From Magnetospirillum sp. XM-1 (lineage in GTDB: Bacteria; Pseudomonadota; Alphaproteobacteria; Rhodospirillales; Magnetospirillaceae), in NCBI RefSeq assembly GCF_001511835.1, contig NZ_LN997848.1, positions 2,170,001 to 2,234,000 on the forward strand: 64,000 bases of DNA, in the 5' to 3' direction. The notes below the pieces were generated by a model that was given only the letters and a program-made list of their open reading frames with translations, was not told where the DNA came from and ran no database searches. This document shows, piece by piece, positions 1 to 64,000 of the stretch. The translations under genes and the position numbers were made by a program. Each line of letters starts with the position of its first letter. The stretch's first letter is position 1.

Positions 1-474
1 TCGGAATTCGCCCAGGAGCGCGAATGGAACGAGGATGCCAGCCTGGACTGGCACCTGTTGGGCGACGGGCGGCACGAGGGGGTAAGGCGGCTGATCCGCG
101 ACCTGAACCGCCTCTACCGCACCGAACCGGCGCTGCACCAGTTGGACAACGAGCAGGCGGGCTTCGCCTGGATCGACTGCAACGACCGCGACAATTCGGT
201 GCTGACCTGGCTGCGCAAGGGCTTTGATCCGGGCGACTTCCTGGTGGTGGCGGGCAACTACACCCCCATGGTGCGGGAATCCTACCGCGTCGGCGTGCCC
301 GAGCCCGGCTGGTACCGCGAGCTGCTCAACACCGATTCCGAATGGTATGGCGGCGCCAACATCCACAATTCTGGCGGCGTCCAGGCGGAAGAGGTTCCCT
401 GGCACGGCCATAACTGGTCCGTTTGCCTGCGCCTGCCGCCGCTCGCCACCTGCGTGTTCAAGCGGGAGCGGTGA
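1..474 (+). CDS. glgB: 1,4-alpha-glucan branching enzyme, C-terminal part (truncated by window edge)
   Basis: The frame is open from base 1, so only the last 157 residues are visible. It begins [20 protein letters not shown], the sequence that in GlgB (GH13) follows the barrel, and ends in the all-beta C-terminal domain ([25 protein letters not shown]). GlgB makes alpha-1,6 branches in glycogen in the cytoplasm. It lies upstream of and in line with glgX and malQ, so it probably opens or continues a glycogen operon. The catalytic residues are outside the window. Identification of the family is secure from the tail. Confidence 0.95.
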
Positions 475-509
475 TGGGCGACGGGCGCTTTACCCGGCGC
501 GGAATCTAA

Positions 510-527
510 ATTACCTTTAAAGGTAAT
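510..527. promoter_or_regulatory. 18-bp perfect palindrome, candidate antitoxin operator
   Basis: ATTACCTTTAAAGGTAAT is its own reverse complement. It sits in the AT-rich 72-nt gap between glgB and the antitoxin start, about 20 nt upstream of the start codon. Phd/YefM-type antitoxins repress their own operon by binding such palindromes, so this is the likely operator; that role is inferred from position and symmetry. Confidence 0.6.
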
Positions 528-546
528 CTTGTTCGAAGGGTGCCCC

Positions 547-834
547 ATGGATATCGTCAAGGATATTCAACCGCTGACGACCTTCCGCAACCACTCGGCG
601 GAGTTTCTCAGCCATATCCGGGAGACCGGCCGCCCGCTGGTCCTGACGGTCAACGGCAAGGCGGCGGCCGTCTTGCAGGATGCCGAGGCCTATCAGCGTT
701 TGCTCGACATGGCCGCCTCGGCCAATGCCGCCGAGGGAATCCGCCAGGGCCGCGAGGACGTCGCCGCCGGCCGGACAATGGGAGCTGCCGAGGCCTTCGC
801 CATGCTGCGGGCCGAGCATGACATACCGCGTTGA
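547..834 (+). CDS. Phd/YefM-family antitoxin
   Basis: A 95-residue protein starting MDIVKDIQPLTTFRNH, with the Phd/YefM pattern of an N-terminal dimerising, DNA-binding domain (PLVLTVNGKAAAVLQDAEAY, about residues 33-52) and a charged, probably disordered tail that would cover the toxin. The ATG at 547 was chosen over an in-frame start at 529 because CGAAGGG lies just upstream at the right spacing. The 3' end overlaps the toxin gene by 17 nt, as is usual in such pairs. It would neutralise the toxin and, with it, repress the operon through the palindrome at 510-527. Confidence 0.9.
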   Translation: MDIVKDIQPLTTFRNHSAEFLSHIRETGRPLVLTVNGKAAAVLQDAEAYQRLLDMAASANAAEGIRQGREDVAAGRTMGAAEAFAMLRAEHDIPR

Positions 835-1126
835 GTTGTCGGCGCGGGCCATCCGTGACCTGCGCCAGCTCTATCAGGCTATTGCCGCCCGCCATGTTCC
901 CGCGGCGGCCACTTGGTTCAACGGCCTCGAGGCCAAGCTCGCCAATCTGGCCCGGCTTCCCCGCCGGGGCGGGGTGGTTCCGGAAGATGGGAGGCTACGG
1001 CAATTGCTTTACGGGCGGCGGCCGCATGTGTACCGGATCATCTATCAAATCGACGAGGGCAACCGGATCGTGTCCGTTCTGCACATTCGCCACGGTGCCC
1101 GTGACGTCATGGCGGGCGAGGACTGA
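818..1126 (+). CDS. RelE/ParE-family toxin
   Basis: A 102-residue protein (MTYRVELSARAIRDLRQLYQ...) with the RelE/ParE fold signature: a first beta strand and helix rich in Arg/Leu, then RLRQLLYGRRPHVYRIIYQI and a C-terminal strand with VLHIRHGARD. RelE members cleave mRNA on the ribosome and ParE members poison gyrase; the sequence alone does not decide which. The start lies inside the antitoxin gene. Its TGA is followed at once by the ATG of glgX, so toxin and glycogen debranching enzyme are probably on one transcript and translationally coupled. Confidence 0.88.
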   Translation: MTYRVELSARAIRDLRQLYQAIAARHVPAAATWFNGLEAKLANLARLPRRGGVVPEDGRLRQLLYGRRPHVYRIIYQIDEGNRIVSVLHIRHGARDVMAGED

Positions 1127-3288
<2,162 letters not shown>

Positions 3289-3292
<4 letters not shown>

Positions 3293-5478
3293 GCGGAAGT
3301 GACGCCCTGGACCGTCTGGCGCGGTTGGCGGGCATCGAGGACGGCTGGTGGGATTTCTTTGGGCAGTGGCGCGTGGTGCCGCCCGAGACCAAGCGCGTCT
3401 TCCTGGCCGCCATGGGCCTGCCCGCCGACAGCGATGAACAGGTCCGCGCCAGCCTCAAGGATTTGGAGACCCGTTCCTGGCGCCGGGCGCTGGAGCCGGT
3501 GCTGCTGGCCGACGAGCACGGGGCGCCGCCCTCCATCGCCGTCACCTTGGCCGCCGATTCCGACGACATCCCCCATTCCTGGGTGCTGGAGGAGGAACTG
3601 GGCATCAGCCACAGCGGCGGTTTCATTCCCTACGAGTTGCGCTGGGGCGAGGAGTATCAGCTGGACGGAAGGCTGATCCATCGCCGCTGGCTGGACCTGC
3701 CCGCTTTGCCGCCCGCGGGTTACCACCGCCTGACCTTGTCGGGCCCCAATGGCGTCCTGGCCGAGATGGCACTGATCGTCACCCCGCCCAGGGCCTTCGT
3801 GCCGGAGGCGGTGGAGCAGGGGGCGGGATGCTGGGGCATCGCCACCCAGATTTATTCTCTGCGCTCCGAGCGGGACTGGGGGGTGGGCAATTACGGCAAT
3901 CTGGCCGAGCTGGCCGAGGGCGCGGCGCGGGCCGGGGCGGCCGCAATCGGCATCAACCCGCTGCACGCCTTGTTTCCCGCCGATCCCGAGCGGTTCAGCC
4001 CCTATTCGCCATCGTCGCGGCGCTTCCTCAACATCGGCTATATCGACGTCGAGGCCATCCCCGAGTTCCGCGAGTGCCTGGAAGCCAAGCGCATGTTCGC
4101 CTCGCCCGGCTATCAGGCGACGCTCGCCCGGTTGCGCGGCTATTCCCTGATCGAGTACCCGGACGTCATGCGTCTGGCCCGGCCCATGCTGGACGTGCTG
4201 TACCGCTGGTTCCGCCGCACCTCCATGGGTGACGACAATCCGCGTGGCCAGGCGTTCCGCGCCTTCCAGGCGAGGGACGGCGAGGCGGGGCGGCTTTTCG
4301 CCACGTTCGAGGCGCTGCACGACAAATTCACGCGCGACGGCAATTCCTATTGGCGGCAGTGGCCCGAGGCGTACCGCCGGCCCGATTCGCCCGCCATTGC
4401 CGATTTCATCCTGGAACACGTGGAGCAGGTGGAGTTCTTCCAGTGGCTCCAGTTCATCGCCGACGAGCAGTTGGCCGAGGCCCAGCGCCGGGGCCGTGAC
4501 GCCGGCGCCGCCATCGGCCTTTACCGCGATCTGGCCGTCGGCATCGCCGGCGACGGCGCTGAGGCCTGGGCGCAGCAGGATTCCTTGGCGCTTGGCGTCT
4601 CGGTCGGCGCGCCGCCCGATCCGCTGGCGCTCAAAGGCCAGGATTGGGGGCTGGTGCCGTTCAATCCCATCACGCTGCGCGAACATTTCTACGCCCCCTT
4701 CATCGAGGTGATGGCAGCCAACATGCGCCATGCCGGGGCGTTGCGCCTGGACCACGCCATGAGTCTGGCGCGGCTCTACTGGGTGCCGCCGGGCCAGCCC
4801 GCCGACCAGGGGGCCTATGTGCGCTATCCGGCCGAGGACCTGTTCCGGCTGGTGGCGCTGGAAAGCCGGCGCAACCGCTGCCTGGTGATCGGCGAGGATC
4901 TGGGCACCGTTCCTGACGGTTTCCGCGAGCGTATGGACCGCATGGGCATCTTCGCCTACCGGGTGATGGTGTTCGAGAAGACCAAGGAGGGGGGCTTCCG
5001 CGCTCCCGGCCAGTTCGACGCCCAGGCCCTGGCCATCGCCGCCACCCATGACCTGCCGTCCTTGCGCGGCTGGTGGGCGGGCAAGGACATCGACCGGCGG
5101 GAAAAGCTCGACCTCTATCCCCGCGAGGGTCAGGCGGCCGAGGAACGGGCGGCGCGCGCCGCCGACCGTGCCGCCCTGGCCGCCGCCCTGGTGGGGGAAG
5201 GGTTGCTGGCCGCCGATTTCCCGGTCACGCCGGCGCTTGCCGACGCCCAGGCGGTGGCCCTGGCCACCGCCGTCCATGCCTATCTGGGGCGCTCGGCGTC
5301 AAAGCTGATGATGGTGCAGATGGAGGACGCCCTGGGCCTGGACACCCAGATGAACCTGCCCGGCACCACCACCCAGCATCCCAACTGGCGCCTGCGCTAC
5401 AAGGCCGACACCGCCCAAATCCTGGCCGACAGGCGGATGCTGGCGACGGCGGAGGGGTTGAGAGAGGCGGGGCGCTGA
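3289..5478 (+). CDS. malQ: 4-alpha-glucanotransferase (amylomaltase, GH77)
   Basis: A 729-residue GH77 enzyme that transfers maltosyl and longer alpha-1,4 glucan segments between acceptors, recycling the short chains left by GlgP and GlgX. Recognisable stretches are INPLHALFPADPERFSPYSP, LRLDHAMSLARLYW (nucleophile region), VIGEDLGTVP (acid/base Glu) and ATHDLPSL. The start at 3289 gives an ATGA overlap with glgX and about 10 nt from GAAGAGG. The ATG at 3280 is too close to that site. The long N-terminal extension before the barrel is as in bacterial MalQ of the Escherichia type. Confidence 0.95.
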
Positions 5479-5482
5479 TCCC

Positions 5483-5719
5483 TCAGCTTTCCACCGTCGC
5501 CGCCACGATGCGCCGCACCACCGGCAGGATCATCAGGATGGCCGGATAGGCCACCGCCCAGGAGATCATCCAGGCGGTGGGCCAGACCTCGACGAATCCG
5601 GAATCGAAGCCGCGCGAGCGCAGCACGCTGATGGCCGAGACCACGCAGGTCATCAGCATGGTGAGCACCAGGGGCTGGACCAGCCCGGCATAGTGCTTGG
5701 GAAGCTTCTTCAGTCGCAT
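5483..5719 (-). CDS. DUF2798-type small membrane protein
   Basis: A 78-residue protein with a basic N-terminus (MRLKKLPKHY) and two hydrophobic helices, about residues 14-33 and 50-70. It matches the general look of the DUF2798 family of two-helix inner-membrane proteins, whose function is unknown. It lies convergent to malQ (4 nt between stops) and divergent from glgP. Nothing ties it to glycogen metabolism except position. Confidence 0.75.
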   Translation of the reverse strand: MRLKKLPKHYAGLVQPLVLTMLMTCVVSAISVLRSRGFDSGFVEVWPTAWMISWAVAYPAILMILPVVRRIVAATVES

Positions 5720-5892
5720 CTTACGGCACGGTCCGTGGAATATGCATGCGGGGCGCAGCTTATTCGGTCGGCGCGGGGCGCGTCAATCTGCTCGCTGGGT
5801 GGTTGAACTTCCGTAGCGTACGACAAAATTCATAATGAATGTCCTGGCCGCCGGTATGACCGGCCTTGCCCGCGTTCCCTTTTCATGGCGGA

Positions 5893-8382
5893 ATGACGAT
5901 GGATGGAACTGGCGGGAAGACCGGCATGAAGAAGGCGAAGCCCCCGGTGGTGCGGTTGCTGGCCGACGATGTGGAAAGCGTCAAGGAGGCCATCAGCAGC
6001 CATCTGCTCTACACGGTCGGCAAGGAACCCATCAACGCCACGGCGCGTGACTGGTTCATGGCCGCCGCCCACGCGGTGCGCGACCGGGTGACCGAGCACT
6101 GGATGCCCACGCTGAACCGCTATTACCGGGAAGATTCCAAGCGGGTCTACTACCTGTCCATGGAGTTCCTGATCGGCCGCACCCTGGTCAACAGCCTGAT
6201 CAACCTGGGGCTCTACGACACGGTGCGCCAGGCCATCGCCGAGCTGGGCCAGGATTTCGAGGAACTGGCCGCCTGGGAGGTGGAAGCCGCGCTGGGCAAT
6301 GGCGGCCTGGGGCGTCTGGCCGCCTGCCTGCTGGATTCCATGGCCACCATCGGGGTGGCGGGCTTCGGCTACGGCATCCGCTACGATTACGGCATGTTCA
6401 CCCAGCACGTGGACAACGGCTGGCAGGTGGAAAGCCCGGAAAACTGGCTGCGCTACGGCAATCCCTGGGAATTTCCCCGCCCCGGCGTGATCTTCCCCGT
6501 CCGCTTCGGCGGCCGCGTCATTCATTTCCGCGACGTTCTGGGCCACACCCGCTCGCAATGGGTGGACGCCGAGGAAGTGATGGCCATGGCCTTCGACGTG
6601 CCGGTTCCCGGCTACGGCGGCAAGGTGGTCAACAACCTGCGCCTGTGGTCTGCCAAGTCGACCCGCGAGTTCGACCTGAAATACTTCAACGCCGGCAATT
6701 ACATCGAGGCGGTGAGGGACAAGAACGAATCCGAGACCCTGTCCAAGGTGCTCTACCCCTCCGACATGACCGATCGGGGCAAGGAGCTGCGCTTCAAGCA
6801 GGAATACTTCTTCGTCGCCGCCTCCATCCAGGACATCCTGGCCCGGTTTAGGAAAAGCCATTCCGACTGGACCCTGCTGCCCGACAAGGTGGCCATCCAG
6901 CTCAACGACACCCACCCCGCTTTGGTGGTGGCCGAACTGATGCGGGTGCTGGTGGACGAGCACCAGATCGAGTGGTCCAAGGCCTGGGACCTGGTGCGGG
7001 GCTGCTGCGCCTACACCAACCACACCCTGCTGCCCGAGGCGCTGGAGACCTGGTCCACCGATCTGTTCGAGCGGGTGCTGCCGCGCCACCTGGAAATCGT
7101 CTACGCCCTTAATCACGAATTCCTGCAAAGCGTGCGCTATCGCCATCCCGGCGATTCCGAGCTGCTGCGCCGCGTCTCGCTGATCGCCGAAGGCGCCGAG
7201 CGCCGGGTGCGCATGGGCCATCTGGCGGTGATCGGCAGCCACAAGGTCAACGGCGTCGCCGCCATCCATACCGGCCTGATGAAGAGCACCATCTTCTCGG
7301 ACTTCGAACACCTGTCGCCCGGCAAGATCACCAACAAGACCAACGGCGTGACGCCGAGGCGCTGGCTGTTGGCCGCCAATCCCGCGCTGTCTTCGCTGAT
7401 CACCTCCAAGATCGGCGACGGCTGGATTACCGATCTCGACCTTTTGCACAAGCTGGAGCCCCTGGCCGACGACCCGGCCTTCCGCCAGGCCTTCGCCGCC
7501 GTCAAGCGGGCCAACAAGGAGCGCCTGGCCTCCATGCTGTCGCTTCGCCTGGGCGTCGAGGTGGACGTGGATTCCCTGTTCGACGTCCAGGTCAAGCGCA
7601 TCCACGAATACAAGCGCCAGCTCCTGAACATCCTGCACGTCATCACCCGCTATGGCCGCATCCGCTCCAACCCGCTGCTCAATCCGGTGCCACGCACCGT
7701 GATCATCGGCGGCAAGGCGGCGCCGGGCTATCACGTGGCCAAGCTGATCATCAAGCTGGTCAACGATGTGGCCGAGGTGATCAACAACGACCCCCTGGTG
7801 GGCGGCAAGCTGAAGCTGGTCTTCGTGCCCAATTACAACGTATCCACCGCCGAACTGGTGATGCCCGCCGCCGACCTGTCCGAGCAGATCTCCACCGCCG
7901 GCACCGAGGCGTCGGGCACCGGCAACATGAAGATGAGCATGAACGGGGCGCTGACCATCGGCACCTGGGACGGCGCCAACGTGGAAATCTGCGAGGAGGT
8001 GGGCGAGGAGAACATGTTCCTGTTCGGCCTGTCGGCCCAGGAAGTGGCGCGCCGCCGGGTGGACGGCTACGATTCGAAAGCCGCGGTGAAGGCCGATCCC
8101 GACCTGTCCTGGGCGCTGGAGATGATCGCCGGCGGCTTCTTCTCGCCCGACCAGCCCGACCGCTTCCATCAACTGGTGGACATCCTGACCACCGGCGGCG
8201 ACCACTACCTGCTGTCGGCGGATTTCCCGCTCTACATGGCGGCGCAGGAACGCGTCGACCAGACCTATCGTGACCCGGAGGATTGGACGCGCAAGGCCAT
8301 CCTCAACGTGGCGCGCATGGGCAAGTTCTCGTCCGACCGAACGGTGGCCGAATACGCCCGGGAAATCTGGGGAGCGTTGTAG
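5893..8382 (+). CDS. glgP: Glycogen phosphorylase (GT35)
   Basis: An 829-residue PLP enzyme that releases glucose 1-phosphate from glycogen ends. Seen are EDSKRVYYLSMEFLIGRTL near the N-terminus, NGGLGRLAACLLDSMAT, KITNKTNGVTPRRWL, KRIHEYKRQLLN and the PLP-lysine segment EASGTGNMKMSMNG (Lys about 680). ATG 5893 and ATG 5899 are both possible starts; the nearby GGCGGA favours 5899 slightly. A TTG at 5866 extends the frame but lacks a ribosome site. It probably has its own promoter in the 170-nt divergent gap, and its product acts with GlgX and MalQ. Confidence 0.96.
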   Translation: MTMDGTGGKTGMKKAKPPVVRLLADDVESVKEAISSHLLYTVGKEPINATARDWFMAAAHAVRDRVTEHWMPTLNRYYREDSKRVYYLSMEFLIGRTLVNSLINLGLYDTVRQAIAELGQDFEELAAWEVEAALGNGGLGRLAACLLDSMATIGVAGFGYGIRYDYGMFTQHVDNGWQVESPENWLRYGNPWEFPRPGVIFPVRFGGRVIHFRDVLGHTRSQWVDAEEVMAMAFDVPVPGYGGKVVNNLRLWSAKSTREFDLKYFNAGNYIEAVRDKNESETLSKVLYPSDMTDRGKELRFKQEYFFVAASIQDILARFRKSHSDWTLLPDKVAIQLNDTHPALVVAELMRVLVDEHQIEWSKAWDLVRGCCAYTNHTLLPEALETWSTDLFERVLPRHLEIVYALNHEFLQSVRYRHPGDSELLRRVSLIAEGAERRVRMGHLAVIGSHKVNGVAAIHTGLMKSTIFSDFEHLSPGKITNKTNGVTPRRWLLAANPALSSLITSKIGDGWITDLDLLHKLEPLADDPAFRQAFAAVKRANKERLASMLSLRLGVEVDVDSLFDVQVKRIHEYKRQLLNILHVITRYGRIRSNPLLNPVPRTVIIGGKAAPGYHVAKLIIKLVNDVAEVINNDPLVGGKLKLVFVPNYNVSTAELVMPAADLSEQISTAGTEASGTGNMKMSMNGALTIGTWDGANVEICEEVGEENMFLFGLSAQEVARRRVDGYDSKAAVKADPDLSWALEMIAGGFFSPDQPDRFHQLVDILTTGGDHYLLSADFPLYMAAQERVDQTYRDPEDWTRKAILNVARMGKFSSDRTVAEYAREIWGAL

Positions 8383-8427
8383 GCGGCGGGCATCCTGCCC
8401 GCCCCCGCCCCCGGCCTGGGAATGCCG

Positions 8428-10038
8428 TCAGCGGACGGTCCAGAAGGAATTGTCGGGCTGCTGCTGCGAGGCGACCAGATCGCGCACCCGCTCCATGACC
8501 GCGGCGTCGGCGGCCTGCGCCTTGGCTGCGGGCGGCGGCGTGTCCACGGCAGGGGCCGGGGCAGGGGCGGCGGCGGGAGCCGGGGCGGCGGGGGCCGGAA
8601 CCGCGGGCGCCTTGGCGGCGCCACGGGGAGCCGCCTTGGGGGCCTGGCCCCTGGGATAGGTGAATTCGGCGGCGCGGAGCGGCGCGACGTCCAGCGAGGT
8701 GGCGGGCTTGGCGCGGCTCAGGTTGTCCACTTCCAGGCGGCCCATGGCGGTCAGCAATTCATAGGACGCCTGGTACATGTCGTAATAGGCGCCGGTATAG
8801 TTGATCCGGGCCTCGTTGATGCGGGTCGCTTCGTCCAGCACCTCGGTGACGGTGGCCTTGCCGGCGTCCAGCTTCTTCTTGGTGGCTTCCCACACTTCCT
8901 CGGCCAGCACGGCGGCGTTTTCCAGCAGGTCCAGGCGCTGGCGGGCGGTCTGCAGCTTGTGCCAGGCGGTGCGGGCCTGCTCGGCGATCTTGCGGCTGGT
9001 GTGGAAGCGGTTGTCCTTGCTGGCGCCATGGTCCCATGACGCCTGGGCCACGGTGGCGTCGGTCTTGAAGCCGGAGAACATTTCCCAGCTGGCCACCAGC
9101 ATCAGCGACCAGTCGCGGCGCACGCCGACGGTGGCGTTCTTGCCGTGCTCGTAATTGGCCTTGCCCACCAGGTCGAGGGTCGGCCAGTAGCCGGCCTCGG
9201 CGATATTGCGCTTGTCGTTGGTCAGGTCGATGGTGTTGGTCGCCGATTCCAGGGCCGGATTGTCCTTCTCGGCCACTTCCAGCGACTGGTCGACGGTCGA
9301 GGGGATCAGGTCCAGGGGCAGCGGCGGATCGGACAACGCCGCCACGTCGGGGGCATGGCCGAACACCTGGGTATATTTGGCGACGGCGGTGTGGAAGTCG
9401 CCCTCGTACTTGACGCGGCGCTCCTTTGCCACCTGCAGGCGCTGCTTGGCGGCCAGCACGTCCGAGGCGATGCCCGATCCCTTCTGGACGCGTTCGTCCT
9501 CCAGGTTCTGCTGCTCGGCCAGCCTGCGCTCGTTTTCGCGCGACAGCGCCACCAGCTTGGTGTTGCGCATGACGTCGAGATAGGCGATGGCGCCTTCCAG
9601 CAGGGCCGACTGGCGGGTGTTGCGCAGCTCGGATTCCGAGATGCGCCGGGAGGTCTTGGCCGAATCCACCGTCGAATCGGTGGCGAACCCGTCGAAAATC
9701 TTCTGGGTGACGGTAAGGCCGCTGGTGTTGCGCTTGTCGAGGAAGGCCTTGCCCTGGGTGCCGCGACGGTCGGGGCTGTCCACGTATTCGTGGCCCTGGT
9801 CGCCGGAGAGCTTCACCGTGGGCATGTATCCGGACCGGGCGCTGCGGATGCCCTCGTCGGCGGATTTGACACCCTTCATCTTGGCCTGGATCTGGGGATG
9901 GTTGGCGACGAGGTCGCGCATCTCGTCTTCCAGCGAGCCGGCGAACGCCGGCGTCCAGCAGCCGGCCAGGACGGTGCCGAGCAAAGCCCAGCGCTTGAAG
10001 GTGTGCGGCCGAATTATCGCTTCCCCCAGGAAATGCAC
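8428..10038 (-). CDS. TolC-family outer-membrane efflux/secretion channel
   Basis: This roughly 536-residue protein has a signal peptide (FKRWALLGTVLAGCWTPAFAG) and two TolC repeats of long helices, e.g. SLEDEMRDLVANHPQIQAKM and ENAAVLAEEVWEATKKKLDA. TolC-type trimers form the outer-membrane duct of type I secretion and efflux systems; this one looks like the AggA/LapE branch. The C-terminal 90 residues are Ala/Pro-rich (PAVPAPAAPAPAAAPAPAP), an extension outside the barrel. No ATG is available: GTG 10038, with GGGGA about 8 nt upstream, is preferred to TTG 10053. No ABC or membrane-fusion partner is adjacent. Confidence 0.85.
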   Translation of the reverse strand: MHFLGEAIIRPHTFKRWALLGTVLAGCWTPAFAGSLEDEMRDLVANHPQIQAKMKGVKSADEGIRSARSGYMPTVKLSGDQGHEYVDSPDRRGTQGKAFLDKRNTSGLTVTQKIFDGFATDSTVDSAKTSRRISESELRNTRQSALLEGAIAYLDVMRNTKLVALSRENERRLAEQQNLEDERVQKGSGIASDVLAAKQRLQVAKERRVKYEGDFHTAVAKYTQVFGHAPDVAALSDPPLPLDLIPSTVDQSLEVAEKDNPALESATNTIDLTNDKRNIAEAGYWPTLDLVGKANYEHGKNATVGVRRDWSLMLVASWEMFSGFKTDATVAQASWDHGASKDNRFHTSRKIAEQARTAWHKLQTARQRLDLLENAAVLAEEVWEATKKKLDAGKATVTEVLDEATRINEARINYTGAYYDMYQASYELLTAMGRLEVDNLSRAKPATSLDVAPLRAAEFTYPRGQAPKAAPRGAAKAPAVPAPAAPAPAAAPAPAPAVDTPPPAAKAQAADAAVMERVRDLVASQQQPDNSFWTVR

Positions 10039-10133
10039 GTCTCTGGTCCCCAATCTATGGCTCTGATATACACCGGATTATCTAGTTTGTGAATCGCCTT
10101 AAGCGCTAATAGACCTCAATATCGGGTGATGGC

Positions 10134-11867
10134 ATGGCCGGCTTGGATGTGGAAGACGAGCGTTTCCTGACACGGCTGGCGGATCGGATGCCCGGCGACG
10201 CAGAGATCCTGGCGCGCCTGGCTGCGCTGCGGTTGCGCCAGGGGGCCGTGGACGTGGCCAGGACCCTGGCGGAGCGGGCGGTGGAACTGGCGCCGGGATT
10301 GGCCGAGGCCCATGCCGCGCTCGGTCAGGTCCAGGCCCGGAACCGGCAGATCGCCGAGGCGCGCGCCAGTCTGGAACGGGCGGTTCAACTGGATGCCGGG
10401 CTGGGCGTGGCCTGGATGCATCTGGGCGAGGTGCTGGCCCAGGCGCCGGACCAGATCCAGCCGGCGGTTGACGCATTGCGGCGCGCCTGCGGTCTGATGC
10501 CCCGCGATCCCCGGCCGCTGAACGCCCTGGCCAACGTTCTGATGGGATGCAAGCGCTACGATGACGCCGTCGCGTCCTATCGCTCCGCCACGGCGCTGGC
10601 CGTCGATCCCAACCCGGCGGACATGCTGAACAACATGGGCGTGGCGCTGGAGCGCCTGGAGCGGCGCGACGAGGCGGTGGCGATGATCCGTTCCGCCGCG
10701 CTGATCCGGCCGGATTCGCCTGCCATCCACGACAATCTGGGCAACGCCCTGCTGGGCACGGCGCGGGCCGAGGAGGCCGAAGCCTGCCATCGCAAGGCTC
10801 TGGCGCTGGGCGCCAGGGGAGCCGAGACGTGGAGCAACCTGGGCAACTCGCTGCATCGGCAGGGACGGCTGGACGAGGCGGATTCCGCCTATCGCCGCGC
10901 CATCCAGATCAATCCCGAGGGCGCCAAGTTCCACACCAATCTGGCGCTCAACCTCCTGCTTTCGGGGCGCATGGAGGAAGGGTGGAAGGAATACGAATGG
11001 CGCTGGCGCGACCATCCGAACCTGCCGTCCTATCTGATCGAGCGCGCCTGGAAAGGCGAGGCCTTGGCCCCCGACCTGCCCGCCGGCGGCACCTTGCTGC
11101 TGCAGGCCGAGCAGGGCTACGGCGACACGCTGCAATTCGTGCGTTACGCCCCGCTGCTCAAGTCTCGCGGCGTCACCCGGGTGGCGCTGGCCTGCCAGCC
11201 CGAACTGATCCGCCTGATGGAGACCGCCCCCGGCCTGGACTTGGTGGTGAGCGAGACGGCGGCCTTGCCGGCGTTCGACAGGGCGGTGACGCTGCTGTCG
11301 TTGCCGGGCCTGCTGGCCGGCCTGCCGGCTCCGCAGGACTTTCCCTATCTCGGCGTTCCCAAGGATGTGAAGGCGAAACTGCCCGATGGTCCCGCCGGAA
11401 CGCTTAAGGTCGGTCTTGCCTGGGCCGGGCGGCCCACGCACGGAGACGACTGGAACCGTTCGATTCCCGCCCGCATGCTCGATCCCATTCTCGACGTTCC
11501 CGGCGTCACCTTCTATTCCCTTCAGCGCGGCGCGGTGGGGCCGCGGATCGGCAGGCCGCCGGCCGAGCGCCTGGTGGAGGCCGCCGATCTTTGCGCCGAT
11601 TTCTGCGATACCGCCGCCATGCTCAAGGGGCTGGATCTGGTCATTTCGGTCGACACCGCCGTGGTGCATCTGGCCGGGGCCCTGGGCAAGCCCGTCTGGG
11701 TGCTGTTGCCGTCCGTGCCCGACTTCCGCTGGCGCATGGAGGGCGACGAGACCGAGTGGTATCCGGCCTTCCGGCTGTTCCGCCGCAAACCCCAGCAGGG
11801 GTGGGAGGTGCCCATCGCCCGCGTCGCCGAGGCCTTGCGGGCCCGGGTGACGGACGGAGCATCCTGA
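10134..11867 (+). CDS. TPR protein with glycosyltransferase-9-like C-terminal domain
   Basis: A 577-residue protein. About residues 20-290 are tandem tetratricopeptide repeats, with typical spacing such as AWMHLGEVLAQAPDQIQPAVDALRRA and TWSNLGNSLHRQGRLDEADS. The remainder (GGTLLLQAEQGYGDTLQFVRY, VGLAWAGRPTHGDD, LVISVDTAVVHLAGALGKPV) has the fold signature of heptosyltransferase/GT9 enzymes, including the sugar-nucleotide loop near VDTAVVHLAG. Such proteins are common in alphaproteobacteria and are suspected of glycosylating proteins or surface glycans, but the acceptor is unknown. It is divergent from the TolC-type gene, with an 80-nt gap. ATG 10134 is the only good start. Confidence 0.8.
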   Translation: MAGLDVEDERFLTRLADRMPGDAEILARLAALRLRQGAVDVARTLAERAVELAPGLAEAHAALGQVQARNRQIAEARASLERAVQLDAGLGVAWMHLGEVLAQAPDQIQPAVDALRRACGLMPRDPRPLNALANVLMGCKRYDDAVASYRSATALAVDPNPADMLNNMGVALERLERRDEAVAMIRSAALIRPDSPAIHDNLGNALLGTARAEEAEACHRKALALGARGAETWSNLGNSLHRQGRLDEADSAYRRAIQINPEGAKFHTNLALNLLLSGRMEEGWKEYEWRWRDHPNLPSYLIERAWKGEALAPDLPAGGTLLLQAEQGYGDTLQFVRYAPLLKSRGVTRVALACQPELIRLMETAPGLDLVVSETAALPAFDRAVTLLSLPGLLAGLPAPQDFPYLGVPKDVKAKLPDGPAGTLKVGLAWAGRPTHGDDWNRSIPARMLDPILDVPGVTFYSLQRGAVGPRIGRPPAERLVEAADLCADFCDTAAMLKGLDLVISVDTAVVHLAGALGKPVWVLLPSVPDFRWRMEGDETEWYPAFRLFRRKPQQGWEVPIARVAEALRARVTDGAS

Positions 11868-11923
11868 AGCGGGGCCGTGAAAAAGACCGTGCACGCAAAA
11901 GGCGTGCATAACGCGTAAAATGC

Positions 11924-11937
11924 TTGATGTATACAAT
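11924..11937. promoter_or_regulatory. Possible GntR-type operator
   Basis: TTGATGTATACAAT, with an 8-bp palindromic core TGTATACA, lies in the AT-rich gap (11868-12028) upstream of the GntR/FCD gene. FCD regulators often bind TTG/CAA-flanked palindromes near their own gene. The match is by eye only. Confidence 0.25.
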
Positions 11938-12028
11938 CTCAGCATGCAATCTATCCCAATGCATCCGTTGCGTTGTTATTGCCTATGGCAAATGACATGC
12001 AATACGTGCATTTGGTTGCAATGGCGGC

Positions 12029-12712
12029 ATGGGATTGGGTACGAACGGCATGACTCGGGTGCGCAGGCCCAAAGACCCCACGGAACTGTCGGCGGCCGAG
12101 TGGGTTCGTCAGCAATTGATCGAGGACATCGTCGCCGGCCGCTTACGGCCGGGCGAGAAGCTGTGCGAGGTGAAGATCGCCACCCGGCTGGGGTGTTCGC
12201 GTACCCCGGTGCGCGAGGCGTTCCGCCATCTCGGCGCATTGGGGCTGGCCAATTTCGAGAAGAATCGCGGTGGCAACGTGGTGCGGCTGGAGCGCGCCAT
12301 GATGCTGGAGCTTTTCGAGGCCCTGGCCGAGGTCGCCGCCGCCTGTGCCGGGCTTGCCGCCGCCCGTCCCGCCATGGCCCGCCGGGGCCTGGCTGAGCGG
12401 GAGAGCCCGCCGGCCGCCATTCCGGCCGGCGCCGGCGGCGAGGACGACCTGTTCTCCGAGCTCTTCCGCCTGTGCAACAACCGCCTGCTGGCCGAGGCGG
12501 GGGCAGCCATCCGGTGCCGTCTGCTGCCCTATTGGCGGCTGCTGGGGGCGTCGGCCGACACTTGGCCGGCTCTGGGCTCGGCGCGGCAGGCCGAGGTGGT
12601 CCGGGCCGTCCTGGCCGGCGAGGCCCGGGCCGCGCGGCGCAGCGCCAGGGCCTTCGTCCTGGCGGCCGGCGATCTGGCCTGCCGCGGGCTGCCCCATGGC
12701 GTCCTGCCCTGA
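12029..12712 (+). CDS. GntR-family transcriptional regulator (FCD subfamily)
   Basis: A 227-residue protein with an N-terminal winged helix (VRQQLIEDIVAGRLRPGEKL, then CSRTPVREAFRHLGALGLA, about residues 25-75) and an all-helical FCD-like effector domain (about 90-215). FCD members sense carboxylic acids. The usual metal-binding histidines of FCD are not evident here, and the C-terminal half is unusually Ala/Arg-rich, so the effector cannot be guessed. An ATG at 12050 (MTRVRRP) is an alternative start. No target operon is adjacent; the next genes encode an unrelated two-component pair. Confidence 0.82.
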   Translation: MGLGTNGMTRVRRPKDPTELSAAEWVRQQLIEDIVAGRLRPGEKLCEVKIATRLGCSRTPVREAFRHLGALGLANFEKNRGGNVVRLERAMMLELFEALAEVAAACAGLAAARPAMARRGLAERESPPAAIPAGAGGEDDLFSELFRLCNNRLLAEAGAAIRCRLLPYWRLLGASADTWPALGSARQAEVVRAVLAGEARAARRSARAFVLAAGDLACRGLPHGVLP

Positions 12713-12811
12713 TCGATTCGCTTTGCCCCTAAGGGGAAGGCCCCATTGCGTCGTTCCTTCGCCGTGACCATGTCTCTCGCTGAGATGGGCGCGGTGTGAA
12801 AGGTTTGCCGG

Positions 12812-13858
12812 GTGGCAAAGGTTGGGGCCGTTTCGGCCGACGCGGCGTTGCACAAGAGCGAGGAGCGCTTCCGGCGGGTGGTCGAAGCCGCTCCCAACGC
12901 CATGGTGATGGTCAACGCCGCCGGCTTGATCGAGATGGTCAACGCCCAGGCCGAGCGGGTGTTCGGCTATTCCCGCGAAGAGATGCTGGGCCGGTCGGTG
13001 GAGATGCTGGTGCCCGAGCGCTACCGGCATGACCATCCCGGCCTGCGCGCCACCTTCAATGCGGATCCCCACTCGCGCCCCATGGGGGCCGGGCGCGACC
13101 TCTACGCCCGGCGCAAGGACGGCAGCGAGTTTCCCGTGGAGATCGGCCTCAACCCCATCGACACCGAGGACGGCCCCATGGTGCTGTCGGCCATCGTCGA
13201 CATCTCCGACCGCAAGCAGAAGGAGGAGAAGATCCGCGCCGCCCTGCGGGAGAAGGAGATCCTGCTGGGCGAGATCCACCACCGGGTCAAGAACAACCTG
13301 CAGATCATCGACAGCCTGCTGGACCTGCAACTGTCCAAGCTGGACGATCCCCTGGTCGCCGGCATGCTGCGCGACAGTCAGAGCCGGATCCGCTCCATGG
13401 TGCTGATCCATCAGACCCTGTACCAGTCCAAGGACTTCGCTCGCGTCGATTTTGCCGCCTTCCTCGATTCCCTGCTTCCCACCCTGGTGGCGTCCTACGG
13501 GCTGGATTCCAACCGCATCACGCTGACCCTCGAGGCCAGGGACGTGCAGCTTCCGCTCAGCACCGCCATACCCTGCGGGCTGATCGTCAACGAACTGGTG
13601 ACCAACGTCTTCAAGCACGCCTTTCCCGACGGGCGGCGCGGCGGCGTCTGGGTTCGTCTGGCCAACGGAGAGGAAAACGCGGTCGAACTCGAGGTGGTCG
13701 ACGACGGAATCGGCCTGCCGCCCGATCTCGACGCCAAGAATACCGCCACGCTCGGCTTGCAGCTTGTCTGTCTGCTTGCCGACCAATTGGGGGGGGAGAT
13801 CCGGATCGGGGCGGCGTCGCCCACCCGGTTCGGGCTGCATTTTCCCATTCAACGCTGA
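12812..13858 (+). CDS. PAS sensor histidine kinase (HisKA_2/HWE-like)
   Basis: A 348-residue cytoplasmic kinase. A PAS domain (about residues 15-130: RFRRVVEAAPNAMVMVNAAG, GYSREEMLGRSVEMLVPERY) is followed by a HisKA_2 dimerisation box with the phospho-acceptor His in LLGEIHHRVKNNLQIIDSLL, and a HATPase domain (ELVTNVFKHAFPDG, VVDDGIGLPPDLD). There is no transmembrane segment. The start is GTG (12812) after GCCGGGTGG. It ends 16 nt before the REC-PAS-GGDEF-EAL gene, which is its probable phosphorylation partner; the signal is unknown. Confidence 0.9.
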   Translation: MAKVGAVSADAALHKSEERFRRVVEAAPNAMVMVNAAGLIEMVNAQAERVFGYSREEMLGRSVEMLVPERYRHDHPGLRATFNADPHSRPMGAGRDLYARRKDGSEFPVEIGLNPIDTEDGPMVLSAIVDISDRKQKEEKIRAALREKEILLGEIHHRVKNNLQIIDSLLDLQLSKLDDPLVAGMLRDSQSRIRSMVLIHQTLYQSKDFARVDFAAFLDSLLPTLVASYGLDSNRITLTLEARDVQLPLSTAIPCGLIVNELVTNVFKHAFPDGRRGGVWVRLANGEENAVELEVVDDGIGLPPDLDAKNTATLGLQLVCLLADQLGGEIRIGAASPTRFGLHFPIQR

Positions 13859-13874
13859 GGGAAGGACCGGAGCC

Positions 13875-16310
13875 ATGTCAGCGATAAGGATCATGGTGGT
13901 CGAGGACGAGCGGATCGTCGCCCTGCATCTGCGGCACCAACTGCTCAAGCTGGGCTACGACGTGGTGTTCATCGCGTCGTCGGGCGAGCAGGTGCTGCGG
14001 CAGATCGAGGGATTGCGGCCCGACGTGATCCTGATGGACATCCATATCGAGGGCGACCTGGACGGCATCGAGACGGTGGCGCGGCTGCCGGCCGAACTGC
14101 ACATTCCGGTGATCTACCTGACCGCCTATTCCGAGGAAGCCATACTGACCCGGGCGCGGGCCACCAAGCCGTTCGGCTTCCTGTTGAAGCCGTTCTCCGA
14201 GCGTGAACTGCACGCCACCATCCAGATGGCCCTGGAGCGCCGCAACGTGGAGGAGGCCCTGCGCGACAGCGAGGAGCATCTGACCCTGGCGCTGGACGCC
14301 GCCGGCATGGGGGCCTGGGAAGTGGACGCCCAGTCGCGCCGCATCGTCCGTGCCGGCCATATCGAACGGGTGTTCGGCTGCGTCGGGCAAGGCTTCGGCG
14401 GCAGCCTGGACCGCTTTCTCGACCATGTGGTCGAGGATGACCGGGTGGTGCTGGCCCGGGCCTACGAGCGCCTGCTGAACGAGACCGCGCCGCTTCAGGT
14501 GGAATTCCGCGGCATCCGGCCGGACGGCACCGTGCGGTGGCTGCGCGCCCAGGGCAAGGCCATTCCGTCCCGGGCCGAGCGGCCCCAGCGCATCATCGGC
14601 GTCCTGCAGGACGTCAGCGACCACAAGGCGGCCGAGGACCGCCAGCGCCAGGCCCTGACCGTCTTCGAGGCGACCCGCGACGGCTTGCTGATCCTCGATC
14701 CCCTGCTGCGGGTGGTCACCGTCAATCCCGGCTATTGCGCCATCACCGGCTACGACGAGGCGGACCTGCTGGGGCGCCGTCCGCACATGCTGGAGGTGGG
14801 CGCGCAGCCCACCGACCTGCACGACGAGATCATGGAGGCCCTTAAGGAAGGCGGACGCTGGCGCGGCGAGATCGCCGCCAGGAACCGCGACGGCGGAATC
14901 TTGCCGCTGCTGATGAACATCGCCGCCGTGCGCAGCGAACACGACAGCGTCGTCCATTACGTGGCGGCCTTCACCGACCTGACGGCCATCCGCGCCGCCG
15001 AGGAGCGGCTGCAACACCTGGCCCATTACGATCCCCTGACCGACCTGCCCAACCGGCTGCTGGCCGGCGACCGGCTCGACCACGCCATGGAACGCGGCCG
15101 CCGCGACCGCAAGACCCTGGCCGTGCTGTTCGTGGACCTGGATTACTTCAAGCGCATCAACGACACCCTGGGCCACAGCGTCGGCGACGTGGTGCTGAAG
15201 ACCGTGGCCCAGCGCATGCGGGGCGCGGTGCGCGCCGAGGACACCGTGGCCCGGCTGGGCGGCGACGAGTTCATGGTGATCCTGGAACAGGCGGAAAATC
15301 CCGACGATATCGCCGCCGTGGCCATGAAGATCCGGGCGGCGGTCAAGCAGCCCCTGATGGTCAACGGCCGCGAGCTGGCCACCTCGGCCAGCATCGGCAT
15401 CAGCCTGTTCCCCGAGGACGGCCAGACCCGCGAGGCGCTGATCCAGGCGGCCGACACCGCCATGTACGCCGCCAAGGAAACCGGGCGGAACGGCTATGCC
15501 TTCTACACGCGGGAAATGACCGAGCGGGTGATCCAGGCGGTGGCTTCCGACAGCGACGTGCGCCGGGCGCTGGCCGCCGACGAGCTGGTGCTGTTCTACC
15601 AGCCGCAGATTTCCCTGGAATCGGGCGAGGTGGAAGGGGTCGAGGCCCTGATCCGCTGGAACCATCCCGAACAGGGGCTGCTGGGGCCGGCCCAGATCAT
15701 CCCGCCCGCCGAGCGGGGCGGCTTCATCATCGATATCGGCGATTGGGTGGTGGCCGAGGCCTGCCGCCAGATCCGGAAATGGCAGGAGGCCGGGTTGCCG
15801 TCCTTCCGGGTGGCGGTCAACGCCTCGGCCCAGCAGATGCGCAACGGACGCCTGCTGCGCGCGGTGCAAGACGCCCTGGCCGAGACCGGAATCTCGCCCG
15901 ACATGCTGGAGATCGAGATCACCGAGAGCATGCTGCAGAACGAGGACGAATGCATCGCCACCCTGCATGCCCTGAAGCAGCTGGGGGTGACGCTGGCCAT
16001 CGACGATTTCGGCACCGGCTATTCCTGTCTCAGCTCGCTGAAAAGCCTGCCCATCCAGCGCCTGAAGATCGACCGCGCCTTCATCGAGGGAATCCCCGGG
16101 GACATCAATGACGTGGCCATCGCCGAGGCCATCGTCGCCATGGCCCACCGGCTGCGCCTGTCCGTGGTGGCCGAGGGGGTGGAGACCGAGGCCCACATGG
16201 AGTTTCTGCGCACCGTGGGCTGCGAGGGCGTGCAGGGCTTCTTCCACGCCCGTCCCATGCCCGCCGGCGAGGTGCCGGCCTTCATCATCGGCCGGTCGCC
16301 GCCGGGCTGA
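13875..16310 (+). CDS. Response regulator with PAS, GGDEF and EAL domains (cyclic-di-GMP turnover)
   Basis: An 811-residue protein. The receiver domain comes first (IRIMVVEDERIVALH; phospho-acceptor in DVILMDIH, about residue 56), then two PAS domains (about 135-245 and 260-375), GGDEF (about 385-545, intact GGDEF in RLGGDEFMVIL) and EAL (about 560-805, intact EAL in EGVEALIRWNHPEQG, plus DDFGTGYSCL). It could both make and break c-di-GMP; with both motifs intact, the net direction cannot be read from sequence. Phosphorylation by the kinase 16 nt upstream probably controls it. The start is ATG 13875 with GGAAGGACCGGAG in front. Confidence 0.93.
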   Translation: MSAIRIMVVEDERIVALHLRHQLLKLGYDVVFIASSGEQVLRQIEGLRPDVILMDIHIEGDLDGIETVARLPAELHIPVIYLTAYSEEAILTRARATKPFGFLLKPFSERELHATIQMALERRNVEEALRDSEEHLTLALDAAGMGAWEVDAQSRRIVRAGHIERVFGCVGQGFGGSLDRFLDHVVEDDRVVLARAYERLLNETAPLQVEFRGIRPDGTVRWLRAQGKAIPSRAERPQRIIGVLQDVSDHKAAEDRQRQALTVFEATRDGLLILDPLLRVVTVNPGYCAITGYDEADLLGRRPHMLEVGAQPTDLHDEIMEALKEGGRWRGEIAARNRDGGILPLLMNIAAVRSEHDSVVHYVAAFTDLTAIRAAEERLQHLAHYDPLTDLPNRLLAGDRLDHAMERGRRDRKTLAVLFVDLDYFKRINDTLGHSVGDVVLKTVAQRMRGAVRAEDTVARLGGDEFMVILEQAENPDDIAAVAMKIRAAVKQPLMVNGRELATSASIGISLFPEDGQTREALIQAADTAMYAAKETGRNGYAFYTREMTERVIQAVASDSDVRRALAADELVLFYQPQISLESGEVEGVEALIRWNHPEQGLLGPAQIIPPAERGGFIIDIGDWVVAEACRQIRKWQEAGLPSFRVAVNASAQQMRNGRLLRAVQDALAETGISPDMLEIEITESMLQNEDECIATLHALKQLGVTLAIDDFGTGYSCLSSLKSLPIQRLKIDRAFIEGIPGDINDVAIAEAIVAMAHRLRLSVVAEGVETEAHMEFLRTVGCEGVQGFFHARPMPAGEVPAFIIGRSPPG

Positions 16311-16370
16311 ATTCCCTCTTCCCTTCCGGGGGGCGGCGGGGCCATCATCGCCGATCCAAAGGGGAAGACC

Positions 16371-16733
16371 ATGAACCAATCGCATTCCGGCCCGCGCCTC
16401 GAAACAGGCATTTCAGATCGCGGTATGGGCGACAATTCCGGGCAGGCGGCGACCATCGCCATTCGCCTCAAGATGTTCAACAGCCTGTCGCCCTATGCCG
16501 GCGGCAGCGCGCCGCTGGCCATGCAGGTGCCGGCGGGAACGGTGATCGGCGATCTGGTCCGCCGCTTCGGCGTGCCCGCCGACAAGATCTTCCTGGTCCT
16601 GGTCAACGGCAAGGACGTCACCCGCCAGCTGGGCGCGCCGGTCAACCTGGACCGCGAACTGGACGACGGCGACGAGGTGGCCCTGTCCGGGCCGGTGCCC
16701 TATTCCTGGGGCTATGGCGCGCCCATCGTCTGA
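16371..16733 (+). CDS. MoaD/ThiS-like beta-grasp protein
   Basis: A 120-residue protein with about 30 poorly conserved N-terminal residues, then a beta-grasp domain (IAIRLKMFNSLSPYAGG, VIGDLVRRFGVPADKIFLVL, VNGKDV, LDDGDEVALSGPVPY). MoaD/ThiS proteins carry sulfur as a C-terminal thiocarboxylate on Gly-Gly. Here the terminus is YGAPIV, with no GG, so classical sulfur transfer is doubtful. The gene converges on the oxidoreductase operon, with its stop abutting the stop of the last operon gene. A structural or metal-cofactor role for the tungsten enzyme is a guess from location. Confidence 0.7.
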   Translation: MNQSHSGPRLETGISDRGMGDNSGQAATIAIRLKMFNSLSPYAGGSAPLAMQVPAGTVIGDLVRRFGVPADKIFLVLVNGKDVTRQLGAPVNLDRELDDGDEVALSGPVPYSWGYGAPIV

Positions 16734-17003
16734 TCACCCGCCGCCGCGCTGGAACGCCCGGTCCCAGGCGGCCAGGAAGGCGGCCCCGTCACCCTCGGCG
16801 AAGGCGAAGGTGATGCGCAGGCGGGGAAGGCTTACGACCGCCGAAAGAACCAGCGGTTCGATCTCGTCCACCGTGACGGTGACGCCGCCCTCGACCATCA
16901 GGGTGCGTTCGTCGGTCCAGTCATAGGCGCGGCCGCGCAGGGCCAGCGGCAGGTGGCGGCGCAATTCGTCCAGGGCCATGGAGGCGATTCGCTCGGTGCT
17001 CAT
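16734..17003 (-). CDS. Unknown protein, last gene of the aldehyde oxidoreductase operon
   Basis: An 89-residue protein (MSTERIASMALDELRRHLPL...). I recognise no family. It alternates short helices with three beta strands (RTLMVEGGVTVTVDEIEPL, LRITFAFAEGD) and has no Cys, signal peptide or membrane segment. It overlaps the MoaD-like gene by 4 nt (ATGA), so it is translated with the operon and is probably an accessory factor for cofactor or enzyme maturation. Confidence 0.75.
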   Translation of the reverse strand: MSTERIASMALDELRRHLPLALRGRAYDWTDERTLMVEGGVTVTVDEIEPLVLSAVVSLPRLRITFAFAEGDGAAFLAAWDRAFQRGGG

Positions 17004-17251
17004 CCCCCTCCGATCGGCGGCCAGATGCTCACCACGTCGCCCTCGGCCAGCCGGGTCGAGGCCCTGGCGTCGGGGGGCACGAAATTGCCGTTGAGCAACA
17101 CCAGATGGCAGTCCTTCTCCGCCAGATCGAAGCGGGCGATCAGGGCGGCGATGTCCGATCCTTCGGGAACCTCCACCGGGGCGGCGTTGGCTGCCGAGCC
17201 GGGCGGAAGAAAGCGGCCCAGCAGGGCGAACAGCTTCAGCGTCACCTGCAT
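17000..17251 (-). CDS. MoaD/ThiS-family sulfur-carrier-like protein
   Basis: An 83-residue beta-grasp protein (MQVTLKLFALLGRFLPPGS ... LVLLNGNFVPPDARASTRLAEGDVVSIWPPIGGG). It ends in Gly-Gly-Gly, the terminus required for thiocarboxylate sulfur carriers that build the pyranopterin dithiolene. Start 17251 is chosen for the AAGG about 6 nt upstream. The longer frame to 17284 would run into the preceding gene. It lies 7 nt after the second FAD subunit and overlaps the next gene by 4 nt. A dedicated MoaD in a tungsten oxidoreductase operon fits a role in tungstopterin supply. Confidence 0.82.
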   Translation of the reverse strand: MQVTLKLFALLGRFLPPGSAANAAPVEVPEGSDIAALIARFDLAEKDCHLVLLNGNFVPPDARASTRLAEGDVVSIWPPIGGG

Positions 17252-17258
17252 GGCGGCC

Positions 17259-18509
17259 TTAAGCTCCGTGCTCACAGGCCACATAGGCCTCGGCCAGGCG
17301 CGACGGGTCGCGCTTCAGGCGCTCCAGCCAGGCCCCCAGCCGCACCTTGGTCTGGATCAGGCCGTGGATGATGCCGATCTCGCTGGTCATGCCCACCGTG
17401 TTGGCTCCGATCAGGCGGTCTGCGAAGAATTCCAGGCGAAGATAGCGGAAGCGCTCCTCGTCCACCATGCGCGCCTGCTCGCCGCCTTCGCGGCCCGACC
17501 ATTGCCCGAACGAGCATGAAATCAGCCCCAGGGTCTCCAGCGTGTTCATGGCCAGCGAGCCGGGATAGGCGGTGGGCGTGCCGCCCATGTTCAGCGCCGC
17601 GACGCGGCCGTGCTCCACCGCCGTGGGCTGGATGGCGTGGACCTCGCGCAGGCCGGTGCAGCAGTTGAAGCCCTGGGCCACGTCGCCCGCTGCCCAGATA
17701 TCGTCCACACTGGTGCGCAGATACTGGTCGACGACGATGCCGTCCTCCACCGCGATGCCCGAACCTTCGAGAAAGGCGGTGTTGGTCTTCACCCCGGTGC
17801 CGACGATGATCAGATCGGCCTCGGCGGTGCGTCCCGAATCCAGCGTCACACGCAACCCCGGCCCGGCTTGTTCGATGGCGGCGGGCCGCCCGGCGGTCAG
17901 CACCTCGACGCCCCTGGCCCGGCACCAGCGCATGATCATGGCGCCTGCGGTCTCGTCCATCATGGAGCGCACCATGCGCCCCGACGCGCCGCAGCTGACC
18001 GTGACCTTGGCGCCGCGCTGCACCAGGGATTGCAGGATGATGCACGACACGAAACCGGCGCCCAGCAGCAGCACCCGGCAGCCGGGCTTAAGGTGGGGGG
18101 CGATGCGGCGCAGATCCTCCAGCGTCCAGCAGGAATGGACGCCGGGCAGGTCCAGGCCGGGAATGCGCGGCCGGGCCGGCGACGAGCCGGTGGCGATCAA
18201 GAGGGCGTCATAGGCCAGCTCGCCCCCGCCGGCCAACCGCACCCGGCGCAGGGCGGGCTCGACACCGCTCACCCGGTCGTGGAGCGGGGTGATGCCCAGC
18301 GCCCGGTAATGGCCCGGCTCCTTGCGCAGCCAGGTGCCGGCCTCGTCGATCTTGCCGGCCATGGCGTAGGGAATGGCCATGCGGGCATAGGGCGGCCCGG
18401 GCTCGCCGCAGACCAGGGTGACGGAGCATTGGGAATCCTGGCGGCGCAGTGTCTCGGCGGCGACCACTCCGGCCGGGCCGCCTCCGACGACGACGTAGCG
18501 ACGTTCCAT
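17259..18509 (-). CDS. FAD/NAD-dependent oxidoreductase subunit (second copy)
   Basis: A 416-residue two-dinucleotide-binding flavoprotein. FAD site YVVVGGGPAGVVAAETL at residues 4-20, NAD site VLLLGAGFVSCIILQSL near 150, and the second FAD contact DDIWAAGDVAQGFN near 280. In AorABC-type aldehyde oxidoreductases such a subunit links the tungsten/Fe-S core to NAD(H). It is a paralogue of the gene just upstream (19-nt gap), sharing PPYARMAIPY, SCWTLEDLRRIA-like and MNTLETLGLISCSFG blocks. In the NAD motif the third glycine position is Ser-Cys (GAGFVSC), unlike the sister copy (GAGFVGT). Confidence 0.88.
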   Translation of the reverse strand: MERRYVVVGGGPAGVVAAETLRRQDSQCSVTLVCGEPGPPYARMAIPYAMAGKIDEAGTWLRKEPGHYRALGITPLHDRVSGVEPALRRVRLAGGGELAYDALLIATGSSPARPRIPGLDLPGVHSCWTLEDLRRIAPHLKPGCRVLLLGAGFVSCIILQSLVQRGAKVTVSCGASGRMVRSMMDETAGAMIMRWCRARGVEVLTAGRPAAIEQAGPGLRVTLDSGRTAEADLIIVGTGVKTNTAFLEGSGIAVEDGIVVDQYLRTSVDDIWAAGDVAQGFNCCTGLREVHAIQPTAVEHGRVAALNMGGTPTAYPGSLAMNTLETLGLISCSFGQWSGREGGEQARMVDEERFRYLRLEFFADRLIGANTVGMTSEIGIIHGLIQTKVRLGAWLERLKRDPSRLAEAYVACEHGA

Positions 18510-18528
18510 GGCGGTTCCCCCCTCTGGT

Positions 18529-19794
18529 TCAACGATGCAGGGTCTGGACGAATCCGGTCATGAAGCGGGCCGGGTCGGCCAGCAGTTTCTCCTTCATGGC
18601 GCCCAGGCGGCGCTTGCTTTGGATCAGGCCGCGCAGCGCGCCCACATGGTCGGTGGTGCCCACCGCCTGGGCGCCGATCACCACGTCGCTGGTCCCGTCG
18701 AATTCCAGGCGGAGATAGCGGTAGCCCGCCTCGTCGGTCAGACGGGCGCAATCGCCGCCATTGCCCTGCCACGCCCCGAAGGAACAGGTGATCAGGCCCA
18801 GGGTGTCCAGCACGTTCATGTTGAGCGAGCCGTGATAGGTCTGGTCGAAGCCCGCCATGTTGTGGGCGGCGACGCGGCCATGGGCGGCCGCCGTGATCTG
18901 GATGGCGTGGACATGGGCCTCGCCGCTGATGAAGTCGCGGCCCTGGGCCACGTCGCCCGCCGCATAGACGTGGGCCAAGCTGGTGCGCATGTGGTCGTTG
19001 ACCAGGATGCCCTTGTCCAGATCGATGCCCGAGCCCTCCAGCGCCTCGGTGTTGGAGCGCACGCCCGCCGAGACGACCACCAGATGGGCGGGCAGGCTGG
19101 TGCCGTCCGACAGTTCCACCACCAGGGCGTCGCGGGCCTCGGCCGCCGGGCTTTGCGCCTTGGCGATGCGGCGGATGGCGGTGCCGGTCAGCACCCGCAC
19201 GCCCTTGGCCTCGCACCAGCGTTTCAGCATGCCGCCCGCCACCTCGTCCATCATGCGCGGCACCATGCGGTCGCCCATCTCGACCACGGTCAGGCTGACC
19301 TGACGCAGCGCCAGGGCTTCCAGCACGATGGTGCCGACGAAGCCGGCGCCCAGCAGCACCACGTGCGAGCCGGGCACCGCCAGGGCGGCGATGCGCCTTG
19401 CGTCGTCCAGGGTCCAGCAGGTGTGGATGCCGGGCAGGCCCAGACCGTCGATGGCGGGCCTGATCGGCCGGGCGCCGAGCGCCAGCAGCAGGCGGTCATA
19501 GGCCAGCGTCTCGCCGTTTTCCAGGACGATGTGCCTGGCCTTTGGCTCCAGGCCGGTCATCCGCCGGCCGGGCATCAGGGTGATGCCTAAGCGTTCGTAG
19601 TGGTTGGGGCCCTTGCGCAGGTACGTCCCCTCCTCGCCGACCTTGCCGGTCAGCAGATAGGGGATAGCCATGCGGGCATAGGGCGGTTCCGGCTCGTCGC
19701 CCACCAGGGTGATGGTGGCCCCAGGGTCCAGTTCGCGGATGGTTTCAGCCGCCGTGACCCCCGCGGGGCCGGCTCCGACGATGACGTGACGCAC
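18529..19794 (-). CDS. FAD/NAD-dependent oxidoreductase subunit (first copy)
   Basis: A 421-residue flavoprotein starting at GTG 19794 (MRHVIVGAGPAGVTAAETI), preceded by AAGAGGA at good spacing. Longer open frames only read into the oxidoreductase gene. FAD motif at residues 4-18, NAD motif HVVLLGAGFVGTIVLEAL near 150, FAD contact HVYAAGDVAQGRD near 290, and a C-terminal dimer domain. It most likely passes electrons between NAD(H) and the Fe-S subunit of the tungsten enzyme whose catalytic gene ends 56 nt upstream. Confidence 0.9.
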   Translation of the reverse strand: MRHVIVGAGPAGVTAAETIRELDPGATITLVGDEPEPPYARMAIPYLLTGKVGEEGTYLRKGPNHYERLGITLMPGRRMTGLEPKARHIVLENGETLAYDRLLLALGARPIRPAIDGLGLPGIHTCWTLDDARRIAALAVPGSHVVLLGAGFVGTIVLEALALRQVSLTVVEMGDRMVPRMMDEVAGGMLKRWCEAKGVRVLTGTAIRRIAKAQSPAAEARDALVVELSDGTSLPAHLVVVSAGVRSNTEALEGSGIDLDKGILVNDHMRTSLAHVYAAGDVAQGRDFISGEAHVHAIQITAAAHGRVAAHNMAGFDQTYHGSLNMNVLDTLGLITCSFGAWQGNGGDCARLTDEAGYRYLRLEFDGTSDVVIGAQAVGTTDHVGALRGLIQSKRRLGAMKEKLLADPARFMTGFVQTLHR

Positions 19795-19850
19795 CGGTTC
19801 ATTCCTCTTGACGGAAAGGGGGCGCGCTTTTAATGGCGCCCCCTTGTGCT

Positions 19851-21701
19851 TCAGGCCAGATGCAGGCGCTTCAAGGTTTCGGCGGTGGGCACGCCGTCGG
19901 GCGTCCAGCCGCGCAGCTGGTAGTATTCGGGCAGCATCTTGTCGAGCCCCGAGGCCAGCCCCTTGGCCGGGCCGGTCTTGGCCGCGTCCTTCAGCAGGCG
20001 CTTGGGCAGGGTGTCGTCGGCGGCCGTCATGCCGGCCGCCAGGTTGAACTGGCGCTCCAGCGTCCAGATGCGCTCGCCCACCTCGAGAAGGACCTCGGGC
20101 GTCCATTCGCCCTCGCAGGCGGCGTCGATCTGGGGCGCCAGGTTTTCCAGGCTCCAGGCGAAGGTGGTGAAGATGCAGATGCCCGACGCGTCGAAGGCCG
20201 CCGTGGCGTCCTGGAACGCCTTGACCAGGGCCGCCTTGCCGTCGGTGGCCAGGGGATCGGTCTTGAAGGGAATGCCCAGCACCTCGGACGCCACGGTGTA
20301 GGAGCGCAGGTGGCAGGCGCCGCGATTGGACGTGGCGTAGGTCAGCCCCATGCCCTGGATGCCGCGCGGGTCATAGGCGGGGAATTCCTGGCTCTTGACC
20401 GTCATGGACAGGTCCGGATGGCCGTATTTTGCGGTGAGGCGCCTTGAGCCCTGGCCCAGTTCCAGGCCGAAGCCCTCGCCCTTGCCGGTCAGCTCGGCGG
20501 TCTTGACCAGGGCCTCGGCGGAGCCGAATTTCAGCTCGATGCCGCCGGTCTGTTCCTTGGTCAATACGCCCATCTCATACAGCTCCATGGCCGCCGCCAG
20601 GGTCGAGCCGAAGGAGATGGGGTCGATGCCGTGCTCGTTGCACATGAAATTGGCGAAGGTGCAGGCCTCGATGTCATCCACGCCGCAGGCCGAGCCCAGC
20701 GCCCAGGCCGCCTCGTATTCCAGGCCGCCCGAGGGCTCCTTGTATTCGGGCCTGGACGCGATGGAGAAGTGGCCGGGATCCATGCGCGAGATGCGGCCGC
20801 AGGCGATGGTGCAGCCGAAGCAGGCGCCGTTGGTGGCCAGATTGGTCTTGCCGTCGGAGAGCCGCGGCTCGTGCATGGCCTCGGCCGAGATCTTGTGGGC
20901 GCCCTCGAACTGCACCTCGCGGGAATTGCGGGTCGGCATGGCGCCGATCTCGTTGATGACGTTCATCAGCACCTGGGTGCCGTATTTGGGCAGGCCCTGG
21001 CCGGTGACGGCGTTGTCGGCCAGCACCTTCTTCTGCTCGGTGGCGGCCTTGATGAAGCGGTCGGGGTCCTTGACGGTGACGCCCCTGGTGCCGCGCACCG
21101 CCACGGCCTTCAGGTTCTTGGAGCCCATCACCGCGCCCACGCCCGAGCGCCCGGCGGCGCGGTGCAGGTCGTTGACGATGCAGGCGTAGAGCACGCCCTT
21201 CTCGCCGGCGGCGCCGATGGAGGCGACGCGCAGCATGGGGTCCTGGTGCCGGGCCTTCAGGCCGTTCTCGGTCTCCCATACCGTCTTGCCCCAGAAATCC
21301 GAGGCATCGCGGATTTCAACGGTCTCGTTCTCGACCGAGAGGTAGACGGGCTTGGGCGACTTGCCTTCGACGATGATCATGTCCCAGCCGGCGTTCTTCA
21401 GCTCGTTGCCGAAGAAACCGCCGGAATTGGAACAGGCGATGCACCCCGTCAGCGGCCCCTTGGTGACCACGGAATAGCGTCCGCCGGTGGAGGCGGCGGT
21501 CCCGGTCAGCGGTCCGGTGGTGAAGATCAGCTTGTTGGCGGGCGACAGGGGATCGACCTTGGGGTCGACCTCCTCGGTGAAGTACTTGGTGGCCAGTCCG
21601 CGCTGGCCCAGGTACTGCCGCGTCCAGTCGCGGTTCAGCTCCTCGGTCTTGACGGTGCCCTTGGAAAGGTCGACGCGGAGAAACTTGCCGGTCCAGCTCA
21701 T
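19851..21701 (-). CDS. aor: Tungsten-containing aldehyde:ferredoxin oxidoreductase, catalytic subunit
   Basis: A 616-residue member of the AOR family, which oxidises aldehydes to acids (or reduces acids at low potential) using tungsten bound by two pyranopterins. The N-terminal cofactor domain is clear (FLRVDLSKGTVKTEEL, GPLTGTAASTGGRYSVVTKGPLTG). The [4Fe-4S] ligands are visible as Cys294, Cys297 and Cys301 (ACFGCTIACG) and Cys509 (GICIF). Length is typical. ATG 21701 follows GAGGAACGAGAC. It is the second gene of a six-gene operon that also supplies Fe-S, FAD and MoaD-like proteins, an arrangement like the AorABC type in Aromatoleum. The substrate is unknown. Confidence 0.95.
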   Translation of the reverse strand: MSWTGKFLRVDLSKGTVKTEELNRDWTRQYLGQRGLATKYFTEEVDPKVDPLSPANKLIFTTGPLTGTAASTGGRYSVVTKGPLTGCIACSNSGGFFGNELKNAGWDMIIVEGKSPKPVYLSVENETVEIRDASDFWGKTVWETENGLKARHQDPMLRVASIGAAGEKGVLYACIVNDLHRAAGRSGVGAVMGSKNLKAVAVRGTRGVTVKDPDRFIKAATEQKKVLADNAVTGQGLPKYGTQVLMNVINEIGAMPTRNSREVQFEGAHKISAEAMHEPRLSDGKTNLATNGACFGCTIACGRISRMDPGHFSIASRPEYKEPSGGLEYEAAWALGSACGVDDIEACTFANFMCNEHGIDPISFGSTLAAAMELYEMGVLTKEQTGGIELKFGSAEALVKTAELTGKGEGFGLELGQGSRRLTAKYGHPDLSMTVKSQEFPAYDPRGIQGMGLTYATSNRGACHLRSYTVASEVLGIPFKTDPLATDGKAALVKAFQDATAAFDASGICIFTTFAWSLENLAPQIDAACEGEWTPEVLLEVGERIWTLERQFNLAAGMTAADDTLPKRLLKDAAKTGPAKGLASGLDKMLPEYYQLRGWTPDGVPTAETLKRLHLA

Positions 21702-21718
21702 GTCTCGTTCCTCCCCGG

Positions 21719-22198
21719 TCAGGCGTGGGCGTGCGACTGGGTGTCGGTCTTCACCGCCCAGGCGCGCATTTTGTCGTAGCCGGTCTGCTCGGAATCCACA
21801 TAGGTGATCGCCCCGGTGGGGCACGCCTTGGCGCAGGCGGGATCGCCGCCGCACAGGTCGCACTTGGCCACCTTGCCGCTATCGGCCACATAGTTGATGG
21901 TTCCGAAGGGGCACGCGATGGTGCAGACCTTGCAGCCCACGCAGGTGTTGTCGTTGACCACCTTGGCCTTGGTGGAGGCATCGATCCTGATGGCGTCCAC
22001 CGGACAGGCCTGCAGGCACCAGGCCTGGGCGCATTGGGTGCAGGTATAGGGGACGAAGCGGGCCTCGGAATGGATGTCGAAGACGCGGATGCGCGACTTG
22101 GACGGATTGAAGCTTCGCTCCTTCTCGAACGAGCACGCCATCTCGCACTGGCGGCAGCCGGTGCATTTGGCCGGTTGAATGAGTAGCGACTTCTCCAT
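21719..22198 (-). CDS. Four-cluster [4Fe-4S] ferredoxin-like electron-transfer subunit
   Basis: A 159-residue protein with four cysteine clusters: CTGCRQCEMAC near the N-terminus, CTQCAQAWCLQACP, CVGCKVCTIACP and CDLCGGDPACAKACP. This is the DMSO-reductase-beta/AorA type of polyferredoxin that wires catalytic and flavin subunits together. ATG 22198 follows GGAAGGGGAG at 8 nt. The longer frame from 22234 has no ribosome site. It is the first gene of the operon, 17 nt before the catalytic subunit. Confidence 0.92.
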   Translation of the reverse strand: MEKSLLIQPAKCTGCRQCEMACSFEKERSFNPSKSRIRVFDIHSEARFVPYTCTQCAQAWCLQACPVDAIRIDASTKAKVVNDNTCVGCKVCTIACPFGTINYVADSGKVAKCDLCGGDPACAKACPTGAITYVDSEQTGYDKMRAWAVKTDTQSHAHA

Positions 22199-22470
22199 CC
22201 GACGTCTCCCCTTCCGCAAAGGGCGCCCAGGCACGGGCGCGCGGTGGGACCAGTCAGGGGGGGGCCGTGAACGGTGGCTTGCGGCCCTTTGATCCTTCCC
22301 CTGATGCTCCCAGAATTTTCAACCCAAGATACTCTAGCACGGGGGGCTTCCTGTGGGTATAAAAGAAAGGCGTGATGCGGCCTAGCGCGCTTTTTACAAG
22401 CGGTTCAAGGCAAAAACACATAAATATGCATATTCGCGTCTTGCGGGTATATTGCTGATCCGGAAACGCA
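22199..22470. other. Leader/promoter region of the oxidoreductase operon
   Basis: With the terminator that follows it, this is a gap of about 330 bases without a gene. The part next to 22198 is GC-rich, and the part around 22370-22450 is AT-rich with TATGCATATT and TTTTTGCC on the minus strand, where the operon promoter probably lies. I looked for a molybdenum/tungsten cofactor riboswitch and saw no convincing match. No small gene is apparent. Confidence 0.4.
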
Positions 22471-22504
22471 ACCGGCCCGCCACCCTTGCGGGCGACGGGC
22501 CGGT
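22471..22504 (-). terminator. Hairpin after the chemoreceptor gene
   Basis: ACCGGCCCG (22471-22479) pairs with CGGGCCGGT (22496-22504), a 9-bp GC stem located 24 nt downstream of the chemoreceptor stop. The T-tract is weak (TGCGTTT), so termination is probable rather than certain. Confidence 0.55.
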
Positions 22505-22527
22505 CGGCAATGCCGTCCTGTGCCGGA

Positions 22528-24507
22528 TCAGGCGGCGATCCGGGTCAGGGTTCCGTCCAGACGGTCCTGGGTGGCGGTGTCCAGGGCGAACTGGAAGCGG
22601 GTGACGTCGTTTTCCGCCCCGACGATGCGGGCCTTCACCGCGACGCCGTCGATGGTGATCTCCACCTGGGTCCCGATGGGCTGGGGCAGCATGGTTTCGA
22701 TGCGGCAGCCGTCATGGGAGACGTCCACCATGGTGACGGTGGCGCGCGGCGCGCCGCCGACCTGCACCTGGATGGGGGTCCGGCAGGCGCGGCGCTGGCT
22801 GTGGCGGCGGTCGCCGGCGGTCTTGATGGCGGTGAGGAAGTCGCGCACCTCGGTGGCCAGCTGGTCCGACTGGCGCGACAGCTCGTCGGCGCTGCCCAGC
22901 AACTGGTGGGCGGCCCCGCCGGTGGTGGCGGCGCCCTCGTTGACCAGGGTGATGGAGGAGGTGACCTCGCGGGTGCCGCTGGAGGCCTGCTGGACGTTGC
23001 GGGCGATCTCGCCGGTGGCGGCGGTCTGCTCCTCCACCGCCGCGGCGATGGCCGAGGCGCTTTCGGTGATGCTGGAGATGGTGTGGCCGATGCCGCCGAT
23101 GGCGGAAACCGCGTCCTTGGTCACCGCCTGTACCGAATTGATCTGGGCGACGATGTCGTCGGTGGCCTTGGCGGTCTGGTTGGCCAGGTTCTTGACCTCG
23201 TTGGCGACGACGGCGAAGCCCTTGCCGGCATCACCGGCCCGCGCCGCCTCGATGGTGGCGTTGAGCGCCAGCAGGTTGGTCTGCGACGCGATGTCGTTGA
23301 TCAGGGTCACCACTTCGCCGATGCGGCTGGTGGCCTCGGACAGCGACAGCACGATGCCGTTGACCCGCTCGGCCTCCTCGGCGGCGCGGCGCGAGATTTC
23401 GGTCGACGAGGCGACCTGGCGGGCGATCTCCTGCTCGGAGGCCGCCAGTTCCTCGGCGGCGGCGGCCACGGTTTCCACATTGACCGAGGCCTGCTCGGCG
23501 GCGGCGGCCACCACGGTGGACTGGCGCGAGGTGTCCTCGGCCACCGTGGTCATGGACTGGGCGGAATCGCGCAGCTGATGGGCAGTGGCGGTGACGCTCT
23601 GCAGCACGGCGAAGACGCTGGTGTTGAAATCGGCGGTCAGGCGCTCGATGGCCTCCTGGCGGCGGTTGCGGGCGGTCTGTTCGGCGGCCTGGGCGGCCTC
23701 CAGGCGCTGGCGGGCCAGGCCGTTCTCCTTGAAGATTTCCAGCGCCCGGATCATCTCGCCGATTTCATCCTGGCGGCCGTTGGTGGGGATTTCCACAGCC
23801 AGATTGCCGTCGGCCAGCTCGCGCATGGTCGAGATGCTGCGCTTGAGCGGCAGAGCCAGACTGCGGCGGGCGATGGTCCAGCTGACCAGGATGGTCAGCA
23901 GGCCGACCAGGATGGTGGCGACCACCATGGAGAGCAGGGTGCGGTTGGCGGCGGTCAGGAACTCGGCCTTCTTGATGCCGACGTAGAGCACGCCGATGAC
24001 GTTGCCGCCGGCATCGAGGATGGGGTCGTAGGCGGTCATGTAGGGCTCGCCCAGGATTTCCACCTCGCCACGGAAGGGAGTCTTCTTGTTGAACACCGAA
24101 TCATAGGCGGCGGTCTTGGCCAGCTGGGTGCCGACCGCGCGGCCGCCGTCGGGCTTGATCACGTTGGTGGTGACGCGGGTGTCGCCCATGAACACCGTGG
24201 CGGTGCCGCCGACCAGCGCCTTGACCTTGTCGACGACCTCGAAATTGCCGTTGAGGACGTGATCGCCCGCCAGCATCTTGCCGTCGGCGATGGAGAAGGT
24301 GGCGCCCTTGGCCTTCAGCGCGTCCCAGGCCACCTTCATGTTGGTGTCGACCCGCTCACGCGCCGCGTCGGCGGCGCTGGCGTGCAGCAATGTCCGGCTC
24401 AGCAGGGTGACGCTTACGCCCAGCAGCAGGACACCGGACACGGCCAGGGTCATGATGCGCGGGACGATGCCCATGGTAGCGATGCGGCGGCGGAGCGAAA
24501 CAAGCAT
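22528..24507 (-). CDS. Methyl-accepting chemotaxis protein with C-terminal PilZ domain
   Basis: A 659-residue chemoreceptor. TM1 is about residues 18-38 ([19 protein letters not shown]), followed by a single-Cache-type sensor domain in the periplasm ([20 protein letters not shown]), TM2 about 190-212, HAMP, and a signalling domain with the conserved hairpin tip ([20 protein letters not shown]). The last 95 residues form a PilZ domain with both c-di-GMP motifs intact: RRACR (RxxxR) and DVSHDG (DxSxxG). It therefore could couple taxis to c-di-GMP. No CheA or CheW gene is nearby. AGGA lies 4-5 nt before the ATG. Confidence 0.93.
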
Positions 24508-24624
24508 GATTCCTACACCTTAGGTATTGTTCGTAATAATGCTTAGGAGTAGCACGTTGCTGCATCGCAAAACCACCCCGCAAATTGTCAGGGCGCATAG
24601 CGAAATGTAGCATGGCGGTGAGAA

Positions 24625-24654
24625 AAAGGGCCTGTGCCGGAGCACAGGCCCTTT
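24625..24654 (-). terminator. Rho-independent terminator of the glucan synthase gene
   Basis: AAAGGGCCTGTGC pairs perfectly with GCACAGGCCCTTT over 13 bp with a 4-nt loop, and on the minus strand is followed by TTTTTC. It stands 26 nt after the stop of the gene at 24680-27334. Confidence 0.9.
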
Positions 24655-24679
24655 GTCGTCCATAGTGGATGCGGTCGTA

Positions 24680-27334
24680 TTATTGCGCCGCTTCCGGCTT
24701 GGCGTCGCTGTGGCTGTGGGCCGGCTGCTCCGGACCGTCCGAGGGCATGACGCTGATCAGCGAGGCCACCAGGGCGGCCAGGAACGGCATGGCCTGCACC
24801 ACCAGGGTAAGCGACCAGATGCGCACGTCCGGATCGGTGAAGTTGTTCCTGGGGATCAGCACGGCGACGGCGGCGACGTAGTGCAGCAGGGCCAGGATCG
24901 CCTCGGACGACGCCATCAGGAAGCCCTGGGTGAAGGCCGCCTTGTTGGCCATCTTGGGCGTGCGCATGAAGGGCGTCGACTTGGTGAAGATGCCCTGCCA
25001 CATGGCCCAGGCGATGGAATAGGTCAGTCCCATGCCGGCGATGGCGGCCAGGCCGCGGCGCTTGAAACCGCAATTCACCCGGGTGCTGTAGAGGAAGAAA
25101 TGGTGGAAGATCTTCGCCACGAACACGCCCACCGTGGGCAGGGTGAAGAAGGGCAGTGGCGTCGAGAAATAGCGCGGCGCCACGATCATGCCCAGCGACC
25201 AGGCCAGCGAGGCGGCGGCGAACAGCAGGTAGAAGGCGTCGGCGAACCACGGCAGCCAGCCCGCCACGAAATGGTACTTCTGGCCGGTGGTCAGCCCCGT
25301 CTTCTTGAAGGGGATCAGCGAGCGCCAGTGGGCTTTCAGGATCTGCACCGCGCCATAGGCCCAGCGGAAGCGCTGCTTCTTGTAGGCCATGAAGGAATCC
25401 GGCACCAGGCCGTGGCCCAGGCGGTCCTGGACGTAGACCGACTGGTAGCCGGCCTTCATCATGCGAAGGCCCAGCTCGGCGTCCTCGACGATGCACCACT
25501 CGCCCCAGCGCCCGGCATCCTCCAGCGTCTTCTTGCGCACCAGGGTCATGGTGCCGTGCTGGATGATGGCGTCGGCCTCGTTTCTGAACACCATGCCGAT
25601 GTCGAAGAAGCCGGCATATTCCCAGTTGATCATCTCCTTGAACAGGTCGTGTTCCCATTCGCGGTGATCCTGGGGCGCCTGGACGTGGCCGACCTTGGGG
25701 TCCTCGAAATAAGGGACCAGACCGCGCAGCCAGTTCTTGTCGACGATGTAGTCGGAATCCACCACGCCGATGATCTCGGCCTCGGGGTCGGTGACGGTGA
25801 GGCCGAAGTTCAGCGCGCCGGCCTTGGCGCCGGGCCAGGGGGCCAGATGGTAAAACTTCACCTTCTCGCCCAGGGACTTGCAGTACTCCTCGACGGGGCG
25901 CCAGACCTCCTCCTTCTTGGTGTTGTTGTCCAACACGATGATTTCGAAGTTGGGGTAGTCGAGCGCCATCAGGCTGTCGATGGTCAGCTTCACCATGGCC
26001 GGCGGCTCGTTGTAGCACGGCAGGTGGATGGAGACCTTGGGGAAGCGCTTGATGTGGTCGGGCGGCAGCGCCGTGAAGCGGCGCTTGAACTTGCTGGCCC
26101 AGGTGAGTTCGGTCACCTCGATGCCGGCGATCAGCACCACGATCAGCAGCAATAGCTGGGCCGGCAGCATCAGTCCCAGCATCAGCCCGGTGCCGGGCGA
26201 CACGTCGCGGATGACCGGGGTGGACATGGTCCAGATCAAAAGGGTGGAGGCGAACTGCACCAGCAGCGCGAAGAAGATCTTGCCCGGCAGGCGCAGGCTT
26301 TTCCACTTACCCAGGAACCACACCACCGGCAAAAGCGCGATCAGGGTCGCGGTGATGGCCTGGACCGGCCATTCCTCGAACTCCAGCACCGGATTGATCC
26401 AGCTGAACTTGGGCTTCCTGTCGACGGTGTAGATGCCCCAGTGCTTTTCCGACGCGGTGTTGTCCAGGTTCACCTTCCAGGGCTGGTCGAAGGCCTCGAC
26501 GATGTTGTAGTCGAGCTTCTCCTCGTGCGCCCAGTTGACGAAGTTCCGGAGGAACATGGCCTGGTTGATCAGCGACGGCTCGGAAACGCCGTAATTGCGT
26601 CCCGCCGACGGCCAGCCGACTTCGCCGATGAAGATGGGCTTGTCGGGATACTGGGCCTTCACGTCCCGGACCATGCGCTTGGTGAAGTCCAGCGCGTTTT
26701 CGATGCGGACGCCGCCGGGCTCCCAGAAGGGCAGGGTGTGGATGGTGATGAAGTCCACCTCGCGGGCCAGCTCGGGATAGTCCAGCCAGATGGCCCAGGC
26801 CTCGGCGGTGCTGATCTTCACCCGGTCGGGCAGCAGGGCGCGGGCGCGGCGCAGGTAGCGGATCATCTGATCCGGGGTCAGGCGGTGCAGCGTCAGGTTT
26901 TCGTTGCCGATGATCACCCGGTCGACGTTGGGATTGTCGCGCGCGATGCGGACGATGTTGGCCAGTTCCACCTCGTTGCGGCCCAGGCGCTCGTCCAGCC
27001 AGGCGCCGGGCAGGGCCTTCAGGCCGTACTTGGCGGCCAGCTCGGGCACCTGGTCCAGGCCTTCCAGGGTGGAGTAGGTGCGCACCTGATGGACCTTGCC
27101 GGCCAGCATGGCCAGGTCCTCGTCCATCTCGGCCCGCGTGGGCAGCAGCCACTCGTCCATGTAGGGCAGCTTGCGCACGATGGTGGGATCATCGTCGGCG
27201 CGTCCCGGGCTGAACGAGACGGAATTGAGGGTGCCGGACCAGGGCAGGCCGCTTTGGGGGCGATTCATCATCGCCCAGAAGCCGAGATTGCCCAGCACGA
27301 TCAGGAGCAGAACCACGAAGCCGGAAAGACGCAT
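24680..27334 (-). CDS. Membrane GT2 glucan synthase with N-terminal GH17-like domain (NdvB/NdvC-like)
   Basis: This 884-residue inner-membrane protein has an N-terminal anchor (residues 5-22), then a GH17-like (beta-1,3-glucanase fold) domain about 50-320 (VDRVIIGNEN, FIGEVGWPSAGR carry the candidate catalytic Glu residues). Helices near 335-420 follow, then a processive GT2 domain about 440-700 with DSDY, EDAELG and QRFRW, and C-terminal helices. The GH17-GT2 architecture is that of proteins making beta-1,3/1,6 glucans such as the periplasmic cyclic glucans of Bradyrhizobium. It probably polymerises and remodels a beta-glucan; the actual linkage cannot be read from sequence. Confidence 0.88.
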   Translation of the reverse strand: MRLSGFVVLLLIVLGNLGFWAMMNRPQSGLPWSGTLNSVSFSPGRADDDPTIVRKLPYMDEWLLPTRAEMDEDLAMLAGKVHQVRTYSTLEGLDQVPELAAKYGLKALPGAWLDERLGRNEVELANIVRIARDNPNVDRVIIGNENLTLHRLTPDQMIRYLRRARALLPDRVKISTAEAWAIWLDYPELAREVDFITIHTLPFWEPGGVRIENALDFTKRMVRDVKAQYPDKPIFIGEVGWPSAGRNYGVSEPSLINQAMFLRNFVNWAHEEKLDYNIVEAFDQPWKVNLDNTASEKHWGIYTVDRKPKFSWINPVLEFEEWPVQAITATLIALLPVVWFLGKWKSLRLPGKIFFALLVQFASTLLIWTMSTPVIRDVSPGTGLMLGLMLPAQLLLLIVVLIAGIEVTELTWASKFKRRFTALPPDHIKRFPKVSIHLPCYNEPPAMVKLTIDSLMALDYPNFEIIVLDNNTKKEEVWRPVEEYCKSLGEKVKFYHLAPWPGAKAGALNFGLTVTDPEAEIIGVVDSDYIVDKNWLRGLVPYFEDPKVGHVQAPQDHREWEHDLFKEMINWEYAGFFDIGMVFRNEADAIIQHGTMTLVRKKTLEDAGRWGEWCIVEDAELGLRMMKAGYQSVYVQDRLGHGLVPDSFMAYKKQRFRWAYGAVQILKAHWRSLIPFKKTGLTTGQKYHFVAGWLPWFADAFYLLFAAASLAWSLGMIVAPRYFSTPLPFFTLPTVGVFVAKIFHHFFLYSTRVNCGFKRRGLAAIAGMGLTYSIAWAMWQGIFTKSTPFMRTPKMANKAAFTQGFLMASSEAILALLHYVAAVAVLIPRNNFTDPDVRIWSLTLVVQAMPFLAALVASLISVMPSDGPEQPAHSHSDAKPEAAQ

Positions 27335-27571
27335 GATGCGCGAGATACCCGTATCGAGTTGCAGGGGCGGCCTTCCGTCCGGGCCCCGGTTCCGTCCTCA
27401 CGGCGCAACCCTTCGCCCACGCGGGAGCGTCGGAATGGGAGCGGGCGAGGTGGAGCGGTGGCGGCGGATGCCGTTTGAATCCCTTGAATACCATCTGGAT
27501 TATTAGCCCAGAGGTCGTCCTCTGTCCATGGGGGTGACGGAGGCGAAAAACTCAAGCGTGCAATGCATTGC

Positions 27572-27606
27572 GGCCATGCCGCGCCCCGGTCGGGGGCGGC
27601 ATGGCC
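27572..27606 (-). terminator. Strong hairpin downstream of purB
   Basis: GGCCATGCCGC (27572-27582) pairs with GCGGCATGGCC (27596-27606), 11 bp, 10 nt after the purB stop. No T-run follows, so it may be a transcript-end stabiliser or a Rho-assisted terminator. The rest of the 27335-27615 gap is the promoter region of the glucan synthase gene, with no other gene seen. Confidence 0.5.
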
Positions 27607-27615
27607 GGGCATGGG

Positions 27616-28929
27616 TCAGGCGCGGCCGAAGACGCGCTTGAAAATGGTGTCCACATGCTTGGTGTGGTAGCCGAGATCGAACAGCTCTTCCAGGGTACGC
27701 GCCGGGATCTTGGCGGCCACTTCCGCATCTGCCTTGAGCAGGTCGAGGAAGTTGGCGGATTCGAGCCAGACCTTCATGGCGTTCCTTTGCACCGCCTTGT
27801 AGGAATCCTCGCGGCTCATGCCCGCCTGGGTCAGCGCCAGCAGGACGCGCTGCGAGAACACCAGACCGCCCAGCTGGTTGAGGTTCTTGGCGACGGCGTC
27901 GGGATAGATCACCAGCTTTTCCACCACGCCGGCCAGCCGGTTCAGGGCGAAATCCAGGGTGATTGTGGCGTCGGGGCCGATCATGCGCTCCACCGAGGAG
28001 TGGGAGATGTCGCGTTCGTGCCACAGCGCCACGTTCTCCATGGCCGGGATCACCATGCCGCGCACGATGCGGGCCAGACCCGTCAGGTTCTCGGTCAGCA
28101 CGGGGTTGCGCTTGTGCGGCATGGCCGAGCTGCCCTTCTGGCCGGGGGAGAAATACTCCTCGGCCTCGCGCACCTCGGTGCGCTGCAGGTGGCGGATCTC
28201 GATGGCCAGATGCTCCACCGAACTGGCGATGACGCCCAGCGTGGCGAAGAACTGGGCGTGGCGGTCACGCGGGATCACCTGGGTGGAGACCGGCTCGGGC
28301 TTCAGGCCCAGCTTGGCCGCCACATGCTCCTCGACCCGGGGGTCGATGTTGGCGAAGGTGCCCACCGCGCCCGAGATGGCGCAGGTGGCGATGTCTTCGC
28401 GCGCCGACTTGAGGCGGCGGCGGTTCCTCTGGAACTCGGCGTGGAAGGTGGCGAATTTCAGGCCCATGGTCACCGGCTCGGCATGGATGCCGTGGGAGCG
28501 GCCCATGCACACCACGTCCTTCAGCTCGAAGGCCCGCTTCTCCAGCGCCGCCAGCACCCGGTCGAGATCGGCCAGCAGAATATCGGCGGCCTGGGTTAGC
28601 TGCACGTTGAGGCAGGTGTCCAGCACGTCCGACGAGGTCATGCCCTGGTGGACGAAGCGGGATTCGGGGCCGATATGCTCGGCCAGCTCGGTCAGGAAGG
28701 CGATGACGTCATGCTTGGTCTCGGCCTCGATCTCGTCGATACGGGCCGAGCGGGCAGGGGTGTAGGGAATATCGCCCTTTTCCCAGATGGTCTTGGCGGA
28801 GGCCTTGGGGATCACCCCGATCTCGGCCAGGGCATCGCAGGCGTGGGCCTCGATCTCGAACCAGATGCGGAAGCGGTTTTCCGGCTCCCAGATCTTGGTC
28901 ATTTCGGCGCGGGAATAGCGGGGGATCAT
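27616..28929 (-). CDS. purB: Adenylosuccinate lyase
   Basis: A 437-residue fumarase/aspartase-superfamily enzyme that cleaves SAICAR and adenylosuccinate in purine synthesis. Conserved regions: MGRSHGIHAEPVTMG (catalytic His), HQGMTSSDVLDT, and the signature loop GSSAMPHKRNP with the catalytic Ser. Length and start (MIPRYSRAEMTKIW) match alphaproteobacterial PurB. It stands alone as a single-gene unit followed by a hairpin. Confidence 0.97.
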   Translation of the reverse strand: MIPRYSRAEMTKIWEPENRFRIWFEIEAHACDALAEIGVIPKASAKTIWEKGDIPYTPARSARIDEIEAETKHDVIAFLTELAEHIGPESRFVHQGMTSSDVLDTCLNVQLTQAADILLADLDRVLAALEKRAFELKDVVCMGRSHGIHAEPVTMGLKFATFHAEFQRNRRRLKSAREDIATCAISGAVGTFANIDPRVEEHVAAKLGLKPEPVSTQVIPRDRHAQFFATLGVIASSVEHLAIEIRHLQRTEVREAEEYFSPGQKGSSAMPHKRNPVLTENLTGLARIVRGMVIPAMENVALWHERDISHSSVERMIGPDATITLDFALNRLAGVVEKLVIYPDAVAKNLNQLGGLVFSQRVLLALTQAGMSREDSYKAVQRNAMKVWLESANFLDLLKADAEVAAKIPARTLEELFDLGYHTKHVDTIFKRVFGRA

Positions 28930-28987
28930 GGCAGCCTAGCCTCCTCGAGCAAGCAAGGAGGGGGAAATAGCACGAAGAGGGCCGGGA

Positions 28988-29473
28988 TTAAAGGCCGCGG
29001 ATGCGCCCGTAATGGACGAAATCGGTCCAGGTGCGCTCCAGACGCTGCATGGTCTCCAGCGTGGTGTCCAGCTGGGCCGCCGTCTTGTCGTCGCCGCCCA
29101 GCACGCCGGACAGGTCGTCCTGCAGCTTGCGGATGGAATTGCACAGGCTGAGACCCTTGTCGGTCAGCTTCAGACGAACCGAGCGGCGGTCGTGGGTGGA
29201 GCGTTCCTGCATCAAGTAACCGCACTCGGTCAGCGCCTTGATGTTGTAGGAAACATTGGAACCCTGATAGTAACCGCGATCCTTGAGATCACGGATCACG
29301 ACTTCGTTCTCGCCGATATTGTAGAGCAGCAAGGCCTGGACGGCGTTGATGTCTTCGATGCCCAGACGACGCAACTCCGTGCGCAAGACATCCAGGAAAT
29401 GTCTGTGCAGGCGCTCGATCAAGCGAATTATGTCGAAGTATGGCTGGCTCACGGGGGCGGAGTATAGGGGCAT
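28988..29473 (-). CDS. MarR-family regulator, LdtR-like
   Basis: A 161-residue winged-helix protein (MPLYSAPVSQPYFDIIRLIE...). The wHTH covers about 45-110 (GENEVVIRDLKDRGYYQGSN, THDRRSVRLKLTDKG), flanked by dimerisation helices. The GYYQGSNVSYNIK recognition helix resembles the alphaproteobacterial LdtR group, which controls cell-wall L,D-transpeptidase and stress genes. ATG 29473 has AAAGGAATG context; the longer frame reads backwards through the parA-like gene. It is divergent from that gene with about 100 nt between, so it may regulate it. Confidence 0.88.
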   Translation of the reverse strand: MPLYSAPVSQPYFDIIRLIERLHRHFLDVLRTELRRLGIEDINAVQALLLYNIGENEVVIRDLKDRGYYQGSNVSYNIKALTECGYLMQERSTHDRRSVRLKLTDKGLSLCNSIRKLQDDLSGVLGGDDKTAAQLDTTLETMQRLERTWTDFVHYGRIRGL

Positions 29474-29570
29474 TCCTTTGGATCGACAACTGCCTATTAC
29501 AGGCCGATGGTTGCGGTCGGCCCGCAAGCGCGGGTATTGTCCCTTGCGGATTTTGCGAAAGGATCGAGCG

Positions 29571-30605
29571 GTGAGCGCCAGGCCCAAAATCGTGGTGGTG
29601 TTCAACCAGAAGGGCGGCATCGGCAAGACCACCACCAGCGTCAATCTGGCGGTCTGCCTGGCCGAACTGGGGCGCAAGGTCATCCTGATCGACCTGGACG
29701 CCCAATCCAACGCCTCGACCAGCGTCGGGCTGACCTCGCCGGCGGCCACCGGCGCCTACCAGCTGCTGCGCGGCGAGGTGGACGTGGCCCACGCCTCTCG
29801 CCCCACCCCTTATCCCAACCTGCGCCTCGTCGCCGGTTCCGACGACCTGTCGTGGGCCGACGTGGAGATCGCCGTCAAGCCCGAACCGCAATACGTGCTG
29901 GAGCGCGCCCTGGAAACCACGCCTTCCGACGTGGACGTGGTGGTGGTCGATTGCCCGCCCGCCTTCGGCATCCTGTCGGTCAACGCGGCGGTGGCTGCCG
30001 ACGCGGTGATCCTGCCGGTGGTGCCGGCGCCGCTGGCGCTCGACGGCCTGCACAAGGCGTGGTGGAACATCCAGCGGGTGCGCACCCATTTCAACCGTGA
30101 ACTGGACACCATGGGCATCCTGTTCACCATGACCGAGGACAGCGACGTCATGCACCGCATCACCGATGCGGTGGTCGCCTCGTTCGGCGGCCGGGTGCTT
30201 CCCGTCAGGGTGCCGCGCGACATGAAGGTGGTGGAAGCGGCGGCCCGCGACCTGCCGCTGGTCATCCTGGAGCCCGAAAGCCCGGCGGCCAGGGCCTATG
30301 TCCATTTGGCCGATTTCGTCGACGCCCACATGCTGGAGCCGCGCCCGCCTGCCGCCGCGCGACCGGCGGCCGGGATGCGGTCGGACGGGGAGGAGGACGA
30401 GGAGTTGCCCCCCGTGCGTCCATCGCCGCCGCTCGAACCCGGGCCGCAGCCTGGTCCCAACTGGGACCAGCAACTGGACGAGAGCGTCGATCTTCTGCCC
30501 GAGGTTTCCAATCTGCGCTGGAAGATCGGCGTCGGGATCATGGCGATCCTGCTGGGCTTCTGCCTGGGCTACGCCTTCGGCCGCTGGATGTATTTCGTCC
30601 CTTGA
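29571..30605 (+). CDS. ParA/Soj-like ATPase with C-terminal membrane anchor
   Basis: A 344-residue protein starting at GTG 29571 (AAAGGA 8 nt upstream). The deviant Walker A KGGIGKTTT lies about residues 14-22, Walker A' DLDAQSNAST follows, and the switch/Walker B region is VVVVDCPPAFGIL. The ATPase ends near 255. A Pro/Glu-rich linker (about 260-310) then leads to a hydrophobic C-terminal helix (IGVGIMAILLGFCLGYAFG). ParA proteins usually shuttle between nucleoid and cytosol, so a C-terminal tail anchor is unusual and suggests positioning of something at the membrane. No parB is adjacent. The stop is 1 nt from that of a convergent microprotein gene. Confidence 0.87.
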   Translation: MSARPKIVVVFNQKGGIGKTTTSVNLAVCLAELGRKVILIDLDAQSNASTSVGLTSPAATGAYQLLRGEVDVAHASRPTPYPNLRLVAGSDDLSWADVEIAVKPEPQYVLERALETTPSDVDVVVVDCPPAFGILSVNAAVAADAVILPVVPAPLALDGLHKAWWNIQRVRTHFNRELDTMGILFTMTEDSDVMHRITDAVVASFGGRVLPVRVPRDMKVVEAAARDLPLVILEPESPAARAYVHLADFVDAHMLEPRPPAAARPAAGMRSDGEEDEELPPVRPSPPLEPGPQPGPNWDQQLDESVDLLPEVSNLRWKIGVGIMAILLGFCLGYAFGRWMYFVP

Positions 30606-30606
30606 G

Positions 30607-30744
30607 TCACCCTTCCAGCAGGGTGATGCCGGCGGCCAGGGCCAGGGTGAAACTTGCGCCTACCGCCAGCAGATAGGCGGCCTGCGCCGCGCCTTGCCAC
30701 AGCTTGGCGGGGAAAACCTTAGCAGAATTGTCGGAATTACGCAT
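30607..30744 (-). CDS. 45-residue single-pass membrane microprotein
   Basis: Read directly from the minus strand: MRNSDNSAKVFPAKLWQGAA, then a hydrophobic helix (about residues 22-43, ending GITLLEG) and TGA. The start codon has a near-perfect Shine-Dalgarno GAGGAGG five nt upstream, which is strong support for a real gene. No family is recognised. It is convergent with the tail-anchored ParA-like gene (1 nt between stops) and lies downstream of the histidine kinase transcribed in the same direction. Confidence 0.75.
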   Translation of the reverse strand: MRNSDNSAKVFPAKLWQGAAQAAYLLAVGASFTLALAAGITLLEG

Positions 30745-30814
30745 GCGTGCCTCCTCTGAGCGGGTGTCGTTGAGGAAGAATATCCGAGCGTGCGAGTTTG
30801 GTATTTGACTTTGG

Positions 30815-32218
30815 TTAGGCGAGAATGCGCGAAGGGGGCAGCATCACCGTGATGCTGGTTCCCTTGCCCGGCGCGCTGTTCAGGGCGACGCTGCCGCCAT
30901 GGGCTTCGACGAAGTGGCGTACGATGGCCAGCCCCAGGCCCGATCCCTGGTGGCGTCGCGACAGGGAGGAATCCGCCTGGTAGAAGGCCTGCCAGACCTT
31001 GGCGTGATGCTCGGGGGCGATGCCGATGCCGGTGTCGCTCACCGTCATTTCGATGCCTTCGGGGCGCTGGTGGGCGGCAATGGTCACCGTGCCGGGGCCG
31101 GGGGTGAACTTGAGGGCGTTACCGGTCAGGTTGAGCAGGATCTGGCGGATGCGCCTGGGGTCGAGGCGCATGGGCGGCAGAGCAGGGGGAATGTCCACCA
31201 CCAGATTGACGCCGGTGACGGCGGCCTTGTGCTCCAGCAGGCGGGAGGTGCCGCGGATCAGGTCGGCCAGGTCGGCCTCGTCCTCGTCCAGCTCGGTGCG
31301 TCCCGCCTCGATCCGCGACACGTCGAGGATATCCTCGATCAGGGCCTGCAGATGCAGTCCGGCGGAATGGATGAGATCCATGTATTCCAGATAGCGGTTG
31401 AGATCCATGGTGCCGACCGCGCCGGCCAGGGCGGCTTCGGAAAAGCCGATCACCGCGTTGAGGGGCGTGCGCAGTTCGTGGCTGACGGTGGCCAGGAACT
31501 GGGACTTGGCCCGGTTGGCGGCCTCGGCCTCCTGCTTGGCGGAGATCAGCGCGGCCTCGGCCCATTTGCGTTGGGTGATGTCGCGGCCTTCGGGCACGAT
31601 GAACAGGATGTTGCCGTCGTGATCGGGCACCGGCTTCAACGAGAAATCCACATAGGCGATGCCGCCGCCGGCGTCCACATGGGTGGTCTCGAAGCGCACG
31701 AATTCGCCTTCCGCCGCCCGGCCGATGCCGTCGCGCAGCAGGGCCCGCTCATCGGGCGAGTGCTCCCACCAGGGCGTCTCGGCGAAGTGCATGCCCAGCA
31801 CCGGCGCGATGGAATCCAGGCCGATGAAGGCCAGCGCCGTGCGGTTGGCGTCCAGCAGCCGGCCGTCGGGGGACAGCAGGCCGATGAATTCGAAGGTGTT
31901 CTCGATGATCGCCCGCATTTCCACGTTGACGCGCAGGCTGTCGCGCAGCCGGGTCTCCGCTTCGGGGGCGAGCTCGACCAGAACCTGGCCGCCGGGCAGG
32001 GGGGTGTGGGAGGAATCGGGGCCATCCACCCAGTCGGGGCGTGTCCCGACCATGCGGCTTTCCGGAACGCCCAGGGCCCGCGACAGTGTTTCGCCCACAT
32101 GGGTCAGATTGCCGTCCGGACCAAGGATGGCCAAGGCGCGCGGCGAGTTGGCAAAGGTGCCATGGGCGGCATGTGTCAAAATCGGCGATCCCCATACGAC
32201 GACCGTCAATTGTCGCAT
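30815..32218 (-). CDS. PAS-domain sensor histidine kinase
   Basis: A 467-residue kinase without clear membrane segments. A divergent N-terminal region is followed by a PAS domain (about residues 100-215: [32 protein letters not shown]), HisKA with [16 protein letters not shown] (phospho-His about 243), and a HATPase domain with [18 protein letters not shown] and GSGLGLAIV. No receiver domain or partner regulator is adjacent, so the output is unknown. The gap to rimO on the same strand is 36 nt, so the two may be co-transcribed. Confidence 0.9.
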
Positions 32219-32254
32219 GGGGCGATAAAATCGTGAAACTGAATAAGGTATAAT

Positions 32255-33604
32255 TTAGGGGCGGCGCGGACGGGGCGGGGGCAGGCGTTCCACCACCTCG
32301 CCCCAGACGTCGTAATCCTCGGCCGCTTCCACCTCGACGATCACCAGATCGCCCGGCACCAGATCGGTCTCGCCGTTCATGAACACCGCGCCGTCCACTT
32401 CGGGGCTGTCGGCCTTGGAGCGGCCGATGGCGCCTTCCTCGTCCACCTCGTCGACGATGACCTCGATGCGGGTGCCTTCTTTGGCGGCGCCGCGCTCGTC
32501 GGCGATCTGGCGGGCGGCCTCCATGAAGCGCTGGTGGCGTTCCTCCTTGACGTCCTCGTCCACCTGATCGGCGAAGGCGTTGGACGGCGCGCCCTTGACG
32601 TCCTCGTACTTGAAGCAGCCGACCCGGTCCAGCTGGGCGTCCTCCAGCCATTCCAGCAGCGCTTCGAAATCGTCGTCGGTCTCGCCGGGGAAGCCGACGA
32701 TGAAGGTCGAGCGAAGGGTCAGGTCGGGGCAGGTCTCGCGCCACGAGCGGATACGGCCCAGCACCTTTTCCTGGTTGGCCGGGCGGCGCATGGACTTCAG
32801 CACGTTGGGGCTGGCGTGCTGGAACGGGATGTCCAGGTAGGGAAGGATCTTGCCTTCGGCCATCAGCGGAATGATCTCGTCCACATGGGGATAGGGATAG
32901 ACGTAGTGCATGCGGATCCAGATCCCCAGCTCGCCCAGGGCGCCGGCCAGATCGGTGAGGTGGGCGCGTAACGGTCGGCCGCGCCAGCTGCTTTCCGCAT
33001 GCTTGAGGTCCAGGCCGTAGGCGCTGGTATCCTGGCTGATGACCAGCAATTCGCGCACCCCCGATTCGGCCAGGCGTTCGGCCTCGCCTAGCACGTCGGC
33101 GGCGGAGCGGCTGACCAGCGGGCCGCGGATGTCGGGGATGATGCAGAACGAGCAGCTGTTGTTGCAGCCCTCGGAAATCTTCAGATAGGCATAGTGGTGT
33201 GGCGTCAGGTGCAGGCCCTCGGGGGGCACCAGCGACAGCTTGGGGTCGTGCAGCGGCGGCACGGTGGCGTGCACCGCCTCGACCACCGCCTGGTACTGGT
33301 GCGGGCCGCTGACCGCCAGCACCGAGGGGTGGGCGCTTCGGATGGCCTTCTCGTCGCCGCCCATGCAGCCGGTGACGATCACCTTGCCGTTCTCGGCGAT
33401 GGCCTCGCCGATGGCTTCCAGCGATTCGGCCCGCGCCGAGTCCAGGAAGCCGCAGGTGTTGACGATCACCACGTCGGCCCCGTCGTACTCGCCGGTGATG
33501 TCGTAGCCCTCGGCCCGAAGCTTGGTCAGGATGCGCTCGGAATCCACCAGGGCCTTGGAGCAGCCGAGGCTGACGATGCCAACCTTGGGATTCGTCTTGG
33601 TCAT
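32255..33604 (-). CDS. rimO: Ribosomal protein S12 methylthiotransferase
   Basis: A 449-residue radical-SAM enzyme that adds a methylthio group to the conserved aspartate of ribosomal protein S12. The N-terminal UPF0004 domain has its three cluster cysteines in [21 protein letters not shown] and VTGCMGG. The radical-SAM cluster motif is CNNSCSFC, and a C-terminal TRAM domain follows ([36 protein letters not shown]). The sequence start and length fit RimO rather than the related MiaB. Confidence 0.97.
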
Positions 33605-33760
33605 GGGGATCCGCGCTTGTCTTGAGGAATTCGCCGTGACTTAGCGGAAATCCCGGGGGAAAAGCAAGCGTCGCGCCGAATTTTCCATATTTCCTGCAAG
33701 GACATTCGTTTCTTAACAGGATTGCGGAAAGAATGCACAATGGGACAGGAAAGGCGCGAA

Positions 33761-34465
33761 ATGTCCGATCTGTCCCAGGCCCTGTCGCTGGCCGTCGATC
33801 TTGTCGTCTCCTTCGATCCGCAGGTGCTGGGCATCGTGCGGCTGTCGGTGCTGGTGTCCGGGCTGGCGGTGCTGTTGGCCGCCCTGATCGGCCTGCCGCT
33901 GGGGGCCTTGCTGGCGCTGGGGGCGTTTCCCGGGCGCGGCGCGCTGGTGGTGATGCTCAACGCCTTCATGGGATTGCCGCCGGTGGTGGTGGGCCTCGCG
34001 GTCTACCTGCTGCTGTCGCGGGCCGGGCCGCTGGGCGATGCCGGATTGCTGTTCACGCCCGCCGCCATGGTGGTGGCCCAGACTCTTCTGGTCCTGCCCA
34101 TCGTCGCCGCCCTGGCCCGGCAGGTGGTGGCCGATTTGTGGGATGAATACGGCGAGCAGCTGCGCTCGCTGGGCGTGTCGGGTCCGGGACGGATGGCGAC
34201 CTTGCTGTGGGACGGGCGGTTCAGCCTGGCCACCGCCGTGCTGGCCGGATTCGGCCGCGCCGCGGCGGAAGTGGGCGCGGTGATGATCGTCGGCGGCAAC
34301 ATCAAGGGGGTGACGCGCACCATGACCACCACCATCGCGCTGGAGACCAGCAAGGGCGACCTGCCGCTGGCGCTCGGGCTGGGGCTGATCCTCATCGCCC
34401 TGGTGACCGCCGTCAACGCGGCGGTGTTCGTGCTGGGCCAATGGGCGCGGCGGAGGATGGGATGA
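33761..34465 (+). CDS. tupB: Tungstate ABC transporter, permease
   Basis: A 234-residue integral membrane protein of the TupB type, with about five or six helices and the permease coupling loop around LRSLGVSGPGRMATLLW. The block RAAAEVGAVMIVGGNIKGVTR is characteristic of TupB/ModB-like permeases. ATG 33761 has AGGAAAGG 6 nt upstream; two upstream ATGs lack a site. Its 3' end overlaps tupC by 4 nt. It moves tungstate delivered by TupA across the inner membrane. Confidence 0.9.
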   Translation: MSDLSQALSLAVDLVVSFDPQVLGIVRLSVLVSGLAVLLAALIGLPLGALLALGAFPGRGALVVMLNAFMGLPPVVVGLAVYLLLSRAGPLGDAGLLFTPAAMVVAQTLLVLPIVAALARQVVADLWDEYGEQLRSLGVSGPGRMATLLWDGRFSLATAVLAGFGRAAAEVGAVMIVGGNIKGVTRTMTTTIALETSKGDLPLALGLGLILIALVTAVNAAVFVLGQWARRRMG

Positions 34466-35190
34466 GGGCGCCCGACACCATACTGCCGCTGGAACTGGAT
34501 CGGGTCGGTTTCACCGCCGACGGACGGATGCTGCTGGGCGACGTCACCCTGCGGCTGGAGGCGGGGTTGCGCACGGTGATCCTGGGGCCGAACGGGGCGG
34601 GCAAGAGCCTGCTGTTGCGCCTGTGCCACGGCCTGCTGGAGCCCAGCGCCGGCACGATCCGCTGGAGCGCCGCCGCCGACGGCGACGCGCTTCGCCGCCG
34701 CCAGGCCATGGTGTTCCAGCGCCCGGTGCTGCTGCGTCGTTCGGCCATCGCCAATATCCGCTATGTCCTGGCCCTGCGCGGCGTGCCGTGGAGCCGCCGC
34801 CATGCCCAGGCCATGGCGGCGCTGGAGCGCTTCGACCTTGCCCATCTGGCTCCGCGTCCCGCCCGCGTTCTGTCGGGGGGCGAGCAACAGCGCCTGGCCC
34901 TGGCCCGGGCCTGGGCGGCGGGGGCGGAGGTGCTGTTCCTGGACGAGCCCACCTCGTCGCTGGACCCGGCCGCCGCCCTGCAGGTGGAGATGGCGGTGCA
35001 GGAGTTCCACGCCGCCGGGACCAAGGTGGTGATGACCACCCACGATCTCGGCCAGGCCCGCCGCCTGGCCGACGAGGTGGTGTTCCTGTCCCGTGGCCGT
35101 CTGCTGGAACACGCACCGGCGGGGGAATTCTTCAAGGGGCCGAGATCGCCCCAGGCGCGGGCCTTCCTGGCCGGCGAACTGGTCTGCTAA
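34462..35190 (+). CDS. tupC: Tungstate ABC transporter, ATP-binding protein
   Basis: A 242-residue ABC ATPase: Walker A GPNGAGKS (about residues 44-51), Q-loop VFQRPVLL, signature LSGGEQQRLALARA, Walker B LFLDEPTSSLDP, and switch His in TTHDLGQAR. It couples to the permease, with which it shares a 4-nt ATGA overlap. It is short, without the C-terminal regulatory domain found in ModC. Substrate assignment rests on the neighbouring TupA. Confidence 0.9.
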   Translation: MRAPDTILPLELDRVGFTADGRMLLGDVTLRLEAGLRTVILGPNGAGKSLLLRLCHGLLEPSAGTIRWSAAADGDALRRRQAMVFQRPVLLRRSAIANIRYVLALRGVPWSRRHAQAMAALERFDLAHLAPRPARVLSGGEQQRLALARAWAAGAEVLFLDEPTSSLDPAAALQVEMAVQEFHAAGTKVVMTTHDLGQARRLADEVVFLSRGRLLEHAPAGEFFKGPRSPQARAFLAGELVC

Positions 35191-35206
35191 CGTAAGGAGC
35201 CAATCC

Positions 35207-36016
35207 ATGAAACGTCTGCTGCTTGCCGCCCTTGCGGCGCTTTCGCTCGCCGCGTCTTCCGCCGTGGCCGAGGAGCGCTTCATCACCCTGGCGTCCACCA
35301 CCTCGACCGAGCAGTCGGGGCTGTTCGGCCATCTGCTGCCGATGTTCAAGGCCGAGACCGGCATCGAGGTCCGGGTGGTGGCGGTCGGCACCGGACAGGC
35401 GCTGAAGCTGGGCGAGCGCGGCGATGCCGACGCCCTGCTGGTCCATGACCGGGCCGGCGAGGACAAGTTCGTGGCCGAAGGCTATGGCATCGACCGCCGC
35501 GACGTCATGTACAACGACTTCGTGGTGGTGGGCCCGGCCGCCGATCCCGCCGGCATCAAGGGCGGCAAGGACGCCGCCGCCGCCTTCGGCAAGATCGCCG
35601 CCGCCAAGGCGCCCTTCGCGTCGCGCGGCGACGATTCCGGCACCCATCGCAGCGAGTTGCGGCTGTGGAAGAAGGTCGGGGTGGACGTCAAGGCCGGCGG
35701 CACCTGGTACCGCGAGCTGGGGGCCGGCATGGGGCCGACGCTCAACACGGCGGCCGGAATGAACGCCTATGCCCTGGCCGACCGGGGCACCTGGGCCGGC
35801 TTCAAGAACCGTCAGTCGCTGACCATCCTGGTGGAGGGCGACCGCGCCCTGTTCAATCCCTACGGCTCGATTCTGGTCAATCCGGAGAAGCACAGGGGCG
35901 TGAAGGCCGCCGACGCCAAGACCTGGCATCAGTGGCTGACCGGCCCCAAGGGCCAGGCCGCCATCGCCTCGTTCAAGATCGACGGCGAGCAGCTGTTCTT
36001 CGGCGATGCCAAGTAG
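35207..36016 (+). CDS. tupA: Tungstate-binding periplasmic protein
   Basis: A 269-residue secreted protein (signal peptide MKRLLLAALAALSLAASSAVAEE). The mature part begins FITLASTTSTEQSG, the TupA oxyanion-binding loop, and has SRGDDSGTHRSEL, the second binding segment of the TupA family. It is related to PstS-like proteins but of TupA length, with the family block GIDRRDVMYNDFVVVGP. AAGGAG precedes the ATG at 7 nt. Together with tupBC it makes a complete high-affinity tungstate importer, matching the cell's tungsten enzyme at 19851-21701. Confidence 0.92.
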   Translation: MKRLLLAALAALSLAASSAVAEERFITLASTTSTEQSGLFGHLLPMFKAETGIEVRVVAVGTGQALKLGERGDADALLVHDRAGEDKFVAEGYGIDRRDVMYNDFVVVGPAADPAGIKGGKDAAAAFGKIAAAKAPFASRGDDSGTHRSELRLWKKVGVDVKAGGTWYRELGAGMGPTLNTAAGMNAYALADRGTWAGFKNRQSLTILVEGDRALFNPYGSILVNPEKHRGVKAADAKTWHQWLTGPKGQAAIASFKIDGEQLFFGDAK

Positions 36017-36029
36017 AGGGGAGGGGAGC

Positions 36030-36881
36030 ATGAACAGACGAATGTTCCTGGGGGCGGCGATGGGGGCCGTCGGCGCGGCTTCCCTCGCCCAGGCGGCGGA
36101 GCCCGCCGAGGTGGTGCTGCTGGCCAGCACCATCGGTCCCATCGACGCCGGCATCGTGCCCGCCTTGGCCAAGGCCTTCCACGCCCGCACCGGCGTGGTG
36201 GTGCGCTTCGTCGGCGCCGGCACCGGCGCCACCCTGGAGATGTCCAAGCGGGGCGAGTTCGATCTGGTGATGGTTCACGCCCTGTCGCTGGAAAAGAAGT
36301 TCATGGCCGACGGCTTCGGGCTGGACCGCCGCGACGTCATGTACAACGACTTCGTCTTGCTGGGGCCGGCCTCCGACCCGGCCGGCATCAAGGGGATGAG
36401 CGATCCCAAGGCGGCGTTGCGCCGCATTGCCGAGGCCCAGGTCCGCTTCGTGACCCGGGGCGACAATTCCGGCACCCATGTGGCGGAAAAGGTCCTGTGG
36501 GAGAGGGCCGGGCTGCAGCCCCAGGGCGCCTGGTACGAGGTGTTCGAGAAGGGCGCGAGCGGCAATGGCCCCACCCTTCGCCATGCCGACGAGCGCGGCG
36601 CCTACGTGCTGATGGATCGGGCCACCTGGCTGGTGCTGAAGGCCAAGTTGTCGCTGGCGCTGCTGGTGGAGAACCACCCGGACCTGTTCAACTTCATCGC
36701 CGTGATCCGCACCAATCCCGAACGCTTCCCCAAGGCCAACGCCGCCGGGGCTCAGCGCTTCGCCGACTGGCTGGTGGGCGACGAGGCGCAAGGGTTGATC
36801 GCCGAATACGGGCGTGCCGAATACGGCGCCCCGCTGTTCTTCGCCAATGCCGGGTCGAAGGTGCGGCCGCCGGGTCTGTGA
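36030..36881 (+). CDS. Second TupA-like solute-binding protein, divergent ligand loop
   Basis: A 283-residue paralogue of TupA with a twin-Arg-like start (MNRRMFLGAAMGAVGAASLAQAAE); the second arginine pair is weak, so Sec export is also possible. It keeps GLDRRDVMYNDFVLLGPASDP and VTRGDNSGTH. The first anion loop is LASTIGPIDAG instead of LASTTSTEQSG, losing the Thr/Ser side chains that contact tungstate in TupA. It lies 13 nt after tupA with a strong GAGGGGAGGGGAG site. It may bind another oxyanion or a complexed form, using the same TupBC. Confidence 0.8.
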   Translation: MNRRMFLGAAMGAVGAASLAQAAEPAEVVLLASTIGPIDAGIVPALAKAFHARTGVVVRFVGAGTGATLEMSKRGEFDLVMVHALSLEKKFMADGFGLDRRDVMYNDFVLLGPASDPAGIKGMSDPKAALRRIAEAQVRFVTRGDNSGTHVAEKVLWERAGLQPQGAWYEVFEKGASGNGPTLRHADERGAYVLMDRATWLVLKAKLSLALLVENHPDLFNFIAVIRTNPERFPKANAAGAQRFADWLVGDEAQGLIAEYGRAEYGAPLFFANAGSKVRPPGL

Positions 36882-36901
36882 CGGGGGGCTTAGAAGCGAC
36901 A

Positions 36902-36939
36902 AGGGCGGAATCCCCGCGGCTGGCCGGGGATTCCGCCCT
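36902..36939. terminator. Bidirectional terminator hairpin
   Basis: AGGGCGGAATCCCCG (36902-36916) pairs perfectly with CGGGGATTCCGCCCT (36925-36939): 15 bp, 8-nt loop, placed between the convergent tup operon and the small gene at 36956. CTCTTG follows on the plus strand. Confidence 0.85.
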
Positions 36940-36955
36940 CTTGCACTCTGGTCTT

Positions 36956-37150
36956 CTACTGGATGCGCTTCAGCAGGACACGGATGTTGGGGTGGTGGTC
37001 GAAGGGGTCGCGATACCAGGCGACGTCCTTGATCCGGTACCACTTGCCGCTGCGGGTCCTCAGCGCCTTGCCGATGGTCGGGCAGATGTCCGCTTCGAAG
37101 CAGCGGTTGATTTCACTCTTGTCAAATGATTCGTGGATAACGTATCTCAT
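36956..37150 (-). CDS. Small unknown basic protein
   Basis: A 64-residue protein (MRYVIHESFDKSEINRCFEA ... LLKRIQ) with mixed charge, no signal peptide and no membrane helix; two cysteines (in NRCFEADIC) are seven residues apart. I recognise no family. It reads as protein-like and ends just before the convergent terminator, but the ribosome site is poor, so it is a moderate call. Confidence 0.55.
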   Translation of the reverse strand: MRYVIHESFDKSEINRCFEADICPTIGKALRTRSGKWYRIKDVAWYRDPFDHHPNIRVLLKRIQ

Positions 37151-37442
37151 GATGACCCAGCCGTGTTTAAGGTGAACAATTGAGTTTATCCTATATTTCT
37201 ATTTGGCATATGTCCATGATGGTATTCACAGATAAAATTTTACGTAAATTTTTACTATAAATTTTCCTGCCGCCACGGCAATGCCCCCACGAAATCACGG
37301 GGAATCCTCTGTAACGGAAAGTAATTTCGGCACGGCAACGGTTGAAGTTGCTCGGCCGAAGTGTCACCATATTAGGTATGGGCCAAACGCGCGGGCCGTC
37401 GTCGCCACGGCGGCCTGCGGACGATGGTTTGGAGAAAAGCGC
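37151..37442. other. AT-rich intergenic region upstream of the RcdA-like gene
   Basis: A gap of 292 nt, unusually AT-rich for this genome around 37180-37265 (runs such as ATTTTTACTATAAATTTT). It must hold the promoters of the small minus-strand gene and of the RcdA-like gene. An open frame continues upstream from the RcdA-like start, but its composition does not look coding. No hairpin of note is seen. Confidence 0.45.
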
Positions 37443-37844
37443 ATGCCTCAGCCCGCTTTTTTTCGCAGAACCTACGACGAGACCATGACCTTGATGGTCG
37501 AGGCCCGGAACTATCTGGCCTATGCCGAGCGGCGCGAGCGCGAGCGGGTCGGCGGCATGGTCGGCCTGCGCATGAGCTGCGAGGCCATGCGGGTCACCTC
37601 GCGCCTGACCCAGGTGATGGCGTGGCTGATGCTGCAGCGGGCGGTGCATGAGGGCGAGATGGGCGTCGAGGAGACCTTGCGCGACGAATGTCGTCTGTCG
37701 GGGGCGGATGTCTGCCTGGACGAAAGCTTCAACTGCGACGAAACTCTGCCCAATCATCTGCGCAGCCTGATGGACCGTTCCTACCGCCTGTACGTCCGGG
37801 TGGCGCGGCTGGAGGAGATGCTGGTGCAGCGGGTGCTGCATTAG
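37443..37844 (+). CDS. DUF1465/RcdA-like protein
   Basis: A 133-residue all-helical protein (FFRRTYDETMTLMVEARNYL ... MRVTSRLTQVMAWLMLQRAV) of the alphaproteobacterial DUF1465 family. That family includes Caulobacter RcdA, the adaptor that helps ClpXP degrade CtrA during the cell cycle. It is shorter than Caulobacter RcdA, lacking part of the disordered C-terminal tail used to dock cargo. ATG 37443 is preceded by GGAGAAAAG. Cell-cycle function is inferred from the family only. Confidence 0.82.
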   Translation: MPQPAFFRRTYDETMTLMVEARNYLAYAERRERERVGGMVGLRMSCEAMRVTSRLTQVMAWLMLQRAVHEGEMGVEETLRDECRLSGADVCLDESFNCDETLPNHLRSLMDRSYRLYVRVARLEEMLVQRVLH

Positions 37845-37871
37845 GCCGGTGCGATCGGGGGATGGGGCAAG

Positions 37872-39527
37872 ATGATGCTGTTGCGGTTTCGCGCCGACCT
37901 TCGCCTCGTCGGCGCGTCGGTCATCCTGGCCTTCGTCGTCTGCCATCTCGCCAATCACATGCTTGCCCTGCTGTCGCTGGATGTCGCCCTGGCGGGCCAC
38001 GACATCCTGATGGAGCCGTGGGAGGGCGCCATCGGCACCGGGCTGCTGCTGACCGCGGGATTGAGCCATTACGCCAACGCCCTTTGGGCGGTGTTTGAGC
38101 GCCGCACCCTGCGCATGGGCGAGACCGAGGCCTGGCAATTGGGGCTGGGGCTGTCGATCCCCTTCCTGATGATCGTCCATCTGAGCGGCACCGCCTTGGG
38201 CGAGGTGTTCCTGGGCCTCGAGCCCGGCTACCCTTCCGTCCTGCTCAGCCAGTGGGTCCTGAGCCCCTGGAAGGGAGTGGTCCAGGGGATTCTCGTCCTG
38301 GTGGTCTGGGGGCACGCCTGTAGCGGCCTGCACCTGCGTTTCGCCGGGCGCCCCTGGTACCAGCGGGCCCGGCCCGGGCTGCTGGCCCTGGCGGCGGTGT
38401 TTCCCACCCTGGCCCTGGCCGGCTGGGTCGCCGGCGGCAGCTTCGTCACCCGCGCCGCCGCCGATCCGCAGTGGACGGCCCGGGTGCTGGCCGGGGCCCA
38501 TATGGGGCCCTCTACGGCGGCCGACACGCTGCGCCTGATGATGATCGGGGCGGGCCTTCACGTCCTGCTGATCGCGCTTCCCTTCGCCGGTCGCGCCATG
38601 AGGCTGCTGGGCGGCGGCAAGCGCCCCCAGCTCACCCATTCCAGCGGCCGGGTGATGCGCATGATGCCTGGCGCGTCGGTGCTGGAGACCCTGCAGGATC
38701 ATGGAATTCCCCATGCCTCGGCCTGCGGCGGCAAGGCGCGCTGCACCACCTGCCGGGTCCGCATCCGCGCCGGGGCCGACCGGTTGCCGCCGCCCGGCCC
38801 GCTGGAGGTGGCGGCGCTCACCCGCATCGAGGCCCCGCCCGAGGTCCGGCTGGCCTGCCAGCTGCGTCCCGACCACGATCTCGCGGTTCTGCCGCTGCTG
38901 CCGTCCGACGCCGCCGCCGCCGACGGGCGGCTGCACGGCGGCATGGACGGGCGCGAACGCCACGTGGTGGTGATGTTCGTCGACCTGCGTGGCTCGACCA
39001 CCCTGGGCGAGGCCAAGATGCCCTATGACATGCTGTTCATCCTGCATCGGTTCTTCCAGCAGATGACCCGCGCCCTGGCGGCGACCGGGGGGCATTATTC
39101 CAACTTCACCGGCGACGGGCTGATGGCGCTTTACGGGCTGAAGGCGGGAGACGCCGGCAGGGCGGTGCGGGGAGCCCTGGCGGGGGCGCGCCAGATGGTG
39201 GCCGGGCTCGAAGCCCTGAACGCCGAACTGGCCATGGAGCTTTCGGCTCCGCTGCGCATGGGCATCGGCATCCATTACGGCGAGGCCATCGTGGGCACCA
39301 TGGGGCCGCCCGGCGCCCAGATTCTCAGCGCCATCGGCGATACGGTCAACACCACCGCCCGCCTGGAGGGGCTGACCAAGGATCAGGATTGCCTGCTGGT
39401 GCTGTCGGCCGCCGCCGCCCTGGCCGGCGGCCTGGACGTCGCCGGCATGCCCCGCCATCAGGTGACGGTGAAGGGGCGCGTCGAGCCGGTGGAGTTCTTC
39501 GCGTTCACGGAAATTCCCGGCCGGTAG
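37872..39527 (+). CDS. Membrane-anchored [2Fe-2S] ferredoxin-adenylate cyclase fusion
   Basis: A 551-residue protein in three parts. Residues 1-250 hold about six membrane helices with histidines placed like haem ligands (His25, His29, His66, His103, His148, His154), resembling succinate dehydrogenase-type cytochrome b anchors. Residues 255-345 are a plant-type [2Fe-2S] domain with Cys285, Cys291, Cys294 and Cys329 (CGGKARCTTC ... LACQ). Residues 355-545 are a class III cyclase with metal-binding Asp in VMFVDLRGST and TGDGLMALYG, and the transition-state NxxxR in NTTARLEG. Probable role: cAMP synthesis controlled by membrane redox state. Confidence 0.9.
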   Translation: MMLLRFRADLRLVGASVILAFVVCHLANHMLALLSLDVALAGHDILMEPWEGAIGTGLLLTAGLSHYANALWAVFERRTLRMGETEAWQLGLGLSIPFLMIVHLSGTALGEVFLGLEPGYPSVLLSQWVLSPWKGVVQGILVLVVWGHACSGLHLRFAGRPWYQRARPGLLALAAVFPTLALAGWVAGGSFVTRAAADPQWTARVLAGAHMGPSTAADTLRLMMIGAGLHVLLIALPFAGRAMRLLGGGKRPQLTHSSGRVMRMMPGASVLETLQDHGIPHASACGGKARCTTCRVRIRAGADRLPPPGPLEVAALTRIEAPPEVRLACQLRPDHDLAVLPLLPSDAAAADGRLHGGMDGRERHVVVMFVDLRGSTTLGEAKMPYDMLFILHRFFQQMTRALAATGGHYSNFTGDGLMALYGLKAGDAGRAVRGALAGARQMVAGLEALNAELAMELSAPLRMGIGIHYGEAIVGTMGPPGAQILSAIGDTVNTTARLEGLTKDQDCLLVLSAAAALAGGLDVAGMPRHQVTVKGRVEPVEFFAFTEIPGR

Positions 39528-39534
39528 GGCCGTC

Positions 39535-41274
39535 TTAGCGCCAGACCACTTCCCACAGCTGGAACTTCTCCTTGAAGCCCTTCAGGGAGTGGGTGCCGCC
39601 GTCGATGAAGGTGCCGACCGGCCCGGCCAGCTCCTTGACCGACTGGGTGCAGAGGATCTGGTCGGAATCCGTGGCGGCGCAGACGCGGGCCGAGAGCTGG
39701 ACGGTGGAGCCGAACAGGTCGTCCTCTTCCTGGATGGGCTCGCCGGCGTTCAGCCCGATGCGCAGATGCAAGGGCAGGTTGGGCTGCTTTTCATTGTGGG
39801 CGGTGACCTGGCGCTGGATCTGCACCATGGCCTCCACGGCGTTGGCCGCCGAGGCGAAGGAGGCCATGATGCCATCGCCCGTATGCTTGACCTCGCGCCC
39901 GGCGAACTGGGTCAGCGCGGTGCGCACGATGGCGTTGTGCTTGCGCACGATTTCCTGCGCCGCCTGGTCGCCGCGCGCCTGGGTCAGGTCGGTGGAGCCC
40001 ACCATGTCGGTGAAGACCACGGTCATCAGCCCCGACGCCTTCTTCTCCGTGGCGGGCTTGTTCCAGTCCTTCAGCGAGGACTGGAGCTTGATCATCGGCG
40101 TGCCTTCGTCGCCTTCCGCCCAGGATTCCATGGAGGACTTGCCGGCTTCGAACATGCGGGCATAGCGCTGCTCGCCCATGTAGCCCGGCACCTTGTCATA
40201 GAAAAGCGCCGCCTGGTCGCCCGGCGTTCCCAGCTTCTCGATGATGGTTTTGAGCAGCTTGCGCTGGCCGGCGGAATCCAGCTTCTGGGCCCGCGCGATG
40301 GTCTGGACGGCGCCGGCCATGAACAGGTTGAGGCCGAAGGTGGTGTACTTGTCGGTGCTGGGAGCGACCTGACGGACGATCTCCATGGACTTGTCCACGA
40401 AGCGGTCGGCGACCTTTTTGGTGGCCTCCAGGGCCGGGGTGGTGGGGATGGCGTCCACCGCCGCCTCCGCCGCGGACGGTTCCTCGGGCAGGGTGGCCTG
40501 GGGCGGCGCCTCTTCCTCCGGCGGCGGGGGAGGCGGTTCCGGCTCGGGGTCGTCGCCCCAGGTCTCGGGGATCATCTCCGCCTCGGCCTTCTTGGCCAGC
40601 TTGTTCAGCGACTTCTTCACCGCCTCGGAGGGTTGCGGCCTGGGCGGGGGCGCGGCCACGGAGCCACCGCGGTTGAACTGGATGTTGGCGTTGCGCGGCA
40701 TGAAGCGCAGGCCCAGCGGCACCGCCGTCATCAGGAACACCAGCCCGAAGACCAGGACCAGCACCTGGCCGTATTCGTCGGGGGTGATGCGGAAGCCGAA
40801 ATCGTAGAGGACGACGATGGCCGAGGGCACCAGGCGCAGCGCCCCCAACCCCAATCCTGACGCCACCAGCAGAATGACGGTCAGGCGCACGATCATGGCG
40901 CCGGCCCCGATGGAGGGACCGCTGGCCCGCGCCCTGGCGGCCTTGGCGGCCTTCTTGGCCGCCGCCGCCTTGGCGGCGCTGCCCGTCTTGCCCGAATCCC
41001 TGCCGGAGCCGCCGCCACCGCCGCCCTTGCCGCCGCCGACAGCCGCCCCCTTCTTGGGCTGGACGTTGTGGCCGGACATGTAGACTTCGGCTTCGTCGAA
41101 GACGTTGGTGTCGGTGTTGTAGGTTTCGCGCAGCACTTTGGTGCGCACGCCAAGGGTGTTTTCCAACTCCTTGGCCTCGCGGACGGCCTCGTCACGCTCC
41201 AGCCGCGGGAAGCGTGCGTGCAGCATCCACCCCCGGCCTTCCATGACGTAAACTTCAAAATGAACGATGATCAT
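39535..41274 (-). CDS. Membrane class III adenylate/guanylate cyclase
   Basis: A 579-residue protein starting at ATG 41274 (MIIVHFEVYVMEGRGW); the longer frame begins with TTG. A small N-terminal domain (1-70) is followed by a Gly/Lys/Ala-rich linker (about 72-125), two membrane helices (about 130-155 and 175-195), a Pro/Glu-rich segment and a helical region. The C-terminal cyclase domain is about 410-575: VVFTDMVGSTDLTQ, HTGDGIMASF, LFGSTVQLSARVC. The metal aspartates and the NxxxR-type residues are partly conserved (QLSAR in place of NxxxR), so nucleotide specificity and activity are uncertain. It is convergent with the other cyclase gene, 7 nt apart. Confidence 0.85.
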   Translation of the reverse strand: MIIVHFEVYVMEGRGWMLHARFPRLERDEAVREAKELENTLGVRTKVLRETYNTDTNVFDEAEVYMSGHNVQPKKGAAVGGGKGGGGGGSGRDSGKTGSAAKAAAAKKAAKAARARASGPSIGAGAMIVRLTVILLVASGLGLGALRLVPSAIVVLYDFGFRITPDEYGQVLVLVFGLVFLMTAVPLGLRFMPRNANIQFNRGGSVAAPPPRPQPSEAVKKSLNKLAKKAEAEMIPETWGDDPEPEPPPPPPEEEAPPQATLPEEPSAAEAAVDAIPTTPALEATKKVADRFVDKSMEIVRQVAPSTDKYTTFGLNLFMAGAVQTIARAQKLDSAGQRKLLKTIIEKLGTPGDQAALFYDKVPGYMGEQRYARMFEAGKSSMESWAEGDEGTPMIKLQSSLKDWNKPATEKKASGLMTVVFTDMVGSTDLTQARGDQAAQEIVRKHNAIVRTALTQFAGREVKHTGDGIMASFASAANAVEAMVQIQRQVTAHNEKQPNLPLHLRIGLNAGEPIQEEDDLFGSTVQLSARVCAATDSDQILCTQSVKELAGPVGTFIDGGTHSLKGFKEKFQLWEVVWR

Positions 41275-41388
41275 GTCCGCCCAATCACCGTCTGGACTCA
41301 ATTACAATTCGGCCAGGGAGTATCGCAGCTCCCTTATTAAAAATTTGCTCTACCCGCAGAACGTCAAGAAGTCCACTGCAAACACTTT

Positions 41389-41409
41389 CGGCCGGCATAA
41401 AGCCGGCCG
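41389..41409 (-). terminator. Hairpin after rpmE
   Basis: CGGCCGGC pairs with GCCGGCCG around a 5-nt loop, about 70 nt downstream of the rpmE stop. The T-tract is weak. The rest of the gap 41275-41481 is the promoter side of the cyclase gene; nothing else is seen. Confidence 0.5.
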
Positions 41410-41481
41410 ATCATGCAGTCTGATAATTTAGCGCAGGCAAACGCCGGATGGCCGAGGCCATTCCGGCATTCCCAATCCCGC

Positions 41482-41715
41482 TTAGGAATTGGTCGACTTG
41501 ATGCCGAAGCCTTCGAAGCGCTTCTTGAACTTGGCGAGCTGGCCGGCGGTATCGACCATGCGATGCACGCCGGTCCAGGCCGGGTGCGACTTGGGGTCGA
41601 TATCCAGGCGCAGGGTGTCGCCAGCCTTACCCAGGGTGGACCGGGTCTTGTACTCGGTGCCGTCCGTCATCACCACGTTGATCTCGTGGTAGTCGGGATG
41701 AATGTTGTCCTTCAT
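41482..41715 (-). CDS. rpmE: Ribosomal protein L31, zinc-free form
   Basis: A 77-residue protein ([28 protein letters not shown] ... HPAWTG) clearly of the L31 family. The CxxC zinc motif of the C+ form is absent. It is a single gene, divergent from cyaY across about 120 nt. Confidence 0.96.
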
Positions 41716-41837
41716 GGCCTGAAGCTCCGCAAATCGAAGGCGCGTATATAGCCAAAAGCGGGACGGGGTGCAAGCGGTCCTTCACCCTTGGACGGAATTT
41801 GGGTTAGCATCCGCTCCCCTCAATCCGGAGAACCCCC

Positions 41838-42143
41838 ATGAGCCTCGATGAAAGCCGCTTCGCCAGCCTCGCCGACCCGCTGCTGGAACGCATCGCCGAC
41901 GCGGTCGAGGATACCATGGACGACGCCGACGCCGACCTGCATGCGGGCATCCTGACGCTCACCCTGCCGGGCATCGGCCAGTACGTCATCAACAAGCATT
42001 CCCCCAACCGGGAAATCTGGCTGTCGTCGCCCAGGAGCGGCGCCCATCATTTCGGCTGGAACGGCGAGCGCTGGGTCTCGACCCGCAATGCCGAGATCGA
42101 GCTTCTGGGCCTGCTGCTGGCCGAGATCGGCGTGGCGGTGTGA
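41838..42143 (+). CDS. cyaY: Frataxin-like iron-sulfur assembly protein CyaY
   Basis: A 101-residue frataxin: the acidic first helix (FASLADPLLERIADAVEDTMDDADADLH) binds iron and the sheet follows (GILTLTLPGIGQYVINKHSPNREIWLSSPRSG). CyaY binds IscS and modulates the rate of Fe-S cluster assembly; the isc operon is 4 kb downstream. It is followed by a long inverted repeat, and GGAGAACCCCC precedes the ATG. Confidence 0.93.
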   Translation: MSLDESRFASLADPLLERIADAVEDTMDDADADLHAGILTLTLPGIGQYVINKHSPNREIWLSSPRSGAHHFGWNGERWVSTRNAEIELLGLLLAEIGVAV

Positions 42144-42147
42144 GGTT

Positions 42148-42209
42148 GCGGGCGGGACGCCCGCGCTCCGTCGCTTGAAGATCGCTTGGAGCGCGGGCGT
42201 CCCGCCCGC
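42148..42209. repeat. REP-like element: 22-bp perfect inverted repeat
   Basis: The arms at 42148-42169 and 42188-42209 are perfectly complementary over 22 bp with an 18-nt loop. The core words GGAGCGCGGGC and CGGGACG recur in the element at 44945-45009. It lies between the convergent cyaY and tyrS stops and could end both transcripts. Confidence 0.8.
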
Positions 42210-42212
42210 TTT

Positions 42213-43460
42213 TCAGACGGCCTTCACCAGGATGTGGCGCTTCTTGCCGGCGGTCAGCTTGACGGCGCCGTCCTTGAGGTCGGCACTGCCCACCGGCCGG
42301 GCCTCGTCCACCGCCTGATCGTTGATCTTGCCGCCGCCGCCCTTCAAGAGGCGACGGGCCTCGCCGTTGGAGGCGGCCAGACCGGCGCGCACGAACAGGG
42401 CGAAGGCGGGGATGCCCGCCGCCAGTTCTGCGGCCGGGATTTCGACGGTGGGCAGGTCGGCCGAGGCCACGCCCTGCTCGAAGGTCTGGCGTGCCGTCTC
42501 GGCGGCCTGCAATGCGGCGGCTTCGCCGTGGCACAGACGGGTCACCTCGTTGGCCAGGATCTTCTTGGCCTCGTTGATCTCGGCGCCCTGGAGGGCCTCC
42601 AGCTTGGCGATCTCGGACAGCGGCAGCTCGGTGTAGAGCTTGAGGAAGCGGCCGACGTCGGCGTCCTCGGTGTTGCGCCAGTACTGCCAGAATTCCCAGG
42701 CGCTCAGCATGTCGTCGTTCAGCCACACGGCGCCGTTGACGGTCTTGCCCATCTTGGCGCCCGAGCTGGTGGTCAGCAGCGGGCTGGTCAGGCCGAACAG
42801 CTCGGCCTGGTCGCAGCGGCGGCCCAGCTCTACGCCGTTGATGATATTGCCCCACTGGTCCGAACCGCCCATCTGCAGGATGCACTTGTTGCGGCGGAAC
42901 AGTTCGAGGAAGTCATAGCCTTGCAGCAGCATGTAGTTGAATTCGAGGAAGGTCAGCGGCTGCTCGCGCTCGAGCCGCAGCTTGACCGAATCGAAGGTCA
43001 GCATGCGGTTGATGGTGAAGTGGTGGCCGTAATCGCGCAGGAAGTCGATGTAGTTCAGCTTGTCCAGCCAGTCGGCGTTGTTGACCATCATGGCGTCGGT
43101 CGCACCCTCGCCGAAGCTGAGGTACTTGGTGAACACCGTCCTGATGCCCGCCATGTTGGTGGCGATGACCGCGTCGGTCAGCATCTTGCGGGCTTCGTCC
43201 TTGCCGGTCGGGTCGCCGATGCGGGTGGTGCCGCCGCCCATCAGCACGATGGGCTTGTGGCCGGTCTTCTGCCACCAGCGCAGCAGCATGATCTGCATCA
43301 GTCCGCCCACATGCAGCGAGGTGGCGGTGCAGTCGAAGCCGATATAGGCAGCCTGGCACCCCTCGGTCAGGCGCTTGTCCAGCGCTTCCAGGTCGGTACA
43401 CTGGTGCATGTAGCCGCGCTCGGTGACGATACGCAGGAAATCGGACTTGAGAGAGGTCAT
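42213..43460 (-). CDS. tyrS: Tyrosyl-tRNA synthetase
   Basis: A 415-residue class I synthetase: HIGH-like motif in [21 protein letters not shown] for tyrosine/ATP binding, KMSKS-like loop [11 protein letters not shown], and a C-terminal S4 RNA-binding domain ([20 protein letters not shown]). The start at 43460 ([12 protein letters not shown]) is typical for alphaproteobacteria; the longer frame reads into the promoter shared with anmK. Confidence 0.97.
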
Positions 43461-43537
43461 GGCGCGCCCGTTCGGCTTGCTGGGAAGAGGCCGCTCGTTT
43501 ATCACAATTGGGTGAACGCCACAATCGGGGGGACGCA

Positions 43538-44605
43538 ATGCTGGCGCTGGGGCTGATGAGCGGAACCTCGCTGGACGGGGTCGATGTCGCCCTGCTCGAC
43601 ACCGACGGCGCGACCGTGGCCGGCGTGGGGCCGGCCGCCACCGTTCCCTATGGGGCCGAACAGCGTCTGGCCCTGATGGGTGTGCTGGGCGGCGACGGCC
43701 CGGTGGCCGAGGTGGAGCGCGAGCTTACCTTGTTCCACGCCCAGGTGGTCCGGGACTTCCTGGCCGAGCACGAAATCCATGCCGCCGATGTGGCGGTGGC
43801 CGGCTTTCACGGCCACACCATCCTGCACGCGCCGGCCGAGCGCCGCACCTGGCAGATCGGCGACGGCGCCCTTCTGGCCGCCGAGATCGGCATCCGGGTG
43901 GTCAACGACTTCCGCTCCGCCGACGTGGCGGCGGGCGGCCAAGGCGCGCCGCTGGTGCCGGTTTTCCACCGGGCCCTGGCCTCCGGGCTGGAGATGCCCC
44001 TGGCGGTGCTCAACCTGGGCGGCGTCGGCAACGTCACCTGGATTTCCGAAAACGGCTCGCTGCTGGCCTTCGACACCGGGCCGGGCAACGCCCTGATCGA
44101 CGATTGGGCCCTGGCCCATACCGGCAAGCCGGTGGATGTGGACGGTCAGCTGGCGGCTGGCGGACGGGTCAACCGCGATGCGATCGAGGCCTTCCTGCAC
44201 CATACCTATTTCGACCGTCATCCGCCGAAATCGCTGGACCGCGACGAATTCCACGCCCTGGCCTGGGAACTGGTCAAGGGGGCCTCGGCCGAGGACGGGG
44301 CGGCGACGCTGACGGCCTTTACCGCCGCCTCGGTGGCCCTGGCCGCCTACAGCTTTCCCCGGCCGGTCAAGCGCTGGCTGGTCACCGGCGGCGGGCGCCG
44401 CAATCCCGAGATGATGAAGTCGCTGACCCGCGCCCTGTCGGCCCCGGTGGAGGCGGTGGAGGCGGTGGGTTGGAACGGCGACGCGCTGGAGGCCCAGGCC
44501 TTCGCCTTCCTGGCGGTGCGTTCCCTGGCCGGCATGCCGCTGACCTATCCCCAGACCACCGGCGTGCCCGCCGCCCTGACCGGCGGCCGCCTCCATACCC
44601 CGTGA
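43538..44605 (+). CDS. anmK: Anhydro-N-acetylmuramic acid kinase
   Basis: A 355-residue sugar kinase of the ASKHA fold that converts 1,6-anhydroMurNAc from cell-wall turnover to MurNAc 6-phosphate. Visible are [16 protein letters not shown] at the N-terminus, [36 protein letters not shown] and [16 protein letters not shown] 43538 follows GGGGGGACG. It is divergent from tyrS, the common arrangement in alphaproteobacteria. Confidence 0.96.
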
Positions 44606-44618
44606 GCGGAGATTTCCC

Positions 44619-44942
44619 ATGCGTCCCATCCTTGCCGCCCTGTGCCTGCTGCCGCTCTTCGCCGCCGGGGCCTGGGCCGATCAGGCGACGGCGATCGCCA
44701 CCGTGCGCGCCCAGCCCAAGGTGCTGGACGCCTCCATCGACGATCGCGGCAATCTCTACGTGGTGGTGAAGAACGAGACCCTGTCGTGGGAGCAGTACGG
44801 CGCCGCCATGTGCCGGCTGGTGCGTCCCCATCAGGCCCGCGTGTTCCAGGCCCACATCATCGACATGACCTCGGTGGGCAAGGGGGCCAAGCCGGCCCAG
44901 TGGAAGCGCCTGGCCCAGGTCAATTGCGCGGCCATCAATTAG
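44619..44942 (+). CDS. Small secreted protein of unknown function
   Basis: A 107-residue protein with a Sec signal peptide (MRPILAALCLLPLFAAGAWA, cut before DQATA) and a mature domain of about 87 residues with two cysteines (AAMCRLVRPH and QVNCAAIN) that could form a disulfide. No family recognised. It is 13 nt after anmK and has a GAGCGGAG site, so it is probably co-transcribed. Confidence 0.78.
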   Translation: MRPILAALCLLPLFAAGAWADQATAIATVRAQPKVLDASIDDRGNLYVVVKNETLSWEQYGAAMCRLVRPHQARVFQAHIIDMTSVGKGAKPAQWKRLAQVNCAAIN

Positions 44943-44944
44943 GG

Positions 44945-45009
44945 ATGCGGCCGGGACGGCCGCGCTCCATGAATGGCCGGTCATCGGAGCGCGGGCATCT
45001 TGCCCGCAT
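44945..45009. repeat. REP-like imperfect inverted repeat, second copy
   Basis: Arms 44945-44968 and 44986-45009 are nearly complementary (shared CGCGCTCC / GGAGCGCG ends), and the arrangement mirrors the element at 42148-42209. It lies immediately after the stop of the secreted-protein gene. Confidence 0.7.
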
Positions 45010-45017
45010 GGGGTAAA

Positions 45018-45044
45018 GAAAAACCCCCGCTTTCGCGGGGGGTT
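45018..45044 (-). terminator. Rho-independent terminator of the hydrolase gene
   Basis: On the minus strand AACCCCCCGC, loop GAAA, GCGGGGGTT is followed by TTTCTTT. It begins 6 nt after the stop of the gene at 45050-45745. Confidence 0.9.
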
Positions 45045-45049
45045 CCATG

Positions 45050-45745
45050 TCAGGACAGGGCGACGGCCAGTTCCGGCTCGGGCGCGGGCGGCGGGGTCGC
45101 CGGACGCGCCACCATGGATTCGCCCAGATAGGCGTCCACCATGCCGTCCAGGGCGTCGAGATGGGTGCCGAAGAAGTGGTTGGCCCCCTCGATGGTCTGG
45201 TAGCGGACCTTGATGTTGCGCTGGGTGGCCAGCTTGGCCGCCAGCTTGGCCACGGTCGGCTCGGGCACCAGGTCGTCGTTGGTGCCGTGGACGATCAGGC
45301 CCGACGACGGACAGGGCGCCAGGAACGAGAAGTCGAAGACGTTGGCCGGCGGCGCCACCGAGACGAAGCCGTCGATCTCGGGGCGGCGCATCAGCAGCTG
45401 CATGCCGATCCAGGCGCCGAACGAGAAGCCGCCTACCCAGCAGGCCGAGGCGTTGGCGTTGAAGGACTGCATCCAGTCCAGCGCCGAGGCCGCGTCGGAC
45501 AGTTCCCCCTGGCCGTTGTCGAATTTGCCCTGGCTGCGGCCGACGCCGCGGAAGTTGAAGCGCAGCGTCGAGAAGCCGCGACGCACGAAGGCGTGATACA
45601 GCGCGTAGACCACCTTGTTGTTCATGGTCCCGCCGTGCTGCGGATGGGGATGAAGCAGGAGGGCCAGCGGGGCGTTTGGCGACTTGCCGTGATGGTAACG
45701 GCCTTCCAGGCGGCCGTCGGGTCCATTGAAAATCACTTCAGGCAT
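45050..45745 (-). CDS. Alpha/beta hydrolase
   Basis: A 231-residue cytoplasmic hydrolase of the COG2945 type. It has an oxyanion region LLLHPHPQHGGTMNN, nucleophile elbow GGFSFGAW (Ser), acid HGTNDDLVPE and base GANHFFGTH. Substrate unknown; this family includes esterase-like and dienelactone-hydrolase-like members. ATG 45745 (MPEVIFNGPDG) is preferred to an upstream start. It has a Pro/Ala-rich C-terminal tail. Confidence 0.88.
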   Translation of the reverse strand: MPEVIFNGPDGRLEGRYHHGKSPNAPLALLLHPHPQHGGTMNNKVVYALYHAFVRRGFSTLRFNFRGVGRSQGKFDNGQGELSDAASALDWMQSFNANASACWVGGFSFGAWIGMQLLMRRPEIDGFVSVAPPANVFDFSFLAPCPSSGLIVHGTNDDLVPEPTVAKLAAKLATQRNIKVRYQTIEGANHFFGTHLDALDGMVDAYLGESMVARPATPPPAPEPELAVALS

Positions 45746-45841
45746 GGCGTGCGTACAGTCTCCCTTGCCCGGCACCCGCTCAAACCTGAGTGGTAGTGTC
45801 GGGGAAAATACAACAACAAATTGGATTTTAGCCCGTCAATC

Positions 45842-45870
45842 TTGACCGGCCTTGTCGGGCATCCTATATT
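45842..45870 (+). promoter_or_regulatory. Sigma-70 promoter of the cysE-isc operon, with overlapping inverted repeat
   Basis: TTGACC at 45842-45847 and TATATT at 45865-45870 are separated by exactly 17 nt. The inverted repeat GTCAA-TC-TTGAC (45835-45846) overlaps the -35 box and could be an operator. The start codon of cysE is about 80 nt downstream of the expected transcription start. Confidence 0.7.
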
Positions 45871-45955
45871 CACCTTCGCTATGTCAGCGCCCGGCTGGGC
45901 ATTCCCCTGGCGATCGCAAGCGACCGTCGCGACGTACATTAACATATTGCGAGCT

Positions 45956-46747
45956 ATGATTTTCAAGAGCCTTCAAGAAGATATTGCGTCCATTCGCAAG
46001 CGTGACCCGGCCGCCCATTCCTGGCTGGAGGTGCTGCTGTGCTATCCCGGCCTGCACGCGGTACTGTTTCACCGCCTGTCCAACTGGTGCTGGCACCATG
46101 GGCTGCGGGTGCTGGGGCGCTTCGTCTCGCATGTGGGGAAGATCCTGACGGGCATCGAGATTCATCCGGCCGCCCAACTGGGCGAGCGCTTCTTCATCGA
46201 CCACGGCACCGGGGTGGTGATCGGCGAGACGGCGGTGATCGGCGCGGACGTGACGCTCTACCACGGCGTGACGCTCGGCGGCACCTCGCTGCACAAGGGC
46301 AAGCGCCATCCCACCCTGGAGGACGGGGTGATCGTCGGTTCGGGCGCCCAGGTGCTGGGCCCCATCACGGTGGGTAAGGGAGCGCGCATCGGCGCCAACG
46401 CCGTGGTGCTGACCGACGTGCCGCCGGGCGTGACCATGGTGGGCATTCCCGCCCGCATGGTGATGCGCCGCCAGGAAAGCGAGTTCTGCGCCTACGGCCT
46501 GCCGGGCGAGGATATGCCCGATCCGGTGGTCCGGGCCATCGATTCGGTCCGCTCGCAGGTTGCGACCCTGATGGAGCGGGTCAAGGAACTGGAGACCGAG
46601 CTGCACGGCCACCCGACCCAGGCCTGCGCCCGCTTCTCCCAGCCCGATGGGGCTGAAAAGGGCGAAAAGTCCATTCACATCGAAGCGGTAAACACGCCGG
46701 CCAGCGGGACATCAGGCCGGCATCTGGAACGGGAGACCATATCGTGA
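45956..46747 (+). CDS. cysE: Serine O-acetyltransferase
   Basis: A 263-residue enzyme making O-acetylserine for cysteine synthesis. An N-terminal helical domain ([18 protein letters not shown]) leads to a left-handed beta-helix with hexapeptide repeats ([34 protein letters not shown]) and the catalytic His in DHGTG. The C-terminal tail is longer than usual (about 60 residues after MVMRRQE). It overlaps iscR by 4 nt, so cysteine supply and Fe-S assembly are one transcription unit. Confidence 0.93.
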
Positions 46748-47199
46748 AGCTCAGCACCAAGGGACGCTATGCCGTGATGGCCATGGTCGATCTCGCCAGC
46801 CATTCCGAGGGAAGCCCGGTGGCTCTGGCCGACATCGCCGAGCGGCAGGAAATTTCGCTCTCCTATCTCGAGCAGCTGTTCGGCAAGCTCAGGAAGGGCG
46901 GTCTGGTGAAAAGCGTGCGCGGGCCGGGCGGCGGCTATCTTTTGTCGCGAATCCCACAACAGACGCGCATTTCCGACATTATCCTGGCGGTGGACGAGCC
47001 GATCCAGACCACGCGGTGCTCGCCCGGTTCGCCGGCCGGCTGCCACAACAACAAGGGCCGCTGCCTGACCCACGACCTGTGGGAAGAGCTGGGCAACCAG
47101 ATCTATCTCTATCTCAGCTCGGTCTCGCTGGCCGACGTGTGCGAGCGGCGCATCCTGGGCAGCTCGGGCATGTTCCACGGCACCGCCGCCGCGCAATAG
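46744..47199 (+). CDS. iscR: Rrf2-family Fe-S regulator IscR
   Basis: A 151-residue winged-helix regulator starting at GTG within the cysE stop ([20 protein letters not shown]). Helix-turn-helix about 28-65 ([19 protein letters not shown]). The [2Fe-2S] ligands are Cys92, Cys100, Cys107 and His110; the Escherichia spacing is 92/98/104/107, so the loop is a few residues longer here. It probably senses cluster status and represses this operon. Confidence 0.93.
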
Positions 47200-47224
47200 G
47201 GTCCAAGCGAAAGGACAAGGTGAA

Positions 47225-48358
47225 GTGAGCAGGGCCGTCTACCTCGACTACAATTCCGGCGCCCCCGTGCGCCCCGAGGTGGCGGCCGCGATGGTCGAGG
47301 CGCTGGCCGAGCCCGGCAACCCGTCATCGGTTCATGCCTATGGCCGGGCGGCGCGGGCCAAGGTCGAGGCGGCCCGGCGGCAATTGGCCGGGCTGGTCGA
47401 CGCCGACCCCGCCGGCATCGTCTTCACCTCGGGCGGCACCGAGGCCAACGCCCTGGCGCTGCGGGGCAGCGGACGCTCCCGCCTGCTGGTGTCGTCCATC
47501 GAGCACCCCTCCGTTCTCGATTCGGCGGCCGAGGCCGAACGGGTGCCGGTCACCCCCGACGGCATCATCGATCTGGCTGCCCTGGACGCCTTGCTGGCCG
47601 CCAATACCCGTCCCGCCCTGGTGTCGCTGATGCTGGCCAACAACGAGACCGGCATCGTCCAGCCGGTGGCGGAAGCCGCCCGCATCATTCATGCGCGCGG
47701 CGCATGGCTTCATTGCGATGTCGCCCAGGCCATGGGGCGCATCAAGGTTTCCCTCGGACAGCTGGGGGCGGATATCCTCACCCTTTCTGCCCACAAGATG
47801 GGTGGCCCGGCCGGCGTGGGAGCGCTGATTCTCGCCGAATCCGGCCGGATACTGGCACCGATCTTGCTGGGTGGCGGCCAGGAACGCCGCCGCAGGGCCG
47901 GAACGGAGAATGTGGCGGGGATCGTCGGATTAGGGACCGCCGCCCAATTGGCGGGGGATGATTTGGCCGGAGCCGACACCACATGTGGTGTGCGGGTCTT
48001 GCGTGACCGTCTGGAAGAGGGCGCCCTGCGCCTGGTTCCCGACGCGGTGGTGATCGGGGCCGGCGCCCCCCGCCTGCCCAACACCTCGTGCCTGGTCCTG
48101 CCGGGCGTCGAGGGGCGGACCCAGGTGATGGCGCTGGATCTGGCGGGCGTCGCGGTCAGCGCCGGAGCCGCCTGTTCCTCGGGCAAGGTCGCTCCCAGCC
48201 ACGTGCTGGCGGCCATGGGCCTGGAGGAGCGGCTCAAGGGGTCGGCCATCCGGGTCAGCCTGGGCTGGTCGAGCCGGCCGGAAGATGTGGACACGTTCCT
48301 TGCCGCCTGGGCCGATCTGGCCCGGCACAAGGGATTAAAGGTTTCCGAGGCGGCCTGA
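47225..48358 (+). CDS. Cysteine desulfurase, shorter NifS/IscS-like paralogue
   Basis: A 377-residue PLP enzyme starting at GTG (AGGACAAGGTGAA upstream). PLP-lysine in LSAHKMGGPAG, cofactor-stacking His in SSIEHPSVLDSA, and active Cys in AACSSGKVAPSHV are all present, so it is probably active. It is only distantly similar to the true IscS that follows in the same operon. Similar first desulfurases precede IscS in alphaproteobacterial isc/suf loci. It may feed sulfur to a different acceptor. Confidence 0.9.
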   Translation: MSRAVYLDYNSGAPVRPEVAAAMVEALAEPGNPSSVHAYGRAARAKVEAARRQLAGLVDADPAGIVFTSGGTEANALALRGSGRSRLLVSSIEHPSVLDSAAEAERVPVTPDGIIDLAALDALLAANTRPALVSLMLANNETGIVQPVAEAARIIHARGAWLHCDVAQAMGRIKVSLGQLGADILTLSAHKMGGPAGVGALILAESGRILAPILLGGGQERRRRAGTENVAGIVGLGTAAQLAGDDLAGADTTCGVRVLRDRLEEGALRLVPDAVVIGAGAPRLPNTSCLVLPGVEGRTQVMALDLAGVAVSAGAACSSGKVAPSHVLAAMGLEERLKGSAIRVSLGWSSRPEDVDTFLAAWADLARHKGLKVSEAA

Positions 48359-48398
48359 GCCGCCTCGCAGGGGACTGAAGGTTTCGGAGGCGGCCTGA
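48331..48398. repeat. 40-nt-period direct duplication at the end of the desulfurase gene
   Basis: The 28-nt segments at 48331-48358 and 48371-48398 differ at three positions. The first copy encodes the end of the desulfurase including its TGA; the second is non-coding. GAGGCGGC-CTGA-GCCGCCTC (48347-48366) forms a hairpin across the stop. Probably a local duplication. Confidence 0.65.
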
Positions 48399-48442
48399 CG
48401 GCCGTCTTGAGCAAAACGACTAAAGGTAAGGGATCTTTGCAA

Positions 48443-49699
48443 ATGACAGCTCTCGGCAAGACGACCCGCCCCAGCCTTCCCCGCGCGCCGGGGGCGCCGG
48501 TCTACCTGGACTATCAGGCGACGACGCCCTGCGATCCCCGCGTGGTCGAGGCCATGCTGCCCTGGTTCACCGAGAAGTTCGGCAATCCCCATTCGCGCAA
48601 CCACCGCTACGGCTGGGAAGCCGAGGAGGCGGTGGAGAAGGCGCGCGAGCAGATCGCCGAGATCATCGGCGCCGATGCCAAGGAGGTGATCTTCACCTCG
48701 GGCGCCACCGAGTCCAACAACCTGGCCATCAAGGGCGTCGCCCACTTCTACAAGGACAAGAAGAACCACATCGTCACCGTGGTGACCGAGCACAAATGCG
48801 TGCTCGACACCTGTCGCCACCTGGAGCAGGAAGGCTTCTCGGTGACCTATCTGCCGGTGAAGTCCGACGGTCTGGTGGATCTGGCCGAACTGGAGGCCGC
48901 CGTCACCGACAAGACCGCCATCGTCTCGGTCATGGCCGTCAACAACGAGATCGGCGTGATCCAGCCCCTGGCCGAGATCGGCGCCATCTGCCGCAAGAAG
49001 GGTGCCTTCTTTCATACCGACTGTGCCCAGGCGGTAGGCAAGATCCCGCTGGACGTCAACGCCATGAACATCGACCTGATGAGCATCTCGGGTCACAAGA
49101 TCTACGGGCCCAAGGGCATCGGCGCGCTGTATGTCCGCCGCCGCCCCCGCGTCCGCCTGGTGCCGCTGATCACCGGCGGCGGCCAGGAGCGCGGCATGCG
49201 CTCGGGCACCCTGCCGACCCCCTTGTGCGTCGGCCTGGGCGAGGCCTGCGCCATCGCCAAGGCCGAGATGGGGGCCGAGGCCGAGCGGCTGATGGGCTTG
49301 CGCAACCGCCTGCTGGGTGGGTTGAAGCAGCGTCTGCCGGAAATCTACGTCAACGGCGACCTGGACCACCGCATCCCCGGCAACCTGAACATCTCGTTCG
49401 CCTTCGTCGAGGGCGAGGGGCTGATGATGGGGGTCAAGGATCTGGCGGTGTCGTCGGGCTCGGCCTGTACCTCGGCCTCGCTCGAGCCCTCCTACGTGCT
49501 CCGCGCGCTCGGCGTCGACGTGGAAATGGCCCACACGTCCTTGCGCTTCGGCCTGGGCCGCTTCACCACCGACGAGGACATCGAGTTCGCCATCGACCAC
49601 ATCGTCGAGGCGGTCGAGCATCTGCGCGCCATGAGCCCCCTGTGGGACATGCACCTGGAAGGCATCGACCTCAAGTCCATCGAATGGGCCGAGCACTGA
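48443..49699 (+). CDS. iscS: Cysteine desulfurase IscS
   Basis: A 418-residue enzyme that supplies sulfur for Fe-S clusters and tRNA thiolation. It has [22 protein letters not shown]-lysine in [14 protein letters not shown], active Cys in [17 protein letters not shown], and the C-terminal IscS tail ending [16 protein letters not shown] 48443 was chosen; the longer TTG-started frame lacks a site. It supplies IscU (82 nt downstream) and, by way of a relay, MnmA at 55315. Confidence 0.95.
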
Positions 49700-49712
49700 G
49701 TTAAATTTCTGC

Positions 49713-49732
49713 GCAATTCGGTACCGAATTGC
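49713..49732. promoter_or_regulatory. 20-bp perfect palindrome between iscS and iscU
   Basis: GCAATTCGGTACCGAATTGC is exactly self-complementary and lies 14 nt after the iscS stop. As RNA it gives an 8-bp stem with a GTAC loop, without a T-run. It may be an operator, an RNase processing site or an attenuator that sets the ratio of iscU and later genes to iscS. A second small hairpin (CGGGC-TGAG-GCCCG, 49746-49759) follows. Confidence 0.6.
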
Positions 49733-49781
49733 CTTAGAATGATTCCGGGCTGAGGCCCGATGGTAAAGTTGGAGAACGGTA

Positions 49782-50162
49782 ATGGCTTACAGCGACAAGG
49801 TTATCGACCACTACGAGCACCCCCGCAACGTGGGTGCCCTGGACAAGGACGATTCCGCGGTGGGCACCGGCTTGGTGGGCGCGCCCGCCTGCGGCGACGT
49901 GATGAAGCTGCAGATCAAGGTCAGCGCCGAGGGCATCATCGAGGATGCCAAGTTCAAGACCTTCGGCTGCGGCTCGGCCATCGCGTCGAGCTCCCTGGTG
50001 ACCGAATGGGTCAAGGGCAAGACCCTGGACGAGGCGGCTTCCATCAAGAACACCGACATCGCCCAGGAACTGGCCCTGCCGCCGGTCAAGATCCATTGTT
50101 CCGTGCTGGCCGAGGATGCTATCAAGGCCGCCATCGCCGACTACAAGAAGAAGTCGGGCTGA
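49782..50162 (+). CDS. iscU: Fe-S cluster scaffold protein IscU
   Basis: A 126-residue scaffold on which [2Fe-2S] and [4Fe-4S] clusters are built. Ligands Cys37 and Asp39 (PACGD), Cys63 (FGCGS) and Cys106 (KIHCSV) are present, as is the LPPVK motif recognised by HscA. GGAGAACGGTA precedes the ATG. It is followed by iscA and the HscA/HscB chaperones that use it. Confidence 0.97.
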   Translation: MAYSDKVIDHYEHPRNVGALDKDDSAVGTGLVGAPACGDVMKLQIKVSAEGIIEDAKFKTFGCGSAIASSSLVTEWVKGKTLDEAASIKNTDIAQELALPPVKIHCSVLAEDAIKAAIADYKKKSG

Positions 50163-50200
50163 GCGGCGGAACGCGGGTATACGAGAAGAAGGGGAAGATC

Positions 50201-50536
50201 ATGCCTCCTGCTCCCATGACCATCACCGACGCCGCCGCCGAGCGGGTCAAGGCGCTGCTGGCCAAGCGCGGCAAGCCCAGCGTGGGCATCCGCATCGGCG
50301 TGCGCTCCAAGGGCTGCTCGGGCATGTCCTATACGCTTGAATATGCCGACGAGAAGTCGCAGTTCGACGAGATTCTCGAGGACAAGGGCGTCACCGTGCT
50401 GATCGACCCCAAGGCGACCATGTTCATCCTCGGCACCGAGATGGACTTCGTCGAGGACAAGATGCAGTCGGGCTTCGTCTTCAAGAATCCCAACGAGAAG
50501 GGGCGCTGCGGCTGCGGCGAGTCTTTCCACGTTTGA
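50201..50536 (+). CDS. iscA: A-type Fe-S carrier IscA
   Basis: A 111-residue A-type carrier with the three cluster cysteines Cys39 (SKGCSGMSY), Cys103 and Cys105 (GRCGCGESFHV). It accepts iron or clusters and delivers [4Fe-4S] to client proteins. ATG 50201 follows GAAGAAGGGGAAG. It lies 38 nt after iscU. Confidence 0.95.
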   Translation: MPPAPMTITDAAAERVKALLAKRGKPSVGIRIGVRSKGCSGMSYTLEYADEKSQFDEILEDKGVTVLIDPKATMFILGTEMDFVEDKMQSGFVFKNPNEKGRCGCGESFHV

Positions 50537-50589
50537 AGTCGGCCACGTTTGAAATCGATCGCTCGAAGAAGAAGGAACCGGAGAGGACG

Positions 50590-51213
50590 ATGAACGCCCC
50601 CGCCGCCGCCCAGATCGTTTCCTGTTGGTCCTGCAAGGGGCCGGTGGCGACGCGCGCCCTGTTCTGCTCGGTGTGCGGCGCCGTCCAGGGGCCGGGAACC
50701 ATCGACCACTTCACCCGTCTCGGCATCCCGCCATCCTTCGACCTGGATCTGGACGCCCTGCAGCGCCAGTATTTCGGCTTTCAGAAGCGTCTGCATCCCG
50801 ACCGCTTCGCCGCCAAGTCGTCCAGGGAGAAGGCGCTGTCCCAATCCCAGGCCACCGCGCTGAACGAGGCCTACGAGACCCTGAAGGATCCGTTGAAGCG
50901 CGCCGCCTATCTGCTGAACCATCTGGGCCATCCGGTGGACCTGACCGCCTGCGGCACCATCAACGACCGCGAGTTGCTGATGGAGCAGATGGAAAAGCGC
51001 GAAGCCCTGGCCGAGGCCGCCACGCCCGACGAGATCGCCAAGCTGGCCATGCAGGCCGAATCCGAGGTGATCGCCTGCCAGTGCCACATCTCGGCGGCTA
51101 TCAACGCCGACAATCTGGAAGAGGCGGGTCATCTGACCATCCGCCTGAAATACCTCGCCAAGCTGGCCGAAGAGGCCCGTGCCAAGAAAACCCGTGCCCT
51201 GAGGCTTCCCTAA
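50590..51213 (+). CDS. hscB: Co-chaperone HscB with N-terminal zinc motif
   Basis: A 207-residue J-domain co-chaperone that brings IscU to HscA. Cys12, Cys15, Cys26 and Cys29 form a zinc-binding knuckle before the J domain (HPD in KRLHPDRFAAKS), and the C-terminal three-helix domain binds IscU. The zinc knuckle is a feature of the longer HscB type (also human HSC20) and is absent in Escherichia. ATG 50590 (GGAGAGGACG upstream) rather than the TTG at 50533. The stop abuts the hscA ATG. Confidence 0.95.
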   Translation: MNAPAAAQIVSCWSCKGPVATRALFCSVCGAVQGPGTIDHFTRLGIPPSFDLDLDALQRQYFGFQKRLHPDRFAAKSSREKALSQSQATALNEAYETLKDPLKRAAYLLNHLGHPVDLTACGTINDRELLMEQMEKREALAEAATPDEIAKLAMQAESEVIACQCHISAAINADNLEEAGHLTIRLKYLAKLAEEARAKKTRALRLP

Positions 51214-53106
<1,893 letters not shown>

Positions 53107-53122
53107 ATAGGAAAGCCGGCTC

Positions 53123-53461
53123 ATGCCCAAGATGACGTTCATCGCCCCCGACGGGACCCGCAACGAAGTCGACGCCGCCGAGGGGCTGTCGGTGCTGGAA
53201 GTGGCCCATCGCAACAAGATCGAGCTGGAAGGCGCCTGCGAGGGGTCGCTGGCCTGTTCCACCTGCCACGTCATCGTCGCCAAGGAATGGTACGACAAGC
53301 TGTCGCCCGCCACCGAGGACGAGGAGGACATGCTGGACCTGGCCTTCGGCCTTACCGCCACCTCGCGGCTGGGCTGCCAGATCATCATGAGCAAGGATTT
53401 GGACGGCCTGACCGTCACCCTGCCGGCCGCCACCCGCAACATGCAGGTGGACAAGAAGTAG
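53123..53461 (+). CDS. fdx: [2Fe-2S] ferredoxin of the isc operon
   Basis: A 112-residue adrenodoxin-type ferredoxin with ligands Cys39, Cys45, Cys48 and Cys85 ([11 protein letters not shown] ... RLGCQ). It gives electrons for sulfur reduction and cluster fusion on IscU. AGGAAAG precedes the ATG. It lies 16 nt after hscA. Confidence 0.96.
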
Positions 53462-53471
53462 GACGGAGGCC

Positions 53472-53672
53472 ATGGCGATGAAGTGGACCGATACCCTCGA
53501 CATCGCCATCGCCCTGGAAGAAGCGCATCCCGACGCCGATAACGTCAATCTGCGCTTTACCGACCTGCACAAATGGGTCTGCGAGTTGCCGGGCTTCGCC
53601 GACGACCCCGCCAAGTCCAACGAAAAGATCCTCGAGGCCATCCAGATGGCCTGGATCGACGAGCGGGATTAG
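53472..53672 (+). CDS. iscX: IscX, acidic adaptor of IscS
   Basis: A 66-residue acidic protein (MKWTDTLDIAIALEEAHPDA ... LPGFADDP ... ILEAIQMAWIDE) with the IscX fold. IscX binds IscS at the frataxin site and tunes assembly speed according to iron. Last gene of the operon, 10 nt after fdx with GACGGAGG in front. Both competitors for that site, CyaY and IscX, are therefore in this window. Confidence 0.95.
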   Translation: MAMKWTDTLDIAIALEEAHPDADNVNLRFTDLHKWVCELPGFADDPAKSNEKILEAIQMAWIDERD

Positions 53673-53692
53673 CGTCCGGCCCATCCGTCGCC

Positions 53693-53784
53693 ATCACCGG
53701 ACTTGACCCGGTGATCCGCGTGGTGCCACCTGAAAGACGTCGCGTTCGCTGAACGGCGTGGATGCCCGGAACACATCCGGGCAT
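53693..53784. repeat. Pair of palindromic repeats after the isc operon
   Basis: ATCACCGG-n7-CCGGTGAT (53693-53715) and ATGCCCGGA-n5-TCCGGGCAT (53762-53784) flank about 46 nt. This is the form of the short palindromic repeats scattered through alphaproteobacterial genomes. They may end or stabilise the isc transcript. Confidence 0.7.
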
Positions 53785-53808
53785 GACGCTTGCCATTGGA
53801 AACCGGGA

Positions 53809-54510
53809 ATGAACCCCTTCGCCCTGCTGCCCCCCATCGACACCGCCGCCTTTGCGGCCTTCCTGGTACTGTGGGTGGGCTATACCGTCATCGCCGACCG
53901 CCTGACGCTGGGTGGCCACTCGCTGCTGGCCGCCACGGCCAGACACCGCCGCACCTGGATGCGGGCGCTGTGCGACCGCGAGGCCCGCGTCGCCGACAGC
54001 GCCCTGATGGGCAATCTGATGCGCAGCGTGTCGTTCTTCGCCTCGGCCTCCATCCTGATCCTCGGCGGTCTGGTGGCGCTGATCGGTTCGGGCGAGCGGG
54101 CCTACGGGGTGGTGCGCGACCTGCCCCTGGTGGCGCCCATGGCCCAGGGCGCCTTCGAGGCCAAGGTGATGCTGCTGGCCGGCGTGTTCGTCTACGCCTT
54201 CTTCCAGATCACCTGGTCGCTGCGCCAGTTCAATTACTGCTGCATCCTGCTGGGCGCCGCGCCCGAGCCCTCGGCCCCGTCCGAGGCCAAGGACCGCTTC
54301 GCCGAGCATGCGTCCCGCCTCAACGCCCTGGCCGCCAACAGCTTCAACCGGGGTTTGCGGGCCTATTACTTCGCCCTGGCCATGATGATCTGGTTCTTCC
54401 ACGCCGGCGCCTTTGTCGCCGCCACGGCGGCCGTGGTGGCGGTGCTTTACCGCCGTGAGTTCCGCTCCAAGACGCTGAAGGCGCTGAACGCGGCGGTGCC
54501 GCCGGTTTGA
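53809..54510 (+). CDS. DUF599-family membrane protein
   Basis: A 233-residue integral membrane protein with about four hydrophobic helices (near residues 13-30, 80-103, 125-150 and 195-220). The conserved block is NLMRSVSFFASASILILGGL, with QITWSLRQFNYC. DUF599 has no known function. ATG 53809 (GGGA upstream). It is probably a separate transcription unit after the palindromic repeats. Confidence 0.85.
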   Translation: MNPFALLPPIDTAAFAAFLVLWVGYTVIADRLTLGGHSLLAATARHRRTWMRALCDREARVADSALMGNLMRSVSFFASASILILGGLVALIGSGERAYGVVRDLPLVAPMAQGAFEAKVMLLAGVFVYAFFQITWSLRQFNYCCILLGAAPEPSAPSEAKDRFAEHASRLNALAANSFNRGLRAYYFALAMMIWFFHAGAFVAATAAVVAVLYRREFRSKTLKALNAAVPPV

Positions 54511-54594
54511 TTGGGCTATCGCCCAAACCCATTCGGGGCTATGCCCCGAGCCCCCTTTTATTTCACGAATGGGGTTTGGGGCCCGTGGCCCCAA
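54511..54594. repeat. Array of nested hairpins (repeat element)
   Basis: Within 84 nt: TTGGGC-TATC-GCCCAA (54511-54526); CGGGGC-TAT-GCCCCG (54534-54548) enclosed by AAACCCATTCG (54525-54535) against CGAATGGGGTTT (54566-54577); and TTGGGGCC-CGT-GGCCCCAA (54576-54594). It is placed between convergent genes. Probably a dispersed repeat that also ends transcription. Confidence 0.7.
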
Positions 54595-54616
54595 GCGGGC
54601 ATGGGCGGCAGCCCAT

Positions 54617-55219
54617 CTATTCCACCAGGGCGATCTTGATGTTGGCGGCCTGCATCAGCTCCTTCTTGGGCTGGCGCAGCGGCTTGACCGCCACCAGATC
54701 GACAATCATCTCGCTGACCACGTTGCGAAGTGCGTCGATCTGCTCCAGGACCTGCTGCGGCATCATGCCGTTGAAGCGCCGGCGGGCGACGGAATAGGTG
54801 ATCAGTTCCGGCTGCCAGTCGCCGCGATAGCCGTAATCGGCCCGCCAGTACCAGGGCTGGGAGAAATAGCCGAAGCTGCGGGCGAAATAGGGCTTCACGT
54901 GGGTGGGGTCGGTCCAGGCGTCGTCATGGGCGCCGTGGGGGACCCTGATCTGCATCTTGGCGCCGGGCTTGGCGACGCGCCACAATTCCTGCATCAGGGG
55001 CAGGGGCTCGGGGATGTGTTCCAGCAGATGGGACAGCAGGAACTCGTCGATGCTCGAACCCTCGAAGGGCAGCGGCGTGGTGGCGCATTTCGACAGGTCG
55101 GCGACCACGTCGACGCCGGGCAGGGCCATGGCATCCAGGTTGATCCAGCCCTCGCGCACGTCGCGGCCGCAGCCGAGGTTGAGCTTCCTGGACGAGGCGG
55201 ACTTCTTCTTGGGGGCCAT
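54617..55219 (-). CDS. SAM-dependent methyltransferase (class I)
   Basis: A 200-residue methyltransferase with motif I LNLGCGRDVREGWINLDAM at residues 13-31, an acidic second strand (VDVVADL), and motif IV region LLSHLLEHIPEPLPLMQELWRV, as in the methyltransferase-11/sugar-biosynthesis type. Lys/Ser-rich N-terminus. Substrate unknown. It is divergent from mnmA. Confidence 0.85.
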   Translation of the reverse strand: MAPKKKSASSRKLNLGCGRDVREGWINLDAMALPGVDVVADLSKCATTPLPFEGSSIDEFLLSHLLEHIPEPLPLMQELWRVAKPGAKMQIRVPHGAHDDAWTDPTHVKPYFARSFGYFSQPWYWRADYGYRGDWQPELITYSVARRRFNGMMPQQVLEQIDALRNVVSEMIVDLVAVKPLRQPKKELMQAANIKIALVE

Positions 55220-55314
55220 GACGCATCCGAAAGAGAGTGGAAAACCGACGGCCCAGTTCTACAGCCAGCACGGCCCCGTTGCAACGCGCCCCGCCCATCT
55301 TCTACAACAGGGGC

Positions 55315-56436
55315 ATGAACACTCTGGACATCGACAAGCCCGCTTCGGCCACCCGCGTGGTGGTCGCCATGTCGGGCGGCGTGGATTCGTCGGCGACGGC
55401 GGCCTTGCTGAAGGAGCAGGGCTACGACGTGGTGGGCGTCACGCTGCAGCTCTACGACCTGGCCGCCAGCGGCATAGAGCCCGGCGCCTGCCGTCCCAAC
55501 ACCTGCTGCGCCGGCAAGGACATCCATGACGCCCGCGCCGTGGCCGACGCGCTGGGGATTCCCCATTACGTGCTGGATTTCGAGGAGACCTTCCGCAAGG
55601 ACGTGATCGAGCGCTTCGCCCAGACCTATCTGGCGGCGCGCACGCCGGTGCCCTGTATCGAGTGCAACCGCACGGTCAAGTTCCGCGACCTGCTGGGCGT
55701 GGCCAGGGATCTGGGCGCCGACGCCCTGGCCACCGGCCATTACATCCGCCGCCGCTCCGGCCCCCGGGGCCCTGAGATGTGGACCGGGCGCGACCCCAAT
55801 CGCGACCAGAGCTATTTCCTGTTCGCCACCACCAGGGCCCAACTGGACTTCCTGCGCTTTCCGTTGGGCGACATGGCGGGCAAGGACGAGACGCGGGCCA
55901 TCGCGGCGCGCCACAACCTGCCGGTGGCGGCCAAGCGCGACAGCCAGGACATCTGCTTCGTGCCCGACGGCGACTACGCCGCCCTGGTCACCCGCCTGCA
56001 CCCGGACGCGGCCCGGCCGGGCGAGATCGTCGACACCGCGGGTAATGTGCTGGGCCGCCATCCCGGCCTGATCCACTACACCATCGGCCAGCGCAAGGGC
56101 CTGGGCCTGGGCGGCGGCCCGCCGCTCTACGTGGTGGCGCTGGAGCCCGAAACCGCCCGCGTGGTGGTGGGAGGCCGCCAGGACCTGAATTGCCTGACGA
56201 TCCAGGTGGAGGGCGTCAACTGGCTGGGCGACGACGAGAGGGAACTGCGCGTCGCGGTCAAGGTCCGCTCCACCCGCCCGCCCGCCCCGGCCTTGCTGCG
56301 CCGCCTGGACGGCGATTGCGCCCTGGTGATTCTCGACGAGCCCGAGCAGGGTGTCGCCCCCGGCCAGGCCTGCGTTTTCTACCAGGGGGAACGGGTCCTG
56401 GGCGGCGGCTGGATTTGCCGTGCGCGAGAGTCTTGA
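55315..56436 (+). CDS. mnmA: tRNA-specific 2-thiouridylase MnmA
   Basis: A 373-residue enzyme that thiolates U34 of tRNA-Lys, -Glu and -Gln. PP-loop [16 protein letters not shown], catalytic cysteines in NTCCAGKD and [20 protein letters not shown], and the C-terminal beta-barrel ([16 protein letters not shown]). It depends on IscS sulfur. ATG 55315 (AACAGGGGC upstream). Its stop overlaps the -35 box of the tRNA promoter. Confidence 0.96.
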
Positions 56437-56460
56437 CAGGGCCCTTCCAGGCTATTATAC
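56433..56460 (+). promoter_or_regulatory. tRNA-Met promoter
   Basis: TTGACA at 56433-56438 overlaps the mnmA stop; TTATAC at 56455-56460 follows after 16 nt. The tRNA starts about 20 nt downstream. Confidence 0.75.
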
Positions 56461-56479
56461 GAACCGCTCTCGACGCGAT

Positions 56480-56556
56480 GGCGGGGTAGCTCAGCTGGTT
56501 AGAGCACGGGAATCATAATCCTGGGGTCGGGGGTTCAAGTCCCTCTCCCGCTACCA
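56480..56556 (+). tRNA. tRNA-Met (CAT anticodon)
   Basis: 77 nt with encoded CCA. Acceptor GGCGGGG/TCCCGCT with G-U pairs at both ends, D-arm GCTC/GAGC, anticodon stem CGGGA/TCCTG around loop ATCATAA (anticodon CAT), variable loop GGGTC, T-arm GGGGG TTCAAGT CCCTC. Elongator methionine is more likely than lysidine-tRNA-Ile2, but sequence alone does not fully exclude the latter. Its 3' end is a probable attachment site of the element to the right. Confidence 0.95.
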
Positions 56557-56564
56557 TCGAAAAG

Positions 56565-56595
56565 GCCCGTAACTTCAATGAGTTACGGGCTTTTT
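56565..56595 (+). terminator. tRNA terminator
   Basis: GCCCGTAACT (56565-56574) pairs with AGTTACGGGC (56581-56590), followed by TTTTT. Textbook intrinsic terminator 9 nt after the CCA. Confidence 0.95.
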
Positions 56596-56684
56596 CGTTG
56601 CCCAGATTCCGTTCTGGGGGCCTCCCAGAAAAATCGAGCAAATCCCAGCATTTCCGCCACTTTCTATCGGTTCCGATATTTTCC

Positions 56685-56706
56685 TGGGTACATGGTGGGT
56701 ACATGG
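56685..56706. repeat. Two perfect tandem 11-mers near the tRNA
   Basis: TGGGTACATGG occurs twice head to tail. An inverted repeat ATCGG-TT-CCGAT (56666-56677) lies just to the left. Short direct repeats of this kind near a tRNA attachment core look like arm-type binding sites of a tyrosine integrase; the role is inferred. Confidence 0.5.
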
Positions 56707-56846
56707 AAACGGCCCGTTGTTCACGGGTGGTTCCGCGAATTGGCGTGTCCGCACCGTGCGGACAGTGGCAATTCGGAGGTTTGCGCCGCATTCGGCTTTC
56801 CCGCTCCGTGGCGTGCGGAGCGGCCCCGCCGACTGGGAAGAACTGA

Positions 56847-57392
56847 TTAGCCGGCTGCCGCACGGGCGATAGCTTCCCGGATCGCCTCCCTGATACGGGC
56901 GCCCGCCCACTCCCTGTTTCTTTCAAACGCCGGCGCAAGGAACGGTTGGGCGGGTCTGGCCGGCACGTCTCGCATACCGATGCTCGTCGTCTTGCTATTC
57001 GCCCGTTTCCTTATGTAGCCGATGACTTCCAGGGTTTCGGATTTCCGCTCGCCAGGAACATCGGTCTTCACTCGTCGGCTGATGACCATCGGGGCCGCCT
57101 GGTAGCCCTTCGTCCCAAATTCAACGAATTTCGCGCGCCATCCGGCCTCGTTCCATTCGGTTCGGGAAAGCCTCTTTGAGAACCCGACCCGCGTTGAGAG
57201 GCCGTCGGGGCTTGTCGAAAGGCTTATTGCGCGGGCAAGCTCCCCGCTATCCTTCGGGACCGCGGATACGGCGTCGGTATAAACCGCTTCGGCGGCCTCC
57301 TTGATCGCCACTTTCACATGTTCCGTAAGATCGTCAGGAAGGCGACGCAGCAAACGGCGCAGCTTGCCGACGTTGGTGTACCCTTTGGCCAT
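56847..57392 (-). CDS. HK97 gp10-like head-tail connection protein
   Basis: A 181-residue protein (MAKGYTNVGKLRRLLRRLPD ... VPKDSGELARAISL) with the N-terminal helix and DSGxLxxS block of the HK97 gp10 family, which joins head and tail. The C-terminal segment is Arg/Ala-rich. It is the last structural gene before the tRNA; in normal phages tail genes would follow. Start ATG 57392, 9 nt after the portal stop. Confidence 0.85.
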   Translation of the reverse strand: MAKGYTNVGKLRRLLRRLPDDLTEHVKVAIKEAAEAVYTDAVSAVPKDSGELARAISLSTSPDGLSTRVGFSKRLSRTEWNEAGWRAKFVEFGTKGYQAAPMVISRRVKTDVPGERKSETLEVIGYIRKRANSKTTSIGMRDVPARPAQPFLAPAFERNREWAGARIREAIREAIARAAAG

Positions 57393-57401
57393 CTTCGCCC
57401 C

Positions 57402-58601
57402 CTATGCAATGGTCTGGGCGCCCGCGTCCCAGGTGTCGCCACCGGCGCGGACGTTGTAGCCTTCGGCCTGGCGAACCTCGTTCGGGGTCAGCACCTTGTT
57501 GCGGAGGGCCACGTCATAGCCCTGCCACCGCTGGGCCGGATCACCGCGGAGGAAGCCGGAAAGGTCCATCTCGATCATGTGGCTTTCGCGCCCGGCCGAG
57601 CTCAACACCGATCGGGCAAACTCGGCCTCGAATTTCCGTATCCAGGGGGTAAGCGTGAATTGCGCGAACCACCGGCCGGCCGTTTCCGAATTGGTGAAGC
57701 TCGAATGGTCCCAGATGCCGACAATGGGGGGCGGAACCTGATAGAGCCGGGCAAGCTCCTCGGTTGAGAACCGCCGGGACGAAAGCAACTCGGCATCCTC
57801 GGGGCTCACGCTGATCGGCTGCCACTCGGCGCCGTTCTCGAGGATCATGGCCTTACCGGCCAGGTGCGGCCCGCGGAACAGCCGGTCGAGCGATTCGCGG
57901 ATGTTGTCCATCTGCTCTTGCACCAGCCGCCCAGGGAAGCGGAAAGCGCCGCTCGGGCTCAATCCATTCCGGTACAAGCTGCCGGAAAAGTCTTGAACGG
58001 CAAGGGCACCGCCGACGGTTTCGGCGGCTCGAGAGATGCGCGAGCGGCCCAGCTTGCCGTCGTCGCTGCGGTCCTTGAGGTGCAGCACCTCGGACGACAG
58101 CAGCCGGCGGACGCGGCCAGTGGCACCATACATCCCAGCCACTTCGACCACGTCATAGGCCAGGCGGCCGGTGGGCAGCAGCACGACGGACACCCAATCC
58201 CAGGGGATCGGCCGAAGCTCGACCACGGCGCCGGATGCGTCGACGATCACCTCGGACAGCGCGTTTCCGCGCAGCAAGGCCGAGGCCATCGTCCATTCGA
58301 CCCAATCGGCCCAGGACTGGCAGGGATTTACCCCGTTGGCGATAAGACGGGCCAGGGGGTGACCCGTGTCCTCTTGGCGCCCGCCGTCGATCTTGAGATA
58401 GACGTATGCTGGCAGGCTGGCGATAGCGGTGCTGATCGCCGAAACGCAGGCGAGAACCGTTGATAGGTTCTCGGCCGCCCGACCGTCAACACGTTGCCCG
58501 GACGCGCTGACGTGGCCAGAGAAATGGGAATAGGCATCGCCGGAATACCGGGACCGGGTTTCTTGCGATCCGCGGAGGCGGGAGATAAGGCGCCCGATCA
58601 T
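57402..58601 (-). CDS. Phage portal protein (HK97 family)
   Basis: A 399-residue portal: LSTVLACVSAISTAIASLPAYVY, the WTMASALLRGNAL helix, VLHLKDRSDDGKLGRSRI and the wing/crown region LARLYQVPPPIVGI. It forms the 12-fold ring at the packaging vertex. Start ATG 58601 gives a 4-nt ATGA overlap with the protease gene and GGAG at 8 nt; the ATG at 58607 is too close to that site. Length is normal for the family. Confidence 0.93.
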   Translation of the reverse strand: MIGRLISRLRGSQETRSRYSGDAYSHFSGHVSASGQRVDGRAAENLSTVLACVSAISTAIASLPAYVYLKIDGGRQEDTGHPLARLIANGVNPCQSWADWVEWTMASALLRGNALSEVIVDASGAVVELRPIPWDWVSVVLLPTGRLAYDVVEVAGMYGATGRVRRLLSSEVLHLKDRSDDGKLGRSRISRAAETVGGALAVQDFSGSLYRNGLSPSGAFRFPGRLVQEQMDNIRESLDRLFRGPHLAGKAMILENGAEWQPISVSPEDAELLSSRRFSTEELARLYQVPPPIVGIWDHSSFTNSETAGRWFAQFTLTPWIRKFEAEFARSVLSSAGRESHMIEMDLSGFLRGDPAQRWQGYDVALRNKVLTPNEVRQAEGYNVRAGGDTWDAGAQTIA

Positions 58602-59125
58602 CGGCATGTCTCCAAAAAGCGGATTGCATGGGCCAGTCTGGGAGTGGCGAAACGGGCTTGCACGCTGGTGCCGCTGTACGCCGGCCAGGCCGACACAACG
58701 CTGATTTCGTGCAATAGCACGCTGCGCAGTTCGCGCCGGTTCCCTTGCCACCGCTCCCCGTCCTGGGGGACCGTGAAGCCAAAGGACATCCCGCCCAGGT
58801 CGCCCCGCTCGGCCAGGGCCAGCACATCGCGGCCGGCCTGGGTGTCGGGGAGGTCCAGAGAGAACGACAGGCCCCGCGGGTCTTCCGACAAGCGGAGCGT
58901 GCCGGAACGAGTGCGGGCCAACACCTTGCTCGGGTCGTGATCGACCAGCGCCAGCACGTCGCGGGTGGGGGAGAGCGAGCCATGAAAGGCCCCCGGCTGG
59001 ATCACCTCCGTAAAGTCGGCGATCCTGGCCTCGGTCCCAAACGTGGCTGCGTAACCTTCCAGGCGGCGGCCGGCGGCGCGTATCTCCATGACGAGCGCGC
59101 GCCGCTCAATGTTGGCCCCACTCAT
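58598..59125 (-). CDS. HK97-type prohead protease
   Basis: A 175-residue U35 protease that trims the capsid scaffold domain. Candidate catalytic residues are His in LALVDHDPSKV, Ser in GGMSFGFTV and Glu in LLHEISVVSAWPAY. ATG 59125 shares one base with the capsid stop (TGATG); the TTG three bases upstream is rejected. Gene order capsid-protease is inverted relative to HK97. Confidence 0.92.
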   Translation of the reverse strand: MSGANIERRALVMEIRAAGRRLEGYAATFGTEARIADFTEVIQPGAFHGSLSPTRDVLALVDHDPSKVLARTRSGTLRLSEDPRGLSFSLDLPDTQAGRDVLALAERGDLGGMSFGFTVPQDGERWQGNRRELRSVLLHEISVVSAWPAYSGTSVQARFATPRLAHAIRFLETCR

Positions 59126-60417
59126 CAAGTCACCAGATCGGTAATCGCGGCGAACGATTCCGGGTGCCGAACGGCCAGGTCCATGGTCAGCATACCGCGG
59201 ACCTGAACATTGCCCTTGGCATAGGCCGTCGCCTCGTAGGGATTGACGAGCAGATCGAAGGCCGACCAGTAGCCGATCAGCAGATCGGAGAAGTTGCCGA
59301 AAATCATGCTCGACAGATTGGTGCCGGTTCCCTTGGTGCCGTCGCTGGGCACCAGATTGGTGATGGCCGCATTGTAGCCGGCCAGGCTGCCCGGCTCGGT
59401 CCAGATGAAGCCGCCGGCCGCGTCACCGGACACCTTCAAAGCCTTGCGGCCAGACTTCCGAACCTTGGTGTTGGTCAGGAAGGCGGTGCCCTCGACGTTG
59501 TCGGTTTCCAATTCGGCGATCAGGTCGATAACCTTGTCCCAGGTGATCGCGCCGCCGTTGGTGCCCATGGCCACGCTGCCGATGCCGCTGGTGCCCAGGA
59601 TGCCGGTGGGCTCATTGCTGCCGCCGCCCTTGATCGCCACGCGGTCAATGGCCTCGGCCAGCACCGCGGCGAAGTCGGCGCGAATAAGCTGCTCGATGTC
59701 GGGGGACGACTGCATCAGCATGTTGCGGCTGAACTCGGTCAAGCAACCGGCATGCTTCGGCGACATCGTCACCTTGGTGTGCTCGAGGTCGCTGGCCGAC
59801 AGGGCGCCATTCTCGGCAATCCAAGCCGAGGTGGTGGACTGCTTGAGCTTGGGGATTTCGACATTGCCGACCAGGCCATTGAGCACGCGAGCGCCAAGGC
59901 CGCGCATCACCAGCTTGGCGCGCAACAGGTCGATATACTGGCCGCCCAGATGGTCGGTGGCGATCAGATTGGAACCGGGGCCGCCAACCGGGGCGGTGGT
60001 GGTGGTGACGCGCTGTTCGAACACGTTCAGCGGCACCATCATGCCCTTGGCGGTCACGCCGCTGCGGCGCTGCATTTCGGCAGACATCTCACGTTCGCGG
60101 CCGCAATCGACCTTGCCGGCCAGGTCGGGAACCTGGGAGGCGATGGCGCGGATCAGCGAGAAGTTGCGGAGCTCGTTGTCGAGGTGGCTGTCGCCGGTGC
60201 CGGTGATGGTCTGGCCAAGCATACGGCGCTCGGCTTCGTCCAGCATTTCGGCGCGTTCGATTTCCTTCTCGATACGGGCCAGGTTGCCGCGCATCTCGTC
60301 GAACTGGTGGGCCTGTTCGTCAGACAGTTCACCGCCCTGGCCGGCCGGGGTATCGGCGATCTGGCGCATGGCGGTGATGGTCTTGGCGCGGGTTTCCATG
60401 AGGTCTTTGAGCTTCAT
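59125..60417 (-). CDS. HK97-fold major capsid protein
   Basis: A 430-residue capsid precursor. Residues 1-75 are a coiled-coil scaffold (delta) domain (LSDEQAHQFDEMRGNLARIEKEIERAEML), cut by the neighbouring protease. The rest is the HK97 fold (VEIPKLKQSTTSAWIAENGA, MSPKHAGCLTEFSRNML, DIEQLIRADFAAVLAEAIDR, GSNEPTGIL) with C-terminal P-domain strands. Clearly intact and full length. Confidence 0.95.
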   Translation of the reverse strand: MKLKDLMETRAKTITAMRQIADTPAGQGGELSDEQAHQFDEMRGNLARIEKEIERAEMLDEAERRMLGQTITGTGDSHLDNELRNFSLIRAIASQVPDLAGKVDCGREREMSAEMQRRSGVTAKGMMVPLNVFEQRVTTTTAPVGGPGSNLIATDHLGGQYIDLLRAKLVMRGLGARVLNGLVGNVEIPKLKQSTTSAWIAENGALSASDLEHTKVTMSPKHAGCLTEFSRNMLMQSSPDIEQLIRADFAAVLAEAIDRVAIKGGGSNEPTGILGTSGIGSVAMGTNGGAITWDKVIDLIAELETDNVEGTAFLTNTKVRKSGRKALKVSGDAAGGFIWTEPGSLAGYNAAITNLVPSDGTKGTGTNLSSMIFGNFSDLLIGYWSAFDLLVNPYEATAYAKGNVQVRGMLTMDLAVRHPESFAAITDLVT

Positions 60418-60539
60418 TTGAATTGAACTCCATCGATGGGACGTGCCGCCTCTCGGCGGGAAAATCCGTGGCTAGCGCATTGATCCTTCCGCGCGCCACA
60501 AGTCAAAGTCAAGTGACGGCAGGGTCGGATTACGGACTA

Positions 60540-62180
60540 TTACGAGACGTTCAGTACCATTCCCGTGAAGGCATATGTCGGCGGTGGCGGCTCTCGAGTG
60601 AACAAGCCAATTGCCATTGCCAGCGATACAAGGCCATCGACGCGACCGAGCGATTTCCGCTTGGTGATCTTCCGGTTTCCGGCCGGATCGATCTCGACTT
60701 TCGCATTCGCGACATTCCACCGAAGGATGGCATTATTGCCGTGGCGCAATTTGCACTTGAGAACCCACTCCTCGAGGGCGTCGATCGCCGGGGCCATGGA
60801 TATGAACCCCTGGCCGAAATCGACGAGGGGCAAGTCGATGCCCTCGTCGTCGAGCAGCTTCATCAGGTCTTTGATTCGGGCTCGGTCATACGCAATGCCG
60901 GCGATGTCAAATTCGGCCGCGGCTTCGGCCATCGCCATGGCTATGGATCGCTTATCCACCGCACGGCCCGGCGGAGCGTCAAGGACGCCATTGTCGCGCC
61001 ATACGTCGTAGGGTGCCCTATCCCGCATGACACGGTCGGCCAGGCCGTCTCCGGGGAGCCAATAGCGGGCAATGACGGCGCCGGTGTCGGGGAAGAACAG
61101 GACAAACGCCGACATGTCGCCGGCCGACGACATATCCAGCCCGCCCCAGCACCGTTTGCCGTAAAGCTCCGACCGATCGACCTGGCCGGCGCAAGCGTCC
61201 CACAGATCGCGGGGAAAGATCGGCTCGGCTGTCGCATCGACTTCTTGGTTGAGGAAGTAGCAGCGGAACCCCGGCACCTGGGCCGGGAGGCGCAATGCCA
61301 TCTTGGCGGCCTTGCGGAGGTCAGCAAGCGACCGGAAGTCCCCCAAGGCGGGGTTGGCCAGTGCCCACAGGCTTTCGTCGGTCAGCAGGCGCCGCACGTC
61401 GTCTATGGCCTCGGGAACCTCGTAGATGAAGGCGGCGAAGTGGGGATCGACGATGGTGCCGGCGTTCACCTCGCGGCCATACTGGACAAGCTCGGACATG
61501 ACGCTGTTGGTGTCGGCGCTCTTGGTCGAGATGACCACCATCAAGGGTTCGTCGTGGGCGCCCTGGCCGGTGTCGAGCGCCTGGTACAGTTCGCGGCCAC
61601 CGGCCTGCCACTGCGCGAGCTCGTCGGCGATGACGAAATTGCCAGACAGGCCATGGGCGCGGTGGGCGTCGGACGACAGCGCCTCGTAAATGCTGCCGGT
61701 TTCCATGTCCTCGATGCTCTTGTTGTGCCGGATGACGTTGCACCTGGCGATCAATTCGGGGTCGGCCTCGATGAAGGCGACAAGCTCACGAAAGATCAGG
61801 CCGGCCTGGTGGCGGTCAGATGCGGCGCTGAACACCTGGCCACGCTGCACCGATTCGGGGCCGACCAGATGGGCGAGGGCCAGGGCCGCGGCCAGTGCAG
61901 ACTTGCCCTGTTTCCGGGCCATGGTCAGCAGCGCCGTGCGCACGGGGCGGTGCCCGTCGGCATCGGTGGCATAAATCTTGGCGATGATCTCCCGTTGCCA
62001 CGGGCGAAGCAGGAAATTGCGGCCGGCGTGCATCCCCGAACTGATCTTGAGCCCTTCGATGAAGGCGATCATGCGATCGGCACGGCTCAAGCCCGGCTTC
62101 TTCCATGCCGGCCGCTTTTTCCGGGTGGCGGGGGCGGTTGTCTTCGGCTTCGGCCGGGCGCCAGGTCCACGCAAGCCCAT
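60540..62180 (-). CDS. Phage terminase large subunit
   Basis: A 546-residue packaging ATPase-nuclease. Walker A MARKQGKSALAAALAL (about residue 88-103), Walker B NFVIADELAQW, nuclease aspartates in GGLDMSSAGDMSAF and near RVDGLVSLAMAIG. It starts MGLRGPGARPKPK, as usual in HK97-group TerL. A GGGGGAGG site precedes ATG 62180. The 122-nt gap to the capsid gene holds TTGACT-like words, perhaps a promoter for the capsid module, and no gene. Confidence 0.95.
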   Translation of the reverse strand: MGLRGPGARPKPKTTAPATRKKRPAWKKPGLSRADRMIAFIEGLKISSGMHAGRNFLLRPWQREIIAKIYATDADGHRPVRTALLTMARKQGKSALAAALALAHLVGPESVQRGQVFSAASDRHQAGLIFRELVAFIEADPELIARCNVIRHNKSIEDMETGSIYEALSSDAHRAHGLSGNFVIADELAQWQAGGRELYQALDTGQGAHDEPLMVVISTKSADTNSVMSELVQYGREVNAGTIVDPHFAAFIYEVPEAIDDVRRLLTDESLWALANPALGDFRSLADLRKAAKMALRLPAQVPGFRCYFLNQEVDATAEPIFPRDLWDACAGQVDRSELYGKRCWGGLDMSSAGDMSAFVLFFPDTGAVIARYWLPGDGLADRVMRDRAPYDVWRDNGVLDAPPGRAVDKRSIAMAMAEAAAEFDIAGIAYDRARIKDLMKLLDDEGIDLPLVDFGQGFISMAPAIDALEEWVLKCKLRHGNNAILRWNVANAKVEIDPAGNRKITKRKSLGRVDGLVSLAMAIGLFTREPPPPTYAFTGMVLNVS

Positions 62181-62181
62181 G

Positions 62182-62274
62182 TCAAGCCTCCCCCATGAGT
62201 GAAACTAACTGAATGCTCGACCCCCCGCCCGGTCCCTTGGCCCGACTGTTAGAGATTTTTCCGTGCATCTTCAT
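62182..62274 (-). CDS. Candidate 30-residue ORF coupling HNH and terminase genes
   Basis: Read from the minus strand: MKMHGKISNSRAKGPGGGSS ... LMGEA then TGA. Its ATG overlaps the HNH stop by 4 nt (ATGA), and its stop is 1 nt before the TerL ATG. It fills exactly the space where a small terminase gene would be, but is far too short to be one. It may be a microprotein or only a translational bridge. Confidence 0.35.
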   Translation of the reverse strand: MKMHGKISNSRAKGPGGGSSIQLVSLMGEA

Positions 62275-62567
62275 GGCCGCTTCCACCAGTGGTTGGGGTC
62301 GATTGGGTTGCCGTCGGCATCGCATCCATGCACGACGAACTGGCCACCGCGGCGCCGTCGGCCGTGCTGGTCTTCCTTCACCTGGTTGTCGTGCTCACGG
62401 CAGAGCGAGCGCAGATCGGCAAGCGAGAGCGAGTGCGGCACCAGATGATCGACCACGACAGCGCCCCTGTTGCATCCAGGCACCGTGCATCGGTGGTTGT
62501 CGATCGCCAACCGCTGCGCCCGCAGTTCCCGCCATGCCTTCGTCTTGTAGAAGGGATCATTCGGCAT
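62271..62567 (-). CDS. HNH endonuclease
   Basis: A 98-residue phage HNH protein with zinc cysteines in RCTVPGCNRG, the HNH core VVVDHLVPHS and LRSLCREHDNQVKE. HNH proteins beside TerL (as HK97 gp74) help cut concatemers at cos sites. Start ATG 62567 overlaps the previous gene by 11 nt. Its presence suggests cos-type packaging. Confidence 0.9.
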   Translation of the reverse strand: MPNDPFYKTKAWRELRAQRLAIDNHRCTVPGCNRGAVVVDHLVPHSLSLADLRSLCREHDNQVKEDQHGRRRRGGQFVVHGCDADGNPIDPNHWWKRP

Positions 62568-63447
62568 TCGCGGGGCGCTCCGACTTGATGTACGGGAACA
62601 CCTTGAGCATCAGTTCGGCAGCGATGACGGGCGTGAGTTTCGAATCGGCCCTGTGCTCGTTATACATGAGACGGACCCATTCGGCAGTATGGGCGCAGCC
62701 GGCAGCAAGGCGCCGCTCTACGGCTGGCCAGAACCAGCTCCGTAATTTGATAAACCTATCGTGCGCCGCTACAGCCCTGCCGGTAAAATACGCGGCGCCT
62801 TCAAACTCCCACACATCTGGGGTCTTGTCGCCGAGATGCTTTCTGGCATCCGCAAGTATGGCCTCCACATGCGCTTCATGTGCCTGCCGCTCATTTTCAC
62901 ATTTCGTCGAGATAGGAAGCGCGCGCCTCGCCGCCCAGCCAATTACCCGGCGATGCTCGGCCTCGGCCTCGGCTCGCTTCCGCAATTCGGCTATGGTCGG
63001 AAGTCGGACTTCGCTATCGATAACGTCGTCGTAAATCTTCCTGAGAATGTCGGCAGAATATCGAGCCAACACCCTGCCAGCCTCGGCCACGAATACGCCA
63101 CGAACCACCTTGGGCGTGGGCAAAACATCGACGAGCTTGCCTACTCGGTTTTCAGCGTATGCACGCCGGCCCTCATATTCGGCCTCGCAATCGGTGATTT
63201 CTTCCCACCGACGAACCCAATCTATTATGGGCTGTAGGTCTTCGGGATAGACATCCTCGGCATTGACCTTCCAATCGTGCTTGGTCAGCTTGCGTTGTAT
63301 AAGGTCTATGAGCTCCGGGAAATCGTTGAACTCATTCTTTGGCGGCTCCAACATGGTCGGCATCTTCGTCGTAACCGTGGTGGCCTTCTCAGGCTTCGGC
63401 TTGGTGTTGGCAGTCATGGCGTGGACTCCATCGTGGTCAGTCGTCAT
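62557..63447 (-). CDS. Element protein of unknown function
   Basis: A 296-residue, mostly helical, charged protein with no recognised domain: Lys/Thr-rich N-terminus, then DLIQRKLTKHDWKV, LARYSADILRKIYDDVIDSE and RFIKLRSWFWPAVERRLAAG. No signal peptide or membrane helix. ATG 63447 (GGAG 9 nt upstream) or 63417 are both possible starts; the TTG at 63465 is less likely. It overlaps both neighbours (11 nt each). It occupies the region where phages carry a small terminase, but is long for that role. Composition is less GC-rich than the chromosome. Confidence 0.75.
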   Translation of the reverse strand: MTTDHDGVHAMTANTKPKPEKATTVTTKMPTMLEPPKNEFNDFPELIDLIQRKLTKHDWKVNAEDVYPEDLQPIIDWVRRWEEITDCEAEYEGRRAYAENRVGKLVDVLPTPKVVRGVFVAEAGRVLARYSADILRKIYDDVIDSEVRLPTIAELRKRAEAEAEHRRVIGWAARRALPISTKCENERQAHEAHVEAILADARKHLGDKTPDVWEFEGAAYFTGRAVAAHDRFIKLRSWFWPAVERRLAAGCAHTAEWVRLMYNEHRADSKLTPVIAAELMLKVFPYIKSERPANAE

Positions 63448-64000
63448 AGCCGGGCACTCCGTCAAACATGTCGGCGGGCCTGGCGGGCTTGGCTGTCTTG
63501 TTTTGGCTTTTAGGGGAACGCCGGACGGGGGGAGGGTCTTTAGACCCGACCCCTACGGCCGAAGGCGTTCCCACTAAGTTGGGTTCCTCTCCGCTGGAGC
63601 TACGAGGAACCCTCTTAGTGGTTCTTGTATCACCCGGGGGTGACGCAATTTCGATTTGCGTATCACCCGGGGGTAACGCTTGTGTATCACCCGGGGGTGA
63701 CGCAATTTCGATTTGCGTATCACCCGGGGGTAACGCTCCGATTCGATACCAGGCCGCCGAACAGCCCTTGCTCTCTTTTGTCCGGACGAAATAGCCGCGG
63801 TCTACCAGCCGATTAATGGACTCGGCGACAATACGGGGCGCCAGATCGGCTTTGGCCGCCAGGAAGCGGACGGCGCCCTCGATGTTTCCGGGCTTGCCCC
63901 TGTTCTCCCACCAATTGTCCAGCATGGCGAATGCGACAGCGAGGTCGGATCGACGCAAGCTCGGATCACGCGACAGCCAGGCGAAGAACAGCCAGCGATA
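63437..64000 (-). CDS. HTH replication/regulatory-type protein, cut by window edge
   Basis: The frame is open to base 64000 (residues YRWLFFAWLSRDPSLRRSDL...), so the N-terminus is missing. The visible 187 residues hold a winged-helix-like part (IEGAVRFLAAKADLAPRIVA, ESINRLVDRGYFVRTKESKG) and a Pro/Ser/Lys-rich tail. The tail contains four PPGDT units from a 57-nt tandem duplication. Such proteins in phages and satellites are often replication initiators or helix-turn-helix regulators; the assignment is open. Confidence 0.7.
   Translation of the reverse strand, partial: YRWLFFAWLSRDPSLRRSDLAVAFAMLDNWWENRGKPGNIEGAVRFLAAKADLAPRIVAESINRLVDRGYFVRTKESKGCSAAWYRIGALPPGDTQIEIASPPGDTQALPPGDTQIEIASPPGDTRTTKRVPRSSSGEEPNLVGTPSAVGVGSKDPPPVRRSPKSQNKTAKPARPADMFDGVPGYDD
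63626..63737. repeat. Tandem duplication with four CACCC/GGGTG units (iteron-like)
   Basis: The segments 63626-63680 and 63683-63737 are identical over 55 nt with a 57-nt period. Each holds two near-palindromes GTATCACCCGGGGGTRACGC, giving copies starting at 63627, 63660, 63684 and 63717. They are in frame in the HTH gene (19-residue repeat). Confidence 0.85.

Follow-up and report, generated by a model that had tools for sequence, protein, structure and literature searches.

Does a phage head and packaging gene set that ends at a tRNA gene belong to a satellite making its own capsids, or to something more ordinary? The question is raised by the right end of the window, the whole stretch of 64,000 nucleotides from Magnetospirillum sp. 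XM-1 that was analysed, where a sequence-only reading had proposed a capsid-forming, cf-PICI-like phage satellite at tRNA-Met. The present analysis supports that proposal through an integrase, an att duplication, an empty site in a related genome, a size of 10.3 kb, the absence of recognised tail genes and a conserved head module. Judged from its sequence, the XM-1 element is very probably an intact, mobile, capsid-forming phage satellite.

Boundaries and gene content of the XM-1 element

The earlier limits of the element, drawn to position 64,000, proved too short, as its right end lies near 66,900 in window coordinates, beyond a tyrosine integrase (Table 1). Both this integrase and the other attachment site had been predicted past 64,000; the latter was found as a 52-nt att duplication, and the tRNA-Met site of a genus-mate (G011, locus L185) is empty, with one repeat copy. 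Repeat to repeat, the element spans 10,342 bp in its alphaproteobacterial host, a size counted in favour of the satellite reading. In the assembly the element, which has a tyrosine recombinase of its own, is flanked by duplicated att sites and inserted in the 3' end of tRNA-Met.

Table 1. Features of the XM-1 element and its integration site, on the window scale
Feature	Position	Strand	Evidence or remark
tRNA-Met (CAT), integration target	56480..56556	+	ARAGORN
att repeat, window copy (3' half of tRNA-Met)	56509..56560	+	52-nt direct repeat, 98% identical
HK97-gp10 / Neck1-type connector, 181 aa	56847..57392	-	PF04883 1.5e-6, phrog_5 1.9e-19, TIGR01725 2.1e-10
Portal protein, 401 aa	57402..58607	-	PF04860 1.2e-89; start by coding score (449 aa from upstream GTG)
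S78 prohead protease, 175 aa	58598..59125	-	PF04586 1.1e-39
HK97-fold major capsid protein, 430 aa	59125..60417	-	PF05065 7.5e-38
Large terminase TerL, 546 aa	60540..62180	-	PF20441 1.1e-40, PF03354 1e-21
HNH endonuclease, 98 aa	62271..62567	-	phrog_2323 1e-14; 90 nt upstream of TerL
Orphan protein, 296 aa	62557..63447	-	overlaps HNH and initiator genes
O-like replication initiator, 211 aa, weakly assigned	63437..64072	-	start 72 bp past window end
Four iterons GCGTYACCCCCGGGTGATAC within initiator gene	63627..63736	-	start-to-start 33/24/33
HTH protein, 82 aa	64086-64334	-	phrog_18541 2.7e-26, TIGR01764 0.021
Protein without assigned function, 287 aa	64346-65209	-	
Protein without assigned function, 90 aa	65346-65618	+	
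Tyrosine integrase	65615-66793	+	PF00589 6e-13, phrog_1 1.8e-47
att repeat, partner copy	66851-66902		2236851-2236902 on contig; past window end

The head and packaging set had been described as complete, and the genes for HNH, TerL, HK97-type capsid, S78 protease, portal and gp10-like protein are indeed all open, in that order on the minus strand, with the starts of the initiator, portal and protease genes chosen by coding score. No tail or lysis gene was recognised in the 290 bp between the end of the gp10-like gene and tRNA-Met, as had been claimed, and profile searches recognised none among the called genes of the whole att-bounded element. The gp10/Neck1 protein is the one head-tail connector recognised; the element showed no gp6- or gp7-type connector. 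The search for a TerS returned nothing within the element apart from a weak match of the HNH protein to phrog_4581 (terminase small subunit, 3.6e-9). TerL is the sole PF20441 match in the host genome, and the solved chain nearest to the capsid protein by sequence is 8gta (3e-32).

No primase was recognised in the element, and its replication gene is the O-like initiator, weakly matched to phrog_270 (E 0.0008 for a 173-aa form and 0.0014 for a 273-aa form), whose internal iterons are likely the replication origin. The nearest candidate for an AlpA-type regulator is the 82-aa HTH protein, with a weak excisionase match (E 0.021). A word-based search of 5.77 billion proteins with the orphan protein gave itself alone, and its single-sequence structure model was discarded (mean pLDDT 38); from its position beside the O-like initiator, we guess that it might be a helicase loader. 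Relative to L102, whose portal and protease are 75% and 80% identical to those of the XM-1 element, the share of codons that differ is 47–55% at position 3 and 11–37% at positions 1 and 2, in all five head and packaging genes compared. The open frames are read as being under constraint.

Because the element has its own head and packaging genes and no recognised tail genes, it would need borrowed phage tails. When a tailed helper infects the cell or is induced, the element would excise and replicate, replication being started by the O-like protein and the iterons. HNH and TerL would then package one 10.3-kb genome into a small head of the element's own capsid protein, the portal and Neck1 protein would attach a helper tail, and the helper would supply lysis.

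Relatives of near-constant size

The expectation that the same head module would be found in other genomes was borne out in dozens of cases, at near-constant size. Relatives were found with alignment A1, a TerL-only genome scan having given no confirmed relative. Att-like repeats bound 49 of 80 fetched genome loci with a related TerL, and these lie at tRNA genes in 44 cases and in Alphaproteobacteria in 43; the tRNA targets are of 12 isotypes, and a few sites are of another kind. Together with the XM-1 element, the resulting 50 genomic elements measure 10,475 ± 552 bp. Flanking repeats could be tested at 97 of the 160 fetched loci. At 37 of them the longest repeat exceeded the longest from each of 10 shuffles by 4 nt or more; these loci span 8.7–12.1 kb with no size filter applied and include 29 at a tRNA. 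When shorter repeats were accepted at tRNAs, together with a size filter, 53 of the 97 were bounded. Among the best 120 TerL homologues, 30 are on contigs of 9.5–10.5 kb, a density of 30 per kb against 4–8 per kb in the smaller size bins. On two contigs of about 10 kb, the sequence at one end recurs identically at the other, over 118 nt in L024 and 121 nt in L108, as it does in circles; no integrase was recognised on L108.

Gene order had been offered as a character separating such satellites from phages. Capsid precedes portal in 53 of 53 att-bounded relatives, but the same order is seen in a prophage of E. coli EDL933 and in 13 IMG/VR contigs that lack a separate protease gene, with lengths of 29–60 kb in some; the character separates the two only in part.

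A gp6-type connector cluster is present in 32 of the 54 bounded elements, the XM-1 element not among them, and a tail-like gene lies inside at least two (L109, L141). One Phage_tail_2 match was seen among the non-core proteins of bounded elements, not placed in a given element. The spread is patchy, with 8 of 387 class genomes matching at E 1e-130, the own genome included. A Roseomonas plasmid match proved to be an ordinary phage with tail genes, and a distant E. coli search with L098 gave no match. From these loci, the XM-1 element seems to belong to a family of elements of about 10 kb that is mostly alphaproteobacterial and has been little described.

Alternative explanations and possible helpers

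It is possible, if doubtful, that the element is a strict cf-PICI with an unrecognised TerS, its host range being the one new thing. The capsid-protease-portal order and the HNH gene beside the terminase are as in the cf-PICI locus of E. coli EDL933, which we take from its gene content to be the EcCIEDL933 of papers, and the weak terminase-small match of the HNH protein points the same way. Against this, an HNH gene lies just upstream of TerL in 52 of 54 bounded elements and within 150 nt of it in 45 of the 52, which is the place of TerS in EDL933. No widely shared protein cluster across the 54 elements offers a TerS candidate, among 150 non-core proteins neither the top 25 of 143 PHROGs by frequency nor the top 25 of 53 Pfam families include a small-terminase family, and TerL is far from that of EDL933.

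Much less probable is a remnant of a normal prophage that has lost its tail and lysis modules, a reading to which the HK97-type head genes and the partial head modules of two genus-mates (L015, L016) would lend themselves. Decay is made unlikely by the att-bounded relatives, with similar content and near-constant size at so many different sites, and by the 10-kb contigs with redundant ends; the att repeats just outside the element, the empty site and the open, constrained frames also speak against it. The chance that this is a complete tiny phage, independent of tails and entering cells in another way, is slimmer still. It would account for the full head set and for contigs with redundant ends, one without a recognised integrase, but the portal and Neck1-type protein point to tail joining, no lysis or entry gene was recognised, and one TerL relative (L137) has a 1,214-aa ORF, read as a tape measure. 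A host-domesticated, GTA-like particle maker is barely credible: the capsid weakly matches that of the R. capsulatus GTA (1e-6) and the head genes lack recognised tail genes, but the integrase, att sites and iterons, the patchy distribution, the empty site in a genus-mate and a host genome without GTA_TIM all argue otherwise.

For the XM-1 element as a satellite, no helper was identified in its own genome, where the sole tape measure found by a PF10145 search belongs to a Mu-like prophage that is not claimed as helper. A GTA as its helper is likewise not supported, given the lack of GTA_TIM. Three relatives are inserted within the GTA terminase gene (terL) of Hyphomicrobiales, which suggests that some relatives may live with, and perhaps use, GTAs; soil or water type strains of Chelativorans and Bosea are among the hosts of such GTA-embedded relatives. 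A search for further such insertions with the L154 integrase matched 8 of 397 genomes, with the GTA TerL motif at the query's own locus only among the eight loci. A more far-reaching proposal, conceivable but on balance improbable, is a separate, Alphaproteobacteria-centred satellite lineage that manages without a classical small terminase subunit to package a genome kept close to 10 kb. Some of its members would be partnered with GTAs, being inserted in the GTA terminase gene, coupling excision to GTA expression and placing their own heads on GTA tails.

If the satellite reading is right, head-making satellites would form a coherent, widespread lineage in Alphaproteobacteria, and tail theft probably had more than one origin, since the TerLs are far from that of the E. 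coli cf-PICI. Two questions become directly testable: given the near-constant size of 10.4 kb, how small the HK97-fold heads of these elements are, and, given the missing TerS, how a terminase picks DNA when it lacks its usual small partner. With three copies lying in GTA terminase genes, one may also ask whether a satellite can live as a parasite of gene transfer agents.

Comparison with known systems

HK97-group phages share the capsid, protease and portal families of the XM-1 element, but possess tail genes and, in HK97, the order TerS-TerL-portal-protease-capsid; the best 30 of 1,627 isolate phage records are 36.8–37.9% identical in TerL. Gene transfer agents are resident clusters with tail genes and neither integrase nor att sites, the reverse of what was found here. 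The Streptomyces satellites MulchRoom and MiniFlayer likewise encode their own heads and packaging genes; by description, they differ in their virulent helper phages and genomes with terminal repeats, and the available part of the source reports no homology to cf-PICIs (PMC10690885). Helper-embedded PICIs reside in late genes of lambdoid prophages, an insertion resembling that of the three relatives in GTA terL, although their hosts are lambdoid and the accessible portion of the text mentions neither gene transfer agents nor Alphaproteobacteria (PMC10111431).

The EDL933 cf-PICI, the sole cf-PICI reference compared, likewise has an integrase, HTH and replication genes, capsid-protease-portal, HNH and TerL, with no tail genes annotated. 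The XM-1 element has in common with cf-PICIs an integrase with attachment sites, its own capsid, protease and portal, TerL with HNH, and no recognised tail or lysis genes. Unlike it, the EDL933 locus comprises about 14.4 kb of genes, with a P27-family TerS, a DUF927 protein and head closure and connector genes, and places packaging genes after head genes. TerL lies on a branch of 3.4, the portal is also far removed, and the capsids are 26% identical over 99 aa. With no TerS found, distant proteins, another module order, a smaller size, a weak AlpA match and one connector, strict cf-PICI membership is not shown for the XM-1 element; as a description of how the element would work, 'cf-PICI-like' is right.

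Boundaries and gene content of the element

The sequence-only reading had proposed a capsid-forming phage satellite in an alphaproteobacterium, a proposal supported here by the head and packaging genes, flanking repeats, an integrase, an empty site and a family of relatives of about 10.5 kb. In the window, which spans G000:C1:2170001-2234000, the 3' half of the tRNA-Met (56509–56560) forms a 52-nt direct repeat, 98% identical, with a copy 10,342 bp on. Both this second copy and a tyrosine integrase, which that reading had proposed to look for past position 64000, lie there, giving an element of 10,342 bp. The tail genes it had expected to be missing were likewise not seen: between the two repeat copies, the stretch beyond 64000 included, none of the recognised families belongs to tails, tape measures, fibres or lysis. 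The gene resuming the flank beyond the right copy reads like Hsp70. The 296-aa orphan protein returned itself alone among 5.77 billion proteins searched; the rest of the element is conserved.

Features of the window element, read from its right end, and of three related satellites
Feature	Position	Strand	Host and site
Tyrosine integrase	right end of window element	plus	
90-aa gene	after integrase	plus	
Unknown 287-aa protein	after 90-aa gene	minus	
82-aa HTH	after 287-aa protein	minus	
211-aa weakly O-like initiator	between HTH and orphan	minus	
296-aa orphan protein	window 62557-63447, between initiator and HNH	minus	
HNH, TerL, capsid, protease, portal, gp10/Neck1 protein	in this order from the right	minus	
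L154 satellite	L154:8465-18649, 10,184 bp		Pararhizobium mangrovi, inside GTA-type terL
L159 satellite	L159:8524-18442, 9,918 bp		Chelativorans intermedius, inside GTA-type terL
L166 satellite	L166:8691-19349, 10,658 bp		Bosea vaviloviae, inside GTA-type terL

Among 17 genomes of the genus, the host's included, 15 matched the right flank at E 1e-3, some through short pieces only. Both flanks were compared with six of the 20 right-flank loci returned. In one, from a genus-mate genome (L185), the left flank (93%) and right flank (91%) join on a single tRNA-Met core, an empty site; in the other five, whose margins extend 1.5 kb, the right-hand gene alone could be seen. Given this one clean empty site, the insertion is fixed at 10,342 bp.

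Relatives, their sizes and free forms

With the window TerL as query, 2,452 of 7,997 candidate proteins scored at E 1e-20; the contigs of the best 120 listed peak at 9.5–10.5 kb (30/120), with 39/120 at 9.2–11.7 kb. Among isolate phages, all 1,627 TerL-matching records fell below 60% identity, the best 30 of them at 36.8–37.9%. A sample of 387 genomes from the class contained eight, the host's among them, with a TerL at E 1e-130, four above 600 bits. An alignment of 42 TerLs confirmed relatives in 586 IMG/VR and 231 genome stretches, and the best 80 of each were retained (160 loci). Their gene maps often read HNH-TerL-(other genes)-capsid-protease-portal-integrase-tRNA; the window arrangement, with the integrase at the opposite end and on the opposite strand, recurs in L102, L162 and L172.

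Boundaries were tested on the 97 of 160 loci with TerL, capsid, portal and enough flank. In 37 loci the longest repeat in the flanks exceeded that of every one of 10 shuffles by 4 nt or more; these loci span 8,688–12,134 bp without a size filter, and 29 of them touch a tRNA. A second set adds repeats of at least 13 nt at tRNAs under a size filter of 8.5–12.3 kb, giving 53 relatives (49 genomic, 4 IMG/VR), or 54 bounded elements with that of the window. The 49 genomic relatives and the window element average 10,475 bp (SD 552), a tightness partly made by the filter, of which the 37-locus set is independent. Most genomic relatives lie at tRNA genes (44/49, 12 isotypes) and are labelled Alphaproteobacteria (43/49); other hosts of relatives include Humidesulfovibrio, Salinisphaera and a Burkholderiales genome. 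TerL, capsid and portal are present in all 54 bounded elements by selection, and, by cluster, protease in 53, HNH in 46, integrase in 46 and a gp6-type connector in 32. The capsid-to-portal direction holds in 53/53 relatives, one without a recognised protease between.

Identical contig ends were found in L024 (IMG/VR; 118 nt, 10,030 bp) and L108 (121 nt, 10,080 bp), the latter a 10.2-kb contig (L108:1-10201) in the isolate assembly of Paracraurococcus ruber that carries the head module. Judged by their sequence, such ends look as those of circular molecules assembled once would, or would fit terminally redundant linear DNA. No integrase was recognised in L108, perhaps a plasmid-like form. The ends of contig L023 share 19 nt.

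Terminase, replication genes and trees

Of the 54 bounded elements, 52 carry HNH as the gene just before TerL, with a gap of at most 150 nt in 45 of these (wider in L023, L079, L157, L160, L165, L167 and L170). In the E. coli cf-PICI reference, the EDL933 element, a TerS (P27) stands between HNH and TerL. No widely shared TerS candidate emerged, since, connector aside, no further cluster is common to more than 15 of the 54. The TerS role may be filled by the orphan or by the HNH protein itself.

Non-core genes were scanned through 150 of the 163 cluster representatives that reach 75 aa (out of 238), and the families they matched most commonly were replication initiators, primases and HTH regulators. 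Tail-like matches in the bounded elements numbered at least three (one Phage_tail_2, one in L109 and one in L141), and rare tail genes could escape these scans, which cover the 25 commonest families out of 143 PHROGs and the 25 commonest out of 53 in Pfam. A 20-nt iteron occurs in four copies within the window element's initiator gene, a likely replication origin; in lambda, too, the origin lies within gene O. A perfect tandem duplication of 55 nt, spaced at 57 nt (L003:7627-7738), doubles the iteron pair inside the window element's initiator gene. Arrays of at least three copies were found in 21/54 bounded elements, against at most 2 in 54 shuffles that ignore codon structure; several three-copy arrays sit in capsid, protease or portal genes and therefore mean little. 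Arrays of four or five copies, in seven elements (window, L102, L103, L104, L105, L109, L145), sit in or beside genes upstream of HNH, where three-copy arrays also occur in L110, L116 and L129.

The TerL tree of 161 rows is unrooted and comes from a quick IQ-TREE search with SH-aLRT as its sole support measure. One group of 61 rows, at support 100, takes in HK97 and most IMG/VR rows and excludes 53/54 bounded elements, the exception, L079, having the EDL933 gene order. This order, capsid-protease-portal-HNH-TerL, with TerL in the HK97 group, is shared by three IMG/VR loci (L073, L079, L098), perhaps another origin of capsid-forming satellites. The EDL933 TerL sits on a branch of 3.4, its position unsure yet not close to the window family. 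The satellite side is mixed, including a 56-kb contig (L035) and three loci (L125, L137, L143) that run portal-protease-capsid; a 1,214-aa ORF after TerL in L137 is read as a tape measure. Gene exchange of satellites with tailed phages is possible in these three. The portal rows nearest that of the window are L102, L104 and L103 (FastTree). Among solved capsids, the window capsid matched 8gta at 3e-32 and the R. capsulatus GTA at 1e-6; 9gyi, a full-length match to the EDL933 capsid, reached 0.004 over 92 residues.

Insertions in GTA genes, helpers and known satellites

In three Hyphomicrobiales (L154, L159, L166), family satellites flanked by copies of a shared 8-nt core, ATGTGCGA, split the 3' end of a terL, after which a second portal and protease follow. 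The core alone is too short for significance; the evidence for insertion is the interrupted TerL protein. We take this terL to be that of a gene transfer agent, supported by the GTA marker family GTA_TIM in all three genomes, about 10 kb downstream on L154's own contig and 10–12 kb downstream in L159 and L166, provided that contigs correspond. GTA_TIM was not found in a fourth genome queried, that of L161, nor in the host genome. These insertions resemble helper-embedded PICIs, as far as the available part of PMC10111431 describes them.

The host genome holds one PF20441 TerL and one Mu-like prophage with contractile-tail genes (G000:C1 about 4050000-4079000; L204, L205). According to part of PMC11389934, an E. 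coli cf-PICI was mobilised by non-native phages and by 0/17 of its strain's prophages; the absence of a recognised helper from the host genome therefore says little.

In the portions available, the literature lists the defining cf-PICI genes and terms these elements widely distributed (PMC10690885), divides their capsids into three clades (PMC11389934), notes a similarity of cf-PICI and GTA capsids (PMC12846349) and names, without describing it, a putative integrase-bearing prophage from uncultured Alphaproteobacteria (PMC10187409). Neither capsid-forming satellites in Alphaproteobacteria nor any in GTA genes were found in these portions, including those of PMC12324425, PMC13345588 and PMC10448857, and the tables of the main cf-PICI surveys may already include some of the present elements. 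The window element is real, looks intact and most likely belongs to a conserved lineage of capsid-forming satellites; it should work as a cf-PICI does. It differs from cf-PICIs in that no TerS was found, in its distant proteins, in its different module order and in its smaller, near-fixed size.
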